A program made the position numbers and the translations under genes. 50,638 bases of DNA from a virus. Position 1 is the stretch's first letter; every line of letters begins with the position of its first letter. The notes under the pieces were generated by a model. That model searched no databases. It saw nothing but the letters and a program-made list of their open reading frames with translations, and was not told where the DNA came from. This document shows positions 1 to 50,638 of this stretch, one piece after another. The DNA is taken from IMG/VR virus record IMGVR_UViG_3300045922_000571, positions 1 to 50,638 of that record; one strand, written 5' to 3'.

Positions 1-127
1 TCTGCGCCACCGCCGCCTGCGTGACGCCCAGTTCCGCCGCCGCGCCGCGCTGGCTCAGCCCCGCGCGGTAGCGCAGCCACACCACCACGCGCTGCCGCGC
101 CGTGAGCAGCGCCGTCGCCCGCGCCAC
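1..127. repeat. Terminal direct repeat, left copy
   Basis: The first 127 bases are identical to the last 127 (50512-50638). Both copies lie inside the same sigma-factor reading frame, which stays open across the joined ends. An overlap of exactly 127 bases equals a k-mer length commonly used by short-read assemblers, so it most likely marks a circular assembly graph (circular or terminally redundant permuted DNA) rather than a biological terminal repeat. A true 127-bp direct terminal repeat is the less likely alternative. Confidence 0.9.
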
Positions 128-502
128 CAGCGCCCGGCGCTCCGCCTCCAGCGCCGCGGCGAACGGATCGCAGCCGCCGCCCGACAGCTCCGGCGCCTCA
201 TCGAGCGGCACCACCGGTATCCCGTTCGGTCCGCCGCCGCCGGCGCCGTCCAGGCTGTCGAGCATCGCGCCGCGCACGCGCAGACGCACGTACACCGCGA
301 AGGTGTCAGCTCGCTCGGGAGAGTACTGAGACGCGGCCTCGATCAGCCCGACGGCGCCCGCCTGGACGAGATCGTCCAGCGACACGCCCGGTACACGCCG
401 CGCGATAGCGGCCGCGATCGGCCGCAAGAGGTAGGAGTATGACTCCACGATCGCGTTGCGGCTCTCGACGTCGACCGTGTCGCGCCGGCACGGCCGGCGC
501 AT
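1..502 (-). CDS. Sigma-70 family RNA polymerase sigma factor, N-terminal part (gene crosses the contig ends)
   Basis: Reading leftward from ATG at 502 and joining base 1 to base 50511 gives a 329-residue protein ending at 50024. An in-frame TAG lies two codons upstream, so this is the first possible ATG. Residues about 18-90 look like sigma region 2 of the FliA/WhiG/SigB type: a core SLDDLVQAGAVGLIEAA and a promoter-melting-like YVRLRVRGAMLDSL. Region 4 and a C-terminal extension are in the part annotated at 50024-50638. The expected role is to direct host core RNA polymerase to phage promoters, probably those of the minus-strand late operon that it heads. A GGAG about 10 bases before the ATG could serve as ribosome binding site. 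Family assignment is firm; the target promoters are inference. Confidence 0.85.
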   Translation of the reverse strand, partial: MRRPCRRDTVDVESRNAIVESYSYLLRPIAAAIARRVPGVSLDDLVQAGAVGLIEAASQYSPERADTFAVYVRLRVRGAMLDSLDGAGGGGPNGIPVVPLDEAPELSGGGCDPFAAALEAERRALVARATALLTARQRVVVWLRYRAGLSQRGAAAELGVTQAAVAQ

Positions 503-632
503 GGCCTAAAAACTCCGGGCCAACAGCACGCGAGACACCCTCGCTTATGAAGCCGAGCCACGGCAGGCTCTCAACCACGATAGTAGCCGCCGGACTCGCC
601 TTTTCTCACGGTTCTGGAGTACAATCTCTCCG
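503..632. promoter_or_regulatory. Divergent intergenic region between sigma factor and HTH gene
   Basis: These 130 bases separate the leftward sigma gene from the rightward HTH gene at 633 and should hold both promoters. On the plus strand a TACAAT hexamer (620-625, five of six to the -10 consensus) ends 7 bases before the ATG at 633, which would place the transcript start at the start codon. No good -35 is visible 16-18 bases upstream. On the minus strand a weak TTGAGA / CATAAG pair with a long spacer is the best candidate. A second sigma factor or an activator may be needed. Confidence 0.45.
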
Positions 633-965
633 ATGCCGCGCAACACGAAGAAGACCCCCGCCCGGCCCGCCAAGGCCCGTCAGACCGCCTCCTCCCGCGC
701 CACTGCCGCTGCCGCAGCGCCGGAGCAGGTGGGTATTGCAGCGACGATGTACATCACGCTCGATGAGGCCGCGCGCCTCACCGGCGTCAGCCGCTCGTTC
801 CTGGAGCGCGAGATCGCTTCCGGCCGCTTGCCGGCGATCCGTGACGTCGCGCTCAAGGTGCACCGCAACGACCTCGACGCTTGGCGCGGAGCACCCGTGA
901 GCGAGCCCGTCGAGCAGCGCAAGAGACCCGCGCGCGCCGCCGGCGCAGGCGCCACGGCCGCCTGA
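633..965 (+). CDS. MerR/excisionase-type helix-turn-helix DNA-binding protein
   Basis: A protein of 110 residues with a basic, alanine-rich N-terminal tail (1-30), a compact winged-HTH of the excisionase/HTH_17 type at about 39-86 (the segment YITLDEAARLTGVS is the usual helix-turn-helix start), and an Arg/Ala-rich C-terminal tail. Such proteins bind short DNA sites and act as excisionases, recombination directionality factors or small repressors. It is the first rightward gene, faces the sigma gene, and has a -10-like hexamer but no Shine-Dalgarno, suggesting leaderless translation. A serine recombinase is encoded elsewhere in the genome, so a role as its directionality partner is possible but unproven. 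Confidence 0.8.
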   Translation: MPRNTKKTPARPAKARQTASSRATAAAAAPEQVGIAATMYITLDEAARLTGVSRSFLEREIASGRLPAIRDVALKVHRNDLDAWRGAPVSEPVEQRKRPARAAGAGATAA

Positions 966-1566
966 CGGCCGCGCGCGCCCGCCCGGGCGAGCGCCCTCCG
1001 GTCTTCCTCCTCGACCCCCAGCACGGCCGAGGCCCCGGCGCAAGCCGCAGCGCACACCCACGCGCGCCGAGGCCTCGGCCCGCGCCGCGCGCCGCACCCT
1101 GCGCCCGCCCGCACCACCAGCCGAGGCCACCGCCGCGCGCCGCCCGCGCACACCAGCGGAGCCAGCCGCGGAGGCCTCCGCCGCGCGCCGCCCGCCGCGC
1201 CAGCACGCCACCGCGCCCGGCGCTCGCACACTCCCCTGCCCCGCCGCGCCCGCGCGCGCACCCGCGGAGTGAGCCGTCGAGGCCTCCGGCCACGCGCCGC
1301 GCCTCCGCACCGCGCACCGCCGCGCCCGCCGCGCGCGCACTCCGCCGCGCCCGCGCGCACCCGCAGGCCGACGCGTCAACGCGTCCGCGCCGCGCCGCAG
1401 CCGAGCGACGTGCGACGGCGCCGCCAGCCCGGGACCCCCTGCCAGGTCAGCCGCGCCGCGCCCGGGCGCACCACCGGAGTGACGCGTCGAGACCTCCGCG
1501 CCGCGCCCGCGCGCGCACCCGCGGAGCGACGCGCCGAGGCCTCCGCGCCGCGCCGCGCGGAGGCAC
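966..1566. repeat. Degenerate GC-rich tandem-like repeat tract, apparently non-coding
   Basis: About 600 bases of almost pure G+C with a recurring unit of roughly 45-50 bases. A loose consensus is a CACC-GCGGAGTGA block, then ACGCGTCGAGGCCTCCGCG, then GCGCC-rich filler. Recognisable copies start near 1063, 1115, 1149, 1260, 1354, 1470 and 1514. The StuI-like core AGGCCT recurs in several. All six frames give only Arg/Ala/Pro/Gly strings without normal residue balance, so I see no gene. It lies between the HTH gene and a pair of opposed terminators. Confidence 0.6.
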
Positions 1567-1568
1567 AG

Positions 1569-1620
1569 AAAAAGCCCCCGGCAGGGAGCGGAGCGCCGAT
1601 CTCCACCCCCGGCCGGGGGC
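1569..1620 (-). terminator. Rho-independent terminator for the leftward small gene
   Basis: On the minus strand a perfect 9-bp stem (GCCCCCGGC at 1620-1612 with GCCGGGGGC at 1582-1574) and a 29-base loop are followed directly by five T residues (1573-1569). It would stop transcription coming from the leftward gene at 1895-2107 before it enters the repeat tract. Confidence 0.6.
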
Positions 1621-1658
1621 CGGGCCGCCCGGCTCGCAGCTCCGAGCCGCCGCCCACC

Positions 1659-1691
1659 GCGGACGCGCCACGCAGCGCGCCCGCTTTTTTT
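1659..1691 (+). terminator. Rho-independent terminator, rightward
   Basis: A 10-bp stem with one mismatch (1659-1668 with 1675-1684), a 6-base loop and a run of seven T residues (1685-1691) form a textbook intrinsic terminator. It would end the rightward transcript that starts before 633 and passes through the repeat tract. It faces the minus-strand terminator at 1569-1620, so the two transcripts overlap by only about 100 bases. Confidence 0.75.
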
Positions 1692-1894
1692 ATGCCGTCG
1701 GAGGGCGCCGGGCCGCCCCCGCCCGGCCGCTCCAACACCTCATCCGCGCACGGCGAGCGGGCTCAATGCCGGCAGGCACGGAGCGCCCGACCGTGCGGAA
1801 AGCTGTAGCTTTCTCCAGGCCGAAACCGGCACCGCTAAGTCTCGTATTTCCGCGCGCCGGCCCGCCCGGCCGAGAAAACACTTTCTGCACACCC
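1692..1894. other. Short intergenic stretch, nothing recognised
   Basis: About 200 bases between the rightward terminator and the stop codon of the leftward gene. It is GC-rich with a few mixed-sequence stretches, and I see no gene, hairpin or promoter that I can support. Confidence 0.5.
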
Positions 1895-2107
1895 TCACTT
1901 CGGCCGCTTCTTGGCGCGCGCCCAGCGCGCCCGCGCCGCCCGCCGCGCGATCTTGCGCCGCTCCTCCGGAGACATCTGCTCCCAGCGGGCCTGGGCCAGC
2001 TCGCTCGCGATCCGCGAGCGCTCCGCCGGCGCCACGCGCGACCACCGCAGCCGCGCCAGCGCGGCCCCCGGCGACTCGATCGAGCCTGCGTCGTCCGTCT
2101 TCTTCAT
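1895..2107 (-). CDS. Small basic protein with repeated ARW motifs
   Basis: A 70-residue, strongly basic, helix-prone protein. It contains three spaced copies of a short pattern in which Arg-Trp is followed by a Ser/Ala-Pro-Glu-Glu/Ala-Arg block (ARLRWSRVAPAER, AQARWEQMSPEERR, AARARW). A second small protein of this phage (5697-5906) ends its core with the same kind of sequence (LTPEQ then AAKARW). Proteins of this sort are frequent in phages and plasmids without known function; nucleic-acid binding is plausible from composition only. It is divergent from the early operon, and a TAAGAT hexamer ends 6 bases before its ATG, so it too may be translated leaderless. This position is typical for an autoregulatory repressor, but no HTH can be assigned. 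Confidence 0.7.
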   Translation of the reverse strand: MKKTDDAGSIESPGAALARLRWSRVAPAERSRIASELAQARWEQMSPEERRKIARRAARARWARAKKRPK

Positions 2108-2252
2108 ACCTTCATCTTAGCGTGCCTGCGCACGCTGGAGCCGGTACTAAGGCGATTTTCGTGCGGTACTAAGCGTCTTTTCTTCTTGCGTGCGCACGCG
2201 GGGAGGTCGATAATAGAGACAGAAGGCAAACACCTTCGGAAAGGAGACAGAG
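2108..2252. promoter_or_regulatory. Divergent early operator-promoter region
   Basis: A rightward promoter is visible: TTGCGT (2187-2192), a 17-base spacer and GATAAT (2210-2215). An AAGGAG ribosome site precedes the ATG at 2253. The -35 overlaps a perfect palindrome GCGTGCGCACGC (2189-2200). A matching interrupted palindrome GCGTGCCTGCGCACGC lies at 2121-2136, next to the likely leftward -10 (TAAGAT, 2120-2115). Between them the decamer CGGTACTAAG occurs twice, at 2143-2152 and 2165-2174, exactly 22 bp apart and so on one DNA face. This arrangement looks like a genetic switch bound by at least one dimeric repressor. Confidence 0.65.
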
Positions 2253-2438
2253 ATGACAGACAAGGAAGCCCTGGCGTGGGAAGTCGAACACGACCAGGAC
2301 TACTACTACGACCTAGCCGCCCGACTCGCCTTCGAGCGGGCGCGCAACGAGGCACTCGTCCGCGCTTACATTCGGGCCCTGGAGCACCTTTTGGCGGCCC
2401 TCCAGGCCGCCCCGCACGGGGAGGTGCCCCGTGCGTGA
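2253..2438 (+). CDS. Small acidic hypothetical protein, first gene of the early operon
   Basis: A 61-residue protein, acidic in the N-terminal half with a tyrosine cluster (DQDYYYDLAARLAFERA), then an amphipathic helix rich in Ala and Leu. I recognise no family. It has the best placed ribosome site of the region and follows the promoter at 2187-2215 directly. The next gene starts inside its last codons (8-bp overlap), so the two are translationally coupled. Confidence 0.7.
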   Translation: MTDKEALAWEVEHDQDYYYDLAARLAFERARNEALVRAYIRALEHLLAALQAAPHGEVPRA

Positions 2439-2985
2439 GGTGCTGAGACTGGCCCCAGACGTCCCCGCCGTCGTCGCCCTCCGCTTCGACGACGGTGTGG
2501 TCGTCTCTGGTCGCTACGGCGACCAGGTCATGTACACCGTAACCCTCCCCGACGGCGCCGAGCGGGTGATGTACGTCCCGCCCGCCGTCCAGACCATGAT
2601 CTCCCGCGCCGGCCTCAAAGCCGGCGACTGGTTCCGGATCGCGAGAACCCAAAAGGCGAACGGCGCGCGGCGCGCCATCGAGTGGCGCGTCGAACCCCTC
2701 CCGCCGGAGGAGCAGGCCCCAGCGCCAGAGCAGCCTGCCCCCGCCGAGGAGGCCGCGCCGGCCGCTCAGCCCGCCACGCCCGCCCAGCCCGCCACGCCTG
2801 ACCACGCCCAGCGTCCCTCGACCAGGCTCGAGGACGCTCTCAAGACGGTCGTCGCCGCCTGCCACGCGGCGACGGTGTATGCCCGCGAGATCGGCTTCGC
2901 CATCCCGCAATTCACCTCCGAGGACATCGCCAAGATGGCGATGACCCTCACGATCGAGGCTCGGAACAACGGAGGTGCCCGATGA
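2431..2985 (+). CDS. Phage early protein with N-terminal beta domain and C-terminal helical domain
   Basis: A GTG start at 2431 has GGAGG seven bases upstream. The 184-residue product has an N-terminal, probably beta-rich domain (1-85; motif FDDGVVVSGRYGDQVMYT), a Pro/Ala/Glu linker (about 88-125) and a conserved-looking C-terminal helical part (about 128-184; LEDALKTVVAACHAATVYA and FTSEDIAKMAMTLTIEA). The same architecture occurs in uncharacterised phage proteins encoded near Cas4/RecB-like nucleases, and such a nuclease ends this operon. A role in DNA replication or recombination is possible, but nothing in the sequence proves it. It overlaps the next gene by an ATGA. Confidence 0.75.
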   Translation: MREVLRLAPDVPAVVALRFDDGVVVSGRYGDQVMYTVTLPDGAERVMYVPPAVQTMISRAGLKAGDWFRIARTQKANGARRAIEWRVEPLPPEEQAPAPEQPAPAEEAAPAAQPATPAQPATPDHAQRPSTRLEDALKTVVAACHAATVYAREIGFAIPQFTSEDIAKMAMTLTIEARNNGGAR

Positions 2986-3200
2986 CATACGCTCACCAGA
3001 GTCACGAGTGGGAGTGCTACCCGGGAGCCGGTTGGCCGCCGTCCGCCGGACCCTGGGGCACTCGCTGCCGCGCCTGCGGCGCGGAAGGCTACGCGATCGG
3101 CGGGCCGCGAGGCCCGATCTATTGCGCCTTCGGCGACGAGTCCGAAGGCGCCAAGCCCTGCCCCGCCGCCAAGCCGGAGCAGAAGAAGGAGGACCGATGA
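2982..3200 (+). CDS. Small cysteine-containing protein, zinc-ribbon-like
   Basis: A 72-residue protein starting in an ATGA overlap with the preceding stop. It carries HEWECYPGAGWPP near the N-terminus, then a CRACG knuckle at about 29-33 and a further Cys in IYCAFG. This pattern could bind one zinc ion, though only one CxxC pair is complete. The C-terminal tail is Lys/Glu-rich. No family recognised. Confidence 0.65.
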   Translation: MTYAHQSHEWECYPGAGWPPSAGPWGTRCRACGAEGYAIGGPRGPIYCAFGDESEGAKPCPAAKPEQKKEDR

Positions 3201-3694
3201 TCTACGAAATCAGAGACGATGGCGGCGCCCGGGAGACCATCCAGGCGGACTCGATCGAAGAGGCCCTCGAACTCGCGCGCGAGTGGGCGGCCGAGGGCTC
3301 CTACGATCAGCGCGTGATGGTCACTGTGTGGGTGACCGAATTCGACGAGAACGAGGAGCCCACCGGACGCACCGAGACCATCGAGGTCGAGGCCGGGCCG
3401 GAGCCGCGCCCGCCCCGCACCGCCTGCGGAGAGGAAGACGAAGACCACCAGTGGGCCGCGCCGCAGAAAGTGGTAGGCGGCCTCGACTCCAACCCCGGCG
3501 TGTTCGGCCTCGGCGGCACGGCGCTGCTGATCCGCCGCGTGTGCGGCCGGTGCGGCATCTACCGCATCGAGCGGCGGCCGGGATCGCAGCGCCGACCCGG
3601 CGAACTCGACGTCGAGATCTCCTACGAGCCAGCAGACGAGATCTCGCTCGCCTGGGTGCGGTCGCAGACCTGGGAGGACGACCACGATGCATGA
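3197..3694 (+). CDS. Hypothetical early protein with C-terminal CxxC
   Basis: The start is the ATG at 3197, which overlaps the preceding stop as ATGA and follows a GAAGGAGG sequence. The 165-residue product has an acidic N-terminal alpha/beta segment (1-70; SIEEALELAREWAAEG, then VMVTVWVTEFDENEEPT). A C-terminal half follows with a single CGRCG knuckle (about 117-121) inside LLIRRVCGRCGIYRIER. The knuckle and neighbouring Cys/His (TACGEEDEDHQW) could form a small metal site. Function unknown. Confidence 0.7.
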   Translation: MIYEIRDDGGARETIQADSIEEALELAREWAAEGSYDQRVMVTVWVTEFDENEEPTGRTETIEVEAGPEPRPPRTACGEEDEDHQWAAPQKVVGGLDSNPGVFGLGGTALLIRRVCGRCGIYRIERRPGSQRRPGELDVEISYEPADEISLAWVRSQTWEDDHDA

Positions 3695-4094
3695 GCACGA
3701 ACGCATTCGCTCGGCCCCGTGTGGCTGTCTCTACGACGTGGTGACAGGCTTAGGCGTCCAGCTGTGCGCGGAGCATCGCCCCACCCCCCCAACCCGACGC
3801 CGCGCTGTGAGATGGGCGGACTTTCTGGCCTACGCTCCCCTCGGGGAGCGTAGGCCGATCTGGGGCACGCACGGCGCCGAAGCCGAGATCCTCGACCGTG
3901 TGTGGCACGGCCAAGGCGCCGGACAGATCGGCGATCGCGGCGTCACGACCGTGACCGTGCTCTGGCCGCGCGATCGCGTAATCCAGCGGTGGCGCCGCCG
4001 GCAAGGCTACGTCGTTCCCCGGCGCGATGGCTCGTGGGGCTGGGGCCAGACCCGCTGGGAGCTGATCGATGAGCGGAAGGAGAGCAACCGATGA
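3687..4094 (+). CDS. Hypothetical early protein
   Basis: A 135-residue protein overlapping its upstream neighbour by 8 bp and the next gene by ATGA. It begins with a Cys/His-containing segment (APCGCLYDVVTG, then QLCAEHR) that resembles the short N-terminal knuckles of other small phage proteins. The rest is Arg/Trp-rich with no recognisable domain. Its coding sequence contains a perfect 14-bp inverted repeat (3827-3856). Confidence 0.6.
   Translation: MHEHERIRSAPCGCLYDVVTGLGVQLCAEHRPTPPTRRRAVRWADFLAYAPLGERRPIWGTHGAEAEILDRVWHGQGAGQIGDRGVTTVTVLWPRDRVIQRWRRRQGYVVPRRDGSWGWGQTRWELIDERKESNR
3827..3856. repeat. Perfect 14-bp inverted repeat inside a coding region
   Basis: Arms 3827-3840 (GGCCTACGCTCCCC) and 3843-3856 are exact reverse complements with only two bases between them. 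The element lies wholly inside the gene at 3687-4094 and has no T tract, so it is not an intrinsic terminator on either strand. It could be an operator, a recombination site or an mRNA hairpin that tunes expression of the distal operon. Confidence 0.7.
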
Positions 4095-4321
4095 GACTCA
4101 CCAGAAAAGAGCGCGCTCTCGCGCGCAAGTTCGACCTGAAGCCACAGGTCGCCGTGGACCTGTGTGAAGCATTCCAAGGCGTCTCTGTCGATGACATCGA
4201 GACGCTGGAGTACCAGTATCACGACGAGGACCCGAACATCGCGATCACGCTCGAGTGGGTGTCGCGCCGGACCGGCGCGCGCCACTGGCAGACGTTCTAC
4301 CGCGGCATCGGGTGGTGCTGA
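4091..4321 (+). CDS. Small hypothetical protein
   Basis: A 76-residue protein starting in an ATGA overlap. Basic N-terminus (MRLTRKERALARKF), then a mixed alpha/beta core (DDIETLEYQYHDEDP; ITLEWVSRRTG) with several aromatic residues. No recognised family. It ends just before a short spacer with an AAAGGAG site for the next gene. Confidence 0.65.
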   Translation: MRLTRKERALARKFDLKPQVAVDLCEAFQGVSVDDIETLEYQYHDEDPNIAITLEWVSRRTGARHWQTFYRGIGWC

Positions 4322-4353
4322 TTTTTCGATGAATCAAAAGAAAGGAGAAAAAG

Positions 4354-4659
4354 ATGACAAGAGTGCAAATGGAAGACGGCTGCGTCGTTGACCCCAACGT
4401 CGCGCAGTGGGAGGTGCCGGACCGGACCGTCCAGAGGCGGTCGGTCATCACCGGCTCGGAGTGGGAGCGCGAATCCCTGTGCCTGAGCCAGCACGGCCGC
4501 CTCTACATCTACTCGTACCAAGCCCGGAGTCCCAGGGACGCGGCGCGCTACGTCGACGCCCAGGAGGCGGCCCGGTGGCTGCTCCTCAACGGCTACTCCC
4601 CGGACGACGAGACCATGCCCCCGGAACTCCGCCCCCTGATGCAGGAGCTGCTGAAGTGA
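4354..4659 (+). CDS. Hypothetical protein upstream of the Cas4-like nuclease
   Basis: A 101-residue protein with a clear AAAGGAG ribosome site 7-8 bases before ATG 4354. It is hydrophilic, with a probable alpha/beta fold (SVITGSEWERESLCLS, LYIYSYQARSPRDAARYV) and a helical end. Its stop overlaps the GTG start of the nuclease gene (GTGA), so the two are made together; a partner or regulator of the nuclease is a reasonable guess only. Confidence 0.7.
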   Translation: MTRVQMEDGCVVDPNVAQWEVPDRTVQRRSVITGSEWERESLCLSQHGRLYIYSYQARSPRDAARYVDAQEAARWLLLNGYSPDDETMPPELRPLMQELLK

Positions 4660-5543
4660 CTCCCAAGCCCAACGGCCACGACGCAGCTCTCGCGCTCCAC
4701 CTGCCCGCTCCGGCCCCCCAGCCGGAGCGGGCGCCTGAGACCCCGACCTACACGGCGGCGGCGGAGCCGCCGGCGATCCTCTCGCCGAGCCAGGTCAATT
4801 TGTTCCTGGAGTGCCCGGCGAAGTGGTACTACAAATACCTGCTCGAACTCGAAACCCCGCTCACCTCATCGCTCGCGCTCGGGCGCGCGGTAGATGAGGC
4901 CCTGAGCTACCACTTCAGGCACAAGGCGCAAACCCGCGAAGACTTGCCCGCCGGCGACGTGATCGAGGCGTTCTCGTGCGCATTCGCCGAGCAGTTCGCC
5001 GAGGCAGAGCTAGCTGAGGACGAAAATCCGGACGACCTGCACACGCTCGGCGAGCAGCTCGTCAACCGCTACCTGGCCGAACTCGCCCCCAGCGTCCAGC
5101 CCGCGCTGGTCGAACGCGACGGCGAGCGCGTGCCAGCAGTGCAACTCCCCGTCTCCGGCGAGATCGCCGGCGTGCCCGTCCAGGGCATCGTCGACCTGAT
5201 CGCCGAGGACGGCACCGTGATCGACCTCAAGACGGCCGCGCGCCGCATGCCCGGCATTCCGCCGGACTACCGCCTCCAGCTCGCCACCTACTGCCGATTC
5301 ACCGGCGCCAGCAAAGCGCAGCTCGACTGCATGATCAAGTCCAAGACCGTGCAGACGCAGCGCCTCAGCACCGAGATCACAGAAGCAGACCAGCGCTTCC
5401 TCGATGCGATCTACCCCGCGGCGCACGAGGCGATGCGCACCGGGCTGTACTTGCCGCGGCGCAGCTCCTGGATGTGCTCGCGCCGCAACTGCCCGTTCTG
5501 GAGGCGTTGCGAGGAGGATTTCGGAGGCACCGTCCAGGACTGA
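4656..5543 (+). CDS. Cas4/RecB-like PD-(D/E)XK exonuclease with iron-sulphur cysteines
   Basis: The GTG at 4656 overlaps the preceding stop; the product has 295 residues with a disordered Pro-rich N-terminus (1-38). The nuclease core shows the PD-(D/E)XK signature: D180 in GIVDLIAEDG, D190 and K192 in VIDLKTA, and Q208/Y212 of the QxxxY motif (YRLQLATYC). One cysteine before the core (C53, in ECPAKWYYKY) and three after it (C274, C279, C285 in CSRRNCPFWRRC) match the Cas4/AddB iron-staple layout that holds a 4Fe-4S cluster. Such phage enzymes resect DNA ends for recombination-dependent replication or repair. There is no Cas1 or Cas2, so this is not a CRISPR adaptation gene. It is the last gene before a strong terminator. 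Confidence 0.9.
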   Translation: MTPKPNGHDAALALHLPAPAPQPERAPETPTYTAAAEPPAILSPSQVNLFLECPAKWYYKYLLELETPLTSSLALGRAVDEALSYHFRHKAQTREDLPAGDVIEAFSCAFAEQFAEAELAEDENPDDLHTLGEQLVNRYLAELAPSVQPALVERDGERVPAVQLPVSGEIAGVPVQGIVDLIAEDGTVIDLKTAARRMPGIPPDYRLQLATYCRFTGASKAQLDCMIKSKTVQTQRLSTEITEADQRFLDAIYPAAHEAMRTGLYLPRRSSWMCSRRNCPFWRRCEEDFGGTVQD

Positions 5544-5567
5544 CAGCACCACAGCACTGACCTACAG

Positions 5568-5601
5568 AGCGGCTCCGGGGGTGACCCGGAGCCGCTTTTT
5601 T
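5568..5601 (+). terminator. Strong rho-independent terminator ending the first early operon
   Basis: A perfect 12-bp stem (AGCGGCTCCGGG at 5568-5579 with 5585-5596), a 5-base loop and six T residues (5596-5601). It lies 25 bases after the stop of the nuclease gene and closes the 2253-5543 operon. Confidence 0.92.
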
Positions 5602-5659
5602 ATGCCTGCGCTCGAAGACCGCCATGCGTGAGATTATCGACATTGTGCAGACTCGGGGC

Positions 5660-5696
5660 TTGACAGCAGCGCGCCAGTCGGTGTATGTTTCACGTA
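5660..5696 (+). promoter_or_regulatory. Sigma-70 promoter for a leaderless gene
   Basis: A consensus -35 TTGACA (5660-5665), an 18-base spacer and TATGTT (5684-5689) form the best host-type promoter of the window. The ATG at 5697 follows 7 bases after the -10, where transcription should start, and no Shine-Dalgarno exists. The mRNA is therefore probably leaderless, as for lambda cI from PRM. Confidence 0.75.
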
Positions 5697-5906
5697 ATGT
5701 CTAAGCGCAAGTTTAAAGACGGTCAGTTCACCAAGGAGGACTTGTCGCTCGCCGCGGCTGTCCTCGGCCATGCGGGCGGCCGGATCGGCGGTCGAAGGCG
5801 CGCCCAAAACCTCACACCCGAGCAGTTGACGGCGATCGGGAAACTCGCCGCAAAGGCAAGGTGGGGGGAGAGGACGACTCGAAAATCCAAAGAGGCGGGC
5901 GCGTGA
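5697..5906 (+). CDS. Small basic ARW-motif protein, likely leaderless regulator
   Basis: ATG 5697 is chosen over the in-frame ATG at 5685, which lies inside the -10 hexamer. The 69-residue product is basic, with a Gly/Arg-rich centre (GHAGGRIGGRRRAQNL) and the LTPEQ...AAKARW motif shared with the leftward protein at 1895-2107. Both genes have a -10-like hexamer directly before the start codon. Uncharacterised phage and plasmid proteins with this motif are common; a DNA-associated regulatory role is inferred from size, charge and promoter type only. It stands alone between the terminator at 5568-5601 and the replication gene. Confidence 0.75.
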   Translation: MSKRKFKDGQFTKEDLSLAAAVLGHAGGRIGGRRRAQNLTPEQLTAIGKLAAKARWGERTTRKSKEAGA

Positions 5907-6178
5907 CAGGTTCTAGAAAGGGAAATCTGTTGTCGAAAGCTGGGCGCCGGCCCACAGCGCCCAGCTCCGACCCTTCGGAAAGATCGCCTCCGAATCCTTG
6001 ATCCCAGGCGATCGTGCCGGGCTTCCTGTGTTGACGGGGTCCAGCACACCAATCTCGTTGGAGATTGGCCGCGACCGTGGGACCGGTGAGTCTCCGGAGG
6101 CTCCCCACCATTATCCCACGGCGCAAGCAAAAACGAAAGGGGGTTCTCAATGTGTCAACAGCCCGTGGGAGATCAGCA
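5907..6178. promoter_or_regulatory. Intergenic leader of the replication gene with two inverted repeats
   Basis: The stretch holds two operator- or attenuator-like inverted repeats. The first has perfect 10-bp arms AGCTGGGCGC (5938-5947) and 5957-5966 around a 9-base loop, with no T tract. The second has 8-bp arms CCAATCTC (6049-6056) and GAGATTGG (6061-6068) around GTTG. A TTGACG hexamer sits at 6031-6036, 12 bases before the second repeat, but I see no good -10 at the right distance. Binding of a repressor or of the replication protein itself to 6049-6068 is a reasonable idea. Confidence 0.5.
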
Positions 6179-7558
6179 ATGACGGCGGCGGCGCGGAAGC
6201 CAGTCGCCAGCGAAGGCGACAAGCGCCCAGCCCTGATGGCTGCGCTCGGAGTCATCGCGTGGCTCCAACTGCCGCGAGCGATTAATCGGCTCGACATGCA
6301 GCAAGGTTCCGCAGAAGGGCGCGTCAAGGCCTGCATCTACGAGCACACCCTCGGAGAGTACGGCCATCTCACCCAGGTCGTCGAGGATTCGCATGGCAAG
6401 AAGCTGGCTGTGGCCATGCACCTCGAAACCCATCGCGATGGGACGGCGCGGCTCCGGTTTCTCAACCAAGCCGACATTGCCAAGGAGACCGGGCTCGATC
6501 GTGCGGTGGTCTGCCGTGTGATCAAAAAGCTCGAAGCCGACGGGCGGATTCGACTGCTACCGCCGCACGGCCGGCGCATCGCCTTGGTGCCGGAGCCTGA
6601 GGCATCCCCAAGCTCCTACACAGGCGAAGAAAAAGCGAACGGATGTTGTGTGTACACAAACACGCTGTGGAGGCTAAACGTGACAGATCCTTTGTTTTCA
6701 AAGGAATACGCGGACACCCTCCGGCGCTGGGCGGAGGAGGAATATGTCCGCTTCCAGCAGGAGCACAACGCCAAGCGGGCGCAATTTTTGCGGGACTGGC
6801 GGCGAGAGGATGAGGAGTTCTGCAGAGCTCTCGGAGCCGAGGTCCAGGCCAAACTGAACGAGCTCCGCGCCCAACTGGGACTCCCACCGTACGACCCCGC
6901 GACGCAACAGGAATTGACCACCGCGGGCAAAACGCCTGCGGCCGAGGCTGCCGCGGATTTGCACACGAAACAACCGTTTTCTTTTTCTTCGCCGGAGCGC
7001 TCCTCGCAAGTGTCTGAAACGGCTGAACTTACGAATTCCGCTGTTGTGTACACGCAACAAGCGTTCGCTTTTTCTTCGCCGGTGGACGATCCATCGTCCC
7101 CAGCCGCCGCGGTCGAAACCCTCGACGGTTTCGACGACGCGCTCACAGCCGCCTTCGACGACCGCGGCAAGCCCATCCCGACGCGGGCGCAAGTCGAGCG
7201 CGTCTTCGAGGCCCTGCCTCCAGGCTCGCGCGATGCCTACCTCATCGATCTGACCCAACCATCGAACGGGCAGAAAGCCCGCATCGACCGCATGGCCCAC
7301 CCCGGAGCGCTCAAAGCCGACGTCCAGGAATTCGTCAAACGCCGCTGGCCGCGGCTTAAAGAAAAGCTCGAAGAAGCCCGCCGAAAGCAAATGGAATGGG
7401 AGGCCCGGCAGGCCGCCGAGGAGGCGCGCTTGGCCGAGGAGATAGCGGCGCGGCCGCCGAACCAGCGCGAAGACTGGGAGGAGCAGTTTCTGCGCGATTA
7501 CCGCAAGCGCCACCGCCACGGCCCGCCGAAAACTCGCGCGGCAGGAGGCTCCGGGTGA
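6179..7558 (+). CDS. Putative replication initiator with winged-HTH domain
   Basis: ATG 6179 has GGGAG seven bases upstream; an in-frame GTG at 6152 behind AAAGGGGG is the alternative start. The 459-residue product has a winged helix-turn-helix at about 93-128 (LNQADIAKETGLDRAVVCRV and a wing around GRIRLLPPHGRR). Charged helical segments and, near the end, a long Glu/Arg coiled coil (about 375-430) follow. HTH-first phage proteins of this size at this position are often replication initiators. The gene also carries three copies of a 35-bp element in opposite orientations (6623-6657, 6959-6993, 7046-7080), as expected when an origin lies inside the initiator gene, as in lambda O. A transcriptional regulator is the main alternative. 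Confidence 0.65.
   Translation: MTAAARKPVASEGDKRPALMAALGVIAWLQLPRAINRLDMQQGSAEGRVKACIYEHTLGEYGHLTQVVEDSHGKKLAVAMHLETHRDGTARLRFLNQADIAKETGLDRAVVCRVIKKLEADGRIRLLPPHGRRIALVPEPEASPSSYTGEEKANGCCVYTNTLWRLNVTDPLFSKEYADTLRRWAEEEYVRFQQEHNAKRAQFLRDWRREDEEFCRALGAEVQAKLNELRAQLGLPPYDPATQQELTTAGKTPAAEAAADLHTKQPFSFSSPERSSQVSETAELTNSAVVYTQQAFAFSSPVDDPSSPAAAVETLDGFDDALTAAFDDRGKPIPTRAQVERVFEALPPGSRDAYLIDLTQPSNGQKARIDRMAHPGALKADVQEFVKRRWPRLKEKLEEARRKQMEWEARQAAEEARLAEEIAARPPNQREDWEEQFLRDYRKRHRHGPPKTRAAGGSG
6623..6657 (+). repeat. Iteron-like 35-bp element, copy 1 (forward)
   Basis: The element begins GGCGAAGAAAAAGCGAACG and ends GTGTACAC. It matches the reverse complement of 7046-7080 at 32 of 35 positions and that of 6959-6993 at 28 of 35. 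Because the copies are in opposite orientations they encode unrelated residues (GEEKANGCCVYT here), so the conservation is at the DNA level. Confidence 0.85.
6959..6993 (-). repeat. Iteron-like 35-bp element, copy 2 (inverted)
   Basis: Reverse complement of the element at 6623-6657 with 28 of 35 matches. Divergence is in the middle and in the GTGTACAC half, which here reads GTGTGCAA on the minus strand. It encodes HTKQPFSFSSP in the gene frame. Confidence 0.8.
7046..7080 (-). repeat. Iteron-like 35-bp element, copy 3 (inverted)
   Basis: Reverse complement of 6623-6657 with 32 of 35 matches. On the minus strand it contains TTGTTGCGTGTACA, a 14-mer that recurs at 11188-11201 in the convergent intergenic region. 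It encodes VYTQQAFAFSSP in the gene frame. Confidence 0.85.
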
Positions 7559-7842
7559 CGCCGCGGCAGTCGCCGCGTCTCGAAGAGCAGATCAAGATCG
7601 TCCGTGCGCTGTTGGCGCTGCGCCGGGCCGGGCGCATTCCGGCGATCTGGGTCGAGCAAGGGCGCATCTCGGTCGACATGGGCTATGGCACGCAGCAGCG
7701 GATTACCTGGCAGCAGGCCGCGCGCCTCGCCGCCGGAGAGCCGTTCGACCAGGTCTGCCCCGCCGATCTGCCCGTGCCGAAGCCGCTCGCCCGGCGCCCC
7801 GTCCCGATCCGCAGAGCCGGCAACGGGAGGAGAGTCGCATGA
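7555..7842 (+). CDS. Small hypothetical protein downstream of the initiator
   Basis: A GTG start overlaps the initiator stop (GTGA) with AGGAGG a few bases upstream. The 95-residue product has an N-terminal helix (SPRLEEQIKIVRALLALRRAG), a short beta segment (IPAIWVEQGRISVDMGYG) and a basic C-terminus. No family recognised. Confidence 0.7.
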   Translation: MTPRQSPRLEEQIKIVRALLALRRAGRIPAIWVEQGRISVDMGYGTQQRITWQQAARLAAGEPFDQVCPADLPVPKPLARRPVPIRRAGNGRRVA

Positions 7843-8036
7843 AGCCGCAGATCTACCTGGCGCCCGACGGCGTGCTCGACGTGATGCTCGACGGGCTTCT
7901 GGTCGGCTCGATCCGGCTCAAGCCCTACGCGATCGAGGTCACCCTCGAAGCCCAGGGCTTCGACGTCCAGGTGTCGGCCAACGGCGGAATCACGGCGCTG
8001 TTCCGGCTGCGGCCAGCGGCGGAGGAGGAGAAATAG
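7839..8036 (+). CDS. Small hypothetical beta-rich protein
   Basis: A 65-residue protein starting in an ATGA overlap. Alternating hydrophobic stretches (VLDVMLDGLLVGSIRLK, AIEVTLEAQGFDVQVSANGG) suggest a small beta fold. Its end carries a GGAGGAG run that serves the HNH gene. Function unknown. Confidence 0.65.
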   Translation: MKPQIYLAPDGVLDVMLDGLLVGSIRLKPYAIEVTLEAQGFDVQVSANGGITALFRLRPAAEEEK

Positions 8037-8038
8037 CG

Positions 8039-8476
8039 ATGCCGATACGGCCCGAGTGGCGCCGCTTCTACGGCCGGGAATGGCGCGAGCAGGTGCGCGC
8101 GCGCATACTGGCGCGCGCCGGCGGCCAGTGCGAGCGCTGCGGCAAGCCTGACCGCCGCATCGTCTGGACGGCCAGCGGCCGGCGCGCTGACGGCGAGCAC
8201 TGGATGTGCTGGCGCTTGTCGCGCTATGAGCCGTGGCGCGACCAGCGCGGCAGAACCCTTCCGGCTGGGGCGCCGCCGCCCGGCCGGAGCCGCCGCGTGC
8301 GCGTCATCCTCACGGTCGCGCACCTCAACCATGACCCGCGCGACAACCGCGACACGAATCTCGCGGCGCTGTGCCAGTGGTGCCACCTGAACTACGATCG
8401 GCCGCATCACCGCGCCACGCGCGCGGCGCGCAAGGACGCGGCGCGGCCGCTGCTCACGCTGGGAGGCGTTCGATGA
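8039..8476 (+). CDS. HNH endonuclease
   Basis: A 145-residue protein with GGAGGAG 8-15 bases upstream of ATG 8039. It has a CERC zinc knuckle (C31, C34), the HNH core with VAHLNHDPRDNRDTNL and a closing LCQWCHLNYDRPHH that supplies the second Cys pair and the final His. The layout fits a zinc-stabilised beta-beta-alpha-metal nuclease. Free-standing phage HNH enzymes cut DNA in homing, packaging or degradation of competitor DNA. This one is in the early arm, far from the terminase genes, so a packaging role is less likely than in phages where the two are adjacent. Confidence 0.85.
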   Translation: MPIRPEWRRFYGREWREQVRARILARAGGQCERCGKPDRRIVWTASGRRADGEHWMCWRLSRYEPWRDQRGRTLPAGAPPPGRSRRVRVILTVAHLNHDPRDNRDTNLAALCQWCHLNYDRPHHRATRAARKDAARPLLTLGGVR

Positions 8477-8679
8477 GAGTGTGCCGCATCTGCGGATGCA
8501 CGGACGAAGTGCCGTGCTTGGTCTACGACGTCGATCACGGCTTCGACCGCCCGTGCTGGTGGTTCGAGCCGGATCTGTGTTCTGTCTGCGCCGGCGTCGA
8601 CGGCGCAGACCTGATCGCACAACGAGGAGGAATCAGATGGGAGAAGTTCGAGAACTCGATGAGAGATCCGCGCCGGTAG
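8473..8679 (+). CDS. Small zinc-ribbon-like protein
   Basis: A 68-residue protein starting in an ATGA overlap with the HNH gene. Cysteines C4 and C7 (CRICGCTDEVPC) near the N-terminus and a CSVC pair after a tryptophan-rich WWFEPDL segment form a plausible four-Cys zinc site. Such small proteins are common in phages of soil bacteria; no function is known to me. Its 3-prime end overlaps the next small gene. Confidence 0.75.
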   Translation: MRVCRICGCTDEVPCLVYDVDHGFDRPCWWFEPDLCSVCAGVDGADLIAQRGGIRWEKFENSMRDPRR

Positions 8680-8807
8680 TGATCCCGGAAGGGTGTTTCC
8701 CGAGACCGGACACCGACGGCGGAGAAACGATTCGTGAAAGGCCGCCGGCGCTTCCGGGAGGCTGCTTTCCGCGAGATGCGTCCACCCAAGGAGGGCTCGA
8801 GCAATGA
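8637..8807 (+). CDS. Small protein with a duplicated CFPR segment
   Basis: A 56-residue protein supported by GAGGAGG 6-12 bases before ATG 8637 and by ATGA coupling to the next gene. The sequence repeats itself: IPEGCFPRPDT and LPGGCFPRDAS, about 26 residues apart, each with a single Cys. No family recognised; it overlaps the preceding gene by 43 bp. Confidence 0.6.
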   Translation: MGEVRELDERSAPVVIPEGCFPRPDTDGGETIRERPPALPGGCFPRDASTQGGLEQ

Positions 8808-9142
8808 TGCGCGTCTACCCAGAGGACCTGCGCCGCCAAGTGCTCGACGCCGTGCGCGCGGCGCCGCAGAGCGTCAACGCGATCGCGAAAGCCTACGGAA
8901 TCGGCTCGCCATCGACCATCGTCCGCTGGGCGCGCCAAGCCGGAATCCGCTTACCGGACGCGCGTGAGCGGATGCGGTTCGGCGCAACCGAAGGAGCGCG
9001 CCGGCGCTGGGGCGACTTCGAGCGCCGCCGGCGAAAGGCGCAGGCGCTCCGCCAGCGCGGCGCGATGCTCGCTCAGATCGCCCAGCAGCTCGGCTACAGA
9101 TCGACTGCTGGCGCCTATTACGCTGCCAGGAGGAAAAAATGA
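8804..9142 (+). CDS. Small DNA-binding protein with two HTH segments
   Basis: A 112-residue basic protein. Residues about 6-48 look like the HTH of transposase/InsE-type regulators (DLRRQVLDAVRAAP, IAKAYGIGSPSTIVRWARQA). A second HTH-like segment at about 82-108 reads LRQRGAMLAQIAQQLGYRS. No catalytic residues follow, so it is not a transposase. It probably regulates phage or host transcription. It overlaps its neighbours at both ends (ATGA), placing it in the same operon as the DUF1874 gene. Confidence 0.75.
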   Translation: MMRVYPEDLRRQVLDAVRAAPQSVNAIAKAYGIGSPSTIVRWARQAGIRLPDARERMRFGATEGARRRWGDFERRRRKAQALRQRGAMLAQIAQQLGYRSTAGAYYAARRKK

Positions 9143-9486
9143 AATATCTACTCAACTCGGCCGTCATAACCGGCCCTGGAACATACCGCTATCGTCTGAT
9201 CAGCCACGAGGAAGCCAGAGACTGGATTCGGCGCAATGCCGGCGCGGTCGAATCTCGCATAGGATACGCCCAGACGGCCGAATATATCCGCAGGGAATTG
9301 GGCTTCGACTGCCCGATCTCGCGCGAGGCGATCACGATGAACCCCGGCGACGAAGCCCTGGTTGTGCGGCTGCGCTATCGGCTCGACGATCCGGGCCTCA
9401 AGAGCCAGCAGCCGACGTTTCCACCCGATGCCTGGGAAATCGGGCTGCTGGAATGTTCTCTGGACCTGGACAACAAGGAGGGATAA
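9139..9486 (+). CDS. DUF1874 / STIV B116-like protein, candidate AcrIII-1 ring nuclease
   Basis: A 115-residue protein with the hallmarks of DUF1874: a start MKYLLNSAVIT, a central IGYAQTAEYIRRELG, then GDEALVVRLRYRL and a final WEIGLLECSL. The viral family member AcrIII-1 (SIRV1 gp29, 114 residues) degrades cyclic tetra-adenylate and so blocks type III CRISPR immunity, with His47 as the general acid. Here the aligned position is Tyr43 (IGY instead of IGH), and the Arg85/Glu88 region reads R81-L-D-D84. The fold and ligand pocket appear kept but catalysis may be altered; a cA4-binding sponge is possible. It is coupled to an HTH gene by ATGA, which suggests early expression. Confidence 0.8.
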   Translation: MKYLLNSAVITGPGTYRYRLISHEEARDWIRRNAGAVESRIGYAQTAEYIRRELGFDCPISREAITMNPGDEALVVRLRYRLDDPGLKSQQPTFPPDAWEIGLLECSLDLDNKEG

Positions 9487-9840
9487 ATGCCAGCAGTGTA
9501 TAGTTACTCCGTCAGGATCGAGCAAGGCGCCAGCCTCTCGGCCGCGGTAGTCATCGACGGCCTTGTGCCGGTGCGCATTCAGACGCCGGCGGCGATCGAC
9601 GGTACGGTGATGACGTTCGAGGCTTCGAGCGACGGCCAGAACTTCGCTCAGCTCTGGGACCCGGTCGGCCCCGGCGCCGAATACCAGATCGCGATCGGCG
9701 CGTCGAAGTCGATTTCGCTCAGAGCGAGCGACTTCATGGGTGTGCGCGCCATCAAACTGCGCACGGGGACGTCCGGCTCGCCGACGGCGCAGAGCGCGGC
9801 GCGTGTTCTGACGCTGGTGTGTGCCCAGTTGACGCCATGA
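9487..9840 (+). CDS. Beta-rich phage protein, probable virion or decoration component
   Basis: A 117-residue protein lacking charged helices and rich in Val, Ala, Ser and Gly, with alternating beta strands (LSAAVVIDGLVPVRIQTPAA, VMTFEASSDGQNF, VRAIKLRTGTSG). Proteins with this LVPV-IQ-PAA and SDG pattern occur widely in phage structural gene clusters. The gene starts directly behind the DUF1874 stop after a GAGGGAT sequence and overlaps the LamG-like gene by ATGA. A virion role is inferred; it is transcribed opposite to the main structural operon. Confidence 0.65.
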   Translation: MPAVYSYSVRIEQGASLSAAVVIDGLVPVRIQTPAAIDGTVMTFEASSDGQNFAQLWDPVGPGAEYQIAIGASKSISLRASDFMGVRAIKLRTGTSGSPTAQSAARVLTLVCAQLTP

Positions 9841-10559
9841 CGCCGGCAAACGCGACGCCACTGGCAGCCATCGAACCCTACCCGCGCTTGCCACGCGCGG
9901 GCTTGGTGGCGCTCTGGGACATGCGGCAACTGTCTGGCAACCAGGTCGTAGACGGTTCTGGGAACAACCGCCCGCTGACGCTTCCGGCGGCCCCGAACCA
10001 GCCCACTCCCGTGGCCGAAGGCCTCTCGTTCGACGGCAACGACTACGCCGACAGCGGCCTGACGCAGCTCGGCCCGGTCAAATTCTGGCCGCCAGACGGC
10101 CAGCCGTGGACGGTAGCGGCGCTCGCGCGCGCCCTCCACGGCGCAACCAACAGCACGATCTTGGCGAAGGCCTCCACCGGAACGGCCTATCAGTTCGGGA
10201 TCGCGGCAGCGACGGACCAGCGCCTGCGCATCAACCTGCGCGGGCTGTCCAACAACTTTGCCGCCAGCGATCAGGTCTGGCACCTGATCGCCTGCTACTA
10301 CACCGGCGCGGCCGCATATGGCGTGCTCGATCCCTTCCGGCAGCATTCGCTGCTGGGCATCGGCACCGGCCCGGAAGCCACCACGGAGCGCGTCATCGTC
10401 GGAGCGCGCCTCAACGGCACGGACAGCTTCTTGCTCGCCGGATCGAAAGTCGCCTGGATTGGGGTCTGGCAGCGGGCGCTCAGACCCAGGGAGTTTCGCG
10501 AGTTATTCGAGTACCTGGTGCGCAGCTTCGCCGGCAGCGGAGTGCGCATCGGGCAATGA
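9837..10559 (+). CDS. Concanavalin A/LamG-like protein, possible adhesion or tail-fibre component
   Basis: ATG 9837 overlaps the preceding stop. The 240-residue product begins its domain with GLVALWDMRQLSGNQVVDGS, the usual start of LamG-type jelly rolls in phage proteins. It continues with LSFDGNDYADSG, WTVAALARA, a VWHLIACYYTG strand and a final VAWIGVWQRALRPREFREL helix-strand motif. Such domains bind glycans. Together with the preceding beta-rich protein it forms a short adhesion-like module on the early strand. Confidence 0.75.
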   Translation: MTPANATPLAAIEPYPRLPRAGLVALWDMRQLSGNQVVDGSGNNRPLTLPAAPNQPTPVAEGLSFDGNDYADSGLTQLGPVKFWPPDGQPWTVAALARALHGATNSTILAKASTGTAYQFGIAAATDQRLRINLRGLSNNFAASDQVWHLIACYYTGAAAYGVLDPFRQHSLLGIGTGPEATTERVIVGARLNGTDSFLLAGSKVAWIGVWQRALRPREFRELFEYLVRSFAGSGVRIGQ

Positions 10560-10573
10560 AAGGAGACGGAAAG

Positions 10574-10720
10574 ATGGAACTGCTCGGTTGGATGCTATTG
10601 TTCGGGGTCGCAGCCGCAGCGGTGGTATTCACTGCCCTGCTCATCTGGAGAGTTTTCGAGATGCGGCGCGAGCGGCGCGAAATGCGCGAACTGCGCGCGA
10701 TCGTCCGCAGGTACGAGTGA
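10574..10720 (+). CDS. Small single-span membrane protein
   Basis: A 48-residue protein from ATG 10574, which has AAGGAG 8 bases upstream; an earlier ATG at 10556 lacks a site. Residues about 4-26 form one transmembrane helix (LLGWMLLFGVAAAAVVFTAL within it). The remainder is a highly charged basic-acidic helix (RRERREMRELRAIVRRYE), probably cytoplasmic. It could be a holin-like or accessory membrane protein; the sequence does not decide. Confidence 0.7.
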   Translation: MELLGWMLLFGVAAAAVVFTALLIWRVFEMRRERREMRELRAIVRRYE

Positions 10721-11061
10721 TGTTCGAATCAGGCAGGATCATGACCTGCCTGATCTGCGGCCGCAAGGAGCGAGCCGACGGCCCGGCGGGAACCTCGTGG
10801 CGGGCCATTACGCTCGGTGACCCCGAGCCGTACTATCTCTGCCCGCTAGAGCTGCCCGAAGGCGGCCGCGGCGCCGAGGACTTCGCCCTCGCCTACCAGA
10901 TCATCATCCTCGCGATCGTCATCAAGCGCGAGGGCGGTCTGCTGATGGCAAGCCCGCTCGGCCCCTGGATTGCGGCGCGGCGGACGGGCAAGGTGCCCCG
11001 CTACTCCTACGACGCCTTCCTGCGCTTCCTCCCCACCCTGATCGGCTCAGGGCTGAACTAG
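10720..11061 (+). CDS. Hypothetical protein with N-terminal CxxC, last gene of the early arm
   Basis: A 113-residue protein starting in a TGATG overlap. An N-terminal CLICGRKE knuckle is followed about 30 residues later by a lone Cys (YYLCPLELPEG). The middle is helical and hydrophobic (LAYQIIILAIVIKREGG), reminiscent of small phage zinc-ribbon proteins with a helical hairpin. No function assigned. No terminator is visible directly downstream. Confidence 0.65.
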   Translation: MFESGRIMTCLICGRKERADGPAGTSWRAITLGDPEPYYLCPLELPEGGRGAEDFALAYQIIILAIVIKREGGLLMASPLGPWIAARRTGKVPRYSYDAFLRFLPTLIGSGLN

Positions 11062-11166
11062 CCCCCGCCCGGAAGCCCGAGCCACACGCCCCAAATACCC
11101 GCCGTCTGCCCCCGAATTTAAGGCGAATAGCAGGCGAACAAAATTGGGGTGCAGAGAAAGGAAATA

Positions 11167-11205
11167 TTGCGTGTACATCAACAAATTTGTTGCGTGTACA
11201 TCAAC
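11167..11205 (+). repeat. Two direct iteron-like repeats
   Basis: TTGCGTGTACATCAAC occurs at 11167-11182 and again at 11190-11205, a period of 23 bp (about two helical turns). The second copy with its flank contains TTGTTGCGTGTACA, which is also present on the minus strand of the element at 7046-7080. Confidence 0.85.
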
Positions 11206-11242
11206 TCGCATCATTATTTAAAACAAAGAAGTACAAAGAAGC

Positions 11243-11299
11243 GACGACGCCGACCTTCCTCTCCGGCGAAATACGCCTCCGAGGAAGGTCGTCGTCGTC
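11243..11299 (-). terminator. Large hairpin with T-rich flank, likely terminator of the late operon
   Basis: Arms 11243-11261 and 11281-11299 pair over 19 bp with one mismatch. The 19-base loop contains a small inner hairpin (GGCG AAATA CGCC, 11265-11277). On the minus strand the stem is followed by a T-rich stretch (TTCTTTGTACTTCTTTG), so it could end the transcript of the giant gene that stops at 11388. The T tract is interrupted, and a cruciform with another function is possible. Confidence 0.5.
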
Positions 11300-11387
11300 G
11301 TACGACCGACGACGACGACGCGCCACGGCGGACCGCTACAGCGGGAACGTGGACGCCGGCGAACTGAGAAGGGTGAGGAGTGTGGGA

Positions 11388-14300
11388 CTACTGCGGGCCT
11401 TCGACCAGCCGCTGGACGACTGGCCCGAGCGGCGCATGGCGGTAGGCGAGCCGCTTCCAGGCCTCAGCATCTCCAGGCTGCGTCAGGACGGTCTGCATCA
11501 CATCGGCGGCCATGCCAGCCGACGGCCCGAAGACGAATTCGAGCGGCTTGCGGCGCTCGGCGGACTCGATCATGTCCCAGACGATGCCGAGCGAACCCAC
11601 CGCTGCTGCGTCCTCGAGCCAGCGCCGCAGGCCTTCCGCATCGCGCTCCCGGCCCGTGATCAGGTTGCGTAGCGCCAGGATTGCCTCTCCGGTCAGCGGG
11701 AACAGCACCGAAAGGATGAACAGGTTCCGGAAGGCGCGGCCGAACTCGCCGCGGCGAGCCTCTTCGACGAGGCTCCTGTAGAGCAAGCGGGTTTGGCCGT
11801 AAATGAACGTCTTGAACTGGAAGAAGACCTTGCCCCAGTTCGTCGACGCCCATGCGGGGTGGTCTTGCGGCCGCGAGCGGAACTGCGTCAGGTCCGAGAA
11901 CCGCTTGGCCGCCATCAAGACCTCGTCGGCGGTGAGGCGCCGCCGCGCCAGAGCAGCATCCGGGTCGATGCCCAGCTCAAGCAGCGCCCGGCGCGCCCGC
12001 GCGTTCCGCGGGTTGCGCACCAGTTTCGCCAGCAGGCGCTCGGCGTACACAGCGCCCACATTGGCCGCCACAATCCGGTTCGCGCGTTCCGTCGCCGAAA
12101 AGCCGACAGCCTTGAGATAGCGCTCAAAGGCGCGCACCGAGCCGGCCAGTTCGCGGATCGGCTCGTGGAGCACAGGGTCGATCGTTGCGCCCGACTCGAC
12201 GGCGAGGCGCCGCCCCGGCTTGCCCAGCGCGGCCCGGATGCCCATCGCGAGCGCTGGAAAATCCGCGGCGAGCAGGCTGTTGAGCACGCCCTGAGTAGCG
12301 TTCGGGATCGCCGCCAGCCCGAGCTTCGCGGTTTGCAGGGCGCGCAGCCAGCGGCTGGCGCGCTCCATGTTCGAGTCGGCAGCGTTCGCCTGCCCGAGGA
12401 TGCGCCGCACCGCCTGATCGACCCAGTCCGCATTGCCGCCAGCGTCGGCGATGCGCCGGATGAGGCGCGCAACGACCTGGTTGTCCTGCCCCAGCTCCGC
12501 GATCTGCGCCAAGCGGATCGAAGCGCTCGCCACGTGCGTCGGCAGCACGCGCGCCGGGTCGGGGTCGTAGAACGGCAAGTCGATCTCGCGCGCGTATTCG
12601 AGCGAGCCGTGGCGGTGCATCTGCGCCCGGAACCGCAGTAGCTTCTGTAGCGCCTCATCGCGCGAGCGGGCCTGTCTGGTGCGCATCAGATACTCGATCA
12701 GCTTTTGCCGGCGTCCGCCCGTCTCGATGAAAGCGATGTACTCGTCCAGCAGCAGACTTGCGTGCTTAGCGTCCGGCTCGACCTTGAGGCGCACCAGATT
12801 CTCGATGACGTCGCGGCGCACCGGGCCGCTCCGCAAGGCGTCGATGTGACGGATCACGTGCGGGTAGTAGTCGCTCCGCCGGGCGAATAGCCGCCGCTGG
12901 CCCTCGGTGTTGCGGACGAGCACCTCCAGGTCTTCGGCTTCGTCCGCCAGCTCGTCGGTGATTTGCCGGATGACGCGGTAAGCCTGTTGGACCTGGTCGT
13001 CCATCGCATCGTCGCGGCCCTCGAGCACGTCGAGCAGGTTCCAGCGCTGCTCTCTGCTGAGCTGCGCCAAGCCCGAGTCGCCGAGGCGCAGCAGGCGCTT
13101 TCCGGCGGAGACTTCGCCCCAATCGTTTGCGCGGCGCAAGGCGTCCATCAGCGCCTTGCCGGCGCCGCCGCCCTGGCGCTCCAGGCGGACGTCGAGCGGC
13201 AGGAAGACCTCTTCGAGGAGCGCCGCAACGGCGCTGCGCCGTGCCCGGGCGCCTACTTCGCTCCGGATGCCGCGCGCCAGGCGCTGCGCATGCTCGGCGA
13301 GTGCGGTGAGCGCCTCGATCTCGATGCGGGACTGCCCCGAAGTGTCTCGCCACAGGCGCTTGGCCTCAAAGTACAGCCGCACCAACTGCCGCCGCACCGC
13401 CTCTCCGAAGCGCGCCAGCATCCGCTTGGACCACTCCGAGAACTTGACGATGCCGTCGCGGATGAGCTGCGCGCCGAACAGCAGGAAGTCCACAGTCGCC
13501 GCGCCACGCTCCCCGCCTTCCATGCCGCTTTCCGGTTCGGTTTCCATCCCCCGGCTCAGCTCGGCGGGGAATTCCTCGAGGATGCGCTTGAGGACTTGGA
13601 AGCCTTCGTCGTTGCTCGTGATGTAGTAGATCGGCACGACACCGCGCTCGTAGCGCACGCCGAGTTCGCGGAGCCGTCCGGTGTAGGCGCCAGGGTGGAC
13701 CTGGATCACCGTATTGCGTGCGACGCGCCCTCTGGTCAGGCGCACGCCGTTGGCGAGCTGATAGGGCGTGCCGTTGGAGAGCACGTCGTTCCAGACCTGC
13801 TGGGGTGTGATGCTGCGGCCCTGGGAGATCGCGGCGATCAGGTTCTGGAGCTGCGTCGGGTAGACTTCGACGCCGACGATGCGTTCGCCGCTTTCGCTGT
13901 CCTGGACGGCGTAAATGCCTCTGACGCCGGCGTCCTGAATGCGGCCCCACCAGCGCAGCACAGTGCCGCCGAGCAGGTCATGGCGCTCCGGCCGGAATTC
14001 GGGGATCGATTCGTAGGCCTTCTGCCAGAAGATTCTGGCGGCCTGCTCGCCCTCGGCGCCCTCGAACTGCTCAAGCTTGGCCTTCGCGATCGCCTCTTTC
14101 TCGCGGGCCCGTTCGATTTTGTCCTCGTAGTAAGCCTTGTCGAGCCGATCAACCGCGTCAGCCTTTTGCCGTTCGTACCGCTCGATGGTCTCTTTGTAGA
14201 ACGACAGTTCGGACTTCAGGTCATTGAGGTACTGAGCCAAGCTCTTGCGGTAAAAGCTCGCCTGTGGGACCTTGGTGCGCGCCCGGTCGGGGCGGACGAC

Positions 14301-17300
14301 ATAGTGCGCCGGTTCGACTCGTCCGTCGGCGTGCACGATATCGGGCGCGGGGAAAGCGTAGGCGATCTCATCGGGCTTGCCGCCCCGGCCCTCCGTGATG
14401 TAGAAATTCCCCTGTTTGGCGTGAGCCTGGATGATGGGCTGGAGCTGGTCGAACGAGATCCGCTCCGTTCGCACCTGCGTCTCGACGACGTAGTGGATGG
14501 TCTCTGCGCCCGTCTGATCGTCCACGGCAAGCACTTGCTTGCTGAGGATGCGCGGGCGCTCGCCGTGTAACTGCCGGACGCCCACATCGAGCGTCCCGTC
14601 TTCGATAGCCTTCTGTACGGCCTGTTCAAACAGGTCGTAGTAGATGTTGTAGGCCGTGTTTTGCACGTCCGGGTCGAGCGCGAGCAGACGGTTCAGCAGC
14701 CGGTTGACGTTGCGCCGGTCCTGGTCTTCGACATAGACCTGGCCGTCGCGCGTTCGCAGAACTCCCATCTGCGAGAGGACGTCGTGTCCGGTGAGTTCCG
14801 GCGCGATCAGCCGGTTGCGCAGCATGTAGGCGTAGAAAGCGTCTGCGGCCTGTTCGCCCTGGTCGGACTGGAAGTTCACCTTGGCGATGAGGTCGGCGTT
14901 GGCGCCGGCCGCTTCGCGGCTCCCCTTGGTGAGTGCGCCGAGCGAGCCGAGCCGGCGCGCGATGGTGGAGATGAACCGCTTTTCCCCGCCCAGGTCGGAA
15001 ACCACCATCAGGTACTCGGGAGCATGCGCCTGATTGGTGCGGTGCGTGCGGCCGAGCATCTGCATCGCCTTGTCGGCTTCCCAGCCGACTTGCAGCGTGA
15101 TATGCAGGCGCTTCTGGCGGTTCGGCTTGGTGTTGTCGGCATGCAGTGAGATGCCAGTCGAAGCGGCGTTGGAGATGATAGCGACGCGCTTCTTGCCTTC
15201 CTGGAAGGCGGCCGCTTCGGCGATGTTGACCTTCTGGCGCGCCATCCCCTTCTCGCCGCGCGGCACGAACTTGCCCGTTGCCGGGTCGTAGCGCTCTTTC
15301 CGTCCGGTCAGTTCGGCTACTTGCGCGGGACCTCCCAGCGCTTCGATCAGCTCATCGAGGGGATTCTTGGGAAGCGCCAGCTCCTGCCTGAGCTTCGCCA
15401 GCAGTTCATCGCGCAGGCGCTCGGCCTCCGGATTGATCACCGGATTGCCCGCTTCGTCTACGAGCGGCACGCGAACCGGCTTGCCGGTGGCCGGGTCGAG
15501 CTGGACCTCCCACTGCTGGACGGGGAAATGCTGCTGGATCAGGGTGATTAGGATATCCTTCGGCCCGAAATCCAGGTCGTCGCTCTCTTCCGTTCCCTCG
15601 CCTTCCTCTTCGGCGGCCTTGCGGCGGGCCTTCTCCCGCTCCTGCGCCGCCTCATTGGTGTTGATCAGCGAGATCACCACCGAGTAGCCCTGGGCCAGCG
15701 CCTGATGGGCGTGCTCGACAGCGGTCGGGATCTTCATGGCGGTCAGCAGCAGGTTGAAGAACCGCTGCTGCGCGCCAAAGAACTGGCTCATGAAGTTTGC
15801 CCGGCCGCGTGGGCCTGTTTCGGTAACCTGTAGCCCTTGCTCGACCCACTTCATGACCTCGCGCCAAGCCGCGGCTGCGTTGCGGTAGATCGCCTTCTGG
15901 TCTTCGTTGAGCGGATGGACGGCGTCTTCGCGCAGGACGACGCCCTTGTAGGAGATGGTGCGCGAGATGTAGCGGCCGCGGATCTTCAGCTCGCGCGCCA
16001 GCAGCTCCATTGCGCTCATGCCACCGCGCGAGAGCTGAAGCTGAAACTCGCTGAAGCCGTGCGGGAACGGAGTGCGCGGCCCCCATAGGCCCAGGCGCGA
16101 CAGGTAGCCCATATTCGACAGCTCGCTGGCGGCCGTGGCCGACAGGAATGTCGTGCGCGACCGCGGCACTTGCTCCAGCAGCTTTCTGACGGCCTTGCCG
16201 GTGTCAGAGGGCTGCTGCCGCCCGCTGGGGATGGCGTTCTTCAGGTTGTGCGACTCGTCGAACAGCACTACGGCGCCTTCGCCGTCGTCTTGGCCGCGCA
16301 CGTAGTCGATGATCTGGTCGATGCGCGCGCGCTCCTTGCGGTCGCGCGAGCGCAGGAACGAGTACGGGGCAAACAGAACGCCTTCGTGCTGGATGGGGAC
16401 CCCGTAGGGGAACTTGTCGGCGCGCTTGATGGTCGAAGCCAGGTAGCTGTGGCCGAGATCGTTCAGGTCGCGCTGCGCATCTTCGATCAGCCGCCAGTTG
16501 TCGCTGACCCAGATGATGCGCCGGCGGCCTTGATTCCAGTTGTCGAGGGCGATGCCGGCGATGATGCGCCCCTTGCCCACGCCCGTGCCGTCGCCAATCA
16601 GGGCCGCTGCGCGGCTGCCGTCAGGCAGGATCGTCTCGTTGGCCTGTCCGGCGAGCACAATCGCTTCCATCTGGGCGGAGGACAGCGCCCCGGAATCGAG
16701 CAGCTCCTGCGGCAGCGCGGGCTGGTACGTCAGTGGCGGCAGCTTGACGGTCGCCATCGCCTGCGTCTCGACCAGCACCCCTTTGTGCGGCGATCCCTGG
16801 ATGGAGGGCCGGTAGATGACGAACGCGCCTGCGTCCGGCTCCGGATCGACCGCCACCGGAGCCGGGATGATCTTGACCCGGTTCTCCGGGATCTCTTCCT
16901 CGGGCGGCGTCGGTTCGGCAGTGACGCCGTAGCGCGCCGCTACCTTCGCTGCGTAGCGGTGAATCTCGCGCAGGATCGAGGCGACAGTGCGCTTGGTCTC
17001 GGCGGCGAAGTGCTTGAGGATGTCCCCTGCCTCGGCGAGCATCCGCTCGCTCCAGGCCTGGAACTGCACTGCGCCTTTGACGATGTAGTTGGCGCCGATG
17101 GTCACGGCATCGATCAGGTCTTGCGGATCGATGCCGCTCTGGAGCTGCTGGCCGCGAATCTTGGCGCGCAGGCGCGCTGCGGCTTCTTGGGCAGCCTTGT
17201 CAAGCTTGCTGAGCGCCTCCGAACTCGCTTTGGGCTTAGCGCCCGGCTGCGTCTTGATCGGCGGCGGCTGCGTCACAAAACGCGGCGTCGCCGGCGCCGG

Positions 17301-20300
17301 AGACTTCTGAGAGGATTCCTCAGGGGCAAGCTCTCCGCCCAAGGCGCTCGTTGCGGCGTCGAGAAGATCGTCGATCGAAAGCCCAGAAGCTGCGGTCAGG
17401 TCGCTTCCGGGTTCAATGACTACAGGTCGGCTACGTCGGGGTTGGCGGCTCGGACGAGAGCTCGGAGGACGCTCGGCGGGTCCAGTTTCGGCCAGTGGTT
17501 GCCCGCTATGTTCAACTGGCTCATGTCCAGTTGGTTCGGCGTGTTGAACTCCTCCAGCTTGTTGACCAGCAGCTCCGCCGGCCAGCTCTCCATGGGGACC
17601 AAAAAGGCTTCCTTGATCGTCCAGACGGGGACGCCCAGCTCCTCCGCCAGTTGCTTGGTCTGCTCCGGATACTCCAGGTAGGCCAACCAGGCCAGGCGCA
17701 GCGCCGCCTCCTTGGCCAGCTTCGGATTCAGGCCGCCCAGGCGCTCCTTGGCTTGCTTGGTCAGTTCCACCTTGGGTTGCGGCCGCTCCGGGCGTGGCAC
17801 CTGGTCGAACTCCCGGCCGCGCTGCATCATCTGCGCCCAGAATTCGTCCCGGGAGGATTGCCCGGAGGGCTTCATAGGCCTCCTCAACCGAGTTATAACT
17901 CCCCTGGGCGACGTTGGCAAGCTGTTGCGCCAAGGTAGCGCCAGGGGTGGGACCCGTCTTGTCGATGACGATCACCTGCACCGGCATCGAGGTGCCGTAC
18001 TTGGCGTACTCTTTGCCGCTGAGCCGGACATTCGCCAGGACGTTGTAGTGGCCGACTGTGCGCTCCCAGTAATGGCGCGCTCCGGGAGCGTTGATTCCGG
18101 CGCCTTCGACGCGCTCGAAGCCCGAGCGCCCGCCAGTGAGCAGCGCGACGAGCCGCCCGCCCGGCTGGAGGCGCTGCAGCGCCTGATCGAGATGCATGAA
18201 ACCGTAGCGCAGGTTCTTGAGCGCCCCGCCTGCGGCGCGCGTAAACGGCGGGTTCATGACGATCAGCGTCGGCCGCACGTCGCGCTCGAGCAGCGCGTTC
18301 AGCACCTCGGCGTTGTGGCGCGTCGCTTTGGGCAGGCCGATCGCTTCCGCCAGCTCGGCGCGCTGCGGATCGATTTCGTTGAGGTGCGTGCGCGCCACCA
18401 GCGGCTCGAGCAATGCGGCGAGGCCTCCGACGCCGGCGGAAGGCTCGAGAAGCACGTCGTCCGGGCGCGGCTCAGCGAGCTTGGCGACCAGCAGCGCGAT
18501 GGTCGGTGGCGTCGAGAACTGCTGTAGGTCGATCTGCTCCTGATTGCGCACCGTCTCGGTGGCGAGGCGGCTGAGGACGCCGCGGAGTTCGCGTGCGGCC
18601 TCATCGAAAGGCATCTGGATGAGCCTGCTGGCGTGGTCGCGCAGCCAGGAATTGACGGCGGCCTCCTGCGCCTCGTAGAGATCGCGCATCTCGAAGGCGC
18701 CTGCGGCGCGCGTTCCGCCGAAGATCTCCTCACCGATGCGCTCCAGCCGCAGGCGAATGTCTTCGGCCGACTCGATCGCCTCGCGGATGCGCCGCACCAG
18801 CCGGAGCAGCGCATCCTTCCGGCTGAGCGGCCCGGCCGCTTCAGGCTCGCGCCGAGCGCGGCGCGCGGCATCGGCCAGATGCCTGAGGTCGGGCTCTTGC
18901 GCCGCCATTCTCTCGATGGCTGCGTCGAGATCCCCGGTCTGGACGTAGGCCTGCTGTAGGCCGATCAGCCAAGCGAGAGCTTGCTGGTGATCTTCGTTGC
19001 TGCCGTACCAGTGCAGCTCTCCCTTCAAGTCGACAGCGCCAACGGCGCGCGCCAGGGCGCGCACGACGGGGTGCTGGCTGTCCAGGCGCTCGAGATCGAC
19101 CCACTGGTAGCCGGTCTCGCGCTCGAACTCCTGGACGCTCGGCCAGACGCGCTCGCCCGTGGGAATGCCATTGAACTCTTCGGTGGCGATTACGCGATCC
19201 CCATCGCGCTTCACAGTCCAGTAGTGCGGCTCTCCGGTCTGTGGATCGGTTCCGAGCTGGATTTGCGCGCCCTCCCAGGCTCGCTTCGGGGCCCCAGCGG
19301 CGAGGCCAGCGCCGCCCGCGGCCGGCGGGGCAGGCGCCGGCGCGGGTTGCGGCGCGGGTTGCGGCGCGGGAGTGTCGATGACCTCTGTGATCTTCAAGGC
19401 GCGCGACATCCGCTCAATGGCGCGGCGGTTCTTTTCGGTGTTGTCGACCAGCCACGCCTTGCGGTTCGGGTCCCACTTGGCTCCGGACAGCTTGGCGATC
19501 ATGCGCCGCCAGCGGTAGGTGTCGCCAGTGACGGCGATCTTTTCCGCCTTGGGCGGCGCAGCGGGAGGTTGGGGCGCGGGCGCAGGCGCGGGAGCAGGCG
19601 CGGGAGCAGGCGCAGGCGCAGGCGCGGCTTCGGATTCGAGCGGTTCCAGGTCGCTGTCGGCGGTCTTCCCCTGCCGGATCGCTTCGGGCGACTGGAAGGA
19701 ATCGACCCGAATCACCCAGCGCGGATCGCTCGGGCGCGGGCGCAGCTCTTCGAGCGATCCAACGCCGCTCAGCCGCCACCCATCGCCGCTGTCGATGATC
19801 GAGTAGTGCGTCAGCTCGGGGTGGCGCTGGCGGTATTCGGCAAGCGTCTCGGCGTAGCCCTGGCGCAGCGTCGGCTTGATGTAGCGCTCGAAGCCGTATT
19901 CGTTGAGCGGGAGGATTTTTTGGCGGGTGCCGAATGCCTGCCCCCCCTCTTTGTTGCGCATCCACTGGTAGAGTTCCACGCCCTCTCGAGGCGGAGCTGA
20001 CGGCGGCGGAGGCGGCGCGGCAGCCTGTTCAGCGGACTCTTCCGGCGGCAGGACCTGCTCGCGGAGTTTCTGGTACTCGCGCTCGAAAACCGGCGCATAC
20101 TCCTGCACCCACTCGGGATCGGTCGATCGGTAGGGACGCCACCAGCCGTCTTCAGTGCGCGTTGCGTACGTGTCACGAGGCACGCCGAAGACTGTCGACC
20201 AGCCAAGCACCCTGGCGTAGAGCTTGTTGCGATCCGCCGGATTCGGCGCTGCCGGGCCGATTACTTCGATGGTTATTACGTAGTCAGAGTCATCGAGACG

Positions 20301-23300
20301 GAACGGATCGCCTTGGACGGTCTGGGGCCACTTCAGGCGGATCTTGCCCCCCTCCGGCGGCGGTTCCGGAGGCAAGACGTGCTCCAGAAGCTTCTGGTAC
20401 TCGCGCTCGAAGGCCTCAGCGACGCCCGCGATAAATTGCGGGCTGGTACGCCCGGCGGGATGCCAGCCGCCTTCGGGCGAACGCGTGGCGATTTGGTCGC
20501 CGGGAGCGCCGCCCGACCAGAAGTTGGCCGTTCCGTAGAGCTTGCCGCGGTTGGCCGGGTTGGGCGCCTGAGGGCCTATGACCCCAACGCGCACAACGTA
20601 GTTGAATTCGCCGACACGGAACGGTGGGCTTTCTAAGCTCTTGCCGTGGTCGAGGCGGATCTTGCCCCCCTCCGGCGGAGGCGGCTCGTAGGCTTCTTCC
20701 TCCGGGGCAGGGGGCGCTTGCGGAGGCTCTTGCGGGCGCAAGCCGCTGGCCGGTTGCTGGACCTGGCCCAGTTGCGGGCGGAAAGCTTGCGGCTCGACGT
20801 GCACGATTTCGCCGGCGGCCTGCTGCGGCGTCGGCGGTGCTCCGGGCACGGTCTCAGCCATAGGTAGCGCCAGCTCCGGCGCTTGCGGGCGCAAGCCGCT
20901 GGCGGGTTGCTGGACCTGGCCCGGTTGCGGCCGGAAAGCTTGCGGCTCGACGCGCGCGGCTTCGCCGGCCGCCTGCTGCGGCCCTAGCGGCGTCTGGACA
21001 AATCCAGCGCGGCCAGGAGCTGGAGTTTCCGTAAGCCGTCCAAGCCACTGCTCGGCGCGCTCGGCGATGCGCTCGTAGGAGGCGCGGCGCTCCTCCCAGT
21101 TCACGCTTCCGGGCTGGACTTTGGCGGCCTGCGCGCGCGTCCGATCGCGCAAGTCCTCGAGGATTTCCCGCGCCGTCACAGGGCGGTTCTGGGAGCGGAT
21201 CACCGGGCCGGCGATCGCAGCGAACTTGTCGACCATGCGCACCGCGATCGCGATGTCATCATCGGAAGTCCCTGGGGTGGCCAGCAGGCGGACGAGCTGT
21301 CCCGACCACCGCCCGTGAGCGCCGGTTGCGGCGCCCATCGGGTACTTCGCCGTGGCATATTCCAGATCTTCGTACTCGGCCTCCTGCTCTAAAGCGCTCT
21401 TGGGCGGCGCGGCCGGAGCTTCCGGAGGAGCTGCCGGAGCTTCCGGCGGGGCGAACAGATCCAGTTGCGGCGTTGCCGCTTTCGGGCCGCGCTGTCGCGG
21501 CCGCGCGGGAGCAGAGGCAGGCGGAGCCTGCTCACCCTCGGGGCCTTCCACGAAATGGACTGGCGGGCCGAGCAACACGTACCGCTTGCCCCGGTAGGAC
21601 GGCTTGACGCCGTGGTAATAGCCGAGCGGGTCACGCAGATCGTACTTCGGGCTTCCTTGGAACTCCTCAGCCGGACGCAGCCGATAGGCTTCGTGGTAGC
21701 CCTCCCCGGGCACGTCGCTGCGCGAAATGGATACCGTCACCCATTGCTCGCCATTCCAGTTGAACGGCCGCCTGATCCGCGGGTTTTTCTTGCTGCTGAG
21801 CAGGTCCCCGGAGTAGGCGTCCCAGATGTCGCCACCGGCGTTGAGGCGGGCGGGAGCGACTCGGATGCGCTCCGGCTCCTGGATCTGCTCGGCAGCGGCG
21901 GAGGCCTCCGCCGCTGGAGCGGCTTGGGGCTGCTCTGAGGCGCTCCGGATCGCCTCGCGCCGCTTCCAGAGACGCTTGGCCGACTCCGTCTGCGCTGGGG
22001 CGGGGATGACGCGCGCAGGCGCGCCGATGCGGGCCGAGTGGGCCTGCTCGGCGGCGTCGTACATCGCATTGGCGATGCCGCGCCCGCGGTAGGACGGGAC
22101 GACCGCCACGTGCAGCGGCACCAGCTCGGAGGCCTCCGGCGTGCGCCCGGAGATGGCGCCGAACTTCGGCCCCTCGGCCAAGCGGGCGTAGCCGACCACG
22201 TTCTCCGGCTTGAGTCCGCGCTGGGCGAGCTGCTCGCGCCACGCTTTGCTGCCAGTGATGCCGTCGAGGTGGTAGTCGGCCAGATAGCCGGTGATGGCAT
22301 CCTGTTCGCGGCCCAGGCTGGCTTTCGGATGGGCTGCGATGACTACGTAGCCCTCGGGGCTGGGGAGAGTGACGATCTGGCCGCCGGAAGCGGCAAAGTC
22401 ATCCTCTGCCGGGCGGGCCAAGCTGGGGTCGAACAGCAGGTAACTCGTTGCCCGCTTGCCCGTGTCGCCATGCCACTCGTTGATCTTGGCGCTGTCGTAG
22501 CCAGCCTTGCGCAGCGCCTTGGCAAGCTCCTCGCCGGCGAAGTCTCCGAAGTACTGGAGAAGCTCCGCGCCATCGGGTTCGGCAAAGCGCAGCCGCTTGT
22601 CCAGCTCGGCGCTCACCTCGACGCCGTTCTCTTCAAGGAAGCTGCGTAAGGTTTCCGGCTGGACAAATTCGTCGGCTTCGAAGCGGCTCGAAAGGTCCAG
22701 CGTGCGCTTCGGCGAAATCAACAGCCGCTGCGTGTAGTCGCCGAACGCCTTGCTGTAGTCCCGGTCTTCGGTCACGTACAGCACGCCCTTGTCGTTGAGC
22801 GCAATTGGGGCATTCGGGGTGCGCGAGGACCGGAAGACTTCGATCTCAGGCGCAGCGGCGCGCACCGGCTGCTGAGCGCGGAGGCCGCTCGCAGGCCGCC
22901 GAATTTCCGGAGGCCGGGTCAGGAACACGGGCGCGCCGCGCTGGGGCTGTTGCTGCCCGCCTGCCGGAGGAGCCGGAACCGGCGCCGGACCCGCCGCGGG
23001 CGGCGGCTGAATTTGCGGCAACGCAAGCCCTCCAGGCTGCCGGATCGCTGGAGGGGCAGTGATGAACCTCGGGGTGCGGCCGGCAGGGCTGGCAGGCTCC
23101 GCAGCGGGTCTGGGAGGGGTTTTGACGAAGCCCGCCATCGGCGGCGGCTGCGGCTCCGGGCGCTCGGCTTGCTGAGGCGCAGGCGGGGCAGACGGGGGAG
23201 TCGGCGCGGCTTGCTGGGGAGCAGGGGGGGCAGCCGGGGCGGCTGGGGAGGCAATCCCCTGCGGAATGATCCGCTGAGCGCTGCCAGGGCCGGCTACCGC

Positions 23301-26300
23301 ATCGACAGCGCGTGCGATCAGCTCGAGCTTGCCGGGTACCGTGACCTGGCCGAACAGGTTGGCCTGGTCGGGATGGCCGAAGGCGCGCACCTGATCGGCA
23401 TAGGCGCGCAGGATCTCGGCAAGCTGGCGCGGACTGTTGCCATACTGGTCAAAGACACGCAGCCATGCCTCGCCTTCGGGCGCTAGATCGCGCCCGAACA
23501 TAGGCTGCTGGAGCAGATAATCCTCAACCGTTTGGGAACGGGAGCGCAAGTAGGCGAGCTTGCGCGCCGCCGCAGCAATGTCGCGCGCCGCCGAGAGCGG
23601 CTGGAGCGCTCCAGCCTGAATGTCGGCTTCGAGCCGCGCCATCTGCGGCGCTGCCCGCAGCAGGCCGTCTGTGATGCGCCGCGCGGTGTCGTCACGCGCC
23701 TCGGCCATGCGCTCGACGCCGGAGACGTCGCCGCCATAGGCAGCGGCAAAGATCGCGTTGCGCAGCCTGCGCTCGCCGTCCTGATTGAGCTGGCCGTCGC
23801 GGTCCATGTAGGCGCCGCGCTCGGCGGGCGGCACCGCGAGGTCAAAGAACTGCCGGATGAACTCGGCGTTGGCCTGCGTGCCGATGTCGCCGCTCTCCGA
23901 CGGCTGGAAAGTAGCGAGCAGGTCCGGCGTGAGCTTCTTGGCGTCGCTGGCGGCCAGCTCCGCCGGGCTGCGGCGCGCCACGGTCTCTGCATTGGACTCG
24001 TCAGCGAACCGGCCAAGAGCCACCTTGCCGACGAGCACGCGGCGCAGAGACGGCATCTTCATGGCATCGACCGCCGCCGGGTCGAGGCCGACCTGAGGCG
24101 CAAGCCGCTTCAAGTAGTCGCGGTAGGCGGCGGCGCGCTGCGGATAGAGTTCGTACATCAGGCGCTGGGCCAGCGTCCGGCCATTGCCGGAGATGGTCAC
24201 CATGCGCCCGTCCGGGAGCACGACGTCGATGGGAGCGCCTTGGCTGGCGAGGCGGCTCGGCCCGGCCTGCTCCGGATCGAAGTTGCGCGCCAGATCCTCG
24301 ATCTGGGCGCGCGAAGCCGTCCGAGCGCGTTGGCGGCCCTGGTACTGCTGCGGGTAGAGGGGGTTTTCGTTGCCGGTGAGGTCGTGGGAGACGACGACCG
24401 GATCTTCGGCTAAGTCAGCGAGCACCCACTGCGCTTGCGCGGGAGTGCCTTGCGGAGTGACGACCTCTTCGACTTTGCCGCGGCGGCCTTCCGGGAGCGC
24501 CGAGGCCTCCGGAGCCTCATACTCGGTCTCTCCTTGCGCCTGGCTGCCCACCGCCACGGTCGTCAACGGCGGCGGCGCGTGGCCGATGAATTTGCCTTCC
24601 GAGTCGAGTTTTTGATCGCGGATCAGCTCGGCCATGATCCGCGCTGCCGTGTCCCGGTCTACGCCCAGTGCGTTCTGGATGCCGATGCGCCGGATGCGCC
24701 CCTCGCGCTGGGCAATGGCGAGCGCTTCGCTTTTGAGCTGCTCAATGTCCTGCGGCGCTCCGGGCGCACCGGGGGCTTGCGCGGTGGGAGCCGTTGCGCC
24801 GGGCTGGCCGCCTGGAGGCGTTTCGGGCCCCATCGAGGGCAGTTGGCCCGCGATGCTGTAGTACTTCCGTCCGTTGCGATCCTCGACGGCGACGGCGCCC
24901 TGGTCGTAAAGCTCGTCGAGGATCTCCCGAGTCAGGCGCGGAGAGATCGCCAGCTCGTCGAGGATCTCTTGCCGGGTAACGGGCCGGCTCTTGCTCCGGA
25001 GGTAGTCGAGGATCTGCTGGGTCTGTTTGGAGAGATCGACTGCGGGACCAGGCGGCGCTGTGGGAGGGGTTCCTGGGCGAGCCGCTGGCGCGCCTGCGCC
25101 TTCCGGCAGTTCCGCTTGGCTGCGCTCGCGCGCCGCCTCGTGCGCCCGCCGGAGGATCGGCTCGCCAATTAGCACAGATGCGCCCGCGCCGATGGTGGAT
25201 TCGAGCAAGCCTTCGTCGAGCGGGCGGCCCGAAGCGTAGTTGGAGGCGATCTGCTGGGAGTTCTCCTGCGCCACCTCCATGGCCGCATCCCAGAGGATGC
25301 GCTTGACGGTGCTCGCCGCGCGCGGGTCGTACAGGCCCAGGGCGTTGAACAGGACCGTCGGCCCGGCGGAATACAGCGCCGACTTGCGCGCGATCTCGGC
25401 CGCCTCTTCGGGCGTTTTGCCCTGCTTGGCCGCCTCGGCGGCGTCCATGCCCGCCTGGGAGATGGTTTCCAGAGCGCTGCCGGTAGCGAGCATTCCGGCA
25501 GCGTTGGCGATCTGAGCGGCGCGGCCAGTGATGCCAGCGAGGCGCACCAGCCGGTCGACCACTGCGCCCGTACCGGCGGCCGAGCCGGCAAAGCCTGCCA
25601 TCGAACCCATCGCGCTTCCGGTGACGCGCGCCCACCACTCCGGCGCCCAAGTCTCCGGCTCGCCTTGGGGTTGATAGAAGAAGTTCTCCAGCGTCTCGCC
25701 AGTCGCCGCGATCGCGTTGCCGATCGAGCGCATCACCGGCGAGTCCTGGCTCTGGCTGGCGATGAACTGCCCAAGGCCGGTGCCCAGCCCGATAGCGCCT
25801 TTGACGAACGAACCCAGAAACTCTGATCCGACCTTGCCCAGGCGGCCGGGCAGCGGAGCGTTCTCGGCGCTGTAGAGCGCCTGCTCGGGCTTGGTGCCCA
25901 GCAGGTCGAGCGGAACCGGCTCGATCGGCGCGCGGGCTTGCGGCACGCCCGGAAGCTGGCCGCCGAGGCGCTCGGTGCCGGGGATCGGGCCTTGGGCGTA
26001 GCGCTGGAGATTCTCCTCATAGAGCCTGCGGCCCAGCTCGAATTGCTTGGCAGCCTGGTCGAGCGCCTGGACCTCGGCCTCCAGCGCCGAACGGCCCGCC
26101 TCGAACTCGTTCATGCGCTGCTGGTAGCCCTCGACCAGCGGCTGGACGATTTTCGGCCCCGAGCGGCCGAGCAAAGCCGACAGCCGCCCGACTTCGACCG
26201 GCGCTAACTCCAGCTCCGAGCGGCGCTGGTGAAGATCCTTCGACAGCGCTTCGATGCGCGCCCGGCGGGCATCGATATCCGCCGCCAGACGCTCAAGCTG

Positions 26301-26816
26301 CTCGCGGCTGGGAATCGGAGTGTACTGATCCAGGAAGGCGTCCAGATCGTCGAGCGATGCGGCGCCGTTGCCGGTTCCATTGCCGTTGCCGTTGCTGGCT
26401 CCGTTGCCGCTCGGCCCGCCGGAGCCGTTACGGTGCTTTTCGACCAGCGTCAAGGCGCGCTCGACGTCGCGCTCGGTCGCCCCGCCCGCTTCGACGCCCT
26501 TATAGGCCCGGAAGGCTTGCGCGACATCGCCGCCGTGGCGGTTGATGAGCTGGCTCAGATAGCGGACACCACCCTCGATGTTCTGGTCGAGATCCTCGCG
26601 GTCGATGCCGAGCTGGCGCGCCGTGCGCTCGGTGAACTGGAAGACGCCGCGCGCCCCGGTGGGAGAGGTAGCCGACTGGCGAAAGTCGGATTCGCTCTCG
26701 GCCAGCCCGAGAGCAATGGCCGGGTCGACGCCGTATTTGTTGGCGGCGCTACGGATTTTTCCGATGATCGCTTGGGAGTCGAACTGGTCGAGGAAGGCGT
26801 CGAGTTCGTCACGCAT
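11388..26816 (-). CDS. Giant polyvalent virion protein (5,142 residues): transglycosylase, ParB-like, ART, GNAT, methyltransferase and helicase regions
   Basis: One uninterrupted frame covers about 30% of the genome. Rough domain order: lytic transglycosylase (14-110; E42 in ESDF, SPTGARGVFQF); Gly/Asn linker; coiled coil; Gly-rich hydrophobic segments (330-480); two winged-HTH segments (590-660, 690-745); DdrB-like ParB domain (770-1160; ISGNGRTLAQRL); Pro-rich linker; ADP-ribosyltransferase-like region (1310-1470); GNAT domain (1500-1620; VVPSYRGRGIANAMYDAA); two tandem 106-residue repeats (2040-2270); N6-adenine methyltransferase (2650-2960; LEPSAGVGG, N2855-PPF); strawberry-notch-type SF2 helicase (3230-4330; GTGVGKGRI with K3415, DESH at about 3520, QMLGRTHRTNQ at about 3915); helical C-terminus of the large polyvalent type (4440-5142). 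Such proteins are ejected with phage DNA to open the cell wall and shield or modify the genome. The upstream genes are ejection proteins, which supports this. Domain edges are estimates. Confidence 0.9.
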   Translation of the reverse strand: MRDELDAFLDQFDSQAIIGKIRSAANKYGVDPAIALGLAESESDFRQSATSPTGARGVFQFTERTARQLGIDREDLDQNIEGGVRYLSQLINRHGGDVAQAFRAYKGVEAGGATERDVERALTLVEKHRNGSGGPSGNGASNGNGNGTGNGAASLDDLDAFLDQYTPIPSREQLERLAADIDARRARIEALSKDLHQRRSELELAPVEVGRLSALLGRSGPKIVQPLVEGYQQRMNEFEAGRSALEAEVQALDQAAKQFELGRRLYEENLQRYAQGPIPGTERLGGQLPGVPQARAPIEPVPLDLLGTKPEQALYSAENAPLPGRLGKVGSEFLGSFVKGAIGLGTGLGQFIASQSQDSPVMRSIGNAIAATGETLENFFYQPQGEPETWAPEWWARVTGSAMGSMAGFAGSAAGTGAVVDRLVRLAGITGRAAQIANAAGMLATGSALETISQAGMDAAEAAKQGKTPEEAAEIARKSALYSAGPTVLFNALGLYDPRAASTVKRILWDAAMEVAQENSQQIASNYASGRPLDEGLLESTIGAGASVLIGEPILRRAHEAARERSQAELPEGAGAPAARPGTPPTAPPGPAVDLSKQTQQILDYLRSKSRPVTRQEILDELAISPRLTREILDELYDQGAVAVEDRNGRKYYSIAGQLPSMGPETPPGGQPGATAPTAQAPGAPGAPQDIEQLKSEALAIAQREGRIRRIGIQNALGVDRDTAARIMAELIRDQKLDSEGKFIGHAPPPLTTVAVGSQAQGETEYEAPEASALPEGRRGKVEEVVTPQGTPAQAQWVLADLAEDPVVVSHDLTGNENPLYPQQYQGRQRARTASRAQIEDLARNFDPEQAGPSRLASQGAPIDVVLPDGRMVTISGNGRTLAQRLMYELYPQRAAAYRDYLKRLAPQVGLDPAAVDAMKMPSLRRVLVGKVALGRFADESNAETVARRSPAELAASDAKKLTPDLLATFQPSESGDIGTQANAEFIRQFFDLAVPPAERGAYMDRDGQLNQDGERRLRNAIFAAAYGGDVSGVERMAEARDDTARRITDGLLRAAPQMARLEADIQAGALQPLSAARDIAAAARKLAYLRSRSQTVEDYLLQQPMFGRDLAPEGEAWLRVFDQYGNSPRQLAEILRAYADQVRAFGHPDQANLFGQVTVPGKLELIARAVDAVAGPGSAQRIIPQGIASPAAPAAPPAPQQAAPTPPSAPPAPQQAERPEPQPPPMAGFVKTPPRPAAEPASPAGRTPRFITAPPAIRQPGGLALPQIQPPPAAGPAPVPAPPAGGQQQPQRGAPVFLTRPPEIRRPASGLRAQQPVRAAAPEIEVFRSSRTPNAPIALNDKGVLYVTEDRDYSKAFGDYTQRLLISPKRTLDLSSRFEADEFVQPETLRSFLEENGVEVSAELDKRLRFAEPDGAELLQYFGDFAGEELAKALRKAGYDSAKINEWHGDTGKRATSYLLFDPSLARPAEDDFAASGGQIVTLPSPEGYVVIAAHPKASLGREQDAITGYLADYHLDGITGSKAWREQLAQRGLKPENVVGYARLAEGPKFGAISGRTPEASELVPLHVAVVPSYRGRGIANAMYDAAEQAHSARIGAPARVIPAPAQTESAKRLWKRREAIRSASEQPQAAPAAEASAAAEQIQEPERIRVAPARLNAGGDIWDAYSGDLLSSKKNPRIRRPFNWNGEQWVTVSISRSDVPGEGYHEAYRLRPAEEFQGSPKYDLRDPLGYYHGVKPSYRGKRYVLLGPPVHFVEGPEGEQAPPASAPARPRQRGPKAATPQLDLFAPPEAPAAPPEAPAAPPKSALEQEAEYEDLEYATAKYPMGAATGAHGRWSGQLVRLLATPGTSDDDIAIAVRMVDKFAAIAGPVIRSQNRPVTAREILEDLRDRTRAQAAKVQPGSVNWEERRASYERIAERAEQWLGRLTETPAPGRAGFVQTPLGPQQAAGEAARVEPQAFRPQPGQVQQPASGLRPQAPELALPMAETVPGAPPTPQQAAGEIVHVEPQAFRPQLGQVQQPASGLRPQEPPQAPPAPEEEAYEPPPPEGGKIRLDHGKSLESPPFRVGEFNYVVRVGVIGPQAPNPANRGKLYGTANFWSGGAPGDQIATRSPEGGWHPAGRTSPQFIAGVAEAFEREYQKLLEHVLPPEPPPEGGKIRLKWPQTVQGDPFRLDDSDYVITIEVIGPAAPNPADRNKLYARVLGWSTVFGVPRDTYATRTEDGWWRPYRSTDPEWVQEYAPVFEREYQKLREQVLPPEESAEQAAAPPPPPSAPPREGVELYQWMRNKEGGQAFGTRQKILPLNEYGFERYIKPTLRQGYAETLAEYRQRHPELTHYSIIDSGDGWRLSGVGSLEELRPRPSDPRWVIRVDSFQSPEAIRQGKTADSDLEPLESEAAPAPAPAPAPAPAPAPAPQPPAAPPKAEKIAVTGDTYRWRRMIAKLSGAKWDPNRKAWLVDNTEKNRRAIERMSRALKITEVIDTPAPQPAPQPAPAPAPPAAGGAGLAAGAPKRAWEGAQIQLGTDPQTGEPHYWTVKRDGDRVIATEEFNGIPTGERVWPSVQEFERETGYQWVDLERLDSQHPVVRALARAVGAVDLKGELHWYGSNEDHQQALAWLIGLQQAYVQTGDLDAAIERMAAQEPDLRHLADAARRARREPEAAGPLSRKDALLRLVRRIREAIESAEDIRLRLERIGEEIFGGTRAAGAFEMRDLYEAQEAAVNSWLRDHASRLIQMPFDEAARELRGVLSRLATETVRNQEQIDLQQFSTPPTIALLVAKLAEPRPDDVLLEPSAGVGGLAALLEPLVARTHLNEIDPQRAELAEAIGLPKATRHNAEVLNALLERDVRPTLIVMNPPFTRAAGGALKNLRYGFMHLDQALQRLQPGGRLVALLTGGRSGFERVEGAGINAPGARHYWERTVGHYNVLANVRLSGKEYAKYGTSMPVQVIVIDKTGPTPGATLAQQLANVAQGSYNSVEEAYEALRAILPGRILGADDAARPGVRPGATPGAAATQGGTDQASQGAPGRPESEAGQGGGAAPGLVGLPGVSGADQATGGGAGRPRLDDQGSLFGPHGELAGGAAGQQAGGVQHAEPTGHEPVEHSGQPLAETGPAERPPSSRPSRQPRRSRPVVIEPGSDLTAASGLSIDDLLDAATSALGGELAPEESSQKSPAPATPRFVTQPPPIKTQPGAKPKASSEALSKLDKAAQEAAARLRAKIRGQQLQSGIDPQDLIDAVTIGANYIVKGAVQFQAWSERMLAEAGDILKHFAAETKRTVASILREIHRYAAKVAARYGVTAEPTPPEEEIPENRVKIIPAPVAVDPEPDAGAFVIYRPSIQGSPHKGVLVETQAMATVKLPPLTYQPALPQELLDSGALSSAQMEAIVLAGQANETILPDGSRAAALIGDGTGVGKGRIIAGIALDNWNQGRRRIIWVSDNWRLIEDAQRDLNDLGHSYLASTIKRADKFPYGVPIQHEGVLFAPYSFLRSRDRKERARIDQIIDYVRGQDDGEGAVVLFDESHNLKNAIPSGRQQPSDTGKAVRKLLEQVPRSRTTFLSATAASELSNMGYLSRLGLWGPRTPFPHGFSEFQLQLSRGGMSAMELLARELKIRGRYISRTISYKGVVLREDAVHPLNEDQKAIYRNAAAAWREVMKWVEQGLQVTETGPRGRANFMSQFFGAQQRFFNLLLTAMKIPTAVEHAHQALAQGYSVVISLINTNEAAQEREKARRKAAEEEGEGTEESDDLDFGPKDILITLIQQHFPVQQWEVQLDPATGKPVRVPLVDEAGNPVINPEAERLRDELLAKLRQELALPKNPLDELIEALGGPAQVAELTGRKERYDPATGKFVPRGEKGMARQKVNIAEAAAFQEGKKRVAIISNAASTGISLHADNTKPNRQKRLHITLQVGWEADKAMQMLGRTHRTNQAHAPEYLMVVSDLGGEKRFISTIARRLGSLGALTKGSREAAGANADLIAKVNFQSDQGEQAADAFYAYMLRNRLIAPELTGHDVLSQMGVLRTRDGQVYVEDQDRRNVNRLLNRLLALDPDVQNTAYNIYYDLFEQAVQKAIEDGTLDVGVRQLHGERPRILSKQVLAVDDQTGAETIHYVVETQVRTERISFDQLQPIIQAHAKQGNFYITEGRGGKPDEIAYAFPAPDIVHADGRVEPAHYVVRPDRARTKVPQASFYRKSLAQYLNDLKSELSFYKETIERYERQKADAVDRLDKAYYEDKIERAREKEAIAKAKLEQFEGAEGEQAARIFWQKAYESIPEFRPERHDLLGGTVLRWWGRIQDAGVRGIYAVQDSESGERIVGVEVYPTQLQNLIAAISQGRSITPQQVWNDVLSNGTPYQLANGVRLTRGRVARNTVIQVHPGAYTGRLRELGVRYERGVVPIYYITSNDEGFQVLKRILEEFPAELSRGMETEPESGMEGGERGAATVDFLLFGAQLIRDGIVKFSEWSKRMLARFGEAVRRQLVRLYFEAKRLWRDTSGQSRIEIEALTALAEHAQRLARGIRSEVGARARRSAVAALLEEVFLPLDVRLERQGGGAGKALMDALRRANDWGEVSAGKRLLRLGDSGLAQLSREQRWNLLDVLEGRDDAMDDQVQQAYRVIRQITDELADEAEDLEVLVRNTEGQRRLFARRSDYYPHVIRHIDALRSGPVRRDVIENLVRLKVEPDAKHASLLLDEYIAFIETGGRRQKLIEYLMRTRQARSRDEALQKLLRFRAQMHRHGSLEYAREIDLPFYDPDPARVLPTHVASASIRLAQIAELGQDNQVVARLIRRIADAGGNADWVDQAVRRILGQANAADSNMERASRWLRALQTAKLGLAAIPNATQGVLNSLLAADFPALAMGIRAALGKPGRRLAVESGATIDPVLHEPIRELAGSVRAFERYLKAVGFSATERANRIVAANVGAVYAERLLAKLVRNPRNARARRALLELGIDPDAALARRRLTADEVLMAAKRFSDLTQFRSRPQDHPAWASTNWGKVFFQFKTFIYGQTRLLYRSLVEEARRGEFGRAFRNLFILSVLFPLTGEAILALRNLITGRERDAEGLRRWLEDAAAVGSLGIVWDMIESAERRKPLEFVFGPSAGMAADVMQTVLTQPGDAEAWKRLAYRHAPLGPVVQRLVEGPQ
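17420..17875 (-). CDS. Gene nested in another frame inside the giant polyvalent gene
   Basis: ATG 17875 is preceded on the minus strand by AGGAGG with a 3-base spacer, and the frame stays open to TAG at 17420 (151 residues). Its frame is +1 to the giant gene, whose own residues here (about 2981-3132) are a Gly/Ala/Pro/Gln linker between methyltransferase and helicase. The nested product instead has the balanced composition of a folded protein: EFWAQMMQRGREFDQVPRPE, a Lys-rich turn, then LAKEAALRLAWLAYLEYPEQ, LGVPVWTIKEAFLVPMESWP, FNTPNQLDMSQLNIAGNHWP and SVLRALVRAANPDVADL. It contains six Trp and several Phe, Tyr, Asn and Ile, which GC-rich shadow frames rarely give. I recognise no family. 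Two compensating frameshifts in the giant gene are the main alternative reading. Confidence 0.6.
   Translation of the reverse strand: MKPSGQSSRDEFWAQMMQRGREFDQVPRPERPQPKVELTKQAKERLGGLNPKLAKEAALRLAWLAYLEYPEQTKQLAEELGVPVWTIKEAFLVPMESWPAELLVNKLEEFNTPNQLDMSQLNIAGNHWPKLDPPSVLRALVRAANPDVADL
19571..19625 (-). repeat. GC-rich microsatellite coding for an Ala-Pro run
   Basis: Repeats of GGCGCGGGAGCA and GGCGCA encode an alternating Ala-Pro stretch of about 18 residues in the giant protein, a stiff linker ahead of the segment preceding the methyltransferase. A shorter run (GGCGCGGGTTGC) follows at about 19336-19370. Confidence 0.8.
20043..20680 (-). repeat. Two tandem 106-residue repeats inside the giant protein
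   Basis: Each unit begins PPEGGKIRL and ends FEREYQKL..HVLPPE or ..QVLPPE. The shared core is VIGPxAPNPAxRxKLY followed by ATR and a tryptophan-rich turn. The first unit lies at about 20362-20680 and the second at about 20043-20361. The copies differ at most positions, so the duplication is old. No known domain recognised. Confidence 0.7.
20729..20982 (-). repeat. In-frame 153-bp duplication in a linker of the giant gene
   Basis: A block of about 100 bases at 20729-20829 recurs at 20882-20982, offset 153 bp (51 codons), with only a few differences. It encodes the linker sequence VEPQAFRPQ.GQVQQPASGL twice. The near identity shows a recent tandem duplication that lengthened a Pro/Gln-rich linker. 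Confidence 0.8.
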
Positions 26817-26851
26817 GGGAATTGCCCCGGTGGTGAGGTGGATCGGTTGCG

Positions 26852-28267
26852 CTATTGGACCAGGCCCTGGCGGCGCGCCTTGGCCAGTGCTTGCTCAATC
26901 TGCTCCGGAGTGAGTCCGCGCTCGCGTGCGCGCTGGCGGAACTGCTCTTCGGTATAGGCGGGCGTGCCGGCGGTGCGCCCGGTAGAGGCATCCACTTGGC
27001 GCGGCTTGCCCGACGGAGTCGCTACTGCGCCGGGCGCGGAGGATCCCGCTTCGCCACCCAGCAACTGGCGGCGCTCGTCCGCAATCTGCTTCTTGCGGTC
27101 GAGGATGCCCTGCCAGCGCTCGCTCGCCGCGTCAAATTCGGCTTGGTAGCGGGCGCGCTCCTCCGGAGTGATATCGACGGATTTGCTTTTCTTGCCCGGG
27201 CGAGTCTTGATGTGCTTGCCGGTGCGCAGGATATCGCCGAGCTTGAGGCGCTTCTCATCGAGCGGAGCCTGCTCGCGCTCCAGGCGCTGCTCTTCGGCCT
27301 TGAGCGCGCGGAGGCGCTCGGTGCGGCTCTGTTGCTCTCGGCGCGCTTGCTCCTCCTGCCGGTCGCTCCGGCGGGCAGCGTCACGTTCGGCCCGCTGCTG
27401 CTCGACCGCCCTGTTGTGCCGCTCGGTCTCCTGGCGCGTGGCGGCGCGGTCTTGGGCGGCTTTGCGCTCTTCGGCCGTCATGCCGAGCCGCTCGGCTTGC
27501 TCGACCGCGCCTGTGTAAGGGACGGTCGGGAACAGGTTCCGGAGCCGCTCCGGCAGCACGCTGCGCAGTGCGTTCCACTGGCTGGGAGTCTGGGCCGCGC
27601 CCGGCGCGAGCTGACCCGCCAGCCGGAACTGCTTGGAGGCGCTCTCGGCTTCGTAGCCCGGCAAGCGCGCCGCATGCTCGGCTTTGGCGCGCTCTTCCTG
27701 GGCGCGCTTGAGCGCCGCGTCGATCTGCTGCTGCGCGGTCAGCGCCTGCTCCTGGAACTGCCGCACCATCGCCTGGGTGCTGGCGTCCCACTGGCGCGGC
27801 AGCTTGGCCGCCTGATCGGTAGTGATCAGGCCCTCTTCGAGCGCCTGCGAGATGGCCCGCTCCCAAGAGGGCTGATCGACCGCCGATCCAGCCAGTGAGC
27901 CGAGCCGCCCCGCCCGGGCGGCGTCAGCTTTGAGCCGCGACTCTTCGGCCTCCGAGAGCGCCTTCTGTTGCGCCAGCCAGTTCTTCTGCACATTGATGGC
28001 GGTTTCCGGGTTGAGCCGGTAGAGGTCGGCGAGCGCCCCTTGGCGGTTGAGCGTGCCTTCGGGGGTGATGTGCCGCCGGAAGATATCCCGGATAGCCTCC
28101 TCTTCGGCCTGCTTGCGGCGCAGCTCTTCGAGCTTGAGGCGCTCCAGCTCGTCGTTGCGCACGAGTTCGCGCAAGGCGAACGCGCGGGCTTGCGCCGCCC
28201 ACGGGTCGGGCATGCGCAGGTAAGGCGGCGGCTCGACAGCCAGAGGGATCGATGGATTGATGGGCAT
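26852..28267 (-). CDS. Coiled-coil internal virion / ejection protein
   Basis: A 471-residue protein, almost entirely helical. It has a short Pro-rich start, a long Glu/Lys/Arg/Gln coiled coil (about 265-330 is nearly uninterrupted charge, such as QRAERDAARRSDRQEEQARR), and a C-terminal helical motif (YTEEQFRQRARERGLTPEQ). It lies between a gp7-like DNA transfer protein and the giant polyvalent protein, the order typical of ejection proteins in short-tailed phages. It probably forms part of the trans-envelope channel. It has no recognisable sequence relationship to a named P22 protein that I can prove. Confidence 0.7.
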   Translation of the reverse strand: MPINPSIPLAVEPPPYLRMPDPWAAQARAFALRELVRNDELERLKLEELRRKQAEEEAIRDIFRRHITPEGTLNRQGALADLYRLNPETAINVQKNWLAQQKALSEAEESRLKADAARAGRLGSLAGSAVDQPSWERAISQALEEGLITTDQAAKLPRQWDASTQAMVRQFQEQALTAQQQIDAALKRAQEERAKAEHAARLPGYEAESASKQFRLAGQLAPGAAQTPSQWNALRSVLPERLRNLFPTVPYTGAVEQAERLGMTAEERKAAQDRAATRQETERHNRAVEQQRAERDAARRSDRQEEQARREQQSRTERLRALKAEEQRLEREQAPLDEKRLKLGDILRTGKHIKTRPGKKSKSVDITPEERARYQAEFDAASERWQGILDRKKQIADERRQLLGGEAGSSAPGAVATPSGKPRQVDASTGRTAGTPAYTEEQFRQRARERGLTPEQIEQALAKARRQGLVQ

Positions 28268-28276
28268 GGCGGCACC

Positions 28277-29368
28277 TCAGAGTCCGTTGGCCGTGGCGAG
28301 CCGGAACAGGTCCGGATACAGCTCGCGCAGGCTGCCGGTGGGCCAGAGCAGCGGATTCGCCGCCGGCGAGCGCCGCACCGGGAGCGCGGAGAGATCGGCA
28401 ACCAGGCCGCTGGCGCTCGGCGGGCGGATCAAGTCGCGGAGCTGGTAGTAGCCTCCGATATCCATGGCCGTCTGCCCGAGGCCTCCGAGCATGCGGTTCC
28501 AGGCGTTGGCTGCGCCGACATGGCCCGCAGCCTCCGCGTTGCCGCGGCCCATGTAGGCATCGGCGGCCGATTCGGCCGCTCCCATGCGCAGCCGCGCCGC
28601 GTCGCTGGCGCTGCCCATGCGGGCGCTTCCGGCGTACATCGAGCCGCGCATCCCGGCGTCTCCGGCGTACATCGAGCCGCGCATCAGGTTATCGGCGACG
28701 TTGCCGCCGTACCAGGTGCCCAGCCCTAGAGCCTGCTGCGTGGCGCGCTGTCCCATCCCGGCCAGGTCGCTCAGCATCCGGTAGCGCTGCGCCCGCTGCT
28801 CCATGAAGCGATTGAAGGCGTTCTGATACTCCTGCGACGCCATGCCCTGGGCATAGCCGGTCAGCGCCTTGAGCGTCTGGCCGCTGTTCAACATGCCGCG
28901 GAGCGCCCCGGAGCGCTCCAGCGCCTTCTGGCCTTGCTCCAGCCGGAACTTGTAGCCCGGGTCTTCCTGGTAGTCCTCCATCGAGAAGTTCCGGTTGAAC
29001 TCCCCTTCGGGCGCGAGAAGCTGGCCGAGGTAGTCGGTCGAGCGGGCGCCGACTTGGGCGTAGGGTTCGATCCGCGCAAGGACGTCGCGGTAGACATCGC
29101 CGAGAGTGCGGTTGGCTTCGCCTGTAGCGCCCAGCACGCCCTGCGCGGCGCGTTCGGCCGCTGCGGTCGCGTCCGTGGCGGCGCGCTCGCCGGCATTGAG
29201 CACCCAAGGCGTGACTTCCCCGGCTGTGTCGAGTACGGTCTTGGCGGCGCGCTCGGCGGCCTCGCTTTGCGCCTTGGCGGCGTTCTTGGCGGCGCTGCGC
29301 GACAGCAGACCTCCGGCAACCGAAGTGCCCGCGCTGATGAGCGCAGGAATGGCTACTGCTGCTGGCAT
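28277..29368 (-). CDS. DNA transfer (ejection) protein, P22 gp7-like
   Basis: A 363-residue protein with AAGGAG six bases before ATG 29368. The N-terminus is a Gly/Ala hydrophobic segment (IPALISAGTSVAGGLLSRSA) followed by Ala-rich helices. The centre has the motif seen in phage DNA transfer proteins: EDPGYKFRLEQGQKALERSG, LKALTGYAQGMASQEYQNAF and NRFMEQRAQRYRMLSDLAGM. The C-terminal half repeats MRGSMYAG twice (about 229-247). Such proteins sit inside the head and are ejected before the DNA to help it cross the envelope. Confidence 0.82.
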   Translation of the reverse strand: MPAAVAIPALISAGTSVAGGLLSRSAAKNAAKAQSEAAERAAKTVLDTAGEVTPWVLNAGERAATDATAAAERAAQGVLGATGEANRTLGDVYRDVLARIEPYAQVGARSTDYLGQLLAPEGEFNRNFSMEDYQEDPGYKFRLEQGQKALERSGALRGMLNSGQTLKALTGYAQGMASQEYQNAFNRFMEQRAQRYRMLSDLAGMGQRATQQALGLGTWYGGNVADNLMRGSMYAGDAGMRGSMYAGSARMGSASDAARLRMGAAESAADAYMGRGNAEAAGHVGAANAWNRMLGGLGQTAMDIGGYYQLRDLIRPPSASGLVADLSALPVRRSPAANPLLWPTGSLRELYPDLFRLATANGL

Positions 29369-29371
29369 GAT

Positions 29372-29848
29372 TTACTCCTTCTCGGGCGGGCTGAGGCCCA
29401 GCAGGATCTGGTCCTCCAAGCGCCCGCCGCGCAAGAAACTCTTCTCGTTGACCCCCCAGATCCGCATCCCGGCGGCCTCGGCGAAGCGGAGCGCGAGCCG
29501 GTTGGAGGCCGGAACGGCGGTGATCAGCCTCCGGCAGGGTGTCTCGCGCCACAGCCAGGCCAGGAAGGCCCGCGCTGCCCGCCGCGCGCGCTCGCCCCAG
29601 GCGTGCGGCAGAAGCGCCGTGTGCACCTCCCAGCAGACGCTGTTGTGCGGCACGAGCAGCCACAAGCCAAGCAGCTCGTCGCCATCCCAGGCCAGCACGT
29701 GCCAGATCGCAGGATGGTCCGGCGGCTCGAACTGCTCCGGCGGCGGCGAGCCGTCGTCGCTGATGTGCGGCCAGATGCGCGGATGCGTCAGGATGCGGCG
29801 GACAAGCTCGAGATTTTCGGTTCGCTCGAAGCGGAGGTCAGAACACAT
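29372..29848 (-). CDS. GNAT-fold acetyltransferase-like virion-region protein
   Basis: ATG 29848 gives 158 residues and an 11-bp overlap with the upstream gene. The order of segments (HPRIWPHISDDG, then LAWDGDELLGLWLLVPHN, WEVHTALLPHAWG and PASNRLALRFAEAAGMRIWG) fits the GNAT fold as found in the T7 gp13 / DUF2833 group of phage proteins. The acetyl-CoA loop is degenerate (AWGERARRAA). It sits directly upstream of the ejection genes, as gp13-type proteins do. Either a virion-assembly protein or an active acetyltransferase is possible. Confidence 0.75.
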   Translation of the reverse strand: MCSDLRFERTENLELVRRILTHPRIWPHISDDGSPPPEQFEPPDHPAIWHVLAWDGDELLGLWLLVPHNSVCWEVHTALLPHAWGERARRAARAFLAWLWRETPCRRLITAVPASNRLALRFAEAAGMRIWGVNEKSFLRGGRLEDQILLGLSPPEKE

Positions 29849-30479
29849 AGTTCTGCTCCCCAGGGGGCGGCTGCCCGTCTCCGGAAATGCAAGGCGTGCC
29901 AATTGCTCCGATACGATTCAGCCACCAGCACTGAGCGGCGCCGTCGCATTGCCAAGAGACAGGGCCCGTCACAACGCTGTCCCACCAGCACTGGGCTGCC
30001 CCTTGACAGTCCCAATCGTCCGCCACGATTGCGCCCAGGGTGTTCCAGGAGCACTGGCTAGCGCCATCGCAGTTCCACTCTGCGATCTGGTAGCCCAGCC
30101 AGAGGCACTCTGCGGTACCGTCGCACTGCCAAGCACCGTTCTGCAGCGGCAGATCCCATTGGAGACTTCCTCGGCCGTCGCTCCGGAAGCGGCCACGGAG
30201 CCGCTCCGGGTCGTAGGCGATCTGAGCCGACAGCTCAGTGGTCCGCGCTCTGGTGTCCGGGGCTGCGTAAACCGCTGCGGCCGAAAGCTGCGTTGCTCTC
30301 GCGTTGACCGCAGCCGACGCGTTCGGGTCGTAGATGACCGCAGCGGAAATCTCGGTGGTTCGCGCATTACGTTGCGGCTGAAAATACGCAACCGACGCCG
30401 AGAGTGCGGTAACCCTGGCCCTTCGGGTTGGAGCCCCGTATGCGACCGCAGCCGACTCTTGGGTGCTCCGGTTCGCCAT
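29838..30479 (-). CDS. Repeat protein with two families of short motifs, probable tail appendage
   Basis: A 213-residue protein made of two repeat blocks. Block one has five copies of a 12-residue unit of the form ARTTELSAQIAY (residues 3-14, 21-32, 39-50, 60-71, 78-89). Block two has four copies of an 11-residue unit of the form WQCDGAAQCWW (117-127, 135-145, 156-166, 176-186), each with a CX5C pair flanked by tryptophans. Four possible disulphides or metal sites would make a rigid rod. It follows the LamG-like appendage gene with a 1-bp overlap (TAATG) and precedes the ejection genes. No matching family known to me. Confidence 0.75.
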   Translation of the reverse strand: MANRSTQESAAVAYGAPTRRARVTALSASVAYFQPQRNARTTEISAAVIYDPNASAAVNARATQLSAAAVYAAPDTRARTTELSAQIAYDPERLRGRFRSDGRGSLQWDLPLQNGAWQCDGTAECLWLGYQIAEWNCDGASQCSWNTLGAIVADDWDCQGAAQCWWDSVVTGPVSWQCDGAAQCWWLNRIGAIGTPCISGDGQPPPGEQNYVF

Positions 30480-31516
30480 TAAGTTACGGTTTCGACGCCT
30501 ACTTCGAGTGCATCAATCTCGGTCCTGGTCCATGCCGAACCCGTGTTGGGGTTGGTGAGCCAGATGCTCGCATAGTGGGCATAGCTAGATGCGAGGCTGC
30601 TGGTAGTTCCCGTGTAGTTGGCCCCCCCGGTGCGAACGAGGCTGCGGACCGAGCGCGCGCCGGTGTCATCCTTGCGGCTCCGGTGCTGCACGATCACAGC
30701 CTCGATCCCACTTTCGTTGCCGGCCATATCGCTCAGCGCCGAGAGGTTGATTTGACCCGGCGTGTCGCTCGAAATGTAGGTAGTGTCCTCGTCCGGGGTC
30801 TGTTCGTCGACGCAGTCCCACCGGTTGGCAGCGCCGTTGGCCGTCCATTGGAGGACGCTTCCATCCGCGTTTGGAAACAGCGTGCGGATGGCGCGTTCCG
30901 TCAAGTGGCCGTTAAAGTTGGCGCCTGAGGTGTCCATGATGAAGACGTCGTCAAATGCCCGCAGTGGATTCCCGTTCCCCAAAAAAATGTTGTTGACGTA
31001 GGCGTTGGCGGTGTTTTTTGTATTGACGTTCGTCAGGTTTAAGATCGTGTTTCCGGCGCCATCGCGCACTTCCACCACCCCGGTGGTGGCGTGGACGACC
31101 AGACGGATTGAAAGCCACACCCAGACGTTCAAAGGGAACACGTCGTTGGCATAGCCGATCTGGGTGCCATTGCGCGTTACTTGGAGATCCTTGCCGTTTG
31201 TGCCCGCCATTCGGAGATCGACTTGGGTGCTGGTCGAGTCGCGAAACGCCAGGACGATGCCCGTAGCGTCCGATAGACGCTCCACGGCGAGCGCCAGGTA
31301 GACTTCCGAGAGGTTCGCCGGCAAGTTCCAGGTGAGCTGGAAGAGGTTCACCGCGCTCTGCAACGCGTAACCGTGGTAGCGGCCGTTTACGCGCCCACCG
31401 GCGTTATTGAACGAACTGATCGACGCCCCCGACCAGGCATACAGCTTGTTCAGCAAGGAATGGAAACTGGTCGACGCGGGCAACTCGTCAAAGCTTTCGG
31501 CCACGAGCAATGCCAT
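30479..31516 (-). CDS. Lectin-like (concanavalin/LamG fold) tail appendage protein
   Basis: ATG 31516 follows the upstream stop after one base; the product has 345 residues. Residues about 5-190 look like a jelly-roll lectin domain (ALQSAVNLFQLTWNLPANLS, VYLALAVERLSDATGIVLAF, a VWVWLSIRLVVHATTGVVEV strand pair, FDDVFIMDTSG). The C-terminal part (about 205-345) is a conserved phage module with RIRTLFPNADG-like and SGIEAVIVQHRSRKDD segments. It is probably a tail-fibre or head-decoration protein that binds the host surface. Confidence 0.75.
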   Translation of the reverse strand: MALLVAESFDELPASTSFHSLLNKLYAWSGASISSFNNAGGRVNGRYHGYALQSAVNLFQLTWNLPANLSEVYLALAVERLSDATGIVLAFRDSTSTQVDLRMAGTNGKDLQVTRNGTQIGYANDVFPLNVWVWLSIRLVVHATTGVVEVRDGAGNTILNLTNVNTKNTANAYVNNIFLGNGNPLRAFDDVFIMDTSGANFNGHLTERAIRTLFPNADGSVLQWTANGAANRWDCVDEQTPDEDTTYISSDTPGQINLSALSDMAGNESGIEAVIVQHRSRKDDTGARSVRSLVRTGGANYTGTTSSLASSYAHYASIWLTNPNTGSAWTRTEIDALEVGVETVT

Positions 31517-31517
31517 G

Positions 31518-31925
31518 CTAGACCTCCGTGAACGTACCCCCGCCTGCGGGAATTTGGAACGTCTCCCCTGAGAGCACGGTCCGCGGCGTCGTGAAAGGCC
31601 CCCAGTAGAGCAGGTTGCCACCGCTTGCGGCGTCCCAGATGCCCGCGCCGACGAACGTTGGCATGTCCTGAGTGAATGCAGGCCACGATATCGCCGTGCC
31701 GTTGTGCTTTACGTTTCCGCTTGCGGCCGGAAAATTCGTGGCATTGTTGGTGACGGCAATTCGGGCGTAGCCGCCGCCGGAGGCCTCGACGCCGCCGACG
31801 CCCCCCTCCGTGGGCAACGTGGTGAAGAGACCCACGTAGACCGTTGCGGGGCGGCTGAAGTCCGGTCCGCCCAGAACGTGATTGAGCAGATTTTCAGCGA
31901 GATAGTAGGATTTTCCTCCTGGCAT
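31518..31925 (-). CDS. Conserved phage tail-region protein
   Basis: A 135-residue beta-rich protein of a type widely found beside phage tail genes: LLNHVLGGPDFSRPATVYVG, LFTTLPTEGGVGG, GGGYARIAVTNNATNFPAAS, and a closing GGNLLYWGPFTTPRTV. It is short, without membrane or catalytic features. It is probably a structural appendage or adaptor. The gene is separated by 6 bp from its upstream neighbour and by 1 bp from the next. Confidence 0.8.
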   Translation of the reverse strand: MPGGKSYYLAENLLNHVLGGPDFSRPATVYVGLFTTLPTEGGVGGVEASGGGYARIAVTNNATNFPAASGNVKHNGTAISWPAFTQDMPTFVGAGIWDAASGGNLLYWGPFTTPRTVLSGETFQIPAGGGTFTEV

Positions 31926-31931
31926 TGCGTG

Positions 31932-33245
31932 TTACCCTTCCAGGCCTTCCTCTTCGGCGGCCATCCACAGCGAGGCCTTGGTGCCGCCGTAGATGGTTTC
32001 GTTTCCGATGCACTGAAAAACGCGGTTGCCCCACTTTGCTGTACTGTCGAGCGGATAGGTCTCGCCGATGATGACCGCATCCCAAAGTCGGCCAACGATT
32101 CGCGCCTGTTGCCGCGTGCCGTCACCCAGCTCCTGCGGGGCGCCTACGAAGGCCTGCTGTAGGATCGGTCCGCCGCTGGCGCCCCGGAGAGGATAGGGGT
32201 ACTTGATCATGTACAGGCCAGGGAATGTCCCGTGGAACGTGGCATCCGGTTTCGTCAAGGCGCCGCTGAGTGGTCCGTTTAGTGCTGCCGCCGCAGTGCC
32301 GCTCTCCCACTGGAGGGTTCTGCGGAAGGTGTCTGCGCCGGCGACGATGGCGGCGAACTGCACGCCTTTGTTCGGATCAAATTTCGGCATCGAGACCAGG
32401 AGCTGGTTGTAGCGGCCATCTCCCAAAGGGTTGATGAATTCGAGAAAGATCACGAATTGGTACGGGTTGGCAAAAATCTTGTAGTTGCCAGCCAGCGTGG
32501 GGTTGTCTTTGCGCGACCAGAGGGTGCGGATCGCCTCGCCGCCCGGCGAGGCGTGAATGACGAACGTGGCCATGCTGGTGATGTCGGAGATGCCAATCCA
32601 GACCCGCAGCCAGTGGTTGTTCAGCGTGGCCGAGCGCAGCCAGTTGCCTCCACCGACTGGGCCTCTTCGCGGCGCGAGCGTACGCGCCCCTTTGGCCCAG
32701 ATGAACGTCCAAACGCCGCCGTCGAAGTCATGGGAGTTGGTGCCGTAGCTGGCGTCGTTGTAGTCAACCCCCTCGGTGATGAATTCGAAGTCGTAAACGC
32801 GCCAATTTCGAAAAAAACGGTCTGTTAAAACCCTGGTGCCGACATGGACCCATCCCAGGTAGAAGAGCAGCAAGGCGAGGTCACCCAGCGACCCCGGAGC
32901 CTCGCCCATCTTGACCCAGATGACATGGTTGGGGTTCGCCGGGTCAGGCCTCTCCCGGTACTCGTCGTAGTAGCAGACCGGGAAACCGTCGATCCTTAAG
33001 GGGTTGAAGCCCCAGGTAATGACCCGTTTGTCCTCCTCGGGAATAGGGGGGTTCGGCTCCGTCGTCCAGGGCGGGCCTACCGGAAAAACCAGAGACCAAC
33101 CGGCACGAGTGCCGCCATCGTCGCTCCAGCCAGCGTCCCGGAGCGCCGCGATCACGGTCGCACAGATCGAGTACTGGCTGTCGGCACTGACTCCGCGCAC
33201 GGCGCGGCGTGGTGCCAAAGCGATTTCGAACGGTTCAGTAGGCAT
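31932..33245 (-). CDS. Virion protein of unknown fold, probably tail or appendage
   Basis: A 437-residue protein rich in Trp, Tyr, Pro and Gly, overlapping the preceding gene by 11 bp. It contains many aromatic strands (VCYYDEYRERPD, VWTFIWAKGARTLAPRRG, FANPYQFVIFLEFINPLGD). It ends with an Ile/Tyr-rich segment (GRLWDAVIIGETYPLD). No catalytic motif or coiled coil is visible. Position between gp10-like and lectin-like genes suggests a tail or receptor-binding component. It may be related in design to the preceding 329-residue product, which has the same aromatic-rich style. Confidence 0.7.
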   Translation of the reverse strand: MPTEPFEIALAPRRAVRGVSADSQYSICATVIAALRDAGWSDDGGTRAGWSLVFPVGPPWTTEPNPPIPEEDKRVITWGFNPLRIDGFPVCYYDEYRERPDPANPNHVIWVKMGEAPGSLGDLALLLFYLGWVHVGTRVLTDRFFRNWRVYDFEFITEGVDYNDASYGTNSHDFDGGVWTFIWAKGARTLAPRRGPVGGGNWLRSATLNNHWLRVWIGISDITSMATFVIHASPGGEAIRTLWSRKDNPTLAGNYKIFANPYQFVIFLEFINPLGDGRYNQLLVSMPKFDPNKGVQFAAIVAGADTFRRTLQWESGTAAAALNGPLSGALTKPDATFHGTFPGLYMIKYPYPLRGASGGPILQQAFVGAPQELGDGTRQQARIVGRLWDAVIIGETYPLDSTAKWGNRVFQCIGNETIYGGTKASLWMAAEEEGLEG

Positions 33246-34224
33246 AGTTGGACTCTACGGGCGCGTCAGGTTCGAGATCGAACTTTTTGAGCAGGTACAG
33301 CGAACCGTAGTAGGAGCCAGCTGCGCCTTTGGACATGTTCCCCTTGAAGTGCGTCCAGTTCCGCCAAGTGAGCCAGCCGAGGGGAGGCTCGAACGTTTGG
33401 ATTTCCGAGTCAAGCGGCTGATCGAGAGTGCACCACATCGCGTCCCAAATCTGGCCCCGCAGTCTCCCTGGGGCTTCGCGAGTTTCTCCCCAAATCAGGA
33501 ATGGTTCGATGTAAAGGGGCGTTCCCAAGGCCCATTGGGTCTGCTGATAGGACGGGTAGATGCCGTAGTCAGGATAAGGCTGAGCCAGCACGCCGAGCCG
33601 GAGCACGGACTGTTCCGGGCTGGCGTAGCCGCTGACTAGCGAGCCGTTCCAGCATCCATCCCAAGCCCAGCGGTTGCGCCAGCCAACCCGAAATCCGTAG
33701 CCGTTAGCGGCCGCGCCGTTGTTGTCTGAACCGCTGGACCACCAAGCCTCAAAGACCTCTTGCTCGGGCATCGGCTCTTGTAGGCACATGTCCGGCAGTT
33801 GCGGCAAATAGGGGATGCCTCCGCAGACGAAATTTCCCCAGGCGCCACCTTCGCCTTCGGGCGAATCGCTCGAATGGCCTGTGGTGGCCAGGAACAGCTG
33901 GCACTTGTTCGCCGTCACTTCGTAGAAGCGGCCGGGCTTGTAGAGGATCGGGTGAGGGAATCCCACCCTGGTCCCGTTGAAACTCAAGAACTGCACCACG
34001 AGGCCGCTGTGCCCGCCCCAGCGGTACGTGTCAGTGATGCGGCAGCGGGCCCGCAGCCCCGCTCCTTGGGGCGAGTAGATGATGTACTCGTAGCCGCCTT
34101 CGACCGGGTTGGAGAACCAGCCAGCCAGACCGAGCGCATAGTGGATGCCGGTCAGAAGCGTCTGGGCGCTGGCGCCATTGATGCCCGGCCAGTGCACTAC
34201 CCGGCCAGAGTAGGCTACCCCCAT
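33235..34224 (-). CDS. Aromatic-rich tail-region protein
   Basis: ATG 34224 gives 329 residues and a 10-bp overlap with the upstream gene. The sequence is rich in Trp, Gly and Tyr (HWPGINGASAQTLLTGIHYA, GFRVGWRNRWAWDGCWNG, TWRNWTHFKGNMSKGAAGSY) and looks all-beta. I recognise no family. Its place in the tail gene run suggests a virion component. The final residues (ESNYAY) overlap the start of the next gene. Confidence 0.72.
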   Translation of the reverse strand: MGVAYSGRVVHWPGINGASAQTLLTGIHYALGLAGWFSNPVEGGYEYIIYSPQGAGLRARCRITDTYRWGGHSGLVVQFLSFNGTRVGFPHPILYKPGRFYEVTANKCQLFLATTGHSSDSPEGEGGAWGNFVCGGIPYLPQLPDMCLQEPMPEQEVFEAWWSSGSDNNGAAANGYGFRVGWRNRWAWDGCWNGSLVSGYASPEQSVLRLGVLAQPYPDYGIYPSYQQTQWALGTPLYIEPFLIWGETREAPGRLRGQIWDAMWCTLDQPLDSEIQTFEPPLGWLTWRNWTHFKGNMSKGAAGSYYGSLYLLKKFDLEPDAPVESNYAY

Positions 34225-34733
34225 TGCAGGACGACTTCGATCTCTTTGCCCGCCTGCGTGGTTCCGGTTTGCAAGCAGTTGATGCGCAGCATGTCGCCGG
34301 GGCTGATGCCCGCGCCATCGACGAACACATCGGTAAACAGTTGTACGGCCGCGTTGTCCGGGGCGAGTTCGATATAGCCGTCCCGGAAAATGGTGGCCCA
34401 AGTCTGGCCGCCGTCGGTGCTCTTCTGAATGTCCAGGCGCGCGGGTTGCCCGCTTGGAGGAAACTTGGCGTTCACGGCTACGTTCTTGAACGTGCCTGCG
34501 GTCCGGCAGATGAAGTGATTCGTCAGGTCGAGCGCCACTTCGAGTTCTTTCACCAGTCCGAAGGTGGCTTTCAGTTCTCCGAAACTCGCTGGATCTTGCC
34601 ACCCCTGCTGAACGCTGGCAAGGCGCTCGAAAAAGATCACCCAGGGACGTGTGAGCCGCAGTTCTTCCTGGTCGAGAAACATCGGCGACCGCAGGGGAAC
34701 ATGCGGGATGCGTGTCTTCTGGTCCGAAGGCAT
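34215..34733 (-). CDS. Tail-region protein with beta-sandwich character
   Basis: ATG 34733 overlaps the stop of the gp10-like gene by one base (TAATG); 172 residues. The N-terminal third contains the segment LRLTRPWVIFFERLASVQQG, seen in uncharacterised phage tail proteins. The rest forms beta strands with a DIQKSTDGGQTWATIFRDG motif typical of sandwich domains that present ligands. It is probably an adaptor between tail machine and fibres. Confidence 0.72.
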   Translation of the reverse strand: MPSDQKTRIPHVPLRSPMFLDQEELRLTRPWVIFFERLASVQQGWQDPASFGELKATFGLVKELEVALDLTNHFICRTAGTFKNVAVNAKFPPSGQPARLDIQKSTDGGQTWATIFRDGYIELAPDNAAVQLFTDVFVDGAGISPGDMLRINCLQTGTTQAGKEIEVVLQWG

Positions 34734-36154
34734 TAGTTCTGGCCGACCGTTAAGCGCAAGTGCGCGTCGAGGAGAGCAACCCTGGCCGTGCTGGACGTGA
34801 TCGAAACCTGGTAGACGCGGTGACGGGCTTCGCCGAGCCTCCGCCAGATAACCCGCTGATCGTTTGCCGGCGGGCCTGTACTGACAGTCTTCCCCGGCGT
34901 AAACGTCTTCGCTCCGTCGTCTGACCACTGGAGCGTGACATCGCTGGCGGCCGAGACTTCAAGCAGCAGCTCGAAGCGGTGATGGTAGATCCGGAGTTCT
35001 TCCTCGACCAGGTACGGGGCGCGGCGCAAGCGCCGAATCGGCGTCCCGGCGTCGCTCGGAATTGTGAGCGACATCTCATAAATCGTTCCCGAGCCGAAGT
35101 CGCCGACAAGGTGCTTGCCGTGCACAAACGCATGGCCGCGGGTGCGATCCCGCCGGAACTGTGAGCCGTCCCAGCGAGCGCGCTCATGCCACAAGCCCGT
35201 AGTGGCGTCAAAGACCCACGTGGCATCGTCGTTCGGGAAGGTAATCACCCAGAAAAAGTGGCCGTCCTCGACGTAGGTGTAGGCTTCGGCGTCCATCGGG
35301 CTTGTGTAGCTTGCCCAGGCAGCCTCGACTGCGGGCGTAGAGATTCGCTTCGGCTGATACCCCTGTGCCCAGACGGCGAATAGCGTTCCGCGGGTGTCCC
35401 CGCTGAGCCAAGCGACCCCATATGGCATGCGAACGGTTGCCCAGGGCGCCCGGTTGCCGTAGTGGATGAAGGCGCCGGGATCGCGTTCCCAAGGGAAAGT
35501 TTCTGGAGCGCTCGAGTAATTGTTGCGCCACACCTCGGCCGTGTCGCTCCCGAACAGCCACAAGTCCTGGTGGTCGGAGAGCATGTAGACGAGCGCGTCA
35601 GCCTGCCCTTCCTTGCTGGCGAAGTCCAAAGGGTCCCAGACTGAGGCGTCGAACGGCGCCGAGTGCCGGAAGCGGATCGGGCTCTCGGACGGGTCAACCA
35701 CCAGAAAATGCCCATCGAGGAACGCTCCCGCAGTCGCATTGAGCTGGGTGGAAGTGTCCTTGTAATAGACCGGCTGGACGCCGGCGCCGCCCCAGCGCCA
35801 GCCTTTCCCTGCCGAGACGATAAACAGCTCGGCCTGTGTGCCGAACATCTGCACAGGCTTGCCGTCGTCGCCCACATCGCCAAGCAGGGTAGCCGTACCA
35901 TCTGCCGCGATCGAATAGAGCTTCGAGCCAGCGACGCACATGCACAGATTCGGCCCGCCAGCCCACAACCCCCGCACAGCTCCCGCCAGCCCCGTGGTGA
36001 ACGTAGCCAGCCCGGGCGTGCCGACCAGCATGGCTTTCGAGCGTCCGGTGCCGGTCTCCGAAGTCTCCGGATAGAGGTTGATGCAGCGGTCGGCGGCGAA
36101 GTTGGGGAACCGCGACTGGTAAGTGCCTCCTACGAAGTTCGGGTAATCAGGCAT
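34733..36154 (-). CDS. P22 gp10-like packaged-DNA stabilisation / tail protein
   Basis: A 473-residue protein, close to the length of P22 gp10 (472). The N-terminus (GGTYQSRFPNFAADRCINLY, then KAMLVGTPGLATF) is the usual start of this family. The middle is beta-rich (YSIAADGTATLLGDVGDDGK, FWVITFPNDDATWVFDATTG). In P22 gp10 forms a ring under gp4 and keeps the packaged DNA in place before the needle is added. The gene directly follows four gp4-like genes, which supports the call. Confidence 0.85.
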   Translation of the reverse strand: MPDYPNFVGGTYQSRFPNFAADRCINLYPETSETGTGRSKAMLVGTPGLATFTTGLAGAVRGLWAGGPNLCMCVAGSKLYSIAADGTATLLGDVGDDGKPVQMFGTQAELFIVSAGKGWRWGGAGVQPVYYKDTSTQLNATAGAFLDGHFLVVDPSESPIRFRHSAPFDASVWDPLDFASKEGQADALVYMLSDHQDLWLFGSDTAEVWRNNYSSAPETFPWERDPGAFIHYGNRAPWATVRMPYGVAWLSGDTRGTLFAVWAQGYQPKRISTPAVEAAWASYTSPMDAEAYTYVEDGHFFWVITFPNDDATWVFDATTGLWHERARWDGSQFRRDRTRGHAFVHGKHLVGDFGSGTIYEMSLTIPSDAGTPIRRLRRAPYLVEEELRIYHHRFELLLEVSAASDVTLQWSDDGAKTFTPGKTVSTGPPANDQRVIWRRLGEARHRVYQVSITSSTARVALLDAHLRLTVGQN

Positions 36155-36160
36155 CGCTAC

Positions 36161-36856
36161 TTACTCGCCGATGCGCCAGTTGAAGCCCCAACGCGCCCCG
36201 CCCATCACTGGCTCGGTCGCCATCACCGGCCGCGGCAGGTTCAAGCGCTTCAGGGTCGCCAGCGCCTCACGGGCCTGGGAGGCCACGAACGGCGGAACGG
36301 GGGCGTGCAGCTCCTGGGCCAGGCGCACGGCGAGGTTGTATTTGATCGCTTCCTCGTAACCTTCGGGAAAGTCTGCGGTGTCGTTGAGCGAGGCAAAGCG
36401 GCCGAGTTTTGTCCAGGTGAACAGCTCGACTTGGTTGGACTCGGTCGGCGCTGGCCAGAAGTAGAGCTTGGCGAGCGGGTAGGCGCGGTCGTAGTACAGC
36501 CTGGTCGGGAAGGTGCTTTCCAGGTCCGGCAGGCGCAGCGCGGCCCAGTCGTCCACGGTGATGATCTCCAGCGGGCGGTGCAGCGCCTGCGGCAGGATCA
36601 CATTGGCGCGCTCGATGCGGACGGGGCGCTCCGTGTTGAAGTTCCCGCCCGGGCCGATGGTGTAGGCCTGCTGGCCGCCGGCAAGCGGGTACGTATCGCG
36701 GCGGACGGCATAGACGGCCAGGCGCTGGGCGTTCCAGGCGTCGAGCATTGCGTTCAGCGCTTCGAGGCCTGCGGCATTCTCGTCGCTGTTGCCCGACTGG
36801 CCGGGGTGCCAGGCGATCAGCCGCCCAGCGGCGCGGATCAGGTCTCCGGCGGTCAT
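36161..36856 (-). CDS. gp4-like tail accessory protein, paralogue D
   Basis: A 231-residue protein, the last of four tandem paralogues and adjacent to the gp10-like gene. Family markers are MTAGDLIRAAGRLIA, the LNAMLDAWNAQRL helix, YTIGPGGNFNTERPVRIERA, a LYFWPAP strand and FPEGYEEAIKYNLAVRLA. The C-terminus (GGARWGFNWRIGE) differs from the other copies. In P22, gp4 seals the portal and carries gp10. It starts in an ATGA overlap with paralogue C. Confidence 0.8.
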   Translation of the reverse strand: MTAGDLIRAAGRLIAWHPGQSGNSDENAAGLEALNAMLDAWNAQRLAVYAVRRDTYPLAGGQQAYTIGPGGNFNTERPVRIERANVILPQALHRPLEIITVDDWAALRLPDLESTFPTRLYYDRAYPLAKLYFWPAPTESNQVELFTWTKLGRFASLNDTADFPEGYEEAIKYNLAVRLAQELHAPVPPFVASQAREALATLKRLNLPRPVMATEPVMGGARWGFNWRIGE

Positions 36857-37545
36857 TTCCGCTCAGCCTCCGGCTGTTGCTGCTGAACCGTGGCAATGCC
36901 GAGATGCCGGAAGTTCAGCTCCGCGATGGCCGCCTTGGATTCGGCGGCGATGGCGGCGACTTCCGGGCGCGGCGGCAGATTGAACGCCGGGCCGAGCTGG
37001 ACCGCCAAGTTGTAGGCGAGGGCCTGCTCGAAGGCCGGCGGCAGCGCCACCGTGTCGGTGAGCTGCGCGATCTGTGCGAGCTGCTGCCAAGTGAACAGTT
37101 CGAGCGAGCAGGCCGCCGAAGGCACTGGGTGCACGTAGAGCTTGGAGATCGGCGCAGCGTAATCGTTGTAGAGCCGCTGCGGCAGCACGCTTTGGTCGTT
37201 TTTGGAGGCCACCTCCGCCCACTGGGCGGCATTGAGCAGCGCCAGGCGCACCCGCACCGGCTGGGAGGCCACGGTCACGATGGCGTTGGCGCGCTCAATG
37301 TGGATCGGCCGCGCGGTGTTGAAGTCGGTTGCGCTGGGTCCGATGGTGTACTCCTGCTTGCCGATGGTCAGCGCGTAGGTATCGCTGCGGACGGAGAAGA
37401 CGAGCAACCCTTGCGCGTTCCAGGCGTCGATCAAGGCGTTGAGCAGTCCGAGCGCAACGGTGCTCTCGGACTGGCCGGCGCCGCGGCCTGCCCCGAGACG
37501 CCCGCACAGCGTCAGGCTGCGGTTGATGAGATCTTGAGCAGTCAT
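36853..37545 (-). CDS. gp4-like tail accessory protein, paralogue C
   Basis: A 230-residue protein, third in the series. Shared features are MTAQDLINRSLTLCG, LNALIDAWNAQGLLVFSV, YTIGPSATDFNTARPIHIER, LYVHPVP and LPPAFEQALAYNLAVQLGP. It is closest to paralogue D in the first 100 residues (same DAWNAQ helix and RP.RIERAN or RPIHIERAN strand). ATGA overlaps occur on both sides. Confidence 0.8.
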   Translation of the reverse strand: MTAQDLINRSLTLCGRLGAGRGAGQSESTVALGLLNALIDAWNAQGLLVFSVRSDTYALTIGKQEYTIGPSATDFNTARPIHIERANAIVTVASQPVRVRLALLNAAQWAEVASKNDQSVLPQRLYNDYAAPISKLYVHPVPSAACSLELFTWQQLAQIAQLTDTVALPPAFEQALAYNLAVQLGPAFNLPPRPEVAAIAAESKAAIAELNFRHLGIATVQQQQPEAERK

Positions 37546-38252
37546 TGCTTACTTCCCTCCTTCGGCGCCCGGACGGGCGGCGCGTCCGGAGGCCGTTCGC
37601 CCCAGATGGTCGGCTGCGGGATGCCAAGCGTGCGGGCATTCCGCTCGGCGATGGCGGCCTTGGCCTGCTGCGCTGTCGCGGCGACGATGTTCTGATCGCG
37701 CCCGAAATTCGAAGCCAGCTCAAGCGCCAGGTTCCAGATCAGCGCCCGATCGTAGCCGGGCGGCATCTGTACGTCCGTGGCAAGCGTGGCAAAGCTAGTG
37801 AGCGGTTTGAGGAAGTCGACCGCGATTGTCCCCCCGGTAGGCGCGGGCCATAAGTACAGTGATCCGGTCGGGTACGCGGCATTGTAGTACGCCTTGGCGG
37901 CGAACGCTCCGGTTCGCGACTTGTCGGCGATCGCAGCCCAGTCTTCGGCATTGACGATCTTTGCGGGCTGCACAATGCCACTGCCGGAAGCCACAGAGAC
38001 AGCGAGGACGGCGAGCGGGCGCGTGGAGCCGAGCGTGCCGCCAGGCCCCATCGTGTAGACTTGAGTGCCCGGCGTGGCGGCCTGCGACAGCCGGGTAATT
38101 TCCGGGATGAGCAGTTGCTCGGCGCTCCAGGAGTCAATGAGCTTGTTGAGCGCGATCAGGCCGTCGTTGGACTCCTCGGCCGTCGGCGTCTCGCCGGAAG
38201 CCAGCTCGCCGAGCACGCGCAACGCTGCGTTGATGATCTCTTGTGCGGTCAT
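37542..38252 (-). CDS. gp4-like tail accessory protein, paralogue B
   Basis: A 236-residue protein, second in the series. Shared features are MTAQEIINAALRVLGELASG, ALNKLIDSWSAEQL, YTMGPGGTLGSTRPLAVL, SLYLWPAP and MPPGYDRALIWNLALELASN. It ends in a Pro/Arg-rich tail absent from C and D. ATGA overlaps occur on both sides, so the four copies should be made in similar amounts. Confidence 0.8.
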   Translation of the reverse strand: MTAQEIINAALRVLGELASGETPTAEESNDGLIALNKLIDSWSAEQLLIPEITRLSQAATPGTQVYTMGPGGTLGSTRPLAVLAVSVASGSGIVQPAKIVNAEDWAAIADKSRTGAFAAKAYYNAAYPTGSLYLWPAPTGGTIAVDFLKPLTSFATLATDVQMPPGYDRALIWNLALELASNFGRDQNIVAATAQQAKAAIAERNARTLGIPQPTIWGERPPDAPPVRAPKEGSKQ

Positions 38253-38926
38253 TCTCGAACTCCTTCCGTTGCGGCTTGCGGCGGCAGCGGCATGCCCAGC
38301 ATCTGCGCATTGATCTGCGCCAGCGTGGCCTTGGCGGCCATAGCATGCGCCGGCAGGCTCGGTTCGACCGTGCGGCGAAACTCCGGCGCTAGCAGCAGCG
38401 CCAAGTTGAGCCGCAAGGCATGCTCATAGCCCGGCGGCAGGTCCACCACAGTCGAAAGGTCCGCGAAAGCGGTGAGCGGCTTGAGGCTGTGGAAGAACAG
38501 CGTGCCGCCCTGCGCCTTGGGCCACGGATAGACCTTGAGCAGCGGGTAGCCGCCATCGGCGTAGATCACGTCCACCGTCAGCGCGGTCACTGAATCGCGA
38601 TCGACGATCTGATCCCACTCTTCGACCGAGATGAGCCGCACCGGAACGCTGATCTGGCCGACTTTGTGGTACGCGCTGCGGATCTTCACTGGCCGGGCAG
38701 TGTTGATGTTGCCTCCCGTGCCCCAGGTGTAGTAGGTCGTGCCGGGCGTGACCGCGACGCTGTCTTCAGCGATCGCGTAGAGCATCAGCCCTTCGGCGCT
38801 CCAGGCGGCGAGCATCTGGTTGAGTGCGTCGAGCGACGTAGCCAGATCAGTCGCTGAAGCCGAGTAGCCCGGCTTGAGCTGGTCGATCAGGCGCATGGCG
38901 CCTTCGATGAGCTGTTGCGCGGTCAT
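38249..38926 (-). CDS. gp4-like tail accessory protein, paralogue A
   Basis: A 225-residue protein, first in the series and next to the coat genes. Shared features are MTAQQLIEGAMRLIDQLKPG, LNQMLAAWSAEGLMLYAI, YTWGTGGNINTARPVKIRSA, KVYPWPKAQGG and LPPGYEHALRLNLALLLAPE. P22 gp4 has only 166 residues; the extra length here is mostly in the loops and the C-terminal helix. The ATG overlaps the upstream small gene. Confidence 0.8.
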   Translation of the reverse strand: MTAQQLIEGAMRLIDQLKPGYSASATDLATSLDALNQMLAAWSAEGLMLYAIAEDSVAVTPGTTYYTWGTGGNINTARPVKIRSAYHKVGQISVPVRLISVEEWDQIVDRDSVTALTVDVIYADGGYPLLKVYPWPKAQGGTLFFHSLKPLTAFADLSTVVDLPPGYEHALRLNLALLLAPEFRRTVEPSLPAHAMAAKATLAQINAQMLGMPLPPQAATEGVRE

Positions 38927-39114
38927 TTGCGCTTACCTCCTGAGCGAGATTTGTGCGGCGGCGGAGGCGGCTCGGCGGCCGGATGGGGCGGCGCGGCAGC
39001 CGCTGCCGGCGATTCGGCCCAGTCCGGGCCGAGGGCGGCGTGCTCGTCCGGAGTGGCGACGATCACGGCGCCGCGCTCGGCGTGGTAGAGCCACTTGGGG
39101 TATTCGGATTTCAT
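38923..39114 (-). CDS. Small conserved protein between coat and gp4-like genes
   Basis: A 63-residue protein beginning MKSEYPKWLYHAERGAVIVA and continuing TPDEHAALGPDWAESPA, with a Pro/Ala-rich basic tail. Short proteins with this YPKWLYH and LGPDWAESPA signature are common next to the coat gene of P22-like phages. Their function is unknown; a small head-completion or stabilising part is possible. Confidence 0.8.
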   Translation of the reverse strand: MKSEYPKWLYHAERGAVIVATPDEHAALGPDWAESPAAAAAPPHPAAEPPPPPHKSRSGGKRK

Positions 39115-39183
39115 CGTCGGTTCCCTGAAGCGGAGGGCGGCAGCCCAGGGAGGCGGCCGCCCTGCGCTCAGCCCGGTGGGGCT

Positions 39184-40395
39184 TTAGCTGCAAATGCGAA
39201 CCGAGAAGTGCGGGATCGTTACCGCCCAGCCGTAGAGGATGTCGCAGCGGGTCACAAACAGATCGTTCGTGATGTCGTACTGCGAGACCATGCGGATGGC
39301 GACGCCGCTCTCCCGGTCGATCGACCGCGCGGCCATGTGGACGCCCTGCGGCAACTCCATCGGCACCATCGCCAGCGTGAAGGCCTCCTCGTGGAAGGCG
39401 AGGCCCTGCGGCGAGAGCGTGTTGGCGTTGCCGAGCACGGTGATGGCGGCGTTGTCGGCGGGGGCGCTCGAGACGGTCTTGTACGGCCCGCTCGTGATGA
39501 TCTCCGGCGAGATCGGAATGGTCGCGTTGCCCGAGGCGTCCGAGCTGACGTCGGCGGTGACAACGAACTGCATCAGGTCTTGCAGCGTGTCCCCAGACAC
39601 CGGGTTGACCGCGTAGACGCCCGCGATGGTGATGATGTCGCCCTTGCGCAGGCGCAAGGCGGCCGCAGCGGTCCACCCGTCGGTCACGATGTTCGAGCCG
39701 GTCTGACCAGCCCCGTTCACCAGCGGCGTGCCGCCGAGCGGCCCGACCTGGTGCGTGCGCACGTTCTGATCGACGATCCAGTCGAAGCCAGCCGCCGTGC
39801 CCATGCGCCCCTTCTCGTACTGCTGCTTGATCTGCACCGAGCTTTGGAAGAGGCCCTTGAGCGCATCGACCACTTCGGTCTGCATGTCGGGGCTGATGAC
39901 GACCGAGCGCTTGCTGTCGAACGGGCAAGCCGCTTTGTCGAGCTTGGCCCCGGCCTGGTTGTACGTCTTCAGCGCGTTGGGGATCGTGCCCGGCGTGCCC
40001 ACGGCCCAGTAGGTGGACTGATAGGCCAGCGTCAGCCCGTCGACGTCCACGGCGTTGGCCAGCGCGACAGCGGCGCTGTCCAGGTAACGATCGCCGAAGC
40101 GGTCAATCGTCAGCGTGAGGTCTTTCGAGCTGAAGCTGAAGCCGACGTGCTTCTGCTTGTTGATCACCAGCGGGACGCTCTTTTCGGTCACGTCTTGGAC
40201 GACCAGCGTGGCGCCATCGCTGGCGGTGAACTTCACCGGAACGCGGATGTTGAGCGTGTCGCCGATCTTGCCGCCCTTGACGGCGAAGCGGTCATCCCAC
40301 TCATGCCGGACCGCGCCGGCGAATCCCAGGTTGTTTTTGAAGCGCCGCAGCAGTTCGTTGGTGATGATCTGCGGCGTAAGTAACGTGTTTGCCAT
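39184..40395 (-). CDS. Major capsid (coat) protein, P22 gp5-like
   Basis: A 403-residue protein close to the 430 of P22 gp5. It starts with the family-type MANTLLTPQIITNELLRRFK helix and has IGDTLNIRVPVKFTASDGAT and a GFSFSSKDLTLTIDRFGDRY segment. The end reads HMAARSIDRESGVAIRMVSQ then YDITNDLFVTRCDILYGWAV, as in P22-type coats. It assembles the HK97-fold icosahedral shell with the scaffold encoded immediately upstream. It is the most reliable taxonomic marker of the window. Confidence 0.92.
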   Translation of the reverse strand: MANTLLTPQIITNELLRRFKNNLGFAGAVRHEWDDRFAVKGGKIGDTLNIRVPVKFTASDGATLVVQDVTEKSVPLVINKQKHVGFSFSSKDLTLTIDRFGDRYLDSAAVALANAVDVDGLTLAYQSTYWAVGTPGTIPNALKTYNQAGAKLDKAACPFDSKRSVVISPDMQTEVVDALKGLFQSSVQIKQQYEKGRMGTAAGFDWIVDQNVRTHQVGPLGGTPLVNGAGQTGSNIVTDGWTAAAALRLRKGDIITIAGVYAVNPVSGDTLQDLMQFVVTADVSSDASGNATIPISPEIITSGPYKTVSSAPADNAAITVLGNANTLSPQGLAFHEEAFTLAMVPMELPQGVHMAARSIDRESGVAIRMVSQYDITNDLFVTRCDILYGWAVTIPHFSVRICS

Positions 40396-40401
40396 TGCTC
40401 C

Positions 40402-41322
40402 TTAACTCGCTCTGCGTTTGAGTTCCGCCCGCCTTGCCCGCTCCCACGCGGCGTAGTCTTCAGCCAGCGACGGGTCGTAGATGTCACTGGCTGCGCCGGC
40501 CTTGCCGCCGGATACCGGGGTCACAGGCTTCGGCGCGCGGGTTATGCCTGCCTTGGGTTTCGGAGAGGGCGCTTTGGGGTTCAGCGAGGCTTCGATGCGG
40601 CCGATTTCACGAATCGCGGCGATGGGCGGCAGTTTGGCAATGCGTGCGGCTTCCTCGGGGTGTTTGCCGAGCCAGTAGGCGATCTCGGCCCCCTGCTCGG
40701 ACTCGAGGATTGCCTGCTGCATCGCCGCCGAGACAGGTGTGTCGGAATCGACGACCTCGTCGAAGTCCGGATGCGCTTGCCGCGCGGCTTCGATGCGCGC
40801 CAGCCAGGTCTCGAACACTTGCCGTTCGGCCTCCTGCCGCGCGCGCTCCCGCTCGCGTTGCTCCAGCTTCCAGTCAGTGAGCGCTTCGGTGTAGGCCTCG
40901 TAGGTATCGAAGTCTTCCGGCTTGGGCTTGCCCGGAGCTTCCGCCGGCGGCTGCTCGCGCGCTTCGCCAGCAGCGGGCGTGGCCGCGCCGCCAGCGAGCT
41001 TGCCTTCGAGCGCCGCAATACGGGCCTCAAGCTCGCGTTTCTCGCGTGTCAGCTTGTCGATTCGCCGCTGGAAGCCGCCTTTGCGCCGCGGCTGATCGCC
41101 CGGCTGCTTGTCGGCATCGCTGTCGTCCTCATCCCCCTCCGGGGAATCATCCGAGGCGTCCGCTTCCTCGGCGCTTTCAGCCTCCGGCGCTGCCGGGGCC
41201 TCGGACCGCTCATCATCGCTCTGTGCCGCCGACTCCTGGGCCGTGCGCCACGCCGCGTATTCGGCGTAGTCCTCGGTCTCAGGCGGTGCGGCCGCACCAG
41301 TGGCTTTCGTTTGATCTGCCAA
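40402..41322 (-). CDS. Scaffolding protein
   Basis: A TTG start at 41322 is chosen because AAGGAGG lies four bases upstream; the in-frame ATG at 41379 has no site. The 306-residue product has a very acidic, disordered N-terminal third (SDDSPEGDEDDSDADKQPGD), a long coiled coil (FQRRIDKLTREKRELEARIA, then ERARQEAERQVFETWLARIE) and a Pro/Lys-rich C-terminus. It ends with a helical tip (DYAAWERARRAELKRRAS). That composition and the place between portal and coat are typical of P22-like scaffolds, which guide procapsid assembly and then leave. Confidence 0.82.
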   Translation of the reverse strand: MADQTKATGAAAPPETEDYAEYAAWRTAQESAAQSDDERSEAPAAPEAESAEEADASDDSPEGDEDDSDADKQPGDQPRRKGGFQRRIDKLTREKRELEARIAALEGKLAGGAATPAAGEAREQPPAEAPGKPKPEDFDTYEAYTEALTDWKLEQRERERARQEAERQVFETWLARIEAARQAHPDFDEVVDSDTPVSAAMQQAILESEQGAEIAYWLGKHPEEAARIAKLPPIAAIREIGRIEASLNPKAPSPKPKAGITRAPKPVTPVSGGKAGAASDIYDPSLAEDYAAWERARRAELKRRAS

Positions 41323-41419
41323 GTTGCCTCCTTGGATTTCGTTTCCGGGTCTACGATGCCGGCCCGTAGGCAGGATCAACGCCGCCAGCCGTTTCGCGGG
41401 CCAGCGGCTGAAGAACTCG

Positions 41420-41737
41420 TTAGCGGCGCTTGCGCGCCGGACGCTGGACCTCGCCCGGGCGCGGCGGATTCGCCTGAAGCTGCTCGATCATGTCGCGAAT
41501 GCTGCGGATCGATTCCGGTGCCTGCTCGACCGTTTGCTGGTAGCCCCTCCCAGAGGCCCGCAACAGATCGCCGAGCGTCCGGATAGCGCCCGGCGCTTGT
41601 CTGGTGAGCAGGTCCTCCAGAGCGTCGGCGCCGCGATACCAAGCGCTGCGAGCTTCGCGCCACGCGTTGCGGGCGGCTTGGCGCGCGTCCCAGAGCCGCT
41701 CGTCCAGCCAGCCGCTCCAGCTCTGCCTGGGCGTCAT
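41420..41737 (-). CDS. Small helical protein between portal and scaffold
   Basis: A 105-residue protein starting in an ATGA overlap with the portal stop. It is rich in Trp, Arg and Ala in the first half (SGWLDERLWDARQAARNAWR) and has a later amphipathic helix (GYQQTVEQAPESIRSIRDMI). No family recognised; translational coupling suggests a head-assembly role. Confidence 0.7.
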   Translation of the reverse strand: MTPRQSWSGWLDERLWDARQAARNAWREARSAWYRGADALEDLLTRQAPGAIRTLGDLLRASGRGYQQTVEQAPESIRSIRDMIEQLQANPPRPGEVQRPARKRR

Positions 41738-43743
41738 GCTGCCTCCTCGGCAGGAGCGAAGCGCTGGCTATCCAGGGCATTGAGCCGCCGCCCGATGGCC
41801 GCGATTTCTTGCCGCAGCAGTTCGATGCCTTCGCGGCTCGATAGCTGGGCTTCGGTCTTGATCAGATCGGCCTGCACCTCGAGCGCCTTGATTCGCTCGC
41901 GGGATTCCAGCTCCAGGCGCTTGGTGGCGAGCAGGTCAGTGATCCGGTTCAGCTCGGCGGCGAGCTGCTCGTTCTGCTTCGCCAGCGCTTCGAGTTGCGC
42001 CCGGGCGGCGGGCGGGACCTGTTCTGCCCTTTCCGTCTCGTCGGCGGCGAGGCCTGGCGGCAGCGTGCGCTTCAGCCGTTCGGCGAGTTCGTCCGCGCCG
42101 GGCACGTCCGCATTCCGGAACACGATGTCGCCGGCGAGCTGAAGCAGTTGCGGGTAGGCCCGCGCCAGCTCCGTGAGCATCGCAAACGCTTCTTGCCGGC
42201 GCGTCGAGTAACTCGGCCCGGACGTTACTGTAACATCGTACTTGCCCGCGCTCAGATCGTAGTGCCGATCGCGGCCCTGCTCGTCGCGGTAGAGCGCGTT
42301 GACCTGCACGACACGCTGCGCTTCGTCCTCGCCGATGATGCGCACCCAGCGCGGCGTGTCGTAGATCTTGGGGATCAGCTCGACCAGGATGCGCCCAGCG
42401 TGCCGGAGCGCCCGCTGGAAGTTGTCGTCGAAGTGGAAATTCGAGGTGTTGGCCTGCTCTTGCCGCGCCAGGATCGCGCGGCCGCTGGTCTCGTTCGACT
42501 GCGCGCCGAGCGACGGGTCGAAGATCCCTGTGGTGGCTTTGATGTCGTCGGCCGCCTGGAGCGCGCCGACGCTCAGCGCCTGGATCGGCGGCTCGTAGTT
42601 ATTCCGGTGCGGCGGGCCTACCGGCTGGCCGTTGATGCTGACGGGCTTGTACTCCAGATAGGCGTAGTTGACCAGGTTCGCGGTGCGCCACTGCTCTTCG
42701 TGCCCCTCGAACTGGCCTTCGGCCCCGATGTACGGCGCCTTCGGGGCGAGCATGACGGCTTCAGCCTGCGCCGTCTTGTAGAAGTTGTAGAGCTGCTGCG
42801 GGTCGCGCGCGAAGCGGACAAGCGAGAACACCTTCCGCTTGCCGTCCATGAGCAGTTCCTTGCCGTAGACGGGGATGATCGGAATCCACTTGCCCGGCCA
42901 GTCGTACTCTTCGAGCACTTCGACGCCGTTGATCTTCGCGCAGCGCACGCGGCGCGAGACCACTTCGCGCTCCTCGACCACGGTGACGCCCATCTGCTCG
43001 ACGACGCGCAGGTCGACCTCGTCGTCGAAGACGATCTCCCCGTTCGAGAGCGCCACCAAGCGGCGCTTGCGCGGCTCGATGAACCAGTACTCGGCAATCT
43101 GCACCGAATCTTCCGTGATCCAGCCTTCGGCGTGCGCCAGCTCGCCGCCGTAGAAGTCGGTCACGGAGGCCTCGGCGTCCGGCCACCGCTCGCGGAACTC
43201 GTCGCGCGAGATGCGCTCGACCACGAAGCAGTAGCGCGCATCGCTGCGGTCAGGGCGCTTGGCCAGCGGGTCGAAATAGACCGAGAACGGGTCGGCAATC
43301 GGCTCGATGCGCAGCTCCTGGTCGAAGGAGTCCTCGGAGACGTAGTCGCTCAAGATGCGGAAGGCGCCGAGGCCGCACGTGGTCGCATACTCGAACGCCG
43401 TCTGATAGGCGACTTGGGCGTCCGAGTCGTACTCGATGTGGCGGATCAGACCTTGCATGACGCGCGCGGTGTCCGGATCGGTTCCGGAGTCCACCGGCGC
43501 GACCTTGATGCCCGGCTTGTTCCGGCGCATCTGATTCACGATCTGGCCGACGAAGGTGGGCAGACGGTTGATGACCAGCGCCGGGCGATTGGCGATCTCG
43601 CGCTCGCGCCGCACCCGCTCCGGCCACTGCTCGCCGGCGACGAAGCGCAGGTCTTTCCGGGCCTCTTCCCGAATCTCGCGCTCCGCGTCGGCGGCCTCAC
43701 GGAAGCGCGCCCGCGCCTGCTTGAGTAACTCCTCGTGTTTCAT
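41734..43743 (-). CDS. Portal protein, P22 gp1-like
   Basis: A 669-residue protein (P22 gp1 has 725). The N-terminal part shows the family pattern: DAEREIREEARKDLRFVAGE, QWPERVRREREIANRPALVI, NRLPTFVGQIVNQMRRNKPG. A DPFSVYFDPLAKRPDRSDAR segment follows. From about 590 a charged coiled coil (LEALAKQNEQLAAELNRITD) resembles the barrel of P22-like portals. The dodecamer forms the DNA entry vertex for the terminase and the docking site of the gp4-like proteins. The gene starts behind a GTAAGGG sequence. Confidence 0.92.
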   Translation of the reverse strand: MKHEELLKQARARFREAADAEREIREEARKDLRFVAGEQWPERVRREREIANRPALVINRLPTFVGQIVNQMRRNKPGIKVAPVDSGTDPDTARVMQGLIRHIEYDSDAQVAYQTAFEYATTCGLGAFRILSDYVSEDSFDQELRIEPIADPFSVYFDPLAKRPDRSDARYCFVVERISRDEFRERWPDAEASVTDFYGGELAHAEGWITEDSVQIAEYWFIEPRKRRLVALSNGEIVFDDEVDLRVVEQMGVTVVEEREVVSRRVRCAKINGVEVLEEYDWPGKWIPIIPVYGKELLMDGKRKVFSLVRFARDPQQLYNFYKTAQAEAVMLAPKAPYIGAEGQFEGHEEQWRTANLVNYAYLEYKPVSINGQPVGPPHRNNYEPPIQALSVGALQAADDIKATTGIFDPSLGAQSNETSGRAILARQEQANTSNFHFDDNFQRALRHAGRILVELIPKIYDTPRWVRIIGEDEAQRVVQVNALYRDEQGRDRHYDLSAGKYDVTVTSGPSYSTRRQEAFAMLTELARAYPQLLQLAGDIVFRNADVPGADELAERLKRTLPPGLAADETERAEQVPPAARAQLEALAKQNEQLAAELNRITDLLATKRLELESRERIKALEVQADLIKTEAQLSSREGIELLRQEIAAIGRRLNALDSQRFAPAEEAA

Positions 43744-43794
43744 CCCTTACCCCGGCCAGTTGCCGCGCCACGCCATCGCTGGCAAGCTGTCTCT

Positions 43795-44037
43795 ATGCCA
43801 CTGATCAGCAGCCCCTGCCGCACGATCATCGCGATCGACAAGCACGCCCTCATCACCTGGTTGGGAGCGCTTCGACGAGCCTGCGAAGACGCGACGCTCC
43901 GCGCCGATGCCGCTGAGTTCTTACGCCGCACCGCCGATCTGCCGGAGAATGTCGCCGTCTATGCCGACCGGCAGGGCCTGGGCCTGCTGGTGGATGATCA
44001 GGGCGAACTACTGGCGTGGTATCCGCACGAAAGCTAG
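43795..44037 (+). CDS. Small gene on the opposite strand inside the late operon
   Basis: From ATG 43795 an 80-residue product reads MPLISSPCRTIIAIDKHALI and ends LGLLVDDQGELLAWYPHES, with a balanced residue composition. It fits exactly between the portal start (43743) and the stop of the small leftward gene (44034), and no minus-strand frame explains this interval. I see neither a clear Shine-Dalgarno nor a good promoter, which lowers confidence. If real it is a moron-like gene with independent expression. Function unknown. Confidence 0.55.
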   Translation: MPLISSPCRTIIAIDKHALITWLGALRRACEDATLRADAAEFLRRTADLPENVAVYADRQGLGLLVDDQGELLAWYPHES

Positions 44038-44174
44038 CCGCGCCGCGCCTTGTGCTTGAAGTACTCGACTTGCCGGAGGCGCTTCTCGGCTTCCGCGCGC
44101 GTCAAGTTGGGCTTCGACAGCGGCTTGCCGCTCTCGCTCACCACCTGATAGCCCTGCTTGGTCTTCCGGATCAC
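44034..44174 (-). CDS. Very small conserved-type phage protein (46 residues)
   Basis: The GTG at 44174 overlaps the upstream stop (GTGA); the frame ends with TAG at 44034. The product contains IRKTKQGYQVVSESGKPLSK followed by a basic helix (LTRAEAEKRLRQVEYFKHKA). Tiny proteins of this kind, with a KxGY.VVSESGKPLS strand pair and a charged helix, occur in many phages near head genes and have no known function. Its 3-prime end overlaps the rightward gene by 4 bp. Confidence 0.75.
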   Translation of the reverse strand: MIRKTKQGYQVVSESGKPLSKPNLTRAEAEKRLRQVEYFKHKARRG

Positions 44175-44599
44175 TGGCGCACCTCGTAGAGAACGTTCAC
44201 GACGTCGCCGACGTCGGGGATCTGCGCGCTCGCGAAGCGCACAATCGCGCCGTCGAGCACATAGTCATCCGGCTCCGTCATCAGCAAGCCGTTGCGGTAG
44301 ACGGTGACCTGGTCGGCCGGCCCGGGCAGCACGTACTCGGCGACCTTGCCGGCGGGGCGGAAGGTGAGGCGCCGCCGTTGCGGCGCGCTCGCCGCAACCA
44401 GCGGCTTGAGCCGCCCGTTCTGAATCGTCAGGCCCTCCAGGCCGATGATCTCGATCCGGTTGTTCAGCACCGCCAGCAGTTGGCCGTTGCCGAGCGCGCG
44501 CAGTTGCGACAGGCTCAGCAGCGTCTCTTTCTGGGCCACCAGCGGCCCAACCGCCACCGCGGCCGCGATGGCTGCGATCAGCACGATTGCTCGTCTCAT
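44171..44599 (-). CDS. Secreted or virion-associated small protein with signal peptide
   Basis: A 142-residue protein with a typical signal sequence (MRRAIVLIAAIAAAVAVGPL, cleavage plausible after VAQ). A helical LLSLSQLRALGNGQLLAVLN segment follows. The C-terminal beta domain has VTVYRNGLLMTEPDDYVLDG and VGDVVNVLYEV, a module common in phage structural proteins. Whether it is exported during lysis or is part of the particle cannot be told. Confidence 0.7.
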   Translation of the reverse strand: MRRAIVLIAAIAAAVAVGPLVAQKETLLSLSQLRALGNGQLLAVLNNRIEIIGLEGLTIQNGRLKPLVAASAPQRRRLTFRPAGKVAEYVLPGPADQVTVYRNGLLMTEPDDYVLDGAIVRFASAQIPDVGDVVNVLYEVRQ

Positions 44600-44608
44600 G
44601 TTTCGACC

Positions 44609-44914
44609 TCAGTAGCCCGCGCGGCGCCAAGCGGCGTCGAGTTCGCGGAAGCTCGCCCGGACCAGCTCCCAGCGCTTGACGTCGCCAGCGTCGAGCTTGC
44701 GGCAGTGCTCCCCTTCGCGCCCGGGCAAATCCACCGGATGCTGCGCCGCCCAGTCGTTGAACGCCGCCGTGAAGCGCGGCGTCAGCACGCGGTCGGCGTA
44801 GGCATGCGCCTCAGCGGCTTCGCGCGGCAGCGCGCCAGCGGCACGCGACCGCTCGGCTGTGGCGAGCATGACCAGCGCCACGGCCAGCGCCGTCCACCAC
44901 ATCGCACTGCTCAC
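44609..44914 (-). CDS. Small exported protein, candidate lysis accessory
   Basis: A 101-residue protein with an N-terminal hydrophobic segment (WWTALAVALVMLATAERSRA) that could be a signal peptide or anchor, then a soluble helical domain (REAAEAHAYADRVLTPRFTA; WELVRASFRELDAAWRRAGY). There is no lipobox, so it is not an evident o-spanin. It is near a holin-like gene, hence possibly part of a lysis cassette. ATGA overlap with the upstream gene. Confidence 0.6.
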   Translation of the reverse strand: MSSAMWWTALAVALVMLATAERSRAAGALPREAAEAHAYADRVLTPRFTAAFNDWAAQHPVDLPGREGEHCRKLDAGDVKRWELVRASFRELDAAWRRAGY

Positions 44915-45117
44915 AGCTCACCTCCGCGTAGCGGCCGTACGGCCAGGTATACGGCCCGAAACCGCCGCGCGTAGCCCGCTCCGGAGACGACCAGCGCCTC
45001 AGCTTGCCGGCGGAGCCACTCCGCCAGACGCCGCCGGGCCTCCGGAGTCATCTCCGCCACACCGCGCACCGAAAGCGTCGCCACGCGCTCGACGCCGGGC
45101 TCACTGCTGCTTCTCAC
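44911..45117 (-). CDS. Small basic hypothetical protein
   Basis: A 68-residue product from a GTG at 45117, overlapping the holin-like gene by 17 bp and the next gene by ATGA. It is Arg/Ala-rich and helical (MTPEARRRLAEWLRRQAEAL) without recognised domain. High-GC composition makes it less certain than its neighbours, but the overlaps on both sides fit the operon. Confidence 0.5.
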   Translation of the reverse strand: MRSSSEPGVERVATLSVRGVAEMTPEARRRLAEWLRRQAEALVVSGAGYARRFRAVYLAVRPLRGGEL

Positions 45118-45322
45118 GCTTCTTGCCCCCGCGCCGCTTCTCGCCGTCAGCCGCGGCCAGCAGCCCCAGCGCGGTCAGAACCGCCACCCAGCTCTCCGGC
45201 TCAGCGAGCACTTGCGGGTTGTTCGCAGCGGCGAGCGCGACGCCGGCGAGCGCGGCCAGGCCCGCCGCACTCGTCTTCGGATTGCGCGCCAGCGCGCGCG
45301 CGATTCGTGCCAGACGAGACAT
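45101..45322 (-). CDS. Holin-like small membrane protein
   Basis: A 73-residue protein with a basic N-terminus, two hydrophobic stretches (TSAAGLAALAGVALAAANNP at about 17-36 and WVAVLTALGLLAAAD at about 45-59) and a strongly basic tail (EKRRGGKKREKQQ). This two-helix, charged-tail layout with the WAAV.A.GLIAAAD-like second helix matches a class of small phage holins. The stop of the upstream gene abuts its ATG (TGAATG). No stand-alone endolysin gene is recognisable nearby. Confidence 0.7.
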   Translation of the reverse strand: MSRLARIARALARNPKTSAAGLAALAGVALAAANNPQVLAEPESWVAVLTALGLLAAADGEKRRGGKKREKQQ

Positions 45323-45646
45323 TCAGATTTCGAGCGCCTCCCTGATGCGGAGGATGTAGCTGGCGAGCGCCCGGAGCCGCTCGTCGATCTGCGCCAGCTC
45401 GCGCGCGAGCGGTGTGCGCCACTCGGCTTTGACCCTACTGCGCTGGCTGTCCGGCTCATCGCTCGGGTCGAAGGAGAGCAGCGGCATCAGCCGCTCGACC
45501 AGCGGTTCCAGGCTGGCGTAAGCCTGATTGGCCGCATCGCCGAGATGCGCCACGACAGTGCGGATCTCGGTGTGCCGGATCGGCATCGCCTCCGGCATGT
45601 ACTCCTCGGCGAGGCGAGTAGTCCGATGTTCGCTTCGAGTCTCCAT
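45323..45646 (-). CDS. Hypothetical helical protein next to the large terminase
   Basis: A protein of 107 residues from ATG 45646; later in-frame ATGs at 45598 and 45586 are possible starts, the former behind GAGGAG. Helical and soluble (IRTVVAHLGDAANQAYASLE; LARELAQIDERLRALASYIL). No family recognised. It lies between terL and the holin-like gene. Confidence 0.62.
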   Translation of the reverse strand: METRSEHRTTRLAEEYMPEAMPIRHTEIRTVVAHLGDAANQAYASLEPLVERLMPLLSFDPSDEPDSQRSRVKAEWRTPLARELAQIDERLRALASYILRIREALEI

Positions 45647-45693
45647 GCCCACTGAATCGGCTCACACCAGCCCGGTGATAACTACGCCAGATC

Positions 45694-47127
45694 TCACGCC
45701 ATCCAGCCGCCCTCGCCGGTAAGCGGCCCGAACTGCGGCTTGGGCTTCGGCCCGTGCTCGGTGCGCGCGATCGCGGCGAACTCGGCGATCAGATACCGGG
45801 TCGCGTCCATCAGGTGGTCGCGTTCCTTGACTACGCGCCCCTTCTCGTCGCGCCGGTAGAGGCGATACTCCCCCAGCCAGTTGGTGAGCGACCGGAAGAC
45901 TTTGAGCCGCCCGGAGGACAGCCGCTCCCAAACGCGGTAGATGCCCGCCTCGACCGCCGCATCCGCTGTGGTCAGCGTCAAGCCAAGGCCCCGGTACAGC
46001 TCGATCATCTGGCGGCCATCGATCTGGCTGCGCCCGCGCGCCGTCGGGTCGATCGCTCCGGAGATCCACTTTCCGCGCGCCCGGATCGCTTCGGCGTGCA
46101 CCGCAGGCTCGGCTTCGCCGCGGTAGTGCTCCGCGTACAAGTAGATCGTGTCGGTGTCCGGGTTGCGCGCGCCCCACACCGCCGCGGTACGGTTCCAGCC
46201 GACGTCCAGCCCATAGGCGCGCGGCCAGTGCGCCGGCAACGGGAAGTCGTCCACCACGACATCGGACTCGGGCACCGGATAGATCGCGCCGGAGCCGAGC
46301 GCCGGAATGCCCTTCGAGCGTGCATCCCGCTGGTAGGGCGGGATCGAGCGCCACAGCTCGTCCTTGACCTCCGGCGACAGGTGCGGCACCTCGTCCCAGG
46401 TGCAGAACGTCACCGACTTGGCCGGATGCGCCAAGTCGCCGTCCGGCAGGAAGCTCAGCACGACGTCCGAGAGCCCCTGGAGCGGGGTAAACGTCACCAT
46501 GACCAGGCCGCCGACCGTCATGGTGCGCAGCAGGCACTCGGTGTAGATGTCGAGCGGTGGCTCCTCGTCGAGCCAGATGACGTGCTGCTCGGTGCCCTGG
46601 AACGACTCCCGGCGCTGGTCGTAGCTCTTGAGCACCAGCAGCGAGCGCCCGCCGCTCACATGCCGCACCCAGACCGTGTCGATCGCGTCGGCCACGCCCG
46701 CCTTCGCCGTCGTGTGGACGATGGTGTCCGCCGGCAGCATCCCCGTGCCGATTTGCCCGGGCAAGCCCAGGAGCTTGACCTGCACGATCTCGCGCACGGT
46801 CTTCGCGGTGTCGCCCGCCGCCCACGCGCGGATCGCGTGGTGGAAGCGCCGACCGGGCCACCACGGCGGATAGAGGCCCGTCAGGTGGCACGCCAGCTCG
46901 TAGGCGCCGCAGCCTTCGGTCTTGCCGACGCGGTTCGCGGCCATGAAGAGCCGCTCGCGGTGCGTCGCGCCCGCGGCGAAGAACTCCATGTGGCGCGGGT
47001 AGAGTTCGCGCCGCAGCGGTCCGGTGTCCGGATAGAAGCGCCGCATGCGATTGCGCCGCAGGTACTCGGCCGCCGCCAGCGCCGCCTCAGCCGCGAGGCG
47101 GACTTCGGCCCCCACCGCACTGGACAT
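45694..47127 (-). CDS. terL: Terminase large subunit (ATPase and nuclease)
   Basis: A 477-residue protein with the packaging ATPase motifs: Walker A AANRVGKTEG (about 63-72, K69), Walker B HVIWLDEEPP with D187 and E188, and a coupling motif VTFTPLQG at about 211-218. The nuclease domain shows GLDVGWNRTAAVWGARNPDT (first acidic residue), ISGAIDPTARGRSQID and a final MDATRYLIAEFA. Length and motifs agree with P22/Terminase_6-type enzymes, which package by a headful mechanism; that would explain circular assembly. It follows the small subunit after 3 bp. Confidence 0.93.
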   Translation of the reverse strand: MSSAVGAEVRLAAEAALAAAEYLRRNRMRRFYPDTGPLRRELYPRHMEFFAAGATHRERLFMAANRVGKTEGCGAYELACHLTGLYPPWWPGRRFHHAIRAWAAGDTAKTVREIVQVKLLGLPGQIGTGMLPADTIVHTTAKAGVADAIDTVWVRHVSGGRSLLVLKSYDQRRESFQGTEQHVIWLDEEPPLDIYTECLLRTMTVGGLVMVTFTPLQGLSDVVLSFLPDGDLAHPAKSVTFCTWDEVPHLSPEVKDELWRSIPPYQRDARSKGIPALGSGAIYPVPESDVVVDDFPLPAHWPRAYGLDVGWNRTAAVWGARNPDTDTIYLYAEHYRGEAEPAVHAEAIRARGKWISGAIDPTARGRSQIDGRQMIELYRGLGLTLTTADAAVEAGIYRVWERLSSGRLKVFRSLTNWLGEYRLYRRDEKGRVVKERDHLMDATRYLIAEFAAIARTEHGPKPKPQFGPLTGEGGWMA

Positions 47128-47130
47128 GTC

Positions 47131-47685
47131 TCAGCCTGCCGCGGCCATTGCCTCCGCGCGCAGCGCCTCGCCGATGCGCGCCAGCTCCTCGACGCGCTCG
47201 ATCGGCAGCCGCGCGAAGTCAATCCGCGCCGTCAGCGGCCCGCCGCCTGCGCCGGAGACTTCGTGCTCGATGCGCGCGTTGTCGCGGTACTTCTCCGGCC
47301 GCGCCGCCTTCAGCAGAAAGATCAGCAGCGTGTCGGAGTACTCGCGCACCCGGCCGCACACTGCGCCGCGGTAGTAGACCGGCTTGAGCACGCCTTGCGC
47401 GGCGCGCCGCCGCGCCTCCAGCTCCAGTGCTTCGACCGCCTCTTCCTGCGCCGCGAGGAACGCCTCGGCGTACGCCGGATCGGCGAGCCACTCGTAGTGC
47501 TGCGACCGGTGGCACTGCGCCGCGCGCGCCGCCGCGGTGATATTGCCCGTGCGCGCGTAGGCCGCCAGGAATGCGCGCTGCTTCACCGGAGCGCGCTTGG
47601 CCGCCGCGCGCTTCGCCGGCGCGCGCTTCTTCGCGGCTTTGCGCCCGGCTTTCTTCGCCGGGCTTTTGGTCTTCCTCACTGCCAC
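47131..47685 (-). CDS. terS: Terminase small subunit
   Basis: A 184-residue protein with a Lys/Ala/Arg-rich N-terminal tail (about 1-34) and a phage HTH (FLAAYARTGNITAAARAAQC, then YEWLADPAYAEAFLAAQEEA). The segment LLIFLLKAARPEKYRDNARI is typical of small terminases in this position, and a helical C-terminus follows. It recognises the packaging site and recruits the large subunit. The histone-like tail may add non-specific DNA binding. It overlaps the recombinase gene by 10 bp. Confidence 0.85.
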   Translation of the reverse strand: MAVRKTKSPAKKAGRKAAKKRAPAKRAAAKRAPVKQRAFLAAYARTGNITAAARAAQCHRSQHYEWLADPAYAEAFLAAQEEAVEALELEARRRAAQGVLKPVYYRGAVCGRVREYSDTLLIFLLKAARPEKYRDNARIEHEVSGAGGGPLTARIDFARLPIERVEELARIGEALRAEAMAAAG

Positions 47686-48302
47686 TTCTTCTGCTGCTGC
47701 GCCTGGAGCGCCCGGCGCACGGCCAGCCGGATGGTCGCTTGCGGCACGCCGAGCGCGCGCTCGATCGCGCGCCAGCTCATGCCCTGCTGCCGCATCCGGA
47801 CGGCTTCATCGCGCCGGAAGACGCGCAGCGGCCGCCCACAGTGCTTGCCCCGGCGCTTGGCCTCCGCGATGCCCGCCTTCACCCGCTCGCGGATCAGCTC
47901 GCGCTCGAACTCGGCGATAGCCGCCAGGATGTGCATCAGGAGCTTGCCCGCCGGAGCGCGCCGGTCGGTGTCGATGCCCTGCGACGGCGCGATGAACCGG
48001 ATGCCGAGCTGGTCGAGCAGCATGACGCGCTCGACGAACTCCTGGAGCGACCGGCCGAAGCGGTCGAGCTTCCACACGACCACGGCGCCGAAGCGCTTCA
48101 GGCGCGCATCAGCGAGTAGCCGCTCCAGCTCCGGCCGCGGCGCGCCCGCCTTGCCGGAGGCCTTTTCGACGTACTCGACCGCCTGCCAGCCGTTGCGCTC
48201 GCAGTAGGCGCGCAGCTCGGTCAGCTGCATTTCGCAGTGCTGGTCCTCGGTCGAGACCCGGGCGTAGATGGCCGCTGTCATCGGTGTCGTGCGCTTCCCC
48301 AT
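47676..48302 (-). CDS. Serine recombinase of the resolvase/invertase family
   Basis: A 208-residue protein; the in-frame ATG at 48281 is an equally possible start. The catalytic serine is in IYARVSTEDQ (S17). Further motifs are VWKLDRFGRSLQEFV and the long E-helix (AIAEFERELIRERVKAGIAE) leading into a C-terminal HTH (GMSWRAIERALGVPQATIRL). Size and layout are those of Hin/Tn3-type small serine recombinases, which resolve dimers or invert segments, rather than large serine integrases. Placed between a small membrane protein and terS. Its target site was not found; a role in resolving circular genomes is inference. Confidence 0.9.
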   Translation of the reverse strand: MGKRTTPMTAAIYARVSTEDQHCEMQLTELRAYCERNGWQAVEYVEKASGKAGAPRPELERLLADARLKRFGAVVVWKLDRFGRSLQEFVERVMLLDQLGIRFIAPSQGIDTDRRAPAGKLLMHILAAIAEFERELIRERVKAGIAEAKRRGKHCGRPLRVFRRDEAVRMRQQGMSWRAIERALGVPQATIRLAVRRALQAQQQKKWQ

Positions 48303-48340
48303 GCCCCCAGTGTGGGGCGGGTACGCGCTTATGTCGAGAT

Positions 48341-48553
48341 CTAGTACTGCCGAGTTACGGCGGCTACCCGCTCATCGAGCCGGCGCACCTCCGCGGCGAA
48401 CTCGGCGCGCGACGGATAGCGCTTGTCGAGCCGCTCGATCAGCTCGGCGATGTCGGCGCGGATGCGCAGCTTCAGCCAGGCGTTCCACAGTTGCCCGCCC
48501 AGCGACACCACGGAGATCAGCAGCGCCACGTGCGCGATCTGCACCTCGCTCAT
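48341..48553 (-). CDS. Small membrane-anchored coiled-coil protein
   Basis: A 70-residue protein starting in an ATGA overlap. One N-terminal transmembrane helix (VALLISVVSLGGQLWNAWLK within about 8-28) is followed by an amphipathic charged helix (RADIAELIERLDKRYPSRAE). It could be an i-spanin-like or holin-accessory protein; many phages encode such anchors without known function. Confidence 0.7.
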   Translation of the reverse strand: MSEVQIAHVALLISVVSLGGQLWNAWLKLRIRADIAELIERLDKRYPSRAEFAAEVRRLDERVAAVTRQY

Positions 48554-49209
48554 GCCGCCCTCCGCAGCTCCGAGGCCTCCGCCGCGCCTGCCTGCCGCCG
48601 CCGCTCCGCCGCTTCGCCGCGCCGCGGTGGCTGGAAGTACTCGCGTGTGGGGAACAGCCGGTACGGCCGCAGCTCGCGGAACACGCGCCCGAGCCGTTCC
48701 TCGATGCGGTAGCACTCGTGGAAGAACAGGCCGCGCTCGATCTTGAGGCGCGCGCAGCACTGGCGATACGTCCAGCCCCGCATGTAGTGCCACTGGAAGA
48801 CGCGCCACTGCCGCTCCGTCAGCGTCCGGCGCGCGATCAGGTGCACGTCCGCGGCGAATTCCTCCGACTGCCGGCTGTAGGACACCCACGGCGCGCGCTT
48901 GTTGCCGCTGTAGTGCCTCACCTGCATCGGCCGCGCCTCGTGCTCGTAGATCCGTGCCAGGCGCTCCAGCACCGCGCGGAAGATCGCACGGAGCACGCAC
49001 CGGCATGGCCGCCCCTCCTCGCCGCCGAGGCCCTTGCACTCGGCGCAGCGCGGATCGGACATCGCGAGCAGGATGCCCCGCGGCCACGACTCGGTATCGC
49101 GATAGTCCTCAGCCGCCCTCTTCCGCCGGCGCTTGCGCGGGTGCTCTAGCACCGACACGACGCGCCGCTTCGGCTCGTCCGCTGCGACCGCCATCGCCGC
49201 TGCTGCCAC
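48550..49209 (-). CDS. Regulator with zinc knuckles and sigma-region-4-like HTH
   Basis: A GTG at 49209 lies one base after the upstream stop, behind GAGGTG; 219 residues. After a basic N-terminus (KRRVVSVLEHPRKRRRKRAA) comes a cysteine cluster CAECKGLGGEEGRPCRC (about 54-70), likely a zinc site. The HTH at about 128-165 (LTERQWRVFQWHYMRGWTYR, then CCARLKIERGLFFHECYRIE) has the spacing of sigma region 4. The C-terminal tail carries RLFPTREYFQPP. It resembles late transcription regulators of phages with an RNA-polymerase-binding role. It is third in a row of genes with such an HTH. Confidence 0.7.
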   Translation of the reverse strand: MAAAAMAVAADEPKRRVVSVLEHPRKRRRKRAAEDYRDTESWPRGILLAMSDPRCAECKGLGGEEGRPCRCVLRAIFRAVLERLARIYEHEARPMQVRHYSGNKRAPWVSYSRQSEEFAADVHLIARRTLTERQWRVFQWHYMRGWTYRQCCARLKIERGLFFHECYRIEERLGRVFRELRPYRLFPTREYFQPPRRGEAAERRRQAGAAEASELRRAA

Positions 49210-49210
49210 G

Positions 49211-49483
49211 TCACACCTCGTCGAACCGCTGAATGCCGCGCCGCGCCAGGCCCGCGCGCATCGCCGCCAGGGCGCGCCGCTCCGACCGCAGCACCGCCAC
49301 GGCGCTCACGCCGAGCACCGCGCCAGCGCCGCGCAGCGTCAGCCCGGCGCCGTAGCGGATCGCCAGGACCGCCTGCCACCGGAGCGGCAGTTCCGCAAGA
49401 CACTCGCTCAGCAGCTCGGCGCGCTCGACGCCCGCGCGCAAAAGGAAGGGCGAGGCATCCGCCTCGCCCCGGAGGAGAGTCAT
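49211..49483 (-). CDS. Small sigma-region-4-like HTH protein
   Basis: A 90-residue product if ATG 49483 is used; this start has no Shine-Dalgarno and lies in front of a hairpin, so a later start (for example TTG near 49440) is possible. Residues about 28-75 (LAELPLRWQAVLAIRYGAGL, TLRGAGAVLGVSAVAVLRSE) align with region 4 of the phage sigma factor (LTARQRVVVWLRYRAGLSQR, GAAAELGVTQAAVAQIEQRA). It may be an anti-sigma-like competitor, a co-regulator or a duplicated domain. Confidence 0.6.
   Translation of the reverse strand: MTLLRGEADASPFLLRAGVERAELLSECLAELPLRWQAVLAIRYGAGLTLRGAGAVLGVSAVAVLRSERRALAAMRAGLARRGIQRFDEV
49448..49469 (-). terminator. Hairpin with T-rich tail near a gene start
   Basis: Perfect 9-bp arms (GGGCGAGGC at 49448-49456 with 49461-49469) around a 4-base loop. 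On the minus strand the stem is followed by TTCCTTTT. It could be an attenuator or partial terminator between the regulator genes. It overlaps codons 6-11 of the gene at 49211-49483 if that gene starts at 49483. Confidence 0.45.
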
Positions 49484-49518
49484 GGACAGAGGAGACTGAC
49501 TCGATGGATGGACCCCGG

Positions 49519-49836
49519 CTAAGCGGCGAGCCGCTCGGCCAAGACTGCGAGAAACCAGCCGCGATGCGACGGCGCGATGCGATCCAGCGTCCAGACGCCG
49601 CGCGGATTGTCGCGCGTCTCGCGTCTGTGCGAATCGCCGTAGCCGCGCCGGCGAATCACGTACAGCCGCCGCGGAGGCTCGTCCGGCTCGACCGTCACCC
49701 ACCGGACAGCGCGGATGCGCCGCCGCGTCCTCAGCGGCTCGACTTCGCCGCGCGCTAGCAGCCGCTCCGCCTCCACGCGCTCCAGCCAGCACACATGCTC
49801 GCCGGCGCGATCGAGCAGCCGCACTCTAGCCGGCAT
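49519..49836 (-). CDS. Hypothetical basic protein
   Basis: ATG 49836 has GGAG six bases upstream (an in-frame GTG lies at 49860); 105 residues. Arg-rich alpha/beta protein with LLDRAGEHVCWLERVEAERL, LARGEVEPLRTRRRIRAVRW and a C-terminal GVWTLDRIAPSHRGWFLAVL. The VEAERLLARGEVEPL segment resembles short substrate-binding helices of small phage regulators, but no family can be named. Confidence 0.65.
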   Translation of the reverse strand: MPARVRLLDRAGEHVCWLERVEAERLLARGEVEPLRTRRRIRAVRWVTVEPDEPPRRLYVIRRRGYGDSHRRETRDNPRGVWTLDRIAPSHRGWFLAVLAERLAA

Positions 49837-49892
49837 CGCGAACTCCGAGAGGAGAGACACGACGAGCGTCCAGCACGGTGACCGGGAGTCGG

Positions 49893-50027
49893 CTAGGTTA
49901 CGGTCGGCCTCCTAACGACCCGGCGCCTTCCACGGACGGCGCCGCCCGGGCCGGGAGGCAGCCCGGGCGCAGTAACTCTGTCTCCATTGTCCGGCCAGAT
50001 GCCGGATCTGTTAACCCTCGCGCTCAT
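49893..50027 (-). CDS. Possible tiny gene after the sigma factor
   Basis: A 44-codon frame starts in an ATGA overlap with the sigma stop and ends at TAG 49893. The product is Arg/Gly/Pro-rich (VNRSGIWPDNGDRVTAPGLP) and the stretch holds GC-rich inverted repeats (an 8-bp CGCCCGGG stem at about 49947-49973 and a GGCGCC pair). It may be either a small gene or an untranslated structured spacer; I favour the spacer slightly. Confidence 0.3.
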   Translation of the reverse strand: MSARVNRSGIWPDNGDRVTAPGLPPGPGGAVRGRRRVVRRPTVT

Positions 50028-50638
50028 GCCGCACTCTCCAGCCGCGCGAAGACCTTGATGCGCCGCGGCCCGGTCTGCTCCGACACGACGTACTGCTCCT
50101 GCTCCGCCGGGGCCATGACCTGGTCGAGCGCGGAGAGCGGGAACTGGCAGTACTTGAGGAATCGCCTCTGCCCGAGCGCGCGATAGAGCGCGAGCATCGA
50201 CCGGATACGGCGCTCGACGGCGCGCGGCGAGACCTCCGCCGCGAAGTGCGCGCCCTCGAGCGCGAAGCTCTGCCCGGCAGGCTCGTGCTCGTACCAGCCC
50301 ACGACCTTGCGCCGGAGCTGGTCGTACCGCTCCTGCACCTGCCGCAGCTCATGGAGGCGCACGCTCAGTGCGCCGAGCTCGTCCACCGCAGCCGCGATCT
50401 CATCGAGGCTCGGCCGCGGCATCTGGATTAGCTTGCCCATGCCCGCATAATCGACGCCGTCCACGGGCGCGATAACGCCGGCGCGGAGATGCCGCAGCGC
50501 GCGCTGCTCGATCTGCGCCACCGCCGCCTGCGTGACGCCCAGTTCCGCCGCCGCGCCGCGCTGGCTCAGCCCCGCGCGGTAGCGCAGCCACACCACCACG
50601 CGCTGCCGCGCCGTGAGCAGCGCCGTCGCCCGCGCCAC
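50024..50638 (-). CDS. Sigma factor, C-terminal part: region 4 plus an unusual C-terminal domain
   Basis: This is the continuation of the gene starting at 502. Residues about 130-175 form region 4 (LTARQRVVVWLRYRAGLSQR, GAAAELGVTQAAVAQIEQRA), which would contact the -35 element. A further 150 residues follow that sigma factors normally lack. They begin near M192 (MGKLIQMPRPSLDEIAAAVD), pass through a helical LHELRQVQERYDQLRRKVVG, a beta-like FALEGAHFAAEVSPRAVERR and end in SEQTGPRRIKVFARLESAA. No stop or strong ribosome site separates the parts. The tail could be a fused small phage protein that binds RNA polymerase or DNA; I do not recognise it. Confidence 0.82.
   Translation of the reverse strand: MARATALLTARQRVVVWLRYRAGLSQRGAAAELGVTQAAVAQIEQRALRHLRAGVIAPVDGVDYAGMGKLIQMPRPSLDEIAAAVDELGALSVRLHELRQVQERYDQLRRKVVGWYEHEPAGQSFALEGAHFAAEVSPRAVERRIRSMLALYRALGQRRFLKYCQFPLSALDQVMAPAEQEQYVVSEQTGPRRIKVFARLESAA
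50512..50638. repeat. Terminal direct repeat, right copy
   Basis: Identical to bases 1-127. It lies inside the sigma-factor coding sequence at the start of region 4, which continues without interruption when either copy is used once. Confidence 0.9.

Follow-up and report, generated by a model that had tools for sequence, protein, structure and literature searches.

The giant polyvalent gene of the window (the whole stretch of viral DNA analysed, a record of 50,638 bases with 67% G+C) carries, in the linker between its methyltransferase and helicase regions, a second open reading frame which, on comparative evidence, is very probably a genuine protein-coding gene translated separately from its host gene, a judgement that does not extend to the role of its product. 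Such a separate gene in another frame of this linker had been proposed from the letters of the window alone, and, once the Sphingomonadales group is set aside, 121 of the 125 assessable loci have an ORF at the same place and in the same frame. The coordinates, the length of 151 residues, the AGGAGG motif before the ATG and the gene's own stop codon were all exactly as originally described. The features concerned are the following:

11388..26816, minus strand: host gene, giant DarB-like polyvalent protein of 5142 aa (from the ORF and Pfam pieces)
26496..26756, minus strand: SLT transglycosylase domain (PF01464) of the giant protein, E 7.2e-16
24039..24398, minus strand: ddrB-ParB domain (PF18763) of the giant protein, E 5.3e-19
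17976..18716, minus strand: adenine-methyltransferase domain (NPPF motif) immediately 5' of the nested gene; identity to 7 aligned relatives 39-47%
17879..17884, minus strand: Shine-Dalgarno-like AGGAGG of the nested gene, read from the sequence
17420..17875, minus strand: putative nested gene of 151 aa (ATG 17875-17873, TAG 17422-17420), in the +1 frame of the giant gene
15882..16790, minus strand: Strawberry-notch-type helicase AAA_34 (PF13872), downstream of the nested gene, E 6e-96
14574..15365, minus strand: Helicase_C_4 (PF13871), C-terminal domain of Strawberry notch homologue, E 1.5e-82

Judged by its domains, the host gene is that of a DarB-like polyvalent protein. Indeed, an adenine methyltransferase is followed by an SF2/Strawberry-notch helicase, the former being assigned by alignment, with a Pfam MTS match of only E 0.008; a weak GNAT match is also present, and the neighbouring genes are those for DNA ejection, head closure, portal, scaffold and terminase. 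The same features are shared with the DarB-like proteins of phages and conjugative elements, including DarB of phage P1 (Iyer et al. 2017, PMC5512222), namely (i) an adenine methyltransferase and then an SF2 helicase, together with ddrB-ParB and SLT domains, and (ii) a position beside phage head and ejection genes, and an occurrence on conjugative plasmids as well. A gene in another frame is not mentioned in that paper as far as a term search of it can tell. In contrast to the present gene, the cultured DarB-like genes examined (Parlo, H66, Skulduggery, 45A6 and others) are without such a nested ORF; the sole candidate among the cultured DarB-like phages examined was found in Bacteroides phage BS-TP4 (PQ571277), where an unannotated +1-frame ORF of 119 aa lies in the methyltransferase-helicase linker (L171:3737-4096); its composition signature is modest, and a search of the phage collection found no relatives by sequence.

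In the window, the whole nested ORF is contained in the minus-strand ORF 26816-11388, in the +1 frame relative to it, i.e. two complete reading frames lie one within the other on the same strand. Translation of the host frame over the same bases gave a Gly/Ala/Pro/Gln linker, in agreement with the original prediction. The AGGAGG motif, which in the host frame forms part of the codons for Val-Glu-Glu-Ala, stands only 3 nt from the ATG, a short spacing, but an overlapping GAGG gives a spacing of 6 nt. The ATG straddles two host codons, TAT-GAA in the window and, for example, AAT-GAC in many relatives. A perfect 12-base palindrome (GAGTTATAACTC, window 17890-17901) is located just upstream of the ribosome-binding site.

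The length of the ORF in the window taken alone differs little from chance (P ~0.03 by codon shuffling, 0.155 by synonymous recoding) and is, by itself, weak evidence for a gene in a genome of 67% G+C. Codon-position composition is strong evidence. Within the nested ORF, the G+C content of host codon positions 1, 2 and 3 is.875,.68 and.40, versus.73,.49 and.81 over the entire giant gene, and that of the nested-frame positions is.68,.40 and.88; because the host-frame pattern is inverted there, the nested frame bears the normal coding signature. Among the 25 alternative-frame ORFs of at least 60 aa in the giant gene, the nested ORF is the only one in which host GC3 falls (.43), the remaining 24 having values of.69-.89. 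Host GC3 was likewise lower within the nested ORF than outside it in every one of 106 distinct loci (.35 versus.59).

Substitutions followed the same frame. In 109 related pairs, the proportions of differences at host codon positions 1, 2 and 3 were.45,.32 and.26 inside the nested ORF and.20,.12 and.55 outside it; since these pairs share sequences, the test was repeated on 37 disjoint pairs, each aligned by the nested frame, whose third position was the most variable in 34 of them. No clear excess at the third position was seen in WIN-L090 or WIN-L014, the nearest pairs of the window being too diverged for such a test. Under synonymous recoding of the nested proteins of the 106 loci, 678 stops would be expected in the host frame and none was found; for the window alone 4.3 would be expected (P 0.013), the null being built on the codon usage of the host gene, which is an approximation. 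A relative with a long linker, a nested frame broken by stops and an intact giant frame, which had been named as the case speaking against a nested gene, was sought among these loci and no example was found. As read from the aligned relatives, purifying selection on the nested frame is shown at the level of the family, the window's own pairs being too diverged, and the giant frame is shown to be kept open by selection at the same time. This comparative evidence, unlike ORF length, is decisive for the nested gene.

The signals for translation are also conserved. The chosen start is an ATG in 114 of 115 loci, and a Shine-Dalgarno match of at least 5 bases precedes 62 of 105 nested starts (59%), taken as the first +1-frame ATG at the expected place, versus 361 of the 7251 remaining +1-frame ATGs in these genes (5%). 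In many relatives, stops close the nested frame shortly before the ATG. The host residues across the ribosome site are conserved, roughly as LLEG(I/V)RN(D/E)R, as would be expected because the same bases encode Glu-Gly in the host frame and serve the nested frame as a ribosome site. The enrichment of internal Shine-Dalgarno sites supports translation independent of the giant protein, as the original prediction had held for the product. Independence in a wider sense is not borne out, as nearly every copy lies within the host gene, and the copies found on conjugative plasmids also set aside a virion-specific gene.

A total of 161 loci, including the window, was gathered by similarity to the methyltransferase of the window. 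A +1-frame ORF was present at the same site, behind the methyltransferase and before the helicase, in 121 of these 161 loci, which is not an unbiased frequency given the mode of collection; it was absent from 35, and in 5 the contig ends too early. The ORFs were located with tblastn, 115 of them by script and the others by reading, four being credited in this way (L065, L084, L101, L138) and two being cut or masked (L054, L103). The loci without the gene comprise 31 of Sphingomonadales type, a few of which have a broken host frame, as well as L153, L164, L100 and L048; in L048, another domain occupies the place of the nested gene. Where the nested ORF is present, the +2 frame is almost devoid of ORFs, and the start offset is 127 or 106 nt in 75 of 115 loci. 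According to the host records, the carriers are phage contigs and genomes labelled Methylococcales, Clostridia, Desulfovibrionales, Acidobacteriota and Spirochaetota, among others, and A+T-rich genomes are included.

The linker measures 216-499 aa (median 253) where the nested gene is present and 132-412 aa (median 187) where it is not, and the proteins without it that were measured, of about 1415-1540 residues, consist of the methyltransferase and the helicase only. In L100, an Acidobacteriaceae MAG and a close relative of the host gene (protein of about 1526 codons), the nested gene and most of the linker are gone together while the host frame is intact. Because linkers without the gene are short, and because L100 lacks both, the linker seems to owe its existence to the nested gene. 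The original prediction was of a new gene overprinted in a linker with few constraints; its location in the linker holds, whereas the gene, judged by its distribution, is old and widespread and not peculiar to one phage, and the linker hardly looks spare. The gene may have originated either by overprinting or as a ready-made gene that was inserted.

The predicted product of the window is acidic to near-neutral (pI 5.5; family median 4.8) and its AlphaFold model is all-helical (mean pLDDT 85.8, pTM 0.73). BLAST divided the nested products into two families, one of 85 members (A3, the main family), whose model is also compact and helical (pLDDT 87.8, AlphaFold), and one of 11 members (A2), which holds that of the window. 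Comparison of the two profiles gave a weak but co-linear match (E 8.4e-5, probability 60%), and their location is identical. A profile built from relatives without the window picked the nested ORF of the window among 682 six-frame ORFs with an E value of 2.5e-6, the next being 2.7. Direct searches with the window product, run against viral contigs, genome contigs and phage records, found no relative, and in plasmids they gave only noise (E>1); the relatives were reached only through the neighbouring methyltransferase. Searches of Pfam, PHROGs, NCBIfam and PADLOC gave only stray, weak, single matches for the family, and sequence search of the PDB gave no convincing match to the nested product. 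Foldseek against BFVD gave no match at E<=0.001 for either model, and the best VIA-align Z scores against the PDB were 3.0 and 3.2, a level that is uninformative for helical proteins and does not make the fold new.

Profile scans of about 1070 genomes, independent of the methyltransferase, recovered four further loci with the nested gene again behind a methyltransferase (L188, L189, L190, L192) and two exceptions. In L191, a Desulfovibrionales genome, an apparently free-standing homologue lies on the reverse strand at about 1507-1881, downstream of an aldolase-like gene and with no methyltransferase or helicase adjoining, so that the tie to the host gene is not absolute. In L194, an acidobacterial genome, a remnant (1159-1794) retains the nested ORF and the first part of the host linker, no methyltransferase or helicase being found beside it. 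The nested gene is also carried by conjugative plasmids, namely MEALZ_p of Methylotuvimicrobium alcaliphilum 20Z and a plasmid of Methylomonas sp. LL1, in both cases within a gene annotated as 'strawberry notch-like' and with no gene of its own annotated in the PLSDB table, which is incomplete. Methylotuvimicrobium buryatense 5G is a further strain that carries it. On these plasmids (L211, NC_016108.1; L212, NZ_CP064652.1) the giant strawberry-notch gene that bears it lies directly downstream of genes for traI, a T4SS coupling protein, traF and topoisomerase III. Elsewhere, other polyvalent-gene linkers contain +1-frame ORFs of 78-82 aa with a dip in host GC3 (L130:2321-2557, L089:1902-2150, L101:3651-3899), those of L130 and L089 with a good Shine-Dalgarno match (5 and 7 bases, respectively); they are possibly further hidden genes of the same sort.

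Three other readings of the nested ORF carry little weight. The open +1 frame could be a by-product of composition, Gly/Ala/Pro-rich linkers in G+C-rich genomes leaving it open with no protein made. The length of the window's ORF, within reach of chance under synonymous recoding, agrees with this, but the gene is also found in A+T-rich genomes, its protein sequence, start and ribosome site are conserved, the inversion of codon-position composition is present in all 106 loci, substitutions track the nested frame, and the signature is absent from the other alternative-frame ORFs of the same gene, which makes this reading hardly credible. Ribosomal frameshifting, which would yield a truncated methyltransferase with the nested sequence as a C-terminal tail, is very improbable: the frames do overlap, the ORF begins just after the methyltransferase domain and, in the window, the stop-to-stop nested frame is open upstream of the ATG (183 codons), but the near-invariant ATG and the enriched Shine-Dalgarno sites point to internal initiation, the nested frame is closed by upstream stops in many relatives, and no obvious slippery site was seen on reading the sequences by eye. 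Very unlikely, too, is a homing or otherwise mobile insertion in the linker. A precedent for the layout, an open host frame with another frame coding in a phage methylase gene, is the ShiLan-type HNH endonuclease, which occurs out of frame in mycobacteriophage methylases, scattered and without a ribosome site (PMC11855218). However, none of 55 members of the nested family matches an HNH or other nuclease family in Pfam, there being no HNH match for the window product either, and the gene is nearly fixed at one site and in one frame instead of being scattered (the 121 of 125 loci above). The identities of nested and methyltransferase sequences are correlated (Spearman 0.42), as vertical inheritance predicts, which also counts against mobility.

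As to its role, almost all copies of the nested gene, whether on phages or on conjugative plasmids, lie within one host gene, and genes with a short linker are without it. For these reasons, the location of the gene tentatively suggests that the product could be a companion of the giant methyltransferase-helicase; it may even be, with slightly greater reserve, an obligate cis-encoded partner of a giant methyltransferase-helicase delivered to the recipient cell by phages and conjugative plasmids. Anti-defence factors are often small, acidic proteins. A product acting on its own, early or late, as an effector against restriction, against other defences or in host regulation, and sharing with the host gene no more than its mRNA and the neighbourhood of an anti-restriction protein, would fit the family's median pI, its fast evolution, the apparently free-standing copy in L191 and the nature of polyvalent proteins as conflict proteins (PMC5512222). 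Such an effector is a serious rival, though somewhat less probable than a companion: in phages and conjugative plasmids alike, and across several phyla, nearly all other copies sit within one host gene, which points to a link with the host protein, and the best PADLOC match was E 0.015, although that library covers defence and not anti-defence proteins. Our guess ranks a companion of the host protein first and a separate anti-defence effector second.

Whatever the role, one mRNA is very probably translated twice. Ribosomes on the giant gene would read the stretch through as a flexible Gly/Ala/Pro linker, while other ribosomes would initiate internally at the nested ATG and produce a free helical protein of 100-150 residues. 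In the producing cell, this small protein might, less surely, act on behalf of the host protein as chaperone, inhibitor or delivery factor, and would then hold the methyltransferase-helicase until packaging or transfer.

Nested genes, and an out-of-frame gene in a phage methylase gene, are already known; no earlier description of the present family was found in the literature searched, coverage of which took in few subscription journals and preprints. Like the ShiLan HNH endonuclease, its product is encoded out of frame within a phage methylase gene that itself remains open, but the family differs in that it (i) has no HNH or nuclease similarity, (ii) has a ribosome-binding site and an ATG instead of a GTG start, (iii) sits almost invariably at one site, in hosts from several phyla, whereas the ShiLan gene is scattered, and (iv) occupies a linker between domains, outside the enzyme itself. 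Reviews have covered long overlapping genes, same-strand or antisense, in bacteria and viruses (PMC8227390, PMC8665328), where two proteins likewise share one stretch of DNA in different frames; an antisense case is ardD in tniA (PMC3533173). Most documented long bacterial overlaps are young orphans or antisense, whereas the nested family is old, on the same strand and shared by phages and plasmids; its nested frame is, moreover, the more constrained of the two.

In summary, old, widespread, same-strand nested genes have seldom been documented in bacterial mobile elements, and selection on two frames shows one here; one of the largest classes of conflict proteins thereby gains a protein family that had gone unannotated. 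Annotation programs routinely omit overlapping genes, and the linkers of polyvalent proteins are suggested as a place to look for further hidden genes. The gene is readily testable, as a single T-to-C change would abolish the nested start and leave the giant protein unchanged. If the partnership is real, a gene carried inside the gene of its client would represent both a new protein family and a new tie between partner and client.
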